Of a stretch of 36,120 nt of DNA, positions 1 through 36,120 are shown in pieces. The DNA lies in contig DATHJB010000181.1 in NCBI GenBank assembly GCA_035316325.1, forward strand, positions 1 to 36,120. Reading direction: 5' to 3'. The position numbers were made by a program, and so were the translations under genes. The DNA comes from Acidimicrobiales bacterium. GTDB lineage: Bacteria > Actinomycetota > Acidimicrobiia > Acidimicrobiales > VFJN01. The notes beneath the pieces are model-generated. The model was not told where the DNA came from. It did not search any database and was given only the letters and a program-made list of their open reading frames with translations. Positions within the stretch are counted from its first letter, which is position 1; each line of letters opens with the position of its first letter.

Positions 1-722
1 GAGCTCGGCTGGTCGATCGACCCCTCGGGGACGCACTCCCGCATCACGTCGAAGGCGGCCTCCTGCTCCTCGTCGGTGAGCAGGTCGACGGGGTTGACGG
101 TGACGTCGTCGCCCGCCTCGATCCGCACCTCGGCCAGGCGCGCCAGGCCGATCACGTCGAGGATGCCGCGGGCCATGCAGCGGGCCTGGTCGAGGCTGAA
201 GTTGCCGTCGGAGCCCTCGTGGATGGCGGTGGCGAACTCCTCCACCACCTGGTCCGACGAGTCGTCGGGGTCCGTGGTCGTGGTGGTGGTCGTCGCTTCC
301 GTGGTGGAGGTGGTGGTCGTGTCGGTGGCCTCGTCGTCGCCGTCGTCCTGACCGGTGAGCACGACGAGGATGCCCGCCACCAGCGCCAGCACGACGACAC
401 CGAGCGCCACCAGGAGCGCCGTCGAGCGCCCGCCACCGTCGCCGTCGCCGCCGGTCGGTTGGGCCGCGAAGTGCTGGGGTGCCGGCTGCGGCTGGGGTGC
501 CGGCTGGGGCTGTGGCTGTGGCTGCGGCTGGGGTTGTGGCTGGGGCTGCGGTTGCGGTTGCGGCGTCGGGGGAGTCGGGGTCGCCGGCCGGGCGGGACCG
601 GCGAGCGGGTCGACGGAGGCCACGCCCCGGTCCGCCACGTCGTCGGTCCAGCGCGTGCCGTCCCAGAAGCGGTGCTCGTGGCGGCCCGTCGGATCGGGCT
701 GCCATCCCGGTGCGGCGCTCAT
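1..722 (-). CDS. DUF2510-domain membrane protein, C-terminus cut by window edge
   Basis: The open frame reads from an ATG at 722 leftward off the window, so the 3' end is missing; 240 codons are visible. The N-terminus has the Trp-rich DUF2510 pattern (GWQPDPTGRHEHRFWDGTRW), a short actinobacterial domain common at the start of membrane proteins. A Pro-Gln dipeptide repeat follows, then one membrane segment rich in Val/Leu/Ala, a Thr-rich spacer, and an outer domain with a Cys in RCMARG. I infer a cytoplasmic N-terminus and an exported C-terminal domain; the Thr-rich stretch looks like a wall-spanning linker. Function is unknown. It is divergent from the hydratase-like gene with only 57 bp between the starts. 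Confidence 0.8.
   Translation of the reverse strand, partial: MSAAPGWQPDPTGRHEHRFWDGTRWTDDVADRGVASVDPLAGPARPATPTPPTPQPQPQPQPQPQPQPQPQPQPAPQPQPAPQHFAAQPTGGDGDGGGRSTALLVALGVVVLALVAGILVVLTGQDDGDDEATDTTTTSTTEATTTTTTTDPDDSSDQVVEEFATAIHEGSDGNFSLDQARCMARGILDVIGLARLAEVRIEAGDDVTVNPVDLLTDEEQEAAFDVMRECVPEGSIDQPS
470..566 (-). repeat. Pro-Gln dipeptide-coding tandem repeat
   Basis: A run of imperfect 6-base units of the CAGCCG/CAGCCC type (minus strand) encodes alternating Pro and Gln in the DUF2510 protein, just before its membrane segment. The codon variants within the run suggest expansion followed by drift. It is coding low-complexity sequence and not a CRISPR, since there are no spacers. Confidence 0.75.
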
Positions 723-779
723 TCCGAGGACATCGTAAGCAGTTCCGTCGTGTTGGCGACGTCCGACTACGTTCCCCTG

Positions 780-1508
780 ATGATCCGCAGCGAGGTGACC
801 GGCAACGTCCTCGAGCTCACGATCGACCGGCCGGACCGTCGCAACGCGGTGGACCACGCCATGCTCGACGTGCTGGCCGTGCGGCTGGCCGAGCCGGCGA
901 CCGAGGGCATCCGGGTGGCGTTGCTCACCGGGGCCGACGGGCACTTCTGCGCCGGCGCCGACCTCACCGGCGTCGAGGACCAGGCCTTCCTCGACCTCCT
1001 GCAGCAGGTGCTGGAGCGGCTGGCCACGGCCCCGTTCGTGACGATCGCCGCCGTCGACGGTGTCGCCCTCGGTGCCGGCACCCAGCTGGCGGTGGCCTGC
1101 GACCTGCGGGTCGCCACCGAGCGGGCGACGTTCGGCATCCCCGCTGCCAAGCTCGGCCTGGCCGTCGACACGTGGACGGTCGGCCGTGTCGCCCTCCTCG
1201 CCGGGCACGGCACCGCCCGCTCGATGCTCCTCGCCGCCGACGTGATCGACGGCGCCCGCGCCCACCAGCTGGGCCTGGTGCAGCGGCTCGGCACGCTCGA
1301 CGACGCCCGGGCCTGGGCCACCGAGGTCGCGGCCCTCGCCCCGCTCACCATCCAGGCCCACAAGGCAGGCCTGCAGGCGGCGAGCACCCCGCCCACGGCG
1401 ACGCCGGCGGCCACGTCGGCCCGCGACCGGGCATGGGCCAGCGCCGACCTGAAGGAAGGCCTCGCCGCGTTCCGCGACCGCCGGCCCCCGTCGTTCAACG
1501 GCCGCTGA
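780..1508 (+). CDS. Enoyl-CoA hydratase/isomerase family protein lacking both catalytic glutamates
   Basis: A 242-residue crotonase-fold protein of typical length. The substrate-CoA and oxyanion-hole signatures are present (HFCAGADL and GVALGAG, then CDLRVAT). At the position of the first catalytic Glu of true hydratases (GGGCELA) this protein has GAGTQLA. At the second (PEI) it has PAAK. Both acid/base residues are therefore replaced, so water addition to enoyl-CoA is unlikely. It may be an isomerase, a lyase with other chemistry, or a non-catalytic acyl-CoA binder. I chose the ATG at 780, which gives the usual short N-terminus; the frame stays open far upstream but there it is antisense to the DUF2510 gene. 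Confidence 0.85.
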   Translation: MIRSEVTGNVLELTIDRPDRRNAVDHAMLDVLAVRLAEPATEGIRVALLTGADGHFCAGADLTGVEDQAFLDLLQQVLERLATAPFVTIAAVDGVALGAGTQLAVACDLRVATERATFGIPAAKLGLAVDTWTVGRVALLAGHGTARSMLLAADVIDGARAHQLGLVQRLGTLDDARAWATEVAALAPLTIQAHKAGLQAASTPPTATPAATSARDRAWASADLKEGLAAFRDRRPPSFNGR

Positions 1509-1510
1509 GG

Positions 1511-1565
1511 CCCGAAACTTCGACAGGAACGGTCGCTATGGCGCCGTCTCCGTCGAGATTTCGGG
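1511..1565. terminator. Long hairpin at convergent gene ends
   Basis: Arms at 1511-1532 and 1544-1565 pair at 17 of 22 positions, and all mismatches are transitions that allow wobble or A-C pairs. An inner CGC-TATG-GCG closes the loop. It begins two bases after the hydratase stop, and its right arm covers the last codons of the rhodanese gene from the other strand. There is no T-tract, so it would be a bidirectional, non-canonical terminator. Confidence 0.6.
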
Positions 1566-1949
1566 GGTGACGAAGCGCAGCCAGGCCTGGTAGCCGCCGT
1601 CCAGGTCGGTGGCGCGGTGGAGGCCCAGCGACTGGAGGCTGGCAGCCGCCAGCGACGACGCGTAGCCCTCGTCGCACACCACCACCACCTGCTGGTCGTG
1701 GTCGCGCACCTCGGGGAGCCGCCACGGGCTCGTCGGGTCGAGCCGCCACTCCAGCACGTTGCGCTCCACTACCAGCGCGCCCGGCAGCTCGCCGTCGCGC
1801 GATCGCAGCGACGCCGGCCGGGTGTCGACCACGAGCCCGCCGCCCGCCACGACGGCGTCCAACTCGCCAGGCCCGGGCCGGGGCGGCAGCCCTGCCCGCA
1901 CCTTCTCCAGCAGCTCGTCGATGGCGGCGGGCTCGTGGACCTCGCTCAT
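1536..1949 (-). CDS. Rhodanese-like sulfurtransferase domain protein
   Basis: A 137-residue single rhodanese domain. The active-site loop is CDEGYASS with the nucleophilic Cys at residue 92, followed by the family's DLDGGYQAWL ending. VDTRP near residue 41 is the usual structural motif. Rhodaneses carry persulfide sulfur on this Cys. The ATG at 1949 overlaps the stop of the upstream cysteine dioxygenase (ATGA), so the two are translationally coupled. With the sulfonate monooxygenase further upstream, it likely handles sulfane sulfur or sulfite-thiosulfate exchange during cysteine or sulfonate breakdown; that role is inferred from context. Confidence 0.85.
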   Translation of the reverse strand: MSEVHEPAAIDELLEKVRAGLPPRPGPGELDAVVAGGGLVVDTRPASLRSRDGELPGALVVERNVLEWRLDPTSPWRLPEVRDHDQQVVVVCDEGYASSLAAASLQSLGLHRATDLDGGYQAWLRFVTPEISTETAP

Positions 1950-2512
1950 GACGCCGCCCGCACCCGAGCCGGGTGGAGCAGGTTGGCGCCGTGCCAACCC
2001 GACAGCACCGGCGACTCGTGCTCCAAGCGCACGGTCTCGTCGGGTTGCCAGGTGTCGGGGTCGTAGTAGGTCATCTGGCTCAGCGGTGGGGAGTAGACGT
2101 GGATGCTGGTGGCGGGGGTGTCCTCCCGGTTGAGCACGTCGTGGACCACGCCCGGTCCCAGCCGCAGCATGTTGCCGGGCAGCAGCCGCCGCCGGTTGCC
2201 GAGGAGGTTGACCTCGACCAGCTCGCCCTCGGTCACCAGCACCGCGGCCGCCGAGCCGCCGTGGTCGTGGGGCCGCACGTGCTGGCCCGACGTCCAGCCG
2301 ATGACCCACACCTCGTAGGCCTCGGTGGCGAGCAGCCGCACGGGCCGGCGCTGCGACGGGTCGTGGCACACCAGGTGGCGCCAGGACTCGGGCACCTCGG
2401 CGATGCCGGCGGCGATGTCGGCCAGCAGCCCCAGCGGCAGGGGCTCGGGGCGGGCCGGTGGGACGTCCGGCTCGGGGTCGCTCAGCTGAGGGAGGGCTGC
2501 AGGGGCAAGCAT
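1946..2512 (-). CDS. Cysteine dioxygenase family protein
   Basis: A 188-residue cupin. It has the iron-binding His pair in RPHDHGG (H82, H84) and the third His in GPGVVHDV (H124), the 3-His set of thiol dioxygenases. Cysteine dioxygenase oxidises cysteine to cysteine sulfinate. The central GWTSGQ and EGELVEVNL stretches fit the bacterial CDO family. The ATG at 2512 lies inside the end of the upstream monooxygenase gene (31 bp overlap), and no good later start exists. It sits in the middle of a three-gene sulfur operon. A related thiol such as 3-mercaptopropionate could be the substrate; the sequence does not settle this. Confidence 0.85.
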   Translation of the reverse strand: MLAPAALPQLSDPEPDVPPARPEPLPLGLLADIAAGIAEVPESWRHLVCHDPSQRRPVRLLATEAYEVWVIGWTSGQHVRPHDHGGSAAAVLVTEGELVEVNLLGNRRRLLPGNMLRLGPGVVHDVLNREDTPATSIHVYSPPLSQMTYYDPDTWQPDETVRLEHESPVLSGWHGANLLHPARVRAAS

Positions 2513-3608
2513 TCGACGTCTCCAGGGTCTTCCGATGTGGTGAGCAGGCCCGCCGTGCGCAGTCGGGGGATCACGCCCTCGCCGAACCACCACGCCTCCT
2601 CCAGGTGGGGTTGGCCCGAGAGGACGAAGTGGTCGAAGCCGACGGCGGCGTACTCCGCGATGCGTTCGGCGACCTCGTCGTGGCTGCCCACGAGCGCGGT
2701 TCCGGCTCCACCGCGCACGAGGCCGAACCCGGCCCACAGGTTGGGCGCGACGACGAGGTCGGACCGACGGCCGTTGTGCAGCGCCGTCATTCGCTGCTGG
2801 CCGACGGACTCGTTGTAGGTGAGGTGCTTCTGGGCCCGGGCGACGACGTCGTCGGGCATGGCGTCGAGCAGGCGTTCGGTCTCGCGCCAGGCGTCCTCGG
2901 CCCGGTCGCGGGAGATGACGTGGAGGCGGATGCCGAAGCGGATGTCCCGCCCCGCGGCCGCAGCCCGTTCCCGCACGTCGGCCAGCTGCGCGGCGGTGTC
3001 GGCCGGGGGTTCGCCCCAGGTGAGCCAGACGTCGGCGTGCCGGGCCGCGGTGGCCTTGCCGGCGTCGGAGGAGCCGCCGAAGAAGATCAGCGGCTCCGGC
3101 TCCGGGCGGGCCAGGACGGTGGCGCCGGCGACCTTGTAGTGCTCGCCCTCGAAGTCGAACGGCCGGCCGCTCCAGGCACCTCGCACCACCTCGATGAACT
3201 CGCCGGTGCGGTCGTAGCGGGCGTCGTGGTCGAGCCAGTCGCCGAAGCTGCGCTGCTCGGCGGCGTTCCCGCCGGTGACGATGTTCAGGAGCACCCGGCC
3301 GCCGGACAGGCGCTGGAACGTGCTGGCCTGCTGGGCGGCGAGCGTGGGGAGATGAAGCCGGGCCGGAAGGCGACCAGGAACCGCAGCCGCTCGGTCTCGC
3401 GGATCAGCGCTGCGGTGGTGAGCCAGGCGTCCTCGCACCAGGTGCCGGTGGGCGTGAGCACGGCGTCGAAGCCGACGGTCTCGGCGGCCTTGGCGACCTG
3501 GGCGAGGTAGTCGAGCGTGGCGGGGCGGCGCGCCTCGACCGGCCCGAAGCCGACGACGTCACGGGAGTCGCCCGCCGTCGGCAGGAACCAGTGCAGCGAG
3601 ATGCCCAT
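2482..3608 (-). pseudogene. LLM-class FMN-dependent alkanesulfonate monooxygenase (SsuD-like), frameshifted
   Basis: The N-terminal part (from ATG 3608) and the C-terminal part (to the stop at 2482) of one SsuD-like protein lie in two frames. The first frame reads RFLVAFRPGFISP and then goes out of family. The second resumes with TLAAQQASTFQRLSGG. The break is at a C4 run on the coding strand (G4 at 3346-3349 on the plus strand); one added C restores ISPTLAAQ. The repaired protein is about 375 residues, close to the E. coli SsuD length of 381, and keeps NIVTGGN, FGGSSDAG and WLTWGEPP. SsuD-type enzymes use FMNH2 and O2 to release sulfite from alkanesulfonates. It is first in the operon with CDO and rhodanese. 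The shift may be a sequencing error or a genuine mutation. Confidence 0.85.
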
Positions 3609-3624
3609 GGGTCACGCCCTTCCG

Positions 3625-3637
3625 TTGTTCCGAACAA
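3625..3637. promoter_or_regulatory. 13-bp perfect palindrome upstream of the sulfur operon
   Basis: TTGTTCCGAACAA has 6-bp arms around one central base. It lies 17 bp upstream of the monooxygenase start and 77 bp upstream of the alkyltransferase-like start. Position and symmetry suggest an operator for the minus-strand sulfur operon. No regulator gene for it is recognisable next to it. Confidence 0.45.
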
Positions 3638-3646
3638 TTCCGACTA

Positions 3647-3665
3647 GGTAGGTCACCTTTCTACC
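3647..3665. promoter_or_regulatory. Second inverted repeat in the same divergent region
   Basis: GGTAG at 3647-3651 and CTACC at 3661-3665 are inverted, and the self-complementary heptamer GGTCACC (3651-3657) lies between them. It is closer to the plus-strand gene, so it could serve either promoter. The statistical support is weak because the arms are short. Confidence 0.3.
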
Positions 3666-3713
3666 GTGCCGAGTCCGGCACCACAAGTACCGGCTGCGGC
3701 AGACTCCGGTCGG

Positions 3714-4001
3714 ATGACCGGGACGGAGTTCGAGGAGGCCGTGGCGCGGGTGCTGGCCACCGTGGGGCCGGGCGAGGTCGTGACCTACGGCGAGGTGGCG
3801 GTCGAGGCCGGGTATCCGGGTCGGGCCCGGGCGGTGGGGCGGTTCCTGGCCGAGCACGGCGGCGACCATCCCTGGTGGCGGGTGGTGACGTCGACCGGCC
3901 GCCTGGTGCCGGGCCACGAGGTGACCCAGGCCGCCCGGCTGCGGGCCGAGGGCGTCGAGGTGGTCGACACCGCCCGGGTGCGGTTCCCCAAGGCTCGCTG
4001 A
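3714..4001 (+). CDS. Alkyltransferase-like (ATL) protein, MGMT DNA-binding domain
   Basis: A 95-residue protein matching the C-terminal DNA-binding half of O6-methylguanine methyltransferase. VVTYGEVA and the Arg-finger region GRARAVG are present. The active-site PCHRV of real methyltransferases is PWWRV (residues 53-57), so the acceptor Cys is Trp. ATL proteins bind O6-alkylguanine without repairing it and hand the lesion to nucleotide excision repair. Most ATLs read PWHRV, so the second Trp in place of His is less usual. I chose the ATG at 3714, which starts just before the domain; an in-frame GTG at 3666 would add 16 residues. Confidence 0.85.
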   Translation: MTGTEFEEAVARVLATVGPGEVVTYGEVAVEAGYPGRARAVGRFLAEHGGDHPWWRVVTSTGRLVPGHEVTQAARLRAEGVEVVDTARVRFPKAR

Positions 4002-4007
4002 CTCGGG

Positions 4008-4460
4008 CTACAGCGTGAGCGACGCGGCGACGGCGGCGCCGAGCTCCCAGGCGGCGTCGAGGTCGGCCTTCGTGGGTGGGCCGATCAGCCGGAGCGGGGG
4101 CTGGACGGCCTTCCAGCGCAGGCCCGTGACCACCTTCTCGACCGACGCGACCGCGCCGTCGACGTCGTTGTTGCCGTGGACCCACAGGCCGTAGGGGCGG
4201 CCCACCGTGGCGTCGAGGACGGGGTAGTAGACGGTGTCGAAGAAGTGCTTCAGGGCACCCGACATGTAGCCGAGGTTGGCGGTGGTGCCCAGGAGGTAGC
4301 CGTCGGCCTCCAGCACATCGGTGACGGTGGCGCCCAGCGCCGGGCGGGCCACCACGTCGACGCCCTCGATCTCCGGCGCCGTCGCCCCCGAGCGCACCGC
4401 CTCGAACAGGCTGTGCAGGGCAGGGGAGGGTGTGTGGTGGACGAGCAGCAGTCGGGGCAT
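4008..4460 (-). CDS. Flavodoxin-like / NADPH-dependent FMN reductase family protein
   Basis: A 150-residue flavodoxin-fold protein. The N-terminal LLLVHHTPSPAL is the phosphate-binding loop position after the first strand. DGYLLGTTANLGYMSGALKHFFD is the typical FMN isoalloxazine-contact region of WrbA-like and flavodoxin-like proteins (here residues 53-75). PYGLWVHGNND fits the third loop. It probably binds FMN and carries electrons or reduces a small acceptor; the partner is unknown. It is convergent with the ATL gene (6 bp apart) and follows the sortase gene by only one base, so it may be the second gene of that transcript. Confidence 0.8.
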   Translation of the reverse strand: MPRLLLVHHTPSPALHSLFEAVRSGATAPEIEGVDVVARPALGATVTDVLEADGYLLGTTANLGYMSGALKHFFDTVYYPVLDATVGRPYGLWVHGNNDVDGAVASVEKVVTGLRWKAVQPPLRLIGPPTKADLDAAWELGAAVAASLTL

Positions 4461-4461
4461 G

Positions 4462-5403
4462 TCAGAAGTTGGCGGGCAGGAGCCGGGAGAAGTTCTCGAA
4501 GAAGAAGAACAGCGTGATCAGGAAGAAGAGCGTGCCGACCACGTAGGCCAGCCACGCCTGGGGCAGGCGCTGCGACACCAGCCAGGCGATCACCCAGATG
4601 AGGGCGCAGGCGAGTGCGAGCAGGAGGGCGGGCCAGACGGCGGCCCCCTCCCCGGACAGCCCGCCCACGAGGCCGACGGTGGCGCTCTCCTCGTCCGCCG
4701 GGTCGGCCGGGTCGGTGGACGGGTCGGGTAAGGGCGTGGGCGTCGGGGCGGGGATCGGCGCCGGCGCCACGTTCGGGGCCAGCTGGGCGACCACCACGAT
4801 GCGCTGGCGGGCCGAGTACTTGGGGTTGCAGGCGGTGAGCGTGAGGCGGTTGTCGCCGAAGTCGTCGAGCACCTCCACCTCGTCGGGGCTCACGACCTGG
4901 GTGTCGCTCACCTCGTAGCGGAACGACCCCTGCCGGGTGGTGACCAGGATCTCGTCGCCGGGGTCGAGCTCGTCGATGCGGTTGAACGGCGCCCCGTAGG
5001 TCGTCCTGTGCCCGGCGATGGCGGCGTTGCCGGGCTGCCCGGGCATGGGGCTGTCGGGGTAGTGGCCCGGCCCCCGCTTGAGGTCCGACACCGAGACGCC
5101 CTCCACCACGATCTTGTCGACGCCGATGTCGGGGATGGCCAGGCGGGCGGTGGCGTCGCCGTCGGGCGGCGGCGGCGGGGCGGTGGGAGTCGGTGCCCCG
5201 GCGACGGTCGTGGCCGGCGACGACTCGGCGGGATCGATGCCGGCGTCGGTCAGGGCGGCGTCGAACTCGCTCTCCAGGTCGTCCTGCGCCCGGGCCTCCT
5301 GGATGCCCGTCCCCCACAGCTGGTAGGCCACGAACAGCAGGATCAGCACGCCCGCGGTGATGAGGGTTCGCCCCACCATGCCGAGGGCCCGGGCCGTTCG
5401 CAC
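4462..5403 (-). CDS. Class E sortase with C-terminal double membrane segment
   Basis: The protein has an N-terminal membrane segment (about residues 14-29), a Pro/Thr-rich linker and a sortase beta-barrel. The catalytic His is H132 in IAGHRTTYG, the Cys is C192 in TLTACNPKYSARQR, and the active-site Arg lies in the following ARQR. Sortases cleave a C-terminal sorting signal of secreted proteins and attach them to the wall; class E is the usual housekeeping form in high-GC actinobacteria. A second Pro-rich linker (about 210-240) and two more membrane segments (about 256-276 and 284-303) follow, which typical class E enzymes lack. I chose the GTG at 5403 because it puts RTAR directly before the membrane segment; GTG 5433 and ATG 5379 are also in frame. 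Confidence 0.88.
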   Translation of the reverse strand: MRTARALGMVGRTLITAGVLILLFVAYQLWGTGIQEARAQDDLESEFDAALTDAGIDPAESSPATTVAGAPTPTAPPPPPDGDATARLAIPDIGVDKIVVEGVSVSDLKRGPGHYPDSPMPGQPGNAAIAGHRTTYGAPFNRIDELDPGDEILVTTRQGSFRYEVSDTQVVSPDEVEVLDDFGDNRLTLTACNPKYSARQRIVVVAQLAPNVAPAPIPAPTPTPLPDPSTDPADPADEESATVGLVGGLSGEGAAVWPALLLALACALIWVIAWLVSQRLPQAWLAYVVGTLFFLITLFFFFENFSRLLPANF

Positions 5404-5519
5404 GGCATCGCAACCTACCCGCCGAGCCCCCACGGCTTGAGGCCACCACGGTCCGCAGTGTCGGAGGTCACGGCGCTTTGGTCCGCGCGCGGCACCCTCA
5501 GTAGCCTCCCAGGGTCGCC

Positions 5520-6239
5520 ATGGAGCTGGTAGTTCACTTCCGTGCCGCCGTCGCGCTGCTCGGGCGGTTTCCAGCGCTTGCCGGCATCGATCTCGATGTC
5601 GCCCAGGGTCAGATCGTCCTCCTCCGCGGCCCCAACGGCGCAGGCAAAACCACTCTTCTGCGCGCCTGCGCGGGTCTGGTGCCGGTGGTCGACGGCGTCG
5701 CCGAGGTGCTGGGCTGCGACGTGCGCCGCGACCCCCGGGCGGTGCGGGGCCGGGTCGGGCTGCTGGGCCACGGCGCCGGGCTCTACGACGACCTGACCGT
5801 GGCCGAGAACGTCCGCTTCTGGGGTCGGGCCGGCCGTGCCGAGGCGGCCGACGTCGCCGCCGCGCTCGGGCTCCTCGGCCTCGACGGGCGCCTGCGCGAC
5901 GTGTCCGCCGCCAAGCTGTCGGCCGGCCAACGGCGTCGCACCTCGCTGGCCTGCCTGCTGGCCCGCCGCCCCCAGCTGTGGTTGCTCGACGAGCCCCACG
6001 CCGGGATGGACGCCGCGGCCCGCGACCAGGTCGACGCCCTGGTGCGCCAGGCCGTGGCGCAGGGGGCGACCGTCGTCTTCTCCTCCCACGAGACCGACCG
6101 GGCCACGGGCCTCGCCGACCGGGTGGTCGAGATCACCGGCGGCACCGCCCATGTCGATGCCGAACCCGAACCCGCCCCCACGCCTCCACCCGGGCCCGAG
6201 CCCGGCACCAGCGAGAAGGTGACGGCCGATGTGGCGTGA
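5520..6239 (+). CDS. ccmA: Haem exporter ATP-binding protein CcmA
   Basis: A 239-residue ABC ATPase. Walker A is GPNGAGKTT (37-45), the signature is LSAGQ (133-137), Walker B is LWLLDE (153-158) and the switch His is H190 in SSHE. CcmA works with CcmB, C and D to release haem-loaded CcmE in System I cytochrome c maturation. It is first in a nine-gene operon. Its stop lies inside the next gene (11 bp overlap), which supports coupled CcmA-CcmB synthesis. The last 30 residues are Pro/Glu-rich and outside the family domain. Confidence 0.93.
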   Translation: MELVVHFRAAVALLGRFPALAGIDLDVAQGQIVLLRGPNGAGKTTLLRACAGLVPVVDGVAEVLGCDVRRDPRAVRGRVGLLGHGAGLYDDLTVAENVRFWGRAGRAEAADVAAALGLLGLDGRLRDVSAAKLSAGQRRRTSLACLLARRPQLWLLDEPHAGMDAAARDQVDALVRQAVAQGATVVFSSHETDRATGLADRVVEITGGTAHVDAEPEPAPTPPPGPEPGTSEKVTADVA

Positions 6240-6894
6240 CGTGGCGCTGGTGGCCGGGCGCGACCTCCGCATCGAGCTGCGCAGCCGGGTCGCCACCAAC
6301 CAGGTGGCGCCGTTCGCCCTGCTGGTGCTGATCCTGTTCGCCTTCGCGCTCGACCCGGACACCGGCGTCCTCGAGTCGGCCACCCCCGGCCTCTACTGGA
6401 TCGTGGTGCTGTTCAGCGGCACCCTCGCCGTGTCGCGCAGCGGTTCGGTCGACGAGGCCGACGGCGTCGGCGACGCCCTGCGCCTGTCGGGCCTCGCCCC
6501 CGCGGCGGTGTTCCTCGGCAAGGCTGCCGCCGTGGTCGCCCAGCTCCTGGTGTTGGAGCTGGTGCTGGTCGGGGCCGTGGGCGTGCTCTACGACGCCCCC
6601 CTCGCCGGCTTCCCCCTGATGACCGCCACCTGCCTGGCCGCCACCGTGGCCATCGCCGCCACCGGGGTGCTCTACAGCGGCCTGGTCGCCGGCCTGCGGG
6701 TGCGCGACACGCTGCTGCCACTGCTGCTGCTCCCCGTCCTGGCCCCCGTCCTGATCGGCGCCACCCGCGCCTTCGAGGACGCCTTCGGGGCCGACGGCAT
6801 CCGCGGCTGGGAGTGGTGTGGGCTGGTGGTTCTGTTCGCTGTCGTCTACGTCGTCGCAGGCTGCCTGGCCTACGGCGCGCTCCTGGAGGGCTAG
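6229..6894 (+). CDS. ccmB: Haem exporter membrane protein CcmB
   Basis: A 221-residue, very hydrophobic protein with about six membrane segments, the usual size and topology of CcmB. The N-terminal ARG-like cytoplasmic region (AGRDLRIELRSR) and the SGTLAVSRSGSVDEADG loop match the family's pattern of a short charged loop after the second segment. It forms the membrane part of the CcmAB transporter. The start overlaps the end of ccmA by 11 bp and ccmC begins three bases after its stop. Confidence 0.9.
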   Translation: MWRDVALVAGRDLRIELRSRVATNQVAPFALLVLILFAFALDPDTGVLESATPGLYWIVVLFSGTLAVSRSGSVDEADGVGDALRLSGLAPAAVFLGKAAAVVAQLLVLELVLVGAVGVLYDAPLAGFPLMTATCLAATVAIAATGVLYSGLVAGLRVRDTLLPLLLLPVLAPVLIGATRAFEDAFGADGIRGWEWCGLVVLFAVVYVVAGCLAYGALLEG

Positions 6895-6897
6895 TCC

Positions 6898-7695
6898 GTG
6901 TCCGACGTGTCCGATCCGACCGAGACCGAGGCCGAGGCCGAGGCCGAGGTGCCCGCGCACACCGGCTCCCGGGCCACACAGGTGCTGGGACTGGCCGCCC
7001 TCGCGGCGCTGGCGCTGTGGGTCCTGTACGGCCTGGTGTGGAGCCCGCCCGACCGGGAGATGGGCGACCTGGTGCGGTTGCTCTACGTCCACGTGCCGGT
7101 GGCGATCCTGTTCTACGCCGGCGCCGGGCTCACCACGTTCGCCTCGCTGATGTGGCTCAGGCGTCGCTCGCCGGGCTGGGACGCGCTGGCGGTCGCGGCC
7201 GCCGAGCTGGGCGTGGTGTTCGGAGCGCTCACGCTGCTCACCGGGTCGATCTGGGGCAAGCCGACCTGGAACACCTTCTGGACCTGGGATGCCCGCCTCA
7301 CGTCGACGGCGCTGCTGGAGGTGCTGCTGATCGGCTACCTGGCGGTGCGCCGCGTCGACCCGTCGCCGTCGGGTGGTTCGACCCGGGCGTCGATCCTCGG
7401 CCTGCTGCTGTTCCCGAACGTGATCATCGTGCACTTCTCGGTCGACTGGTGGCGTTCGCTGCACCAGAAGGCCACCGTCACCCGCCTCGACCCGACGATC
7501 GAGGGCGACATGCTGGTGGCGCTGATGGTCGGGATGGCGGCCGGCGGTCTGGTGTTCGCCTGGCTGCTGATCCACCGCTTCCGGGTCGCCTGGCTGGAGC
7601 AGCAGGTGGAGCGTCACGACCTCGACGCCGCCGTCGCCGCCCGCCGCGCCGAGGGCCAGCTGTCCACCAACGAACCGGAGGCCCAGCCCGCATGA
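6898..7695 (+). CDS. ccmC: Haem handling protein CcmC
   Basis: A 265-residue membrane protein of the haem handling family. The Trp-rich WWD motif is at residues 119-131 (WGKPTWNTFWTWD). His residues that could be axial haem ligands are H65 (YVHVPVA) and H179 (IIVHFSV). CcmC loads haem onto CcmE at the outer face of the membrane. The GTG start at 6898 follows the ccmB stop by three bases. The N-terminus has an acidic Glu-Ala repeat and the C-terminus a charged cytoplasmic tail that overlaps ccmD by four bases. Confidence 0.93.
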   Translation: MSDVSDPTETEAEAEAEVPAHTGSRATQVLGLAALAALALWVLYGLVWSPPDREMGDLVRLLYVHVPVAILFYAGAGLTTFASLMWLRRRSPGWDALAVAAAELGVVFGALTLLTGSIWGKPTWNTFWTWDARLTSTALLEVLLIGYLAVRRVDPSPSGGSTRASILGLLLFPNVIIVHFSVDWWRSLHQKATVTRLDPTIEGDMLVALMVGMAAGGLVFAWLLIHRFRVAWLEQQVERHDLDAAVAARRAEGQLSTNEPEAQPA

Positions 7696-7853
7696 GCGCA
7701 GTCGTACACGTGGTGGCGATGTCCGACGGCGGCTACGTGGCTGCCGGGTGGGTGGGCGCCGTCGGCCTGGTCGGGGCCTACGTGCTGGTGACGCTGCGGC
7801 GTGGCCGTCGGCTGTCGCGGCGGGTCCCGGAAGGCGACCGTCGGTGGAGCTGA
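7692..7853 (+). CDS. ccmD: Small membrane protein CcmD
   Basis: A 53-residue ORF starting with ATG at 7692, which overlaps the ccmC stop (ATGA). It has one membrane segment (about residues 18-36, GYVAAGWVGAVGLVGAYVLV) followed by a strongly basic tail (RRGRRLSRR), the known CcmD plan. CcmD helps release holo-CcmE from CcmABC. It is easily missed because of its size and because a longer out-of-family frame runs into it. It overlaps ccmE by ten bases. Confidence 0.82.
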   Translation: MSAVVHVVAMSDGGYVAAGWVGAVGLVGAYVLVTLRRGRRLSRRVPEGDRRWS

Positions 7854-8313
7854 GCCCCCGCGTCGACACGACACCGCCGCCCTCGACGCCCGGACGGTCG
7901 ACCCGGCGTTGGCTGGTCTGGGGCGTGGCCGGCGCGCTGGTGCTGGTGGTCGGGGCCCTGGTCTACAAGGGCCTGTCCGACGCGGCGCTGTACTTCCGCA
8001 CCGCCGACGAGGCCGTCGCCCAGCGCGACGAGCTGGGCGACCGGCGCTTCCGCATGGAGGGCACGGTCGACGCCGAGCCCGTCGAGGCCGGGAACGGCAT
8101 CGAGTTCGACGTGACCCACGACGACGTCACCGTGGCCGTGCACCACGAGGGTGCCGCCCCCGAGATGTTCGCCCCCGGCATCCCCGTGGTGATCGAGGGC
8201 AGCTGGGACTCCTCGGGTGCGTTCTTCGCCAGCGACCACATCCTCGTCCGCCACGACGAGAGCTACGAGTCGCAAGAGGACTACGAGGAGCGGATGAGCG
8301 AGGCGGACGGAGG

Positions 8314-8317
<4 letters not shown>
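7844..8317 (+). CDS. ccmE: Haem chaperone CcmE
   Basis: A 157-residue protein with one N-terminal membrane anchor (about residues 23-41) and a small beta-barrel outside. The covalent haem site is the HxxxY motif at H137-Y141 (RHDESY), equivalent to the KHDENY region of E. coli CcmE, so this is the His type and not the Cys variant. CcmE takes haem from CcmC and passes it to CcmF. I chose GTG at 7844; it overlaps ccmD by ten bases, and the stop overlaps the ccmF start (GTGA). Confidence 0.92.
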
Positions 8318-10316
<1,999 letters not shown>

Positions 10317-10320
<4 letters not shown>

Positions 10321-10964
10321 CCGACGTCAGGGACGACGCCCCGGCGCCCGACGACGACGCCGTGGCGGGCGGCGGCGACGACCTCGACTCCGGCGTCGAC
10401 GCGCCGCGCCACCGCCGGAGTGCGCTGGCGATCTCGCTGGCGGTCGCCCTGCTGGTGGCGGGGTTCGTCGTGGTGCTCGCTACTCGTGAGCCTGCCATCA
10501 ACCGCCGGTCGGAGAGCGACCGGATCGGCAAGGTCGCCCCGGAGCTCGTGGGCCAGACGCTCGACGGCGGCTCCTTCGACATCGACAAGCACCTGGGCCG
10601 CTGGGTGGTGGTCAACTTCTTCGCCACCTGGTGCCGGCCGTGCGTGGTGGAGCACCCCGAGCTGGACGCCTTCCAGCGTGAGCACGCCGAGTCGGGCGAC
10701 GCCGTGGTGGTGAGCATCCTCTACGACGACGACGCCGACGAGGCCCAGCAGTTCTTCGCGGACCGGGGCGGCGACTGGCCGGTCGTGCTCGACGACTCCG
10801 GCCTCGCCGCCGCCTACGGCGTGACCGGCGTGCCCGAGACCTACCTGGTGGCCCCGAGCGGCCGGGTGGCGGTGAAGCTGACCGGCGGCGTCACCCGGGA
10901 CGGGTTGAACGGCTACATCCAGGAGATCGAGGCCATGGCCGGCGCCGACGAGGTCGGGGGATGA
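10317..10964 (+). CDS. ccmG: Membrane-anchored thiol-disulfide oxidoreductase CcmG/ResA-like
   Basis: A 215-residue protein with an acidic N-terminal tail, one membrane anchor (about residues 36-56) and a thioredoxin fold. The redox motif is WCRPC (C106, C109) in VVNFFATWCRPC. The cis-Pro loop TGVPETYLV is present. It reduces the apocytochrome Cys pair, directly or through CcmH, on the outer face of the membrane. The acidic cytoplasmic tail of about 30 residues is longer than in E. coli CcmG. Four-base overlaps link it to ccmF and ccmH. Confidence 0.92.
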
Positions 10965-11425
10965 GCCGCCGCCGGACGGGATGGTTCGCTATGGCCGCGG
11001 TGCTCGCCGTGGCCCTGGTCGTGGGCGTGACCCAGAGCCGCGAGCCGACGACCCCCGCAGCGCGGGCGCAGCACCTCGCCGAGCAGCTGATGTGCCCCAA
11101 CTGCGACGGGCAGTCGGTGGCCGACTCGGCGTCGAGCGCGTCGCACGGCATCCGCCAGTACATCGACACCCGCATCGGCGAGGGCGCCAGCGACGACCAG
11201 ATCCGCGACGAGCTGGCCCGCGAGTACGGCGACCACATCATCCTCACGCCCGGCCGGTCGGGCCTCGCCAGCCTGGTGTGGACGCTGCCGGTCGCGGTGC
11301 TGGTGGCGGCCTTCGGCGGCGTCGCCCTGGCGTTCCGGCGCTGGCGGCACCGGGCCGTCGTCCACGCCTCCGACGCCGACCGGGCGCTCGTCGAGAAGTC
11401 GCTGGAGGAGCTGGACACCCGATGA
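10961..11425 (+). CDS. ccmH: Cytochrome c maturation thioredoxin-like protein CcmH
   Basis: A 154-residue protein with an N-terminal membrane segment, an outer three-helix domain carrying LMCPNC (C45, C48; the family motif is LRCxxC), and a second membrane segment (about 108-128). CcmH reduces or holds the apocytochrome CxxCH cysteines for CcmF. GQSVADS after the motif is family-typical. It overlaps both neighbours by four bases. Confidence 0.93.
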   Translation: MSRRRTGWFAMAAVLAVALVVGVTQSREPTTPAARAQHLAEQLMCPNCDGQSVADSASSASHGIRQYIDTRIGEGASDDQIRDELAREYGDHIILTPGRSGLASLVWTLPVAVLVAAFGGVALAFRRWRHRAVVHASDADRALVEKSLEELDTR

Positions 11426-12180
11426 CGACCACGGGCACGCGGGTGCGGGAGCTCGACGCCGACGACCTGGCGGTGCTGGAGGAGGAGCGGGAGTTCCTCC
11501 TCCGGTCGCTGCAGGACCTCGACGACGAGCACGAGGCCGGCGACGTCGACGAGCACGACTACCAGGCCTTGCGCGACGACTACACCGCCCGCGCCGCCCG
11601 GGTGATCCGGGCGATCGAGCAACACCGGGCCCGCGAGGCCGAGCCCGAGTCCCGGTCGATCCGCTGGCGGCGGCTCGCCGTGGTCGCCGGCATCGTCGCC
11701 TTCGCCCTGCTCGCCGGGGTGCTGGTGGCCACCGCCGCCGGTCGCCGCGAGCCCGGCGAGACGGCGACCGGCAACATCCGTGAGACCAGCCGCGGCCGGA
11801 TCGAGGACGCCATCGCCCTCGCCGCCCCCGGGAGCGAGAACTACGAGGGGGCGATCGCCGAGCTGGACGACGTCCTAGGGATGTCGCCCGACAACGTCGA
11901 GGCGATGACCTGGAAGGGCTGGTTCCAGTACCTGTCGGGCGACAGCCCCCAGGGCCTGTCCACCCTGACGGCGGCGGTCCAGACCGACGACACGTTCCCC
12001 GCCACCCACGCCTTCCTGGCCATCGTCCTCACCCGGCTGGGCCGCCCGGACCTCGCCGCCACCGAGCTGGAGAGGCTCGACGCCCTCGACCCACCCGCCC
12101 AGATCCTGGGCATGGTCGAGAGCCTCCGCGCCCAGATCGCCGCAGCGGCGACCACCACGACGGCGCCGCCGGCTCCGTAG
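11422..12180 (+). CDS. ccmI: CcmI-like TPR protein, apocytochrome chaperone
   Basis: A 252-residue protein. Residues 10-70 are a charged helical segment with the pattern of CcmI N-termini (LLRSLQDLDDEHEAGDVDE then YQAL). A membrane segment follows (85-106), then an outer domain with TPR-like repeats (about 130-225) and an Ala/Thr/Pro tail. CcmI binds the apocytochrome C-terminus and passes it to CcmFH. The ATG at 11422 overlaps the ccmH stop. It is the last gene of the operon; a hairpin starts at the base after its stop codon. Confidence 0.82.
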   Translation: MTTTGTRVRELDADDLAVLEEEREFLLRSLQDLDDEHEAGDVDEHDYQALRDDYTARAARVIRAIEQHRAREAEPESRSIRWRRLAVVAGIVAFALLAGVLVATAAGRREPGETATGNIRETSRGRIEDAIALAAPGSENYEGAIAELDDVLGMSPDNVEAMTWKGWFQYLSGDSPQGLSTLTAAVQTDDTFPATHAFLAIVLTRLGRPDLAATELERLDALDPPAQILGMVESLRAQIAAAATTTTAPPAP

Positions 12181-12221
12181 TTGCGACAGAACCGGCCCGA
12201 AGCGAGCCGATCCTGTCGCAA
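12181..12221. terminator. Hairpin ending the ccm operon (convergent)
   Basis: The left arm TTGCGACAGAACCGGC (12181-12196) pairs with the right arm at 12206-12221 at 14 of 16 positions, leaving a 9-base loop. It starts directly after the ccmI stop and ends 10 bp before the phosphatase stop on the other strand. No T-tract follows. It shares short sequence blocks with the hairpin at 1511. Confidence 0.65.
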
Positions 12222-12231
12222 CTTCGAGGCG

Positions 12232-12738
12232 CTAGGCCCCGGGGTCGGTCGACTTCTCCTTGGGCACCTTCGCGGGGGCGGGGACGTGGTGGGCGTCGGT
12301 CCAGTGGTGGCCGTTGCCGCCGAGCACCCAGGTCGACGCCTTGGGCCAGGTCAGCTGGTGGTGGAAGGTGGTGCCCTCGATGCGCAGCTCCGACAGCAGG
12401 TCGGGGATCACGTCGCCGTGGCTGCACAGGGCGGCGACGTCGCCGAGCGCCTGCAGCTCGCCGGCCAGCGCCAGGGCTGCCGGGCCGTCGCTGCCCTCCC
12501 GCAGCCGGGCGTCGGTCTCGACGGGGAGCCCGAGCGCCGCGCCCAGTGGCTCCAGCGTCTCGACGCAGCGGGTGGACGGGCTCGACACCAGCCGGGTCAG
12601 GCCCGCGTCGGCGAGCCGGGCGGCGATCCCGTTGGCCTGGCGGCGGCCCTTCTTGCTGAGCGGTCGGAGGTCGTCGTCGCCCGACCAGGCGCTGCGACTA
12701 CCCGCGTCGGCGTGGCGGATGAGGTAGAGCGTCGACAT
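12232..12738 (-). CDS. SixA-like histidine phosphatase
   Basis: A 168-residue protein of the histidine phosphatase superfamily. The phosphoacceptor motif is LYLIRHADAG at the N-terminus (RHA rather than RHG, as in SixA). The second half has LCSHGDVIPDLL, which supplies the second catalytic His. SSPSTRCVET is the usual substrate-pocket segment. SixA removes phosphate from phosphohistidine; other members act on small molecules. The ATG at 12738 shares one base with the stop of the upstream cysteine desulfurase gene (TGATG). The link to sulfur or Fe-S metabolism is only positional. Confidence 0.85.
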   Translation of the reverse strand: MSTLYLIRHADAGSRSAWSGDDDLRPLSKKGRRQANGIAARLADAGLTRLVSSPSTRCVETLEPLGAALGLPVETDARLREGSDGPAALALAGELQALGDVAALCSHGDVIPDLLSELRIEGTTFHHQLTWPKASTWVLGGNGHHWTDAHHVPAPAKVPKEKSTDPGA

Positions 12739-13859
12739 CACGCCGATGATGTCAGGGCACGCAACTCGGCGACGACCCGGGGCAGGGCGTCGAGCAGGCG
12801 GTCGACGTCGGCGCCGGCGGACGACCACCCCGTGGAGAGCCGCAGGCTGTGGTGGGCGTCGACGCCCATGGCCGCCAGCACCGGCGACGGCTCCAGCCCC
12901 TCCGAGGCGCAGGCGCTGCCGGAGTGGGCGGCGATGCCGTACCGGTCGAGGCCGAGGAGCACCGCCTGGGGCTCGATCCCCTCGACGCCGAGGCAGACCA
13001 GATGGGGGAGCCGTCGCTCGTCGTCGGGCGATCCGTAGAGGGTCAGTCCCTCGGGGAGCGACGCGAGGATGCGGGTGGAGAGGCGGCGTTGATCGTCGGC
13101 TTCGGCATCGAGGCGGCCGGGCGCGGCCAGCTCGGCGCAGGCGGCGCCGAAGCCCACCAGCCCGGGGACGTTCTCGGCCCCCGCCCGGCGGGCCCGCTCC
13201 TGGTCACCGCCCACCAGCAGCGGTCGGAGCCGCAGGCCCCGGCGGATGAGCAGCGCGCCGACGCCCGGCGGCCCGCCCAGCTTGTGGGCGCTCACCGACA
13301 GCAGGTCGATGCCGAGGCCCCGGAAGTCGATCGGCACGCGGCCGGCGGCCTGGGCGGCGTCGACGTGCACCAGCACGCCGCGCTCGCGGCACGCGGCGGC
13401 CACCTCGGCGACCGGCTGCAGGGTGCCGACCTCGTGGTTGCCCCACTGGAGGTGCACGACCGCGGTGTCGGGGCGGACGGCGGCGAGCACGGCGTCGGGG
13501 TCGGTCCGGCCGGTGGCGTCGGGGGCGACGGACGTGACGTCGCCGTGGCGCTCGGCCGCCAGTCGCACCGCCGAGTGCTCGACGGCCGGCACCACCTGGT
13601 GGGCACCCCGCTCGGCGGCGCCCCAGCAGGCGGCGGCGATCGCCTCGGTCGCCCCGCTGGTGAAGCACACCTCGCGGTTGCGGGCGCCCAGCAGCTCCGC
13701 CACTTGAGTGCGGGCCTGCTCGACGGCGTAGCGGGCCGCCAGCCCCTCGGCGTGGATGCGGCCGGGATCGCCCACCCGGTCGAGCCACTCGACCATCGCG
13801 GCCCGGGCCGCCGGCCGCAGCGGCGACGTCGAGGCGTGGTCGAGGTAGACCCTGCGCAC
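12738..13859 (-). CDS. Cysteine desulfurase (NifS/IscS class V aminotransferase)
   Basis: A 373-residue PLP enzyme. The PLP Lys is K193 in SVSAHKLGGPPG, the Asp that binds the ring is D167 in VDAAQA, the stacking His is H95, and the persulfide Cys is C317 in HSGSACAS. These are the class I (NifS/IscS) signatures, and the short active-site loop fits that class. It takes sulfur from cysteine to supply Fe-S clusters or tRNA thiolation. It starts with GTG at 13859, six bases after the SufR-like regulator gene. Regulator, desulfurase and the divergent Mrp ATPase form a plausible Fe-S assembly locus. Confidence 0.92.
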   Translation of the reverse strand: MRRVYLDHASTSPLRPAARAAMVEWLDRVGDPGRIHAEGLAARYAVEQARTQVAELLGARNREVCFTSGATEAIAAACWGAAERGAHQVVPAVEHSAVRLAAERHGDVTSVAPDATGRTDPDAVLAAVRPDTAVVHLQWGNHEVGTLQPVAEVAAACRERGVLVHVDAAQAAGRVPIDFRGLGIDLLSVSAHKLGGPPGVGALLIRRGLRLRPLLVGGDQERARRAGAENVPGLVGFGAACAELAAPGRLDAEADDQRRLSTRILASLPEGLTLYGSPDDERRLPHLVCLGVEGIEPQAVLLGLDRYGIAAHSGSACASEGLEPSPVLAAMGVDAHHSLRLSTGWSSAGADVDRLLDALPRVVAELRALTSSA

Positions 13860-13864
13860 GACCG

Positions 13865-14566
13865 TTAGCTGCCCGTGACCGCCGTGACGCAGCGCTCGCC
13901 GCCGGTGGGCAGCGACAGGGCGGTCTCGGTGATCATCGGGCCGCCGCCGTAGAGGGTCTCGAGCATCCCCCGCACCATCCCCCGGTCGACCGCGCAGATC
14001 ACCGGGTGCTCGATGACCACGCCGCCGAAGGGGCAGTTCTCGTTGACGATGTTGAGGTCCTCGGCGTGGGAGGCGAAGCCGTGGGCGGTGAGGGCGTCGG
14101 CCACGGTGTGCAGTGCCGCCTGGAACGACCGGTGCTTGTCGGACCCCGGCGACATCGAGCCCGCCATCGCCCGCCCGTACTCCACGCCGACCTCCTCGGC
14201 GAGCCGCTCCGACCGCTCCGTGCCCAGCTCCTGGAGCGCCCGGCCCAGCAGTGACGTGATCACGTCGTCGTGGCGCAGCGGCAGGTCCAGCGAGATGCCC
14301 CCGCCGGCGATGCGGTAGCGCTTCGACGGCCGTCCCGCCCCGCCGCCCGTCGGCCGGCCGACGTCGACGATCACGTAACCGCCGGCGACCAGCTTGTCGA
14401 GGTGGTGGCGGGCGACGTTGGGGTGGAGGTCGAACTCCTGGGCGACCGCCGACGCCGTGGCTCCCTCGTCGCTCTCGTGGACGTAGAGGTAGATGGCCCG
14501 CCGGGTGGGATCGCCGAACGCGGAGGTCACCGCCGTCACGACCGAGGCGAAATCGGTCGCGGACAT
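13865..14566 (-). CDS. SufR-like Fe-S-sensing winged-helix regulator
   Basis: A 233-residue protein. Residues 15-85 form a winged helix of the ArsR/DeoR-like type (FGDPTRRAIYLYVH and VARHHLDKLVAGGY). The C-terminal half holds three cysteines, C178 (NENCPFGG), C191 (VICAVDRG) and C226 (GERCVTAV), plus H187; this spacing resembles SufR regulators that bind an Fe-S cluster and repress suf genes. It is followed at once by a cysteine desulfurase and is divergent from Mrp, so it likely controls both. I chose the ATG at 14566, preceded by GGAG nine bases upstream; an in-frame ATG at 14605 would run into the shared promoter region. Confidence 0.78.
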   Translation of the reverse strand: MSATDFASVVTAVTSAFGDPTRRAIYLYVHESDEGATASAVAQEFDLHPNVARHHLDKLVAGGYVIVDVGRPTGGGAGRPSKRYRIAGGGISLDLPLRHDDVITSLLGRALQELGTERSERLAEEVGVEYGRAMAGSMSPGSDKHRSFQAALHTVADALTAHGFASHAEDLNIVNENCPFGGVVIEHPVICAVDRGMVRGMLETLYGGGPMITETALSLPTGGERCVTAVTGS

Positions 14567-14631
14567 CGGGGGCTGCTCCACGGTCGGTATTCTACCTACG
14601 GCCATAGTGCTAATCCCCGGGGAGCGAATCG
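14567..14631. promoter_or_regulatory. Divergent promoter region between sufR-like gene and mrp
   Basis: The 65 bp are locally AT-rich compared with their surroundings, with TATTCTACC and TAGTGCTAAT blocks that could hold back-to-back -10 elements. GGGGAG lies just before the mrp ATG. An Fe-S-responsive operator would be expected here, but I see no clear symmetric site. Confidence 0.4.
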
Positions 14632-15774
14632 ATGTCCGTCAGCGAAGCCCAGGTGCTCGATGCCCTGCGCCCGGTCGAGGACCCTGAGCTGCACCGCAGC
14701 ATCGTCGACCTCGACATGGTGCGGAAGATCGCCATCGACGGCAGCCAGGTGGCTGTCACCGTGGCGCTCACCATCGCCGGCTGTCCGCTGAAGAACGAGA
14801 TCACCCGCCGGGTCGACGAAGCGGTCGTCGCCCTCGACGGTGTCGACAGCCTCGACCTCGACTTCACCGTGATGACCGACGAGGAGCGGGCCACCCTGCG
14901 CAGCACGCTCCACGGCGACCCGGCGTCGACCGCGGGGTCGCAGCAGGCGCACGGTCATGCCGAGGGCCGGGCGATCCCGTTCGCCGACCCGTCGTCCACC
15001 ACCCGGGTGCTGCTGGTGGCGTCGGGCAAGGGCGGCGTGGGCAAGTCGTCGGTCACGACGAACCTGGCGGTCGCACTGGCCGCCCGGGGCAAGGACGTGG
15101 CGGTGGTCGACGCCGACGTGTGGGGCTTCTCCATCCCCCGCATGCTGGGCGTCGAGCATCCGCCGACCGTCATCGACTCGATGCTGGTGCCCCCCGAGGC
15201 CCACGGCGTGCGCTGCATCTCCATGGGGTTCTTCGCCCAGGAGGACCAGCCGGTGATCTGGCGGGGGCCGATGCTGCACAAGGCCCTGGAGCAGTTCCTC
15301 ACCGACGTGTTCTGGGACGAGCCCGACTTCCTGGTGGTCGACCTGCCGCCCGGCACCGGCGACATCTCGATCAGCCTCGCCCAGTTCCTGCCCCGCTCCG
15401 AGGTCTACGTGGTGACCACCCCGCAGCCGGCGGCCCAGCGGGTGGCCCAGCGGGCGGCGTTCATGGCCCAGAAGGTGAACCTCGAGGTGAAGGGCGTGAT
15501 CGAGAACATGTCGTGGTTCGCCGGCGACGACGGCAAGCGCTACCAGATCTTCGGCGAGGGCGGCGGTGAGGAGCTGGCCAACCGCCTCGGTGTGCCGCTC
15601 ATCGGCCGGGTGCCGCTGGTGTCGGAGCTGCGTGAAGGTGGCGACACCGGTCAGCCGATCGCCTCGACCGACCCCGACGGCGAGGCCGCCCAGGTGTTCG
15701 CCCAGATCGCCCAGGTCATCGACGTCGAGATGGCCCCCAAGCGGATCTACCACCCCGAGCTCCGCCTGAACTAG
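14632..15774 (+). CDS. Mrp/ApbC/NBP35-family Fe-S carrier ATPase
   Basis: A 380-residue protein. Residues 1-90 are a MIP18 (DUF59) domain with C51 in IAGCPLK. A linker leads to a P-loop ATPase with a deviant Walker A, GKGGVGKSS (132-140), DADVWGFSIPRMLG, and VDLPPGTGD as Walker B. Mrp proteins carry Fe-S clusters on a C-terminal CxxC shared by a dimer. Here the matching stretch reads ENMSWFAGDDGKRY, with no Cys pair. The protein may bind its cluster differently or act as a chaperone without a stable cluster. The neighbours (desulfurase, SufR-like) support an Fe-S role. Confidence 0.9.
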   Translation: MSVSEAQVLDALRPVEDPELHRSIVDLDMVRKIAIDGSQVAVTVALTIAGCPLKNEITRRVDEAVVALDGVDSLDLDFTVMTDEERATLRSTLHGDPASTAGSQQAHGHAEGRAIPFADPSSTTRVLLVASGKGGVGKSSVTTNLAVALAARGKDVAVVDADVWGFSIPRMLGVEHPPTVIDSMLVPPEAHGVRCISMGFFAQEDQPVIWRGPMLHKALEQFLTDVFWDEPDFLVVDLPPGTGDISISLAQFLPRSEVYVVTTPQPAAQRVAQRAAFMAQKVNLEVKGVIENMSWFAGDDGKRYQIFGEGGGEELANRLGVPLIGRVPLVSELREGGDTGQPIASTDPDGEAAQVFAQIAQVIDVEMAPKRIYHPELRLN

Positions 15775-15813
15775 CCGCGACTGGCGGGCACGTCGGACGG
15801 CCCTGACGGCTAG
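15771..15813. terminator. Inverted repeat spanning two convergent stop codons
   Basis: CTAGCCG (15771-15777) and CGGCTAG (15807-15813) are perfect inverted arms. Each arm contains the TAG stop of one of the convergent genes, mrp and clpP. It could be a weak bidirectional terminator; the 29-base loop and lack of T-tract make this uncertain. Confidence 0.4.
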
Positions 15814-16442
15814 CTGGCTGCCTTCTCGGTGTCGGGCTTGTGGAAGCCGGTGGCGGGGCGGGGGGAGCGTTGGGTGAGGACCTCGTCGACCAGGCCGTAG
15901 GCGACCGCGTCCTCGCCGCGGAGGATGTAGTCGCGGTCGAGGTCGGCCTTGATCTTCTCCCGGGGCTGGCCGGTGCGCTCGGTGAGGACGTCGACCATGC
16001 GCTCCCGCAGAAGGACCATCTCGGCGATCTGGATCTCCATGTCGGCGGACTGGCCGCCGGCGCTGCCGTGGGGCTGGTGGATGAGCACCCGGGCGTTGGG
16101 CAGCAGGTAGCGCTGACCGGGGGCGCCGGCGGCGAGCAGCACGGCGGCGGCCGAGGCGGCCTGGCCCACGCACACCGTGTGCACCGGGGCGCCGACGAAC
16201 TGCATGGCGTCGTAGATCCCGAAGAGGCCGAGCATGTCGCCGCCGGGGGAGTTGATGTAGAGGTTGATCGGCCGCTCCTGGTCCTCGCCCTCGAGGTGGA
16301 GGAGCTGGGCGATGATCAGGTTGGCGATGTCGTCGTCGATGGCCCGCCCCAGGAAGATGATCCGCTCTCGCAGGAGGCGGGAGTAGATGTCGTAGGCCCG
16401 CTCCCCCCGGTTGGTGGTCTCGATGACGGTCGGGATCAGCAT
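15810..16442 (-). CDS. clpP: ATP-dependent Clp protease proteolytic subunit
   Basis: A 210-residue ClpP. The catalytic triad is S97 (VGQAASAAAV), H122 (LIHQPHG) and D171 (LDRDY), at the same numbers as in mature E. coli ClpP. The oxyanion region SPGGDM is at 65-70. It forms the tetradecameric peptidase that works with ClpX or ClpC. I chose the ATG at 16442, which has AGGAG ten or so bases upstream; the in-frame TTG at 16466 is less likely. No clpX or second clpP is visible here. Upstream lies a palindrome shared in form with one in front of the divergent gene. Confidence 0.93.
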   Translation of the reverse strand: MLIPTVIETTNRGERAYDIYSRLLRERIIFLGRAIDDDIANLIIAQLLHLEGEDQERPINLYINSPGGDMLGLFGIYDAMQFVGAPVHTVCVGQAASAAAVLLAAGAPGQRYLLPNARVLIHQPHGSAGGQSADMEIQIAEMVLLRERMVDVLTERTGQPREKIKADLDRDYILRGEDAVAYGLVDEVLTQRSPRPATGFHKPDTEKAAS

Positions 16443-16462
16443 GGCGCTCGTCTCTCCTGAGT

Positions 16463-16478
16463 GCAACCAATGGGTTGC
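16463..16478. promoter_or_regulatory. Palindromic operator candidate, clpP-proximal copy
   Basis: GCAACC-AATG-GGTTGC is a perfect 6-bp inverted repeat with a 4-base spacer, 21 bp upstream of the clpP ATG. It has the same form, GCAACY-N4-RGTTGC, as the site at 16509-16524; the centres are 46 bp apart. Confidence 0.6.
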
Positions 16479-16506
16479 GCTTCACGGTAAGGGCGCCGCC
16501 GGCGAA

Positions 16507-16526
16507 CCGCAACTGTAGAGTTGCGG
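16507..16526. promoter_or_regulatory. Palindromic operator candidate, SRPBCC-proximal copy
   Basis: CCGCAACT-GTAG-AGTTGCGG has perfect 8-bp arms and a 4-base spacer. It ends two bases before the ATG of the SRPBCC gene, so a bound protein would block its start region. It is the second copy of the GCAACY-N4-RGTTGC form. The ArsR-type regulator encoded downstream is the likeliest binder. Confidence 0.65.
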
Positions 16527-16528
16527 GT

Positions 16529-16924
16529 ATGGCGAACGACGAGGTGACACGGACCGTCGAGCTGGATGCCGCCCCCGAGGCGGTGTGGGACCTGCTGATC
16601 GACGAGGAGAGCCGCCGCGAGTGGCTCGACGACGAGGACGCCGCCGCCCGCGAGGTGCGGGTCGACCACAGCGAGCCGGGGCGCTCCCTGGTGTGGACCT
16701 GGTGGCACCCCGACGACCCGGCCGGCGCCTCGCAGGTGCGCGTCGTGCTCGACGAGGGCCCCGAGGGGAACACCCACCTGGTGGTGACCGAGCGCCTGCT
16801 GGTCCCGGCACCGACGTCGGCCCGCCTCCAGGCCTCGGCGAGCGTTGCCGCCACCTCGACGTGGGACCACCGCCTGCTGGGGCTGGAGCTCCTGGTGGTC
16901 GCCGCCGGCGCGTTCGTCGCCTGA
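16529..16924 (+). CDS. SRPBCC / AHSA1-like hydrophobic ligand-binding protein
   Basis: A 131-residue protein with the START/AHSA1 fold pattern: VTRTVELDAAPEAVWDLLID at the N-terminus, WTWWHPDD in the middle strands, HLVVTERLL, and a final helix. Such proteins bind small hydrophobic ligands and are often encoded next to an ArsR-type regulator, as here. The ATG at 16529 has no clear Shine-Dalgarno, and the palindrome covers the site where one would be, so it may be translated from a very short leader. It is the first gene of a two-gene unit. Confidence 0.8.
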   Translation: MANDEVTRTVELDAAPEAVWDLLIDEESRREWLDDEDAAAREVRVDHSEPGRSLVWTWWHPDDPAGASQVRVVLDEGPEGNTHLVVTERLLVPAPTSARLQASASVAATSTWDHRLLGLELLVVAAGAFVA

Positions 16925-16938
16925 GCCGAGCGAACGTC

Positions 16939-17256
16939 GTGGCCACGGCCGAGCCTGACGACGCCGTGTTCGCGGCGTTGGCGGACGGCACCCGTCGGGC
17001 CATCCTGCGGGCGGTGTCGGAGCGCGGCCCGCTGACCGCCACCGCCCTGGCCGCCGAGCTGCCCGTCAGCCGTCAGGCCGTCGCCAAGCACCTGATGCTG
17101 CTGCGCGACGCCGGCCTCGTCGCCTCCGACCGCGCCGGCCGCGAGACCCGCTTCACTGCCCAACCCGAGCCCCTCCGCGACCTCGCCGCCTGGGCCTCCG
17201 CCACCGGCCGCCGGTGGGACGACCGCCTCGACCGCCTGCGTTCCCTCACCAAATAG
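16939..17256 (+). CDS. ArsR-family winged-helix repressor
   Basis: A 105-residue ArsR/SmtB-type protein. FAALADGTRRAILRAVSERG starts the domain, and the recognition helix region is PVSRQAVAKHLMLL. KHL and the basic wing (DRAGRETRF) are typical. No metal-binding CVC or His cluster is visible, so it probably senses something other than a metal, perhaps through its SRPBCC partner. The GTG at 16939 follows the SRPBCC stop by 14 bp. I infer that it binds the two GCAACY-N4-RGTTGC sites upstream and represses its own unit and perhaps affects clpP. Confidence 0.87.
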   Translation: MATAEPDDAVFAALADGTRRAILRAVSERGPLTATALAAELPVSRQAVAKHLMLLRDAGLVASDRAGRETRFTAQPEPLRDLAAWASATGRRWDDRLDRLRSLTK

Positions 17257-17293
17257 CGACATCCGATCGGCGTGGTCTGTCCGTAGAGAAGGA

Positions 17294-18094
17294 GTGGACC
17301 ATACGCTCGGACCTGTGGAGCATCCGCTGGAGGCCGACCGGGGTCCGGCGCCCGAACGCCCGGCACCGCCGAGGGGCGACAAGGACGAAGGCCGGGGCGC
17401 TCCCGTCGGGCGGCGCATCGTGTTGGGGATGGTGGGCCTCGGCGCCGCCGGCATCCTCGTCGGCGACCGGGTCAACTCCGCCCTCGAGCGCCTGCTGCGC
17501 CCCGTCACCGAGAACGACCCCACCGGCCTCACCAGCTTCGTGCCCAGCGCCGGCCGCTTCCGCATCTACTCCGTGGTCAGCTTCGACCCCGTCCGCAGCG
17601 ACGCGGAGTACCGGCTCACCGTCGACGGCCTGGTCGACACGCCGCTCAAGCTGTCGCTGGCCGACCTGAAGGACCGCCCGCCCACCAAGCTGGTGAAGGA
17701 CTTCCAGTGCGTCACCGGCTGGCGGGTGCCCGAGGTGCCGTGGACGGGCGTGCTGCTGAGCGACCTGCTCGAGGAGGCCGGCGTCCAGTCGAACGCCACC
17801 CACCTGCGCATCTACTCGTTCGACGGCGCCTACACCGAGAGCCTCACGCTCGACCAGGCCCGCCGCGACGACGTGATGGCCGCCTACGAGATGCTCGACG
17901 GCCCGGTCGAGCAGATCCACGGCGGCCCGGTGCGGCTCTACGTCGCCCCGATGTACGGCTACAAGTCGCTCAAGTGGCTCGACCGCATCGAGGTGGTCGA
18001 CGAGATGAACCCTGGCTACTGGGAGGTGCGCGGCTACGACGTCGACGCCTGGGTGGGGAGCTCGAACGGCCGCGAGGGCGACGCGCCCACGTGA
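17294..18094 (+). CDS. Molybdopterin-dependent oxidoreductase (sulfite oxidase/MsrP fold), membrane-anchored
   Basis: A 266-residue protein. After a polar N-terminus comes GRRIVLGMVGLGAAGILVG (39-57), a twin-Arg segment that may act as a Tat signal-anchor. The molybdopterin domain carries the Mo-ligand Cys C139 in VKDFQCVTGW, followed by WTGVLLSDLL and APMYGYKSLKW, as in the SUOX/YedY (MsrP) group. The substrate is unknown; sulfite or an S/N-oxide is possible. The next gene encodes a cytochrome b, overlapping by four bases, so the pair resembles MsrPQ in layout. The start is uncertain: GTG 17294 overlaps its own GGAG, and GTG 17315 is also in frame. Confidence 0.85.
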   Translation: MDHTLGPVEHPLEADRGPAPERPAPPRGDKDEGRGAPVGRRIVLGMVGLGAAGILVGDRVNSALERLLRPVTENDPTGLTSFVPSAGRFRIYSVVSFDPVRSDAEYRLTVDGLVDTPLKLSLADLKDRPPTKLVKDFQCVTGWRVPEVPWTGVLLSDLLEEAGVQSNATHLRIYSFDGAYTESLTLDQARRDDVMAAYEMLDGPVEQIHGGPVRLYVAPMYGYKSLKWLDRIEVVDEMNPGYWEVRGYDVDAWVGSSNGREGDAPT

Positions 18095-18807
18095 CCCCGG
18101 CGAACCACGTGACTCCGGCGACCCCGGCGACCCAGGTGACCCCGACGGTCGAGCGGTTCACCCGGGCGGAGCGGTGGCTGCACTGGGCCACGGCGGTCCT
18201 CGTCCTCACCGCGGCGATCACCGGCCTCATCCTCTACGTCGGCCCGCTGACCGCCCTCTTCGACCGGCGGGAGCTCCTGAAGACCGTCCACGTGTACAGC
18301 GGCCTGGCGATGCCGGTGCCGCTGGTCGCCGCCTACGCCGGGCGCTGGCGGGACAAGGTGCGGGCCGACCTGCGCCGCCTCAACCGCTGGACCCCGGGCG
18401 ACTGGCGCTGGCTCCGCTCCCGGGGCCGCGTCGCCGGCGACCAGGTGGGCAAGTTCAACGCCGGCCAGAAGGCCAACGCCGCCTTCATCGCCGGGATGAT
18501 CCCCGTGATGATGGCCACGGGGTCGATCATGCGGTGGTTCGACCCCTTCCCGCTGGAGTGGCGCACCGGCGCCACGTTCGTCCACGACTGGACGGCCATC
18601 GCCACCTGGCTGGTGGTCACCGGCCACATCCTGGTGGCGTTCTCCAAGCCCCCGGCGCTCGGGTCGATGCTGCGGGGGCGGATCTCGGCGGCCTGGGCCC
18701 GCGATCATCACCCCCGCTGGGTGCCGGATGCCGACGGCGCAACCCCTACGATGGCCGAGCCCTCACCCGCTAGCCAGGAGGAACCGTGGACGTCCGCATC
18801 GGGGTGA
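18091..18807 (+). CDS. Membrane di-haem cytochrome b (b561/FdnI-like) partner subunit
   Basis: A 238-residue protein with four membrane segments. His residues suited to two b haems are H31 (RWLHWATA), H67 (KTVHVYSG), H165 (FVHDWTA) and H179 (TGHILVAF), spaced as in the FdnI/b561 family. It would pass electrons between the quinone pool and the molybdoenzyme encoded just upstream. The N-terminus has a repeated Val-Thr-Pro-Ala stretch, and three in-frame GTG codons (18091, 18109, 18136) make the start uncertain. I chose 18091, which overlaps the previous stop (GTGA). The end overlaps the DUF3107 gene by 22 bp. Confidence 0.82.
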   Translation: MTPANHVTPATPATQVTPTVERFTRAERWLHWATAVLVLTAAITGLILYVGPLTALFDRRELLKTVHVYSGLAMPVPLVAAYAGRWRDKVRADLRRLNRWTPGDWRWLRSRGRVAGDQVGKFNAGQKANAAFIAGMIPVMMATGSIMRWFDPFPLEWRTGATFVHDWTAIATWLVVTGHILVAFSKPPALGSMLRGRISAAWARDHHPRWVPDADGATPTMAEPSPASQEEPWTSASG

Positions 18808-19016
18808 CCCAGTCGCCGAAAGAGCTCGAGATCCTGCTGGCCGACGACACCGACCCGGACGCCGTCCGCAAGCACGTGGACAAGGCCGTCGAGACCGGCG
18901 GCACGCTGTGGCTGACCGACCGCCGGGGCCGCCAGGTGGGCATCCCCGCCGCCAAGCTGTCCTACGTGGAGATCGGGTCGCCGGAGGCCGGGCGCCGCAT
19001 CGGGTTCGGCGGGTAG
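18786..19016 (+). CDS. DUF3107 small conserved actinobacterial protein
   Basis: A 76-residue protein that starts MDVRIGVTQSPKELEI and ends with IPAAKLSYVEIG, the DUF3107 pattern found in nearly all actinobacteria. The GTG start at 18786 has a strong AGGAGG six bases upstream. The function is unknown. It overlaps the end of the cytochrome b gene in another frame and precedes the ArsA-like pair by 36 bp. Confidence 0.87.
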   Translation: MDVRIGVTQSPKELEILLADDTDPDAVRKHVDKAVETGGTLWLTDRRGRQVGIPAAKLSYVEIGSPEAGRRIGFGG

Positions 19017-19052
19017 CGCCGCCGGTCGTCGGCGCGCGGCGCGGCAGGCATC

Positions 19053-20003
19053 GTGGCCGTCGAGCTCCTCGACCGCAACCTGCTGTTCGTCACCGGGAAG
19101 GGCGGCGTCGGCAAGACGACGGTCGCGGCCGGCCTGGCCCTGCTGGCGGCGCAGAACGGGCGGCGCGTGCTGCTCTGCGAGAGCGACGCCAAGGGCAGCG
19201 TCGCCCAGGCCTTCGAGGTGTCCCCGCTCGAGTTCGCCGAGCGGGAGGTGAGCCCGGGCCTGTGGGCGATGGCGATGAGCACGGAGGAATCACTGCGGGA
19301 GTACCTGCGCCTCCAGCTGCGGCTCCCGCTGGTGGCCCGGCTGGGCCCGCTGGCCCGCACGTTCGACTTCGTCGCCAACGCCGCCCCCGGGGTCAAGGAG
19401 ATCCTGGTGGTCGGCAAGCTGTGCTGGGAGGTCCGCTCTGGGGCGTGGGACCTGGTGGTGGTCGACGCGCCGGCCACGGGCCACATCGTCGGCCAGCTGG
19501 GCGCGCCCGAGGCCATGCGGCAGCTGGTGAACGTGGGCACCGTGCGCGACCAGACCGACTGGATGCTGGAGATCCTCGGCGACCCGCAGCAGACCGGCGT
19601 CGTGGTGGTGGCGACGCCCGAGGAGATGCCGGTCAACGAGACGATCGAGCTGGCCGACCGCCTGCGGGAGCAGACGAACGTGGACCTGGCCGCCGTGGTG
19701 GTCAACCGGGTGCTGCCCGAGCTGTTCGGTCGCGGTGAGGAGGAGGTGTTCCGCCGCCTCCAGCAGCCCGAGGTGGCCGACGTGCTCGCCGACGCGGCCG
19801 GCGGCGACGTGCAGCCCATGCTCGACGGCGCCGACCTGGCCGTGCGCCTGCGCCGCACCCGGGCCGGGCACCTGAACGCGCTCCGCCACGGGATCGGCGA
19901 CGGCCCCGAGCTGCTGTACATCCCCGAGCTGTTCAAGCGCAGCGACGGCGTGCGGGCCACCCGCCAGATCGCCACGGCCCTCGGCGCGGAGCTGGGGTAC
20001 TGA
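19053..20003 (+). CDS. ArsA/GET3-like ATPase, first of a pair
   Basis: A 316-residue P-loop ATPase. Walker A is the deviant GKGGVGKTT (15-23); CESDAKGSV is at the switch I position and VVVDAPATGH is Walker B-like. No arsenite-binding Cys triad is visible. Actinobacteria commonly carry two such ATPases side by side, probably forming a heterodimer; in mycobacteria the pair is Rv3679-Rv3680. The role is poorly known and arsenic transport is unlikely. It starts with GTG 19053, and its stop shares one base with the start of the second ATPase gene (TGATG). Confidence 0.87.
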   Translation: MAVELLDRNLLFVTGKGGVGKTTVAAGLALLAAQNGRRVLLCESDAKGSVAQAFEVSPLEFAEREVSPGLWAMAMSTEESLREYLRLQLRLPLVARLGPLARTFDFVANAAPGVKEILVVGKLCWEVRSGAWDLVVVDAPATGHIVGQLGAPEAMRQLVNVGTVRDQTDWMLEILGDPQQTGVVVVATPEEMPVNETIELADRLREQTNVDLAAVVVNRVLPELFGRGEEEVFRRLQQPEVADVLADAAGGDVQPMLDGADLAVRLRRTRAGHLNALRHGIGDGPELLYIPELFKRSDGVRATRQIATALGAELGY

Positions 20004-21157
20004 TGGCCGGGACCCTCGACGAGCTGCTGGCGGCCAAGGAGATCGTGATCTGCTGCGGCTCCGGTGGGGTCGGCAAGACCACCACGGCGGCGTCGCTCGC
20101 CACGATGGCCAGCGCCTACCTGGGCGGCAAGGTGCTGGTGATCACCGTCGATCCCGCCAAGCGCCTGGCGAACGCCCTCGGGCTCCACGAGTTCGGCAAC
20201 GTCGAGACGCGGGTGCCGCCCGAGCTGTTCGCCGCGGCCGGGGTCGAGGCGAGGGGCGAGCTGTGGGCGGCGATGCTCGACACGAAGCAGTCGTGGGACG
20301 ACCTGGTGCGCACCCACGCCCCCGACACCGAGACCCGCGACGCCATCCTCGCCAACCCCCTCTACGTCAACATCACGGGCCGCTTCGTGCACAGCCACGA
20401 CTACGTCGCCATGGAGCGCCTCTACGAGATCCACAGCTCGGGCCGCTACGACCTGATCATCGTCGACACCCCGCCCACCAGGAACGCCATCGACTTCCTG
20501 GAGGCCCCCGAGCGGATGGCCGACTTCTTCTCGAGCCGCCTGCTGCGCTGGCTGACCGTGCCGGCCCGGAGCCGTCTGGCGACGCTGGCGTCGCGCCCCT
20601 TCTACACCGTGGCGGACCGCATCCTCGGCTCGAAGTTCCTGGAGGACATCGCCGAGTTCTTCCTGCTGTTCCAGACGATGTACGACGGCTTCGTCGAGCG
20701 CTCCCGGGCGGTCACCCGCACGCTGGCCGACAAGCGCACCACGTTCGTGGTGGTGTCGACGCTGGAGCCGGCGCCGGTGCGCGAGGCCGAGTTCTTCGTC
20801 GACGCGCTCAGCGCCCGTCGCCTCCACCTCGGTGCCATCGTGCTCAACAAGGTGCTGCCCGACTGGTTCCGCGCCCGGGGCACCACCGGCGTCGCCCAGC
20901 GGCTCGGCAGCCAGGCCGACAAGCTGGCCGAAGCGCTGCCGCCGGAGGTCGGCGCGTCGTCCCAGGTCGCACGGGTGCTCGACGAGGTGGGCGAGAGCTT
21001 CCTCAACTTCCAGCTGGTCGCCAAGCGGGAGGCGGAGCAGCGGGCGGAGCTGGCGAAACGGGCCGACGTCGTGGCCACCGTGCCCTACGCTGACCACGAC
21101 GTGACGGATCTGGCAGGGCTCTTGGAGTTGGGCGAGCACCTCTGGCGGGAACGATGA
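20003..21157 (+). CDS. ArsA/GET3-like ATPase, second of a pair
   Basis: A 384-residue ATPase with Walker A GSGGVGKTT (19-27), VITVDPAKRLANALG as switch I, and LIIVDTPPTRNAIDF as Walker B/switch II. The switch I sequence is closer to classic ArsA/GET3 than in its partner, which suggests division of labour within a heterodimer. A long helical middle part (about 170-240) may be the client-binding region. The C-terminus has a charged helix. It is tightly coupled to the preceding ATPase gene and is followed by the PdtaS-like kinase gene 58 bp later. Confidence 0.87.
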   Translation: MAGTLDELLAAKEIVICCGSGGVGKTTTAASLATMASAYLGGKVLVITVDPAKRLANALGLHEFGNVETRVPPELFAAAGVEARGELWAAMLDTKQSWDDLVRTHAPDTETRDAILANPLYVNITGRFVHSHDYVAMERLYEIHSSGRYDLIIVDTPPTRNAIDFLEAPERMADFFSSRLLRWLTVPARSRLATLASRPFYTVADRILGSKFLEDIAEFFLLFQTMYDGFVERSRAVTRTLADKRTTFVVVSTLEPAPVREAEFFVDALSARRLHLGAIVLNKVLPDWFRARGTTGVAQRLGSQADKLAEALPPEVGASSQVARVLDEVGESFLNFQLVAKREAEQRAELAKRADVVATVPYADHDVTDLAGLLELGEHLWRER

Positions 21158-21215
21158 AGCCCGTCATGTCGGCTCCCCTGCGTCCCCTGGGTTCCCGAGC
21201 GAAAGCGCGCTCGTG

Positions 21216-22724
21216 ATGGCGAGCCTGGCCGAGCTGGCGCGCTTCTTCACCCGGATCGACCCGGCCGCGGTGGCCCACCTGCAGCGCCTGCTGGCGAGCT
21301 GGGGCCTGCTGGCCGACTTCTGCTTCGCCGACCTGCTGATGTTCGCCGTCGTGGGCCAGCCCCGCGAGGACGGCGGCAACCGCTTCGTGGTGCTCGGCCA
21401 GGTGCGACCCACCACGGCGCAGACCGTGTACCGGGCCGACTGGGTCGGCACCGTGCTGGAGGAGAGCGACCGGCCGCTGGTCGCCAGGGCCTACAAGCTG
21501 GGCGAGATCATCGAGGGCGAGATCACCGTCCCCCCGCTGAAGGAGCGGGTGCGGATGCTGTGCATCCCGGTGCGCTACCGGGGCGAGGTCGTCGCCGTGC
21601 TGACCCGGGAGTCGGCGCCGTCGATCGGCCGCCAGCCCGGCGAGCTGGAGCGCATCTACCACGACGTCTTCAACCGCTTCGCCCGCATGATCGCCGCCGG
21701 CGACTTCCCGTTCGACGCCGAGAACTCCGAGTCCAAGGAGGCGCCCCGGGTCGGCGACGGTGTGATCGTGCTCGACGACAGCGGCCGGGTGGAGTACGCC
21801 TCGCCCAACGCCGTGTCGACCCTCCACCGCCTGGGCATCCACGGCAACGCCGAGGGCCTGCGCTTCTCCGAGGTGGGCCTGGAGGAGAACGTGGTGCACA
21901 CGGCCTTCCAGATCGGCGTCCCGGTGACCGAGGAGATCCCCCGGGGTACTGAGGTCACGGTGCTGATGCGCTGCATCCCCATCGTCGACAACCGTGACGT
22001 CACCGGAGCGGTCGTCCTGCTCCGCGACATCTCCGAGCTGCGGCACCGCGACCTGCTGCTGCTCTCCAAGGACGCCACGATCCGCGAGATCCACCACCGG
22101 GTGAAGAACAACCTGCAGACGATCTCGTCGCTGTTGCGGTTGCAGGGCCGGCGGCTGGAGTCGAAGGAGGCGAAGGCGGCGATCGAGGAGTCGGTGCGCC
22201 GCATCCGCTCGATCGCCCTGGTGCACGAGATCCTCTCGCGGGAGGTGGGCGACGACGTGCCGTTCCTCGAGATCGTGCGGCCCCTGGTGGCGATGGTGCA
22301 GGACGCCATGGCCACGCCCGAGCGGCCGATCACGGTGACGGTGGAGGGCGACGGGGGCCTGATGCCCGCCGGCATCGCCACGCCGCTGGCGGTGGTGCTC
22401 AACGAGCTGTTCCAGAACGCCGTCGACCACGCCTACCCGGAGGACCTCGAGCTGGGTGACGCCGGGGCGCACGTGCGGGTCACGATCACCCGCGACGAGG
22501 ACAAGGAGGTGCGGGTGCTGGTCGTCGACGACGGCGCCGGGCTACCCGAGGGGTTCGTCCTGGAGACCAGCACGGGGCTCGGCCTGTCGATCGTGCGCAC
22601 GCTGGTGCAGACCGAGCTGGGCGGGGAGATCAGCATCGCCAACGGCGACGGATCAGGTGACCGGCCGGGCACCGTGGTGGCGCTCACGCTGCCGATCCAA
22701 CCGCCGCAGGTCGGGACTGGGTGA
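21216..22724 (+). CDS. pdtaS: PdtaS-like soluble sensor histidine kinase
   Basis: A 502-residue kinase with no membrane segment. Domains in order: an H_kinase_N/GAF-like sensor (5-150), a PAS domain (180-270), a HisKA_2 helix with the phosphoacceptor His in EIHHRVKNNLQTI (H294), and a HATPase domain with NELFQNAVDHAYP (N box, about 396-408), DDGAGLP and GLGLSIV. This is the PdtaS (Rv3220c) layout; that kinase signals to the RNA-binding ANTAR regulator PdtaR. No pdtaR is seen in the window. A convergent whiB gene follows, as in mycobacteria. I chose ATG 21216; an in-frame GTG lies just before it. Confidence 0.9.
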   Translation: MASLAELARFFTRIDPAAVAHLQRLLASWGLLADFCFADLLMFAVVGQPREDGGNRFVVLGQVRPTTAQTVYRADWVGTVLEESDRPLVARAYKLGEIIEGEITVPPLKERVRMLCIPVRYRGEVVAVLTRESAPSIGRQPGELERIYHDVFNRFARMIAAGDFPFDAENSESKEAPRVGDGVIVLDDSGRVEYASPNAVSTLHRLGIHGNAEGLRFSEVGLEENVVHTAFQIGVPVTEEIPRGTEVTVLMRCIPIVDNRDVTGAVVLLRDISELRHRDLLLLSKDATIREIHHRVKNNLQTISSLLRLQGRRLESKEAKAAIEESVRRIRSIALVHEILSREVGDDVPFLEIVRPLVAMVQDAMATPERPITVTVEGDGGLMPAGIATPLAVVLNELFQNAVDHAYPEDLELGDAGAHVRVTITRDEDKEVRVLVVDDGAGLPEGFVLETSTGLGLSIVRTLVQTELGGEISIANGDGSGDRPGTVVALTLPIQPPQVGTG

Positions 22725-22767
22725 CGGGCCCCGGACCCTGCGCGGTTGAGTACTGCGGGTACTACGT

Positions 22768-22800
22768 GTGGCTGATTGCTCTTACTCGTGGCTGATTGCT
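22768..22800. repeat. Two 13-bp direct repeats, 20-bp period
   Basis: GTGGCTGATTGCT occurs at 22768-22780 and again at 22788-22800 in the gap between the convergent pdtaS and whiB genes. The wider gap also has CGGACCC (22732) and GGGTCCG (22803) as distant inverted arms. It may be a duplication scar or part of a terminator region. Confidence 0.5.
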
Positions 22801-22813
22801 TCGGGTCCGCAGG

Positions 22814-23113
22814 TCAGGCGCTGGCGCGACGCTGGCGGGCGACACGCTGGCGACGGATCGCCCTGCGCTCTTCCTCGGACGTCCCGCCCCAGATGCCGCT
22901 GTCCTGGTTGGTCACCAGCGCGTACTCGAGGCAGGTCTTCTGTACCTCACACTCCCGGCAGACGGCTTTGGCGTTGTCGATCTGCTCGATCGCCGGGCCA
23001 GTGGTGCCCACCGGGAAGAAGAGGTCTGGGTCTGTGTCGCGACACGCGGCGTGCTCACGCCAGTCGTCTCGCTCGATTGTTAGGGATAGCGTGCGGCTCT
23101 GCGTCAGGGCCAC
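22814..23113 (-). CDS. whiB1: WhiB-family Fe-S transcription regulator, WhiB1-like
   Basis: A 99-residue protein with the four cluster cysteines C24, C52, C55 and C61 (C-x27-C-x2-C-x5-C) and the GIWGG turn (73-77) that contacts the main sigma factor. A basic C-terminal tail (RRAIRRQRVARQRR) binds DNA. DPDLFFPVG and AIEQIDNAKAVC resemble WhiB1/WblE rather than other WhiB classes. WhiB1 holds an NO-sensitive 4Fe-4S cluster. I chose GTG at 23113 because GGAGG lies four bases before it; GTG 23158 is in frame but lacks such a site. Synteny with pdtaS supports the assignment. Confidence 0.9.
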   Translation of the reverse strand: MALTQSRTLSLTIERDDWREHAACRDTDPDLFFPVGTTGPAIEQIDNAKAVCRECEVQKTCLEYALVTNQDSGIWGGTSEEERRAIRRQRVARQRRASA

Positions 23114-23263
23114 GGGACCTCCACGGCGGATCGGGTCACCGGTTGTGACGAGTTTCACATGCCACCGCTGTTGCGTTAAGTGCGTGTGGCTGCGACCGGG
23201 TCAGAGTAACGGTCGGATGGGTACTTTCGCAAGCACTTTTTTCCACATCGAAACGAGAAGTTC
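23114..23263. promoter_or_regulatory. Divergent region between whiB and GDPD gene
   Basis: The 150 bp carry the whiB leader with its GGAGG and a fairly AT-rich stretch near 23225-23255 (CAAGCACTTTTTTCCACA) before the phosphodiesterase start. No perfect palindrome longer than about 5 bp per arm is visible. Confidence 0.4.
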
Positions 23264-23971
23264 ATGACGCTGGTAATCGGGCACAAGGGCGCTCCAGGGC
23301 TTGCGGCGGAGAACCGGGTGCCGTCGTTCGCGGCTGCGCACCAGGTCGGTGCGCAGGGTGTCGAGCTGGACGTCCGCCGTGTCGGCGACGGCCATCTGGC
23401 CGTGTGGCACGACCCCGTCCTGCCCGACGGCCGCGTCCTGCTGGACACATCATGGCCCGAGATCGCGGGCGCCGTGGACGATCTGGGCGCAGTTCTCGAC
23501 GCCTGCGCCGGATTCGATCTGGTGAACGTCGAGATCAAGAACTGGCTCTACGACAGCGACTTCGACGAGTCGCTGGGCATCGCCGACGCGGTGGCGGGGT
23601 TGCTGGCGACCCGACCGTCGGTGGAGCGGGCGGCGTACGTGGTGTCGTGCTTCCACCAGCCGACGATCGACCGGGCCCGCAAGGCGCTCGACGGCGCCGC
23701 GCCCGAGGTCGCCGTGGGCTGGCTGCTGTGGAACGTGGACGACGCGGCCGACACCGTGGCCCAGGCGTTGGCCGGCGGCTACGGCGCCCTCCACCCGCAC
23801 CACACTGCCGTCACCTCGGACCTGGTGGCTCGGGCCCACGACGCCGGCATCCGGGTCAACTGCTGGACGAGCAACGACCCCGACCGCATCCGCTGGCTGG
23901 CCGACGTCGGCGTCGACGGGATCATCACCGACGAGCCCGCTCTGGCCCTCGAGGTGCTGGAGCGCGGCTAG
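23264..23971 (+). CDS. Glycerophosphodiester phosphodiesterase family protein
   Basis: A 235-residue TIM-barrel GDPD. The catalytic set is visible: H7 in IGHKGAP (usually HRG), E16-N17 in AENRVPSF, E34 and D36 in VELDVRR, and H49 in VWHDP. NVEIKN and the C-terminal NCWTSND and GVDGIITDEP are family hallmarks. It splits glycerophosphodiesters into glycerol 3-phosphate and an alcohol. There is no signal peptide, so it is cytoplasmic. HKG in place of HRG is a small variation. It is divergent from whiB and followed ten bases later by a lipoprotein gene. Confidence 0.9.
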   Translation: MTLVIGHKGAPGLAAENRVPSFAAAHQVGAQGVELDVRRVGDGHLAVWHDPVLPDGRVLLDTSWPEIAGAVDDLGAVLDACAGFDLVNVEIKNWLYDSDFDESLGIADAVAGLLATRPSVERAAYVVSCFHQPTIDRARKALDGAAPEVAVGWLLWNVDDAADTVAQALAGGYGALHPHHTAVTSDLVARAHDAGIRVNCWTSNDPDRIRWLADVGVDGIITDEPALALEVLERG

Positions 23972-23981
23972 ACAACGGTGT

Positions 23982-24413
23982 GTGAGTCGTCGAGCGCTAT
24001 GCGTGGTCGTGGGTCTGCTCCTGTTGGCGGCGTGCGGTGACGACGAGCCCCGTTCGTCGGGCCCCGAGTCGACCGCGACCACCACGACGACGGCAGCCGC
24101 TGCGACCACCGAGACGTCCGACCCCGACACCGTCACCGCGGTGCTGGCCAGCCGGCTGCGGGGCGAGTACCCCGGCATCCACGACACCCGGATGACGGTC
24201 GACGACGACGAGCTGCGGCTCGAGTTCGACGTGGGCGACGAGGAGACGCCCGGCGACGCCCGGGCCTTCGGCGTGCTCGCCGCTCAGGAGCTCCAGACCT
24301 TCGCCCCCGACACCCTCGACGGCATCACCGACGTCACCGTCACCCTCCTCGCCCCCTCGGGCCCCACCAGCGACACGTTCCTCCTCTTCGGCGGCCTCCT
24401 CCCCATCGGTTAG
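23982..24413 (+). CDS. Putative lipoprotein of unknown function
   Basis: A 143-residue protein with a type II signal peptide: basic SRR start, hydrophobic core, and lipobox LAAC with C18. A Thr/Ala-rich linker of about 25 residues follows, then a domain of about 90 residues with no recognised motif (RMTVDDDELRLEFDVGDE then VTVTLLAPSG). It probably sits on the outer face of the membrane. The GTG start at 23982 lies close behind the GDPD gene, so they may share a transcript. Confidence 0.7.
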   Translation: MSRRALCVVVGLLLLAACGDDEPRSSGPESTATTTTTAAAATTETSDPDTVTAVLASRLRGEYPGIHDTRMTVDDDELRLEFDVGDEETPGDARAFGVLAAQELQTFAPDTLDGITDVTVTLLAPSGPTSDTFLLFGGLLPIG

Positions 24414-24434
24414 GCCCTGCCGTTCCCCGCCGGC

Positions 24435-24752
24435 TCACCTCAGGTCGAGCACGGTGGCGAGCGCGTCGTCGATGCCCCACATCTCCTCGGGCGCCAGGTG
24501 CCCGGCGAGCTCGCCGAGGCGGCTGGCATCAACGGCACCCACCTGCTCGACGAGCACGCGGGTGGTATCGCCGGCGACCTCGATCTCGGGCCGGAATGAC
24601 GCTGTCCTGGCGCTACGGGATGTGGGCGCCACGATCACGACCGAGCGTGGGAGGAAGGCATCGGCCTGGACCACCACGCCGTAGCGATCGCCCTGCTGTT
24701 CATGGCCGATGCGTCGGGGAACCTGGAGTCGGTAGACGTCACCCCGGAGCAC
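24435..24752 (-). CDS. MazF/PemK-like toxin (endoribonuclease)
   Basis: A 105-residue protein starting LRGDVYRLQVPRRIGHEQQG, the MazF/PemK beginning in which the Arg-Gly-Asp-Val-Tyr strand and the G-x-EQ-G turn come before the catalytic Arg. VVIVAPTSRSAR carries the usual Thr-Ser segment, and LVEQVGAVD is the conserved strand. MazF enzymes cut RNA at short sequence motifs. The GTG start lies within the antitoxin gene (14 bp overlap). The toxin comes second, after the antitoxin, as is common for mazEF pairs. Confidence 0.87.
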   Translation of the reverse strand: MLRGDVYRLQVPRRIGHEQQGDRYGVVVQADAFLPRSVVIVAPTSRSARTASFRPEIEVAGDTTRVLVEQVGAVDASRLGELAGHLAPEEMWGIDDALATVLDLR

Positions 24753-24978
24753 GCAGCGACTCCATCAGCGAAGCCACCGTCAGCATCTCGTCACGGTCGG
24801 CCTCGTCTGCTTCGAGAGCAGCCACCTCGGCGGTCAACTCGTCTCGGCGGCGCAGACGATCAGCGGCCGTGATCAGGGCCCGACGGATCGCTTCGGAACG
24901 CGAGAGCCCGGTGGCCTCGAGCCTTTCGAGCGCACGCTCGGATTCGTCGTCCAACCGCACCGAGATCGCCTGAACCAT
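24739..24978 (-). CDS. Ribbon-helix-helix antitoxin
   Basis: A 79-residue protein. The N-terminal AISVRLDDE strand and the helix SRSEAIRRALI form a ribbon-helix-helix DNA-binding domain (residues 3-45). The rest is a charged helix (ELTAEVAALEADEADRDE) that would wrap and neutralise the toxin. It starts 12 bp after the stop of the diacylglycerol kinase gene, and a 19-bp palindrome lies just upstream, its likely operator. Base composition here is somewhat less GC-rich than around it, consistent with a mobile toxin-antitoxin unit. Confidence 0.85.
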   Translation of the reverse strand: MVQAISVRLDDESERALERLEATGLSRSEAIRRALITAADRLRRRDELTAEVAALEADEADRDEMLTVASLMESLRAPG

Positions 24979-24987
24979 GACTCGATC

Positions 24988-25006
24988 GTATCACGAATCG
25001 TGATAC
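24988..25006. promoter_or_regulatory. 19-bp perfect palindrome, toxin-antitoxin operator candidate
   Basis: GTATCACGA-A-TCGTGATAC has 9-bp arms around one base. It lies 10 bp upstream of the antitoxin ATG and at the same time encodes the last codons of the kinase gene (Leu-Tyr-His-Asp-Ser-stop). Its sequence suits autoregulation by the ribbon-helix-helix antitoxin, alone or with the toxin. Confidence 0.75.
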
Positions 25007-25926
25007 AGATCAGTCGGCAGGACGAGGGCGAGGGCGTTGGGGGTGTGGCGGAAGGTGAAGTTCTCGGACTCGCCGAGGTAGTCGCCGTCGACCTGGTAGG
25101 GGACCGGGCCGTAGCCGCGGATGGTGAGGCCGGGCACGTCGACGCGGTAGTCGACCCAGCGGCTGCGGCGCAGGAGCTTCCCGTTGCCGAGGGCGGAGCC
25201 GATGATGCGCAGGGTGCGGGCGAAGCGCATCGTGCGGAGGGTGACGGCGGCCAGGCCGTCGTCGAGGGTCAGCTCGGGTGCCAGGTCGAGCGGGATGTTG
25301 CCCAGGTACGTGTAGGGGCTCGTGTTCATCACGATGGTGAAGTAGGCGTCGTCGATGGTCTCGCCGGTGGGGTGCTCGACGGCGAAGCGGGGGCGGCTGC
25401 GGTCGTAGTGGCGCAGCCAGGTGGCGAACGCCGCGTAGACGAACAGCGGGTGGCCGGCGTAGCGCTTCAGCTCGGCCCGCTTCTCCACCTGCTCGACCAC
25501 GGCGGCGTCGAACCCCACGCCGGTGTGGAACAGGAAGTAGCGGCCGTTGACCGACCCGAGCCCGATGCGGCGGATCGACCGGCGGGCCAGAGCATCGAGG
25601 AGCTGTCCGGTCGCCTCGATCGGGTCGTTGGGCAGGCCGACGGTGCGGGCGAACACGTTGGTCGACCCACCGGGCAGCGCCGCCAGCGCGCAGTCGGATC
25701 CGGCCAACCCGTTGGCGGCCTCGTTGAGGGTGCCGTCGCCGCCGAGGACGACGACCACCTCCGATCCGGCGGCCGCGGCGCCCTGGGCCAGCCGGGTGGC
25801 GTGGCCGCGGCGCTTGGTCTCGGCCAGGGTCACGTCGTGGTCGGCCGAGAGGGCCTTGCGGATCACGACCCGGCTGCGGGGAGTGACCGACGACGCCGAC
25901 GAGTTGACCAGGAACAGGATCTTCAC
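24991..25926 (-). CDS. Diacylglycerol kinase family lipid kinase
   Basis: A 311-residue protein of the DAGK catalytic family. The nucleotide motif GGDGTLNE is at 62-69 and PGGSTN at 85-90; FHTGVGFDA and the C-terminal VDGDYLGE complete the set. Members phosphorylate diacylglycerol or related lipids such as sphingosine or undecaprenol-type alcohols. It has no membrane segment. The GTG start at 25926 is the first in-frame start of the domain. The gene's final codons fall inside the toxin-antitoxin operator, so that pair may have inserted against its 3' end. Confidence 0.9.
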   Translation of the reverse strand: MKILFLVNSSASSVTPRSRVVIRKALSADHDVTLAETKRRGHATRLAQGAAAAGSEVVVVLGGDGTLNEAANGLAGSDCALAALPGGSTNVFARTVGLPNDPIEATGQLLDALARRSIRRIGLGSVNGRYFLFHTGVGFDAAVVEQVEKRAELKRYAGHPLFVYAAFATWLRHYDRSRPRFAVEHPTGETIDDAYFTIVMNTSPYTYLGNIPLDLAPELTLDDGLAAVTLRTMRFARTLRIIGSALGNGKLLRRSRWVDYRVDVPGLTIRGYGPVPYQVDGDYLGESENFTFRHTPNALALVLPTDLYHDS

Positions 25927-26026
25927 TGAGTCCGGAAGTTAACCGGCCTCGGCGGAGCCGAGACCGCTTCGGGCGGCGGCGGGGTGGTTGGTACGGGTAC
26001 TGCCTCGCCGGATGGGCGGATGACGG

Positions 26027-26063
26027 CGTAAGGGGGCAAGTAGTTACCCGCTGGTCACTTACG
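26027..26063. promoter_or_regulatory. Inverted repeat upstream of etfB
   Basis: CGTAAG (26027-26032) and CTTACG (26058-26063) are inverted around a 25-base loop in the 189-bp gap between the divergent kinase and etfB genes. CTCGGC-GGA-GCCGAG near 25950 is a second small hairpin in the same gap. The gap probably holds both promoters; nothing else is recognisable. Confidence 0.35.
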
Positions 26064-26115
26064 GCGAGGGTGCCTCGCGAGCTGGATTTGGACACGTCGA
26101 GAATCACCGGACACC

Positions 26116-26901
26116 ATGACCGCCATGAACGTGGTCGTGTGCGTGAAGCAGATCCCGGACCCTGCGGAGCCCGGGAAGCTCGAGGCCGACAACACCCTCG
26201 ACCGGAGCGGCAAGCTCATCCTCGACGAGTCCGACAGCTACGGCGTCGAGATGGCCCTCCAGTTGGTGGACGCGGCAGGCGGCGGCGAGGTCACCCTCGT
26301 CTCCATGGCCCCCGGTGGGGAGACCTCGGGTCTGCGCACCGCTCTGGCCATGGGTGCTGCCAAGGCGATCCTGGTGTCGGACGACGCCCTCTCGGGGGCC
26401 GGCGCGCTGGACACCGCCAAGGTGCTGGCCGCGGCCATCAAGCGGGCCGAGCCCGAGCTGGTGATCGCCGCCACCGAGTCGAGCGACGGCTACACCGGCA
26501 CCGTGCCCGAGCAGGTCGCGGCGCTGTTGGGCCTGCCGTCGATCACCTTCGCCAAGAACGTCGAGATCGTGGACGGCACCGTCAAGGTCCAGCGGCAGAC
26601 CGAGCTGGGTTACGACGAGGTCGAGGCGCCGCTGCCGGCGCTGGTCTCCGTGACCGCCGGCGTGGTCGAGCCCCGCTACCCCTCGTTCAAGGGGATCATG
26701 GCGGCGAAGTCGAAGCCGGTCGACCAGCCGACGCTCGCCGACCTCGGCATCGACCCGTCCTCCGTCGGTGCCGCCGGCGCCGGCCAGGAGATCGTCGCCG
26801 TCGACGACGCCCCCGCCCGTGAGGCCGGTGAGCTGGTCGAGGACGACGGCGAGGCCTACCAGCGTGTCGTGTCCTTCCTCGAGGACCTCAAGGTCATCTG
26901 A
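26116..26901 (+). CDS. etfB: Electron transfer flavoprotein beta subunit
   Basis: A 261-residue EtfB. It starts NVVVCVKQIPDP, the AMP-binding N-terminus, and contains EMALQLVDA and AATESSDGYTGTVPEQVAALLGLP, the family signature region (about 117-140). EtfAB takes electrons from acyl-CoA dehydrogenases and passes them to the membrane quinone oxidoreductase. Two ATGs are possible, 26116 and 26125; neither has a clear Shine-Dalgarno. etfA follows 20 bp later. Confidence 0.94.
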   Translation: MTAMNVVVCVKQIPDPAEPGKLEADNTLDRSGKLILDESDSYGVEMALQLVDAAGGGEVTLVSMAPGGETSGLRTALAMGAAKAILVSDDALSGAGALDTAKVLAAAIKRAEPELVIAATESSDGYTGTVPEQVAALLGLPSITFAKNVEIVDGTVKVQRQTELGYDEVEAPLPALVSVTAGVVEPRYPSFKGIMAAKSKPVDQPTLADLGIDPSSVGAAGAGQEIVAVDDAPAREAGELVEDDGEAYQRVVSFLEDLKVI

Positions 26902-26921
26902 GACCCAGGAGCAGAAGAACC

Positions 26922-27881
26922 ATGACTCTCAACCGCATCTGGGTCTTCGCCGAGGCCGCCGACGGCAAGGTCGCACCCATCACCCTCGAGATGCTCGCCA
27001 AGGCCCGTGAGCTGGGCGGCACCGTCGAGGCCGTGCACGGCGGCGCTGACGCCGACGCCATCGCCGCCGACCTGGGCGCCCACGGCGCCACCAAGGTGTA
27101 CGCCACCGGCGACCTGGGCGGCAGCCTGTCGGGCGTGCCGGTCGCCTCGGCCATCGCCGCGCAGGTCTCGGGCGGCAACGCCCCCGACCTGATCATGTTC
27201 GGCACCACCTACGACGGCCGCGACGTCGCCGGCCGCCTGTCGGTGGCGCTCGACAAGCCGGTGCTCACCAACAACGTCGACGTGGCGCTCGACGGCGACG
27301 CCCTCGTGGTCACCGAGCCGATCTTCGGTGGCACCAAGCTGGTGCGCTCGCGGTTCACGGTCGACGGGCCGCACATCGCCCTGTTCCGGCCCAAGTCGTT
27401 CACCGCCGAGGCGTCGGGCGGCGGGGCCGCGGCCGTCGAGACCATCGACGTGCCCGAGCCCGGTTCCGCCAAGGTCACCAACCGCCACGTCGAGGAGTCG
27501 TCGGGCCCGAAGCTCGACGAGGCCGACATCGTGGTGTCGGGCGGCCGGGGCCTGGGCGAGGCCGACAAGTACGCCATCATCGAGGAGCTGGCGAGCCTGC
27601 TGAAGGCCGCGCCGGGCGCCTCCCGGGCCATCGTCGACGCCGGCTGGGTGCCCTACAGCTACCAGGTCGGCCAGACCGGCAAGGTGGTGAAGCCCACCGT
27701 CTACATCGCCGCCGGCATCTCGGGTGCCACGCAGCACCTGGTCGGCATGAAGGGCTCGAAGAACATCATCGCGATCAACAAGGACCCCGAGGCCCCCATC
27801 TTCTCGGTGGCCGACCTCGGCATCGTGGGCGACGTCCACAAGGTCCTCCCCAAGCTGGTCGAAGCCCTCAAGTCCCGCTGA
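26922..27881 (+). CDS. etfA: Electron transfer flavoprotein alpha subunit
   Basis: A 319-residue EtfA. The C-terminal FAD-binding domain carries [38 protein letters not shown] and [11 protein letters not shown] (about 205-295), all hallmark stretches. The N-terminal half pairs with EtfB. The ATG at 26922 has AGGAG about nine bases upstream. It ends where the GrpB-family frame begins to read. Confidence 0.95.
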
Positions 27882-27928
27882 CGCTCCACGTCGGCGTCGT
27901 CGGCCCGGACGGCCCGCTACGAGCGATC

Positions 27929-28660
27929 GTGGCGGGCCGCCTGCAGTCCCTCGCCGGCGACGAGGCGGCCGTCCGCGAGCTGGCGGCACCATCGTTCGCG
28001 CACCTGCTGGTGGGCGTCGGACACGTCGATCCGGCCAGGGTCGACGTCCGCATCGAGCCGGGCGACGTCGACGAGCTGTGGGCGCGGCGGCTGGCACCGT
28101 TCGCGGCGAACCTGCGCGCCGGTCGGCGGGCGCCTCGCCGGCGCCAGGCAGTGCTGTCCCCGCCCGACCCGACCTGGCCGGCCCAGGCGGCGCGGCTGAT
28201 CGCCCGCCTCGTGGCCGTCGTCGGCGACCCGGTGGTCCGGATCGACCACATCGGGTCGACGTCGGTGCCCGGCCTGCCGGCCAAGGACCTCGTCGACATC
28301 CAGGTCGTCGTGGCGGACCTCGACATGGGGCGCCGAGTGGCCCGGCGAGCGCCGGAGGCCGGGTTCGTCCACGTCGCCGGAGAGTGGTTCGGCGAGGACC
28401 GGAACGGCGACGAGCACCCCGAGGAGGTGCTGGTCGACGCCGACCCGGGGCGACCGGTCAACGTCAACGTCCGGCCGCTGACCGGCCCGGTCTGGCGCGA
28501 GGCGCTGCGGTTCCGCGACTGGCTGCGGACGCACCCCGACGAGCGCGACGCCTACGCGGCCATGAAGCAGGCACTCGCCGGGACCACCACCGACGTCGAT
28601 GCCTACAGCACCGGCAAGATGCCCTGGATCCGGGCCGCGTTGCGGCGGGCCGAGCGCTAG
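27929..28660 (+). CDS. GrpB-family protein with degenerate CoaE-like N-terminus
   Basis: A 243-residue protein. Residues 70-240 match the GrpB nucleotidyltransferase-fold domain: DHIGSTSVPGLPAKDLVDIQV (about 109-129), DPGRPVNVNVR and FRDWLRTHPDERDAY. In mycobacterial CoaE this domain is fused behind dephospho-CoA kinase. The stretch before it, ELWARRLAPFAANL, resembles the CoaE-GrpB joint. The frame stays open upstream to 27878 (CTG) and reads [16 protein letters not shown], which looks like a P-loop that has lost its Lys. I infer a former CoaE-GrpB fusion with most of the kinase gone. The start is uncertain; GTG 27929 is the first normal codon. Confidence 0.8.
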   Translation: MAGRLQSLAGDEAAVRELAAPSFAHLLVGVGHVDPARVDVRIEPGDVDELWARRLAPFAANLRAGRRAPRRRQAVLSPPDPTWPAQAARLIARLVAVVGDPVVRIDHIGSTSVPGLPAKDLVDIQVVVADLDMGRRVARRAPEAGFVHVAGEWFGEDRNGDEHPEEVLVDADPGRPVNVNVRPLTGPVWREALRFRDWLRTHPDERDAYAAMKQALAGTTTDVDAYSTGKMPWIRAALRRAER

Positions 28661-29511
28661 CTGCTGAACGTGTCGCAGTCTTCGCTGCGGCCGGACTGGA
28701 AGCCGGCGTCGAACCAGCGTTGGCGTTGGGTGGAGGAGCCGTGGGTCCAGGTCTCGGGGTTGACGGACATGCCGGCCTGGGCCTGGATGCGGTCGTCGCC
28801 GACGCCCTGGGCGGCCGCCAGGCCCTCCTCGATGTCGCCGGCCTCCAGATCGCCCCGGGCGTACACGGAGTGGGCCCACACGCCCGCCAGGCAGTCGGCC
28901 TGCAGCTCCAGCTTCACCGACCACTCGTTGGCCTCCGCCTGCGAGCCCGCGGACTGCTCCTCCTGGCGCACCTCGTCGCTGATCCCCAGCAGGTTCTGCA
29001 CGTGGTGGCCGATCTCGTGGGCGATCACGTACGCCTGGGCGAAGTCGCCGGGGGCGCCGAAGCGGCTGCTGAGCTCCCGGAAGAAGTCGAGGTCGATGTA
29101 CACCTCCTTGTCGGCCGGGCAGTAGAAGGGCCCGACGGCCGAGGTCGCCGGCCCGCAGCCGGTCTGCACCTGGCCCGTGAACATGTTCACGCGGGCGTAT
29201 TCGTACTGCCGGCCCGACTGCTGGAACTCGTCGTCCCACAGCGCCTGCACGTCCTCGGTGAGGAACGTGACGAACTCCGACTCCTCGGTCGGCGGCGCGG
29301 CGGTGCCGCTCGGCTCTGCGGCCGGCACGGCGCCCCCGAGCTGGCCGAGGACGTCACCGACGTTGCCGCCTCCTCCGCCGCCGAGCACGTTGAGCAGCAG
29401 GACGACGAGCCCGATGAGCCCACCGCCCGCCGCCGCGCCCATCCCCAGCCGGCCGCCGGACATGCCACGCATGTCGTCGACGTGATCGCTCTGCGTACGC
29501 TTCCACTTCAC
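28657..29511 (-). CDS. Neutral zinc metallopeptidase, membrane-anchored (YpfJ/KPN_02809 family)
   Basis: A 284-residue protein. A short basic N-terminus (KWKRTQSDHVDDMRG) is followed by one membrane segment (about 24-42), a Gly-rich linker and the peptidase domain. The zinc site is HEIGHH (H165, E166, H169) in YVIAHEIGHHVQNLLG; a later Glu in LELQADCLAGVWAH is the likely third ligand. Cys pairs (C119/C131, and others) could form disulfides outside the cell. The frame continues upstream past 29511, but that part is antisense to the lactone oxidase gene; GTG 29511 gives the family's usual Lys-Trp start. The biological substrate is unknown. Confidence 0.9.
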   Translation of the reverse strand: MKWKRTQSDHVDDMRGMSGGRLGMGAAAGGGLIGLVVLLLNVLGGGGGGNVGDVLGQLGGAVPAAEPSGTAAPPTEESEFVTFLTEDVQALWDDEFQQSGRQYEYARVNMFTGQVQTGCGPATSAVGPFYCPADKEVYIDLDFFRELSSRFGAPGDFAQAYVIAHEIGHHVQNLLGISDEVRQEEQSAGSQAEANEWSVKLELQADCLAGVWAHSVYARGDLEAGDIEEGLAAAQGVGDDRIQAQAGMSVNPETWTHGSSTQRQRWFDAGFQSGRSEDCDTFSS

Positions 29512-29559
29512 CGGATAGTGATACCCGATGCCGCTCTCGAGCGACGACCTGTGAGCGCC

Positions 29560-29572
29560 GACGAAATTCGTC
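29560..29572. promoter_or_regulatory. 13-bp palindrome in divergent promoter
   Basis: GACGAA-A-TTCGTC is a perfect inverted repeat 15 bp upstream of the lactone oxidase ATG and 48 bp from the metallopeptidase start. TACGAT follows two bases later and could be a -10 element for the plus-strand gene, giving a very short leader. Confidence 0.45.
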
Positions 29573-29587
29573 ATACGATGACCGCCC

Positions 29588-30937
29588 ATGCGCACTGGGA
29601 CGCGCGGGAGTTGGACGAACTGGGGCGGGAACCAGGCCTGCGCCCCTGTCGCGTCCGCCCGTCCCTCGACCGAGGACGAGCTGGTCCAGACGGTGAAGGA
29701 CGCGGCCACCCTGGATCGGCGCGTGAAGGTGGTCGGTGCCGGCCACTCGTTCACCGCGATCGCCTGCACGGACGGCGTCATGGTCGATCTCTCCGACTAC
29801 GGCCGGGTCCTGGGCCACGACGCCGAGCGCCGGACGGTCACCGTCGAAGCCGGCATCCCGCTGCACCGCCTGAGCCGGGAGCTCGACGCCCGGGGCCTCG
29901 CTCTGCAGAACATGGGCGACATCGACCGCCAGACGATCGCCGGCGCCACCCAGACGGCCACGCACGGCACCGGGCTGCGCTTCGGGAACCTGTCGTCGCA
30001 GATCGTCGGGCTGCGGCTCGTCACCGCCGACGGATCGGTGATCGACTGCTCACCCACCCACGAGGCCGAGGTCTTCGACTCCGCCCGCGTCGGGCTCGGG
30101 GCGCTCGGCGTGCTGTCCACCGTCACGCTGCAGTGCGAGCCGGCGTTCCGGTTGCACGCCGTGGAGGAGCCCCGCCGGGTCGACGAGGTGCTCGCCGAGC
30201 TCGACGAGCTGGTGGAGGGCAACGACCACTTCGAGTTCTTCTGGGTCCCCCACACCGGCTGGGCGCTCACCAAGCGCAACCAGCGCACCGACGAGCCGGC
30301 GCAACCCCGGTCACGTCGCAAGGAGTGGATCGACGACGTGCTCGTCACCAACGTGCTGTTCGGCGCCGCCTGCCGGGTGGGACGCTGGCGGCCGTCGCTG
30401 GTGCCGCGGGTCGCCAAGCTCGTCCCGAGCAGCGGTCGCGTCGAGTACACCGACCGCTCCGACAAGGTCTTCACCAGCCCCCGGTACGTGCACTTCCTGG
30501 AGATGGAGTACGCCATCCCGCGGGAGGCCGTCCCCGAGGCCCTCAACCGGGTCCGTGCCCTGGTCGACCAGCTCGGCATGCAGCTGAGCTTCCCCGTCGA
30601 GGTGCGCATGACGGCCGGTGACGAGATCCCGCTCTCGACGGCGCACGGCCGCGAGACTGGCTACGTAGCCGTGCACGTCTACAGAGGTACGCCATTCGAC
30701 GCTTATTTCACGGGCGTCGAGGGAATCATGGACACCTACGGCGGGCGGCCGCATTGGGGAAAGATGCACTTCCAAAGTCACGAAACGCTGGCCCCGCGCT
30801 ATCCCGCTTGGGATCGCTTCCAGACGGTGCGCGCCCGGCTCGATCCCACCGGACGCTTCGCCAACCCGTACCTCGACCGTGTGCTCGGCCCAGCCGCCAG
30901 TGCCGCCACCGGTCCGGCCTCAGCAGGAGTTGCTTGA
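29588..30937 (+). CDS. FAD-linked sugar-1,4-lactone oxidase (D-arabinono/L-gulono type)
   Basis: A 449-residue protein of the vanillyl-alcohol-oxidase superfamily. The FAD domain has RRVKVVGAGHSFTAIACTDG (about 44-63), with the His that may hold FAD covalently, and GATQTATHGTG. The C-terminal ALO domain ends with the active-site HWGKMH (389-394) and DPTGRFANPYL. Relatives oxidise aldonolactones to ascorbate-like products, with O2 or another acceptor. Codon use between about 30660 and 30800 is less GC-biased than in the rest of the gene. The EAL gene starts one base after its stop. Confidence 0.9.
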   Translation: MRTGTRGSWTNWGGNQACAPVASARPSTEDELVQTVKDAATLDRRVKVVGAGHSFTAIACTDGVMVDLSDYGRVLGHDAERRTVTVEAGIPLHRLSRELDARGLALQNMGDIDRQTIAGATQTATHGTGLRFGNLSSQIVGLRLVTADGSVIDCSPTHEAEVFDSARVGLGALGVLSTVTLQCEPAFRLHAVEEPRRVDEVLAELDELVEGNDHFEFFWVPHTGWALTKRNQRTDEPAQPRSRRKEWIDDVLVTNVLFGAACRVGRWRPSLVPRVAKLVPSSGRVEYTDRSDKVFTSPRYVHFLEMEYAIPREAVPEALNRVRALVDQLGMQLSFPVEVRMTAGDEIPLSTAHGRETGYVAVHVYRGTPFDAYFTGVEGIMDTYGGRPHWGKMHFQSHETLAPRYPAWDRFQTVRARLDPTGRFANPYLDRVLGPAASAATGPASAGVA

Positions 30938-30938
30938 C

Positions 30939-31874
30939 GTGGCTGCTCTCATCGTGCACGGTGCGGACGGCGGCAGTCCTCCGTCTGGGAGCCTCATGAA
31001 CGGCGAACGCACCGTCCGCAAGCTCGGGACCGAGCTGTGGACGGCGATCGGTGGCGGCGACATCGATGTCTGCTACCAGCCCAAGGTCGAGATGGCCACG
31101 GGCATAGTCCGTGGTGCGGAGGCGCTCGTGCGCTGGTACCACCCGCGCCTGGGACGGGTGCGGCCGTCGAAGCTCGTGCAGGTGGCCGAGCGCACCGGGG
31201 CCATCCGGCCGCTGACCATGTGGGTGATGCAGCACGCCCTGGCCGAGTGCAAGGGCTGGCGTGACCACGGCTGGGACCTGGGCGTCGCCGTGAACCTCTC
31301 GGCGCGGAACCTGGTCGACCGGCGCCTGGCCACCGACGTGGCCCGGCTGCTCGACGAGCTGGGCGTGCCCGCCGCGTCGCTCACCCTGGAGATCACCGAG
31401 ACGATGGTGGTCGGCGAGTCGCAGCGGTCGCTCGACGTGGTGCAGTCGCTGGTGGAGCTGGGCGTGAAGATCTCCTGCGACGACTTCGGCACCGGCTACG
31501 CGTCGCTGGCCCGGCTGCGGCGGCTGCCGATCAACGAGATCAAGGTCGACCGGTCGTTCGTCGCCCGCATGGCCGACGACGACACGGACCGGGCCATCAC
31601 CCGCTCGGTGCTGGCGCTGGGCCGGGGCCTGGGGCTGACCACGGTCGCCGAGGGCGTCGAGGACCAGGGCGGCTGGGACATCCTGCGGGCCTTCGGATGT
31701 GACCAGGCGCAGGGCTTCCTCGTGAGCCGGCCGCTCGCCGCGTCACGGTTCCGGGAGTGGATGACCCGCCAGCCGGCGTCGGCCCGCCCGGCGTTCTCGT
31801 CGTCGAGCCCACTGACCGCCCGCTCGATCGGGGCCGCCCAGGCGTCCCCGCTGCAGACCAGCGGCCAGAGTTAG
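30939..31874 (+). CDS. EAL-domain protein, probable c-di-GMP phosphodiesterase
   Basis: A 311-residue protein that is almost entirely one EAL domain. The active-site set is visible: E61-A-L63 in GAEALVRW, N119 in AVNLSARN, E151 in LEITE, DDFGTG (181-186), K202 and D204 in IKVDRSF, and E238 and E241 in VAEGVE. All metal- and substrate-binding residues are kept, so hydrolysis of c-di-GMP is likely. No sensory domain is fused, and the C-terminus is Ser/Ala-rich. I chose GTG 30939, nine bases after AGGAG; ATG 30996 is an alternative with GGGAG before it. Confidence 0.9.
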   Translation: MAALIVHGADGGSPPSGSLMNGERTVRKLGTELWTAIGGGDIDVCYQPKVEMATGIVRGAEALVRWYHPRLGRVRPSKLVQVAERTGAIRPLTMWVMQHALAECKGWRDHGWDLGVAVNLSARNLVDRRLATDVARLLDELGVPAASLTLEITETMVVGESQRSLDVVQSLVELGVKISCDDFGTGYASLARLRRLPINEIKVDRSFVARMADDDTDRAITRSVLALGRGLGLTTVAEGVEDQGGWDILRAFGCDQAQGFLVSRPLAASRFREWMTRQPASARPAFSSSSPLTARSIGAAQASPLQTSGQS

Positions 31875-31889
31875 CGCCCGTCCATCCCG

Positions 31890-31936
31890 AAATTGCGTTC
31901 GTCTGCCCGCTCCATGCGGGTTTTCGAACGCAATTT
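31890..31936. terminator. Nested hairpin terminator at convergent ends
   Basis: The outer arms AAATTGCGTTCG (31890-31901) and CGAACGCAATTT (31925-31936) are perfectly complementary over 12 bp. Inside lies CCCGC-TCCAT-GCGGG followed by TTTT (31906-31924), a small intrinsic terminator for the plus-strand EAL gene. The outer repeat would also serve the minus-strand gene ending at 31951. Confidence 0.75.
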
Positions 31937-31950
31937 GCTGCGGGGTGGGG

Positions 31951-32700
31951 TCAGACGAGGGGCCAGGGGTAGGCGCGGCCGCTGCCGTCGATCGGGAAGC
32001 GGCTGCGGTCGTCGGCCACGTGGCGGGCACGGCGCAGGAGGGCATCCCGCTCGTCGGGGTCGAGGAGGGCGCACAGGTCGTCGGGGAGGCCCTGGTCGAC
32101 CAGCCGGGCGGCGTCGGCCCGGAGGTGGTCGGGGATCGCCTCGCCGCCGAACTCCCAGATCACCGTGCGTAGCTTCGGCTCGACGTGGAACGACAGGGCG
32201 TTGTCGACCGCCCAGATACGCCCGCCCTCCAGGGCCAGCAGGCAGTGGCCGCTCTTGCGGTCGGTCTGGTTGGCGAGCAGGTCGAAGCAGCAGATCGTGC
32301 GCAGCTGCGGGTGGTGGGCGTCGTCCTCGTAGAGGCTGAAGTAGTGCTCCTCGGTCTGGAAGGGCACGAAGCGCTGCAGCGAGCCGACGCCGTAGGGCAG
32401 GTCGTCGCGCAGCACGGTCTCCGGGACGATGCCCCAGCCCAGCGCCTCCGACAGCTGGTAGGCCGCGACCTCGCGCTTGTCGAGGCCGGCGGGGAAGTCC
32501 CACAGCGGCCGCTCGCCCCGGCGGGGCTTGTAGACCGCCTGGATCGACCCGCCCTCGCCGCCGCCGCCCTCGCGCTCGGCGCTCTCGCTGTCGCCCCCAC
32601 CGCACACCTGAGCGAGCAGCGTCGCGTTCGATCCCCACGGCATCCGCCCCAGCACCTCGACCTGCCCCCGGCGGAGGAGATTCAGTTCATCCGTGGGCAC
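31951..32700 (-). CDS. SCO1664-family protein, PI3/4-kinase- or HipA-like fold
   Basis: A 249-residue protein of a conserved actinobacterial family. It carries kinase-like signatures: K58 in AVYKPRRGE, E77 in DKREVAAYQL, CCFDLLANQTDRKSGHCL (138-155) resembling the catalytic loop of HipA and PI3/4 kinases, and AVDNALSF (D166), the metal-binding position. The substrate is unknown. An acidic/Gly-rich insert (about 34-52) separates the first strands. I chose GTG 32700, giving a 19-bp overlap with the DUF3090 gene. In mycobacteria the equivalent genes are Rv2133c-Rv2135c, near mshC; no mycothiol gene is visible here. Confidence 0.85.
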   Translation of the reverse strand: MPTDELNLLRRGQVEVLGRMPWGSNATLLAQVCGGGDSESAEREGGGGEGGSIQAVYKPRRGERPLWDFPAGLDKREVAAYQLSEALGWGIVPETVLRDDLPYGVGSLQRFVPFQTEEHYFSLYEDDAHHPQLRTICCFDLLANQTDRKSGHCLLALEGGRIWAVDNALSFHVEPKLRTVIWEFGGEAIPDHLRADAARLVDQGLPDDLCALLDPDERDALLRRARHVADDRSRFPIDGSGRAYPWPLV

Positions 32701-33158
32701 ACGTGTCCCTCGTCGCCCGCGGGGCGGCCGCAGAACTGGCAGTCGGGGCGTCCCCTGCCGACGAGCTCGAGCGCGTAGTCGGCGAACGCCGCGGCCTGGG
32801 CGCAGCTGAACGAGAAGCGGGCCGTGGCGGGCTTGTCCTCGTCGGTCAGCTCCTCGAGGACGACCACGATGCGGTCCTCGGGCTCGTCGTAGGCGACGCC
32901 GATGGCGCCGATCGTCCACTTGAAGGGAAGGGCCGCCAGGTCGCCGTGGCCGTCGGCCGGCTTCACGTCGGGGGTGAGGTCGTCGAGCAGCGCCCGCAGG
33001 TACTCGCCCAGCGCTGCGACCTGCTGCTTCTCGCACTTCAGGAAGGCCAGCTCACCGCCCGAACCGCCCACCAGGAAGAAGACCCGCTGGCCGGGGTCGC
33101 CCTCGGCTCCCGGCCAGAACACCTCGGCTTCGGGGAACTCGAAGGAATCGTCGCTCAT
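32682..33158 (-). CDS. DUF3090 family protein with C-terminal zinc-binding-like cysteines
   Basis: A 158-residue protein matching the DUF3090 family. The N-terminal part is GDPGQRVFFLVGGSGGELAF. At the C-terminus are C140, C143, H152 and C154 in DCQFCGRPAGDEGHVCPRMN, which could bind zinc. The function is unknown. It sits between the kinase-like gene (19 bp overlap) and the histidine phosphatase gene (32 bp upstream), the fixed order in actinobacteria, which argues for a shared pathway or complex. The ATG at 33158 fits the family start, though this member is shorter than the roughly 190 residues of some relatives. Confidence 0.88.
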   Translation of the reverse strand: MSDDSFEFPEAEVFWPGAEGDPGQRVFFLVGGSGGELAFLKCEKQQVAALGEYLRALLDDLTPDVKPADGHGDLAALPFKWTIGAIGVAYDEPEDRIVVVLEELTDEDKPATARFSFSCAQAAAFADYALELVGRGRPDCQFCGRPAGDEGHVCPRMN

Positions 33159-33190
33159 GTGGGTCTCGGTCGGTTCGTCGGTGTCGTCGG

Positions 33191-33862
33191 CTACTGCGGG
33201 ATCAGAGCGCGGGAGTCGTCGGTGGAGTTGACCGTGAGCACGGTAGGGCCGTCGTCGCCCAGCGCCACGGCGGTCAACGAGCATGGTGACACGACGATGC
33301 GCTGGAAGAGGTCGAGGTGGGTGCCCAGGGCATGGGCCACGGCGACGCGGATCGGGTCGGCGTGCGACACCGCCACCACGACCTCGCCCGGGTGGTCGGC
33401 CCGCAGCTTCTCGAGCGTGGCGACCATGCGGGCCTGCATCTCCAGGAACGACTCGCCGCCGGGGAAGCGGAAGGAGCTCGGGTAGCGCTGGATGGTCCGC
33501 CACTCGGGCTTCTTGCGGGCGGCGGCGAGGGTCAGCCCGGTCCACTCGCCCATGTCGACCTCCAGGAGGCCCTGCTCGATCTTCACCTCGACGTCGAGCC
33601 CGTCGGCGATCGGCGCGGCCGTCTCCCGGGTGCGCTCCAGCGGCGAGGCGTAGACGGCCGTGACCTTGCGCTTGTCGTCCTGCAGCGCGGCGATGCGGGC
33701 GGCCGCGGCCTTGGCCTGCTGCTGGCCGGCGTCGGAGAGGTGGAGGCCCGACGCCCGACCCGGCAGCTCCTTGCCCGTCGTGGCGGTCGTCCCGTGGCGG
33801 ACGAGCACGACCAACGTCGGTGGCGTGGCGCGTCGTCGCGCCCCAGTCCGGGACAGTGCCAT
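33191..33862 (-). CDS. Histidine phosphatase (phosphoglycerate-mutase-like, MSMEG_4193 family)
   Basis: A 223-residue histidine phosphatase. The catalytic motif is VVLVRHGTTATTG (RHG at 22-24), with SPLERTRETA as the second Arg region, LLEVDMGEWTG supplying the acidic residue, and VVAVSHADPIR giving the second His. It is the first gene of the trio with DUF3090 and the SCO1664-like protein. A phosphatase and a kinase-like protein in one fixed operon suggest opposing actions on a common phosphorylated target; that is inference. It is divergent from the uracil-DNA glycosylase gene, 27 bp apart. Confidence 0.88.
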   Translation of the reverse strand: MALSRTGARRRATPPTLVVLVRHGTTATTGKELPGRASGLHLSDAGQQQAKAAAARIAALQDDKRKVTAVYASPLERTRETAAPIADGLDVEVKIEQGLLEVDMGEWTGLTLAAARKKPEWRTIQRYPSSFRFPGGESFLEMQARMVATLEKLRADHPGEVVVAVSHADPIRVAVAHALGTHLDLFQRIVVSPCSLTAVALGDDGPTVLTVNSTDDSRALIPQ

Positions 33863-33889
33863 CGGTCGGCCAACCTATCGTCAGCGCCT

Positions 33890-34570
33890 GTGGACTCACT
33901 CGCCGAACTCGCAGATGACGTGGTCGGGTGCCGCGCCTGTCCCCGGTTGGTGGCGTGGCGGGAGCAGGTGGGTCGGGAGAAGCGGGCGGCGTTCCGTGAC
34001 GACGACTACTGGGCGCGGCCGGTGCCGGGCTTCGGCGACCCCGCGGCCCGGGTGGCGCTCGTCGGGCTGGCGCCGGCCGCGCACGGGGCCAACCGCACCG
34101 GGCGGATGTTCACCGGCGACCGTTCCGGCGAGTTCCTCTACGCCGCCCTGTGGCGCACGGGGTTCGCCAACCAGCCGACGTCGGTGGCGCGGGACGACGG
34201 GCTGGCGCTGACGGGGGCCTGGATCACCGCCCCGGTGCGGTGCGCGCCGCCGGCGAACAAACCGACGCCGGCGGAGCGCGATCAGTGCCGGCCGTTCCTC
34301 GACCGGGAGCTGGCGCTGCTGCCATCGCTGCGGGTCTTCGTTCCGCTGGGGCAGTTCGGCTTCCAGGTGCTGTGCGACCTGCTGGGCGTCCGACTCCGTC
34401 CCCGGTTCGGCCACGGGGTGGTGGTTCCGCTGGCCGACGGGCGCCACATCGTCGCCAGCTTCCACGTCAGCCAGCAGAACACGTTCACCGGTCGGCTGAC
34501 CGAGCCGATGCTCGACGAGGTGCTGCTGCGGGCCCGATCCCTGGCTGCCTTACCCCCGGTGGAGTCGTAG
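33890..34570 (+). CDS. Family 5 uracil-DNA glycosylase (UdgB-type, Fe-S)
   Basis: A 226-residue glycosylase. Four cysteines for a 4Fe-4S cluster are C14, C17, C118 and C133. Motif A is GLAPAAHGANRTGRMFTGD (59-77), in which the usual catalytic Asp or Asn is Ala, the mark of family 5 (UDGb). Motif B is HVSQQNT (192-198). Such enzymes remove uracil and some deaminated purines from DNA and rely on other residues for catalysis. I chose GTG at 33890, which gives the expected N-terminus; the frame remains open upstream antisense to the phosphatase gene. Confidence 0.9.
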   Translation: MDSLAELADDVVGCRACPRLVAWREQVGREKRAAFRDDDYWARPVPGFGDPAARVALVGLAPAAHGANRTGRMFTGDRSGEFLYAALWRTGFANQPTSVARDDGLALTGAWITAPVRCAPPANKPTPAERDQCRPFLDRELALLPSLRVFVPLGQFGFQVLCDLLGVRLRPRFGHGVVVPLADGRHIVASFHVSQQNTFTGRLTEPMLDEVLLRARSLAALPPVES

Positions 34571-34573
34571 TAC

Positions 34574-34594
34574 GGTCGCCCCTCTGGCGCGACC
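34574..34594. terminator. Short hairpin after the glycosylase gene
   Basis: GGTCGC (34574-34579) and GCGACC (34589-34594) can pair around a 9-base loop in the 62-bp gap before the Hsp70-like gene. It has no T-tract, so termination is uncertain. Confidence 0.35.
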
Positions 34595-34632
34595 CCACGC
34601 GGCTACCTTCGCGCGGGCTCTAGGGAGCGGGA

Positions 34633-36120
34633 ATGGCCTACTACCTCGGGATCGACCTCGGCACCACCTACACCGCGGCAGCGATCGAGCGCGACGGCTT
34701 GGTCGAGGCGCTGACGCTGGGCAACCGCACCGCGTCCGTACCCTCCGTGGTGTTCCTGCGTGACGACGGCGAGATCCTGGTGGGCGAGGCCGCCACCCGG
34801 CGGGCCATGTCGGAGCCGGGGCGGGTCGGCCGGGAGTTCAAGCGACGGGTTGGCGACCCCACGCCGATCATCCTCGGGGGCACGCCCTACGCCGCCGAGA
34901 TGCTGATGGCCCGGGTGCTGCGCTGGTCGCTCGACCGGGTGCAGGAGCAGCAGGGCGGGGCACCCCAGGCGCTGGCGCTCACCCACCCGGCCAACTGGGG
35001 GCGCTACAAACTCGACCTGCTGGGGCAGGCGGTGCGACAGGTCGACGTCGACGTCGCCATGGTGCTGCCCGAGCCCGTCGCCGCCGCCACCTTCTACGCC
35101 TCGCAGCGGCGTCTCGACCCGGGCGCCGTCGTCGCCGTGTACGACCTGGGCGGCGGCACCTTCGACGCCGCCATGGTGCGCCGCCGGGCGTCGGCCGACG
35201 GGTTCGACCTGATCGGCTCGCCCGAGGGCATCGAGCGGCTGGGCGGTATCGACTTCGACGAGGCCGTGTTCGCCCACGTCCGTGGTGCGCTGGGTGATGC
35301 CCTGGAGCGGCTGGACGTCGAGGAGCCGGCGTCGCTCTCCGCGATGTCCCGGCTGCGGCAGGAGTGCATCGACGCCAAGGAGGCGCTGTCGAGCGACACC
35401 GACGTGTCGATCCCGGTGCTGCTGCCGTCGTTGCAGACCGAGGTGCGGCTCACCCGGTCGGAGTTCGAGGACATGATCCGGCCGGCGATCAACGAGACGA
35501 TCGTGGCGCTGCGGCGGTCGATCCGCTCGTCGGGCGTGACGGACGAGGACATCAGCGCGGTGCTGCTGGTGGGCGGGTCGTCGCGCATCCCGCTGGTGGC
35601 GCAGATGGTGGCGGCCGAGCTGGGTCGCCCGATCGCCATCGACGCCCACCCCAAGGACGCCATCTCGTTCGGGGCCGCGATCGCCGTGGCGGCGCAGCGG
35701 GGGCAGGCGACGCCGGAGACGGTGACGACGGTCCTGCCCGACCAGCGCCCGCCGCCGCCGACGATGGCCACCGGCACCGCCCGTCCGGCACCCCCGACCC
35801 CGGGTGTCGTCCGCCCGTCGCCTCCGGTGGGGGCGCGCCCGCCTGCCGCCGCGGCGGCTGGTGCCGCCGGGGCGGCGGCTCGCCCGGCCCCTCCGGGTCA
35901 GGTCAATCCCGACCCCCGTCCCGCCCCACCGGTCCGCCCCGCCGCGACGACCCCCGCTCCGGCGGCGGCCCAGGCCGGCCAGGGCGCCTACGGGACCCCG
36001 GCCCGCACCGGTCAGCCGACCCAGGCCAGTGCCCCGGGGACGCCGGGTCAGCCCGCTCAGCCGACCCAGGGCGGTGCTCCGGGGTCGCAGGGTCAACCCG
36101 GTCAGCCCGGTCAGCCCGGC
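34633..36120 (+). CDS. Hsp70-like ATPase domain with Pro/Gly/Gln-rich tail, C-terminus cut by window edge
   Basis: The frame opens at ATG 34633, with GGGAG upstream, and runs off the right edge; 496 codons are visible. Residues 1-355 form an actin-like ATPase domain: LGIDLGTTYTA (5-15), LPEPVAAA, YDLGGGTFDAA (phosphate 2 loop, 170-180) and LVGGSSRIP (312-320). DnaK's substrate-binding domain should follow, but the sequence becomes Pro/Ala-rich and then Gly-Gln-Pro repeats. It is probably not a general chaperone; in actinobacteria such proteins often carry a membrane segment and an outer domain further on, which cannot be seen here. Confidence 0.87.
   Translation, partial: MAYYLGIDLGTTYTAAAIERDGLVEALTLGNRTASVPSVVFLRDDGEILVGEAATRRAMSEPGRVGREFKRRVGDPTPIILGGTPYAAEMLMARVLRWSLDRVQEQQGGAPQALALTHPANWGRYKLDLLGQAVRQVDVDVAMVLPEPVAAATFYASQRRLDPGAVVAVYDLGGGTFDAAMVRRRASADGFDLIGSPEGIERLGGIDFDEAVFAHVRGALGDALERLDVEEPASLSAMSRLRQECIDAKEALSSDTDVSIPVLLPSLQTEVRLTRSEFEDMIRPAINETIVALRRSIRSSGVTDEDISAVLLVGGSSRIPLVAQMVAAELGRPIAIDAHPKDAISFGAAIAVAAQRGQATPETVTTVLPDQRPPPPTMATGTARPAPPTPGVVRPSPPVGARPPAAAAAGAAGAAARPAPPGQVNPDPRPAPPVRPAATTPAPAAAQAGQGAYGTPARTGQPTQASAPGTPGQPAQPTQGGAPGSQGQPGQPGQPG
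36021..36120 (+). repeat. Gly-Gln-Pro-coding imperfect repeats at right edge
   Basis: Units of the type GGTCAGCCC recur and become a perfect 9-base tandem array at the very edge (about 36091-36119). They encode GQPGQPGQP-like collagen-style sequence in the Hsp70-like protein. The array may continue beyond the window. Confidence 0.7.

Follow-up and report, generated by a model that had tools for sequence, protein, structure and literature searches.

Three adjacent genes, encoding a histidine phosphatase, a DUF3090 protein and a kinase-like protein of the SCO1664 family, are already catalogued, together with their linkage, as the families TIGR03848 (MSMEG_4193), TIGR03847 (DUF3090) and TIGR03843 (SCO1664), with function unassigned in the catalogues. 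They reappear in a contig of an Acidimicrobiales bacterium, in a stretch of 36,120 nucleotides that was analysed whole and is called the window here, and the question raised by this locus is what such a set does and whether it belongs to mycothiol metabolism. We put at about even the chance that the three genes constitute a self-contained reversible-phosphorylation module, in which kinase and phosphatase would act on one substrate and DUF3090 would be an accessory. Literature searches on locus tags returned only a study of the phosphatase and passing mentions, and the predicted PI4KII/Fam20 assignment, the predicted PUR-like fold, the patterns of loss and the independence of genomic context emerged from the present analysis and are absent from the literature searched.

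Gene order and co-occurrence of the trio

The genes of the window are members or close relatives of the three families in the usual order, and a preliminary description of the sequence, which presented them as coupled, was exact in its coordinates: 32 bp (33159-33190) separate the phosphatase and DUF3090 genes, and 19 bp (32682-32700) are shared by the DUF3090 and SCO1664-like genes (Table 1). Unlike the usual loci, the trio of the window does not lie beside mshC, a gene that is absent from the window, as had been described. On one side the trio is bordered by a divergent uracil-DNA glycosylase gene (33890-34570) and on the other by a convergent EAL-domain gene (30879-31874), so that it stands alone in this genome. 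Elsewhere in the window, genes for electron-transfer flavoprotein (ETF) beta and alpha are located at 26116-27881, 4-6 kb from the trio, and a second ORF with a histidine-phosphatase domain, at 12232-13859, shares sequence with the end of a cysteine-desulfurase-like gene.

Table 1. Positions of the three genes and of their conserved motifs in the window
Feature	Position	Strand	Basis
Histidine phosphatase, TIGR03848 / MSMEG_4193 family, 223 aa, first gene of the set	33191..33862	-	ORF and family match
Phosphatase RHG catalytic motif, residues 22-24	33791..33799	-	sequence and conservation
DUF3090 protein, 158 aa, predicted PUR-alpha-like fold	32682..33158	-	ORF, family match, model
DUF3090 CxxC...HxC tail (C140, C143, H152, C154), zinc-knuckle-like, overlapping the kinase gene start	32697..32741	-	conservation
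SCO1664-family (TIGR03843) protein, 249 aa, GTG start, predicted PI4KII/Fam20-type kinase	31951..32700	-	ORF, family match, model
K58 (counted from the start codon), putative ATP-binding Lys in YKP motif	32527..32529	-	99% conserved, n=116
Putative catalytic loop D147-R-K-S-G-H152 of the SCO1664-family protein	32245..32262	-	alignment and conservation
D166, putative metal-binding Asp, DFG-like position	32203..32205	-	100% conserved

The distribution of the trio was followed in a phylum sample of 149 genomes (64 with the trio and 85 without it), where agreement between genome sets is confounded by ancestry, and in a sample of 116 loci that includes 80 relatives from labelled genomes. The class names of sampled genomes are read from kinship and genome size, except for the relatives of the window, which carry Acidimicrobiia labels. 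The kinase gene and DUF3090 are present in the identical set of 64 of the 149 genomes, and the phosphatase is present in all 64 as well as in six others with weaker matches. The order phosphatase-DUF3090-kinase on one strand, previously described as fixed across actinobacteria, was recovered in 108 of the 116 loci; of the eight exceptions, seven are cut by the end of the locus and one, L075, is without DUF3090. Because order and strand are kept in so many loci and the kinase and DUF3090 genome sets are identical, the linkage of the trio is far beyond chance. The kinase gene is single-copy in nearly all genomes.

The neighbours of the trio vary by class, being mshC and uppP in Actinomycetes and electron-transfer flavoprotein in Acidimicrobiia, with ETF alpha as the most frequent neighbour among related loci (53/110). 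In family f8 (L142:2466-6314, L133:420-4161), the phosphatase gene shares 4 bp with an acetate--CoA-ligase-like gene, which extends the trio to an operon of four genes, and upstream of this operon there is an exopolyphosphatase-like sequence. Only the trio itself is constant across these contexts. Close relatives of the trio also occur under Rokubacteria or Acidobacteria labels at five loci (L001, L006, L008, L009, L012), where the labels are probably misassigned, with transfer as a possible explanation.

Predicted folds and conserved residues

The SCO1664-family protein matches TIGR03843 with 219.4 bits (cut-off 172.4) over the entire profile (1-253 of 253), while a Pfam search placed no model above its cut-off and left the PI3/PI4-kinase model unmatched at E <= 1. 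Sequence searches of the PDB with the single kinase or DUF3090 protein likewise returned nothing meaningful. The structure prediction that the preliminary description had proposed was run for the kinase-like protein, and the AlphaFold2 model (pLDDT 89, pTM 0.89, 72 homologues in the input) strongly supports the kinase-like character claimed for it, returning what is predicted to be a complete PI4KII/Fam20-type kinase fold. The best PDB match is PI4KII, with Foldseek E values down to 6e-8 and 18-20% identity; the VIA alignment to PI4KIIbeta covers 221 residues at 3.2 Å with Z 20.1, and weaker VIA matches are Fam20 (Z about 15-16), CtkA (14), HipT (12) and HipA (11). In a profile search with sequence only, FAM20A was the top match (E 0.015), followed by PI4K2B (E 0.03), with the KP and NTDR motifs aligned. 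The whole catalytic domain thus superposes on PI4KII alpha/beta (Z 20, 3.2 Å), and the Lys, the NTDR loop and the metal Asp correspond, whereas the SCO1664 family differs from PI4KII in its smaller size (about 250 aa), its prokaryotic occurrence, a His in place of Asn and the lack of a Pfam PI3/PI4-kinase match. The likeness to Fam20 lies in the fold and in the N-lobe KP...E motifs detected by profile search, although Fam20 has Glu where His is found here.

Of the two possibilities named at the outset, a PI3/4-kinase or a HipA-like kinase, the former is favoured through the PI4KII/Fam20 likeness, while HipA is more distant (Z 11 vs 20). HipA and HipT belong to the same kinase superfamily and share a DxxxxN-type catalytic loop, but they match with Z 10-12 only, and the SCO1664 family is a conserved core-genome gene without an antitoxin partner. 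No HipB/HipS-type antitoxin gene was found at the locus, where the neighbours are the phosphatase and DUF3090, and a HipA-type toxin was accordingly ruled out by this absence together with the weaker structural match.

Across 116 homologues, K58, E77, D147, H152 and D166 are conserved in 99-100%, and the catalytic-loop motif NxTDRKxGH is conserved as well. The residues listed in the preliminary description (Lys, Glu, loop and Asp) are therefore all present, with the qualification that His stands where PI4KII has Asn. In the alignment, His152 falls on the PI4KII Asn (NTDRGNDN) and on the Fam20 Glu (DRHHYE); it is invariant in the SCO1664 family, which lacks both the PI4KII-type Asn metal ligand and the Fam20-type Glu. 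His152 is thus a mark peculiar to this family, and it leaves kinase activity plausible but not certain.

The identity of the first gene product as a histidine phosphatase is borne out by its family scores, namely 207.3 bits to TIGR03848 (cut-off 203.85) and 173.3 bits to the Pfam model for branch 1 of the histidine phosphatase superfamily, and by the RHG...Arg...Glu...His set, in which R22-H23-G24, R77, E101 and H167 are conserved in 93-100% of 106 homologues. Enzymes of this branch act mostly on small molecules. The purified M. tuberculosis homologue Rv2135c is a weak acid phosphatase without phosphoglycerate mutase activity; the Km values for the compounds that it hydrolysed were about 8-14 mM, and the substrate panel included no inositol phosphate (PMC3866925). 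Since activity was poor with each of these compounds, the real substrate may be another one.

The DUF3090 protein scores 96.8 bits against Pfam PF11290 (gathering cut-off 27) and, in a further departure from the usual loci, 102 bits against NCBIfam TIGR03847, below its cut-off of 117.25; by these scores it is a divergent relative of TIGR03847. The best match of its model (pLDDT 87) is PUR-alpha repeats I-II, a moderate one (Z 9.4, 110 of 158 residues, 3.2 Å) with a Foldseek E of only 6e-4, and the next VIA matches are Whirly and MRP1/2 at Z of about 5-6. A Pfam search placed only DUF3090 above threshold, leaving the PurA family unmatched. The zinc-like Cys/His tail had been correctly recognised: C140, C143, H152 and C154 are present and conserved in 98-99% of 112 homologues, and these four residues likely form a zinc site. 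The same motif in DUF3090 was noted in PMC9425974. The role of adaptor that was suggested for this protein is one that we only infer, and its predicted fold recalls the nucleic-acid-binding domains of PUR-alpha.

DUF3090 is the most dispensable part of the trio. It has no match in the control genome of C. glutamicum, where kinase and phosphatase both match; it is missing between phosphatase and kinase at locus L075; and genome G008 carries, beside a full trio, a second phosphatase-kinase pair without it (L130:3892-5266, contig C17, 1-bp gap). From these three cases, phosphatase and kinase emerge as the core.

Relation to mshC and mycothiol synthesis

An earlier paper, PMC4255298, drew attention to the close linkage of SCO1664 and mshC. 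In the sampled Actinomycetes with both genes on one contig, the kinase gene lies less than 300 bp from mshC in 28/36 and less than 2 kb away in 33/36, the usual distance being 15-225 bp, so that this gene of the mycothiol operon is the immediate kinase-gene neighbour in most members of the class, while it is absent from the window and from many genomes with the trio. In a mycobacterium-like genome the fuller order is uppP-phosphatase-DUF3090-kinase-(inositol-monophosphatase-like gene)-mshC, the family of the bracketed gene having been recognised by eye from a sequence motif. In three genomes some 550 kb separate the trio from mshC, and both are retained.

Losses are also shared within this class. 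Eight of 138 Actinomycetes genomes are kinase-less, and seven of these (family f75, G168, G266) are also without mshC, a co-loss with a Fisher p of 6e-9, not corrected for ancestry. Kinase-bearing genomes without an mshC match number three; they belong to one family and are fragmented assemblies, with the kinase near a contig end in at least two. The remaining kinase-less genome, G206 (L137:5605-9002, contig C16), shows the order uppP-phosphatase-DUF3090-mshC, the kinase gene having dropped out cleanly from its place before mshC; since phosphatase, DUF3090 and mshC are all kept there, the phosphatase can be of use to a genome that has no kinase.

Beyond this class the association is not general. 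In at least 27 genomes with the trio (families f8, f13, f14, f16, f43), the search for MshC gave a single match, at CysS level, and thus no homologue of MshC other than CysS, and this rules out an essential link to MshC. The mycothiol link raised in the preliminary description thus holds in class Actinomycetes, through adjacency to mshC and co-loss, and fails as a general rule; the co-occurrence with mycothiol genes, which it proposed to check, likewise extends to MshC in that class and not phylum-wide. Present without an MshC homologue and beside other genes, the trio is a separate module kept by mycothiol makers and not part of the mycothiol enzyme set by definition.

All 11 trio-bearing Acidimicrobiia, including the genome of the window, have an MshC-like second protein, and G044 and G055 have neither this protein nor the trio. 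In the genome of the window, the MshC-like gene (L128:3251-5121, contig C36) scores 426 bits for MshC, below the cut-off, and 354 for CysS, above the cut-off. It adjoins the npdG (F420 reductase) gene on the downstream side, and a PIP-synthase-like gene lies on the same contig about 18 kb away, compared with 4-8 kb in several other Acidimicrobiia.

At phylum level the trio agrees more closely with the MshA step than with MshC, with strong MshA-like proteins in 58/64 genomes with the trio and 2/85 others, an agreement confounded by ancestry: PafA agrees equally well, and the two are told apart only by the comparison within class Actinomycetes. PafA, the Pup ligase/Dop correlate, is found in 64/64 genomes with the trio and only 4 others; it was rejected as a functional link, since 11/11 genomes of family f66, in class Actinomycetes, have lost it and keep trio and mshC, which marks the agreement as shared ancestry. 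These f66 genomes (G166, G180, G192, G203 and others), without PafA/Dop, are streamlined to 1.2-2.2 Mb. Two further candidates were set aside: PIP synthase, present in 64/64 genomes with the trio (one weakly) but also in 42/85 others, is not specific to the trio, and inositol-phosphate synthase (PF07994) does not agree with it and is uninformative, as most genomes of the mycobacterium-like family were missed by the search. The genomes of family f14 (G037, G048, G059, G070, G081, G092) exceed the MshA cut-off, whereas CysS is their only MshC homologue, which may point to a different cysteine ligase or to a different inositol glycoside as product. The genome of the window contains two full-length PafA matches (C88:33407-34756, C239:10797-12146) and one Dop-like match, the two PafA matches reflecting duplication or a mixed assembly.

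A possible phosphorylation module and its alternatives

In the module that we propose, the SCO1664-family protein would bind ATP and a divalent metal and transfer phosphate, in the manner of PI4KII or Fam20, to one dedicated substrate, from which the histidine phosphatase would remove it through a phosphohistidine intermediate. DUF3090, with its PUR-like domain and zinc tail, would bring in the substrate or hold the complex and could be lost. In Actinomycetes, where the module would be run together with mshC, its substrate would for that reason probably belong to low-molecular-weight-thiol or inositol-glycoside metabolism, while other classes would keep it in other contexts. We infer the action of kinase and phosphatase on one substrate from their constant pairing. 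The eukaryotic PFKFB and PPIP5K each fuse, in a single chain, a kinase and a histidine phosphatase that work on the same metabolite; their kinase folds are unrelated, and the trio would resemble them in principle only, by analogy. Against the module stand the substitution of His for the metal-binding Asn, the kinase loss of G206, the poor activity of Rv2135c on all that it hydrolysed and the agreement of genome sets across the phylum, which is confounded by ancestry.

The first two of these points bear on the nature of the kinase-like protein itself. It could be a pseudokinase or ATP-binding scaffold, leaving the phosphatase as the sole enzyme of a regulated complex, as the substituted metal ligand, the pseudokinase FAM20A as top sequence match and the retention of the phosphatase in G206 would suggest; we nevertheless consider this distinctly unlikely, given that the Lys, the Glu and both Asp residues (catalytic and metal) show 99-100% conservation (n=116), which is unusual for a pseudokinase, and that a Glu at the position equivalent to His152 leaves Fam20C active. 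An unlikely reading is a HipA-like protein kinase that acts on MshC, CysS or another enzyme and is reversed by the phosphatase, providing a regulatory switch instead of a metabolic step. The fold is common to the protein kinases HipA, HipT, CtkA and Fam20, the gene occurs in single copy in nearly all genomes, and its neighbour mshC encodes a relative of cysteinyl-tRNA synthetase; PI4KII is, however, clearly the better structural match (Z 20 vs 11), the branch's phosphatases are mostly small-molecule enzymes, and the trio is found without MshC beside unrelated genes. Highly improbable, in our view, is an action on RNA or DNA, in which DUF3090 would use its PUR-like fold and zinc tail to bind nucleic acid, and the kinase and phosphatase would act on nucleic acid ends or bound proteins: the matches of the DUF3090 model (PUR-alpha at Z 9.4, Whirly, MRP1/2) are all nucleic-acid binders, but the Z is moderate, the Foldseek E value modest and the PurA family unmatched by sequence, and DUF3090 is dispensable while kinase and phosphatase stay.

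The remaining alternative assigns a metabolic step to the phosphatase, namely that of an inositol-phosphate phosphatase, either MshA2 (GlcNAc-Ins-P to GlcNAc-Ins) or the PIP phosphatase or both, with the kinase acting on the same inositol moiety or regulating the step. The MshA2 step is named without a gene locus in the mycothiol literature searched, and the PIP phosphatase is called yet-unidentified in PMC6506517. Consistent with this assignment are the position of the set within the mshC operon in most Actinomycetes, the predicted kinase fold, closest to an inositol-lipid kinase, and the tracking of MshA, also in genomes over the MshA cut-off without MshC, since the step would come just after MshA. 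It is opposed by the equal agreement of PafA and the confounding of phylum-level agreement by ancestry, by MshA-like proteins in G044 and G055 and an MshC-like protein in G039, all without the trio, by PIP-synthase-like proteins in 42/85 genomes lacking the trio, and by the mycobacterial inositol-monophosphatase-family gene between kinase and mshC, a competing candidate. On balance, this assignment is unlikely. Its most ambitious form, in which the SCO1664 family would be a widespread bacterial PI4KII/Fam20 branch acting on an inositol compound, the phosphatase the missing MshA2/PIP phosphatase, and the trio a control of the inositol phosphate pool for mycothiol and phosphatidylinositol, is very unlikely.

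In mycobacteria and streptomycetes, and in small actinobacterial genomes that are streamlined, the genes of the trio belong to the core and have long been listed as hypothetical. A predicted PI4KII/Fam20-type kinase unseen by Pfam, its phosphatase and, in Actinomycetes, their tie to mshC provide a concrete test for the MshA2/PIP phosphatase steps or for a new switch in thiol metabolism.
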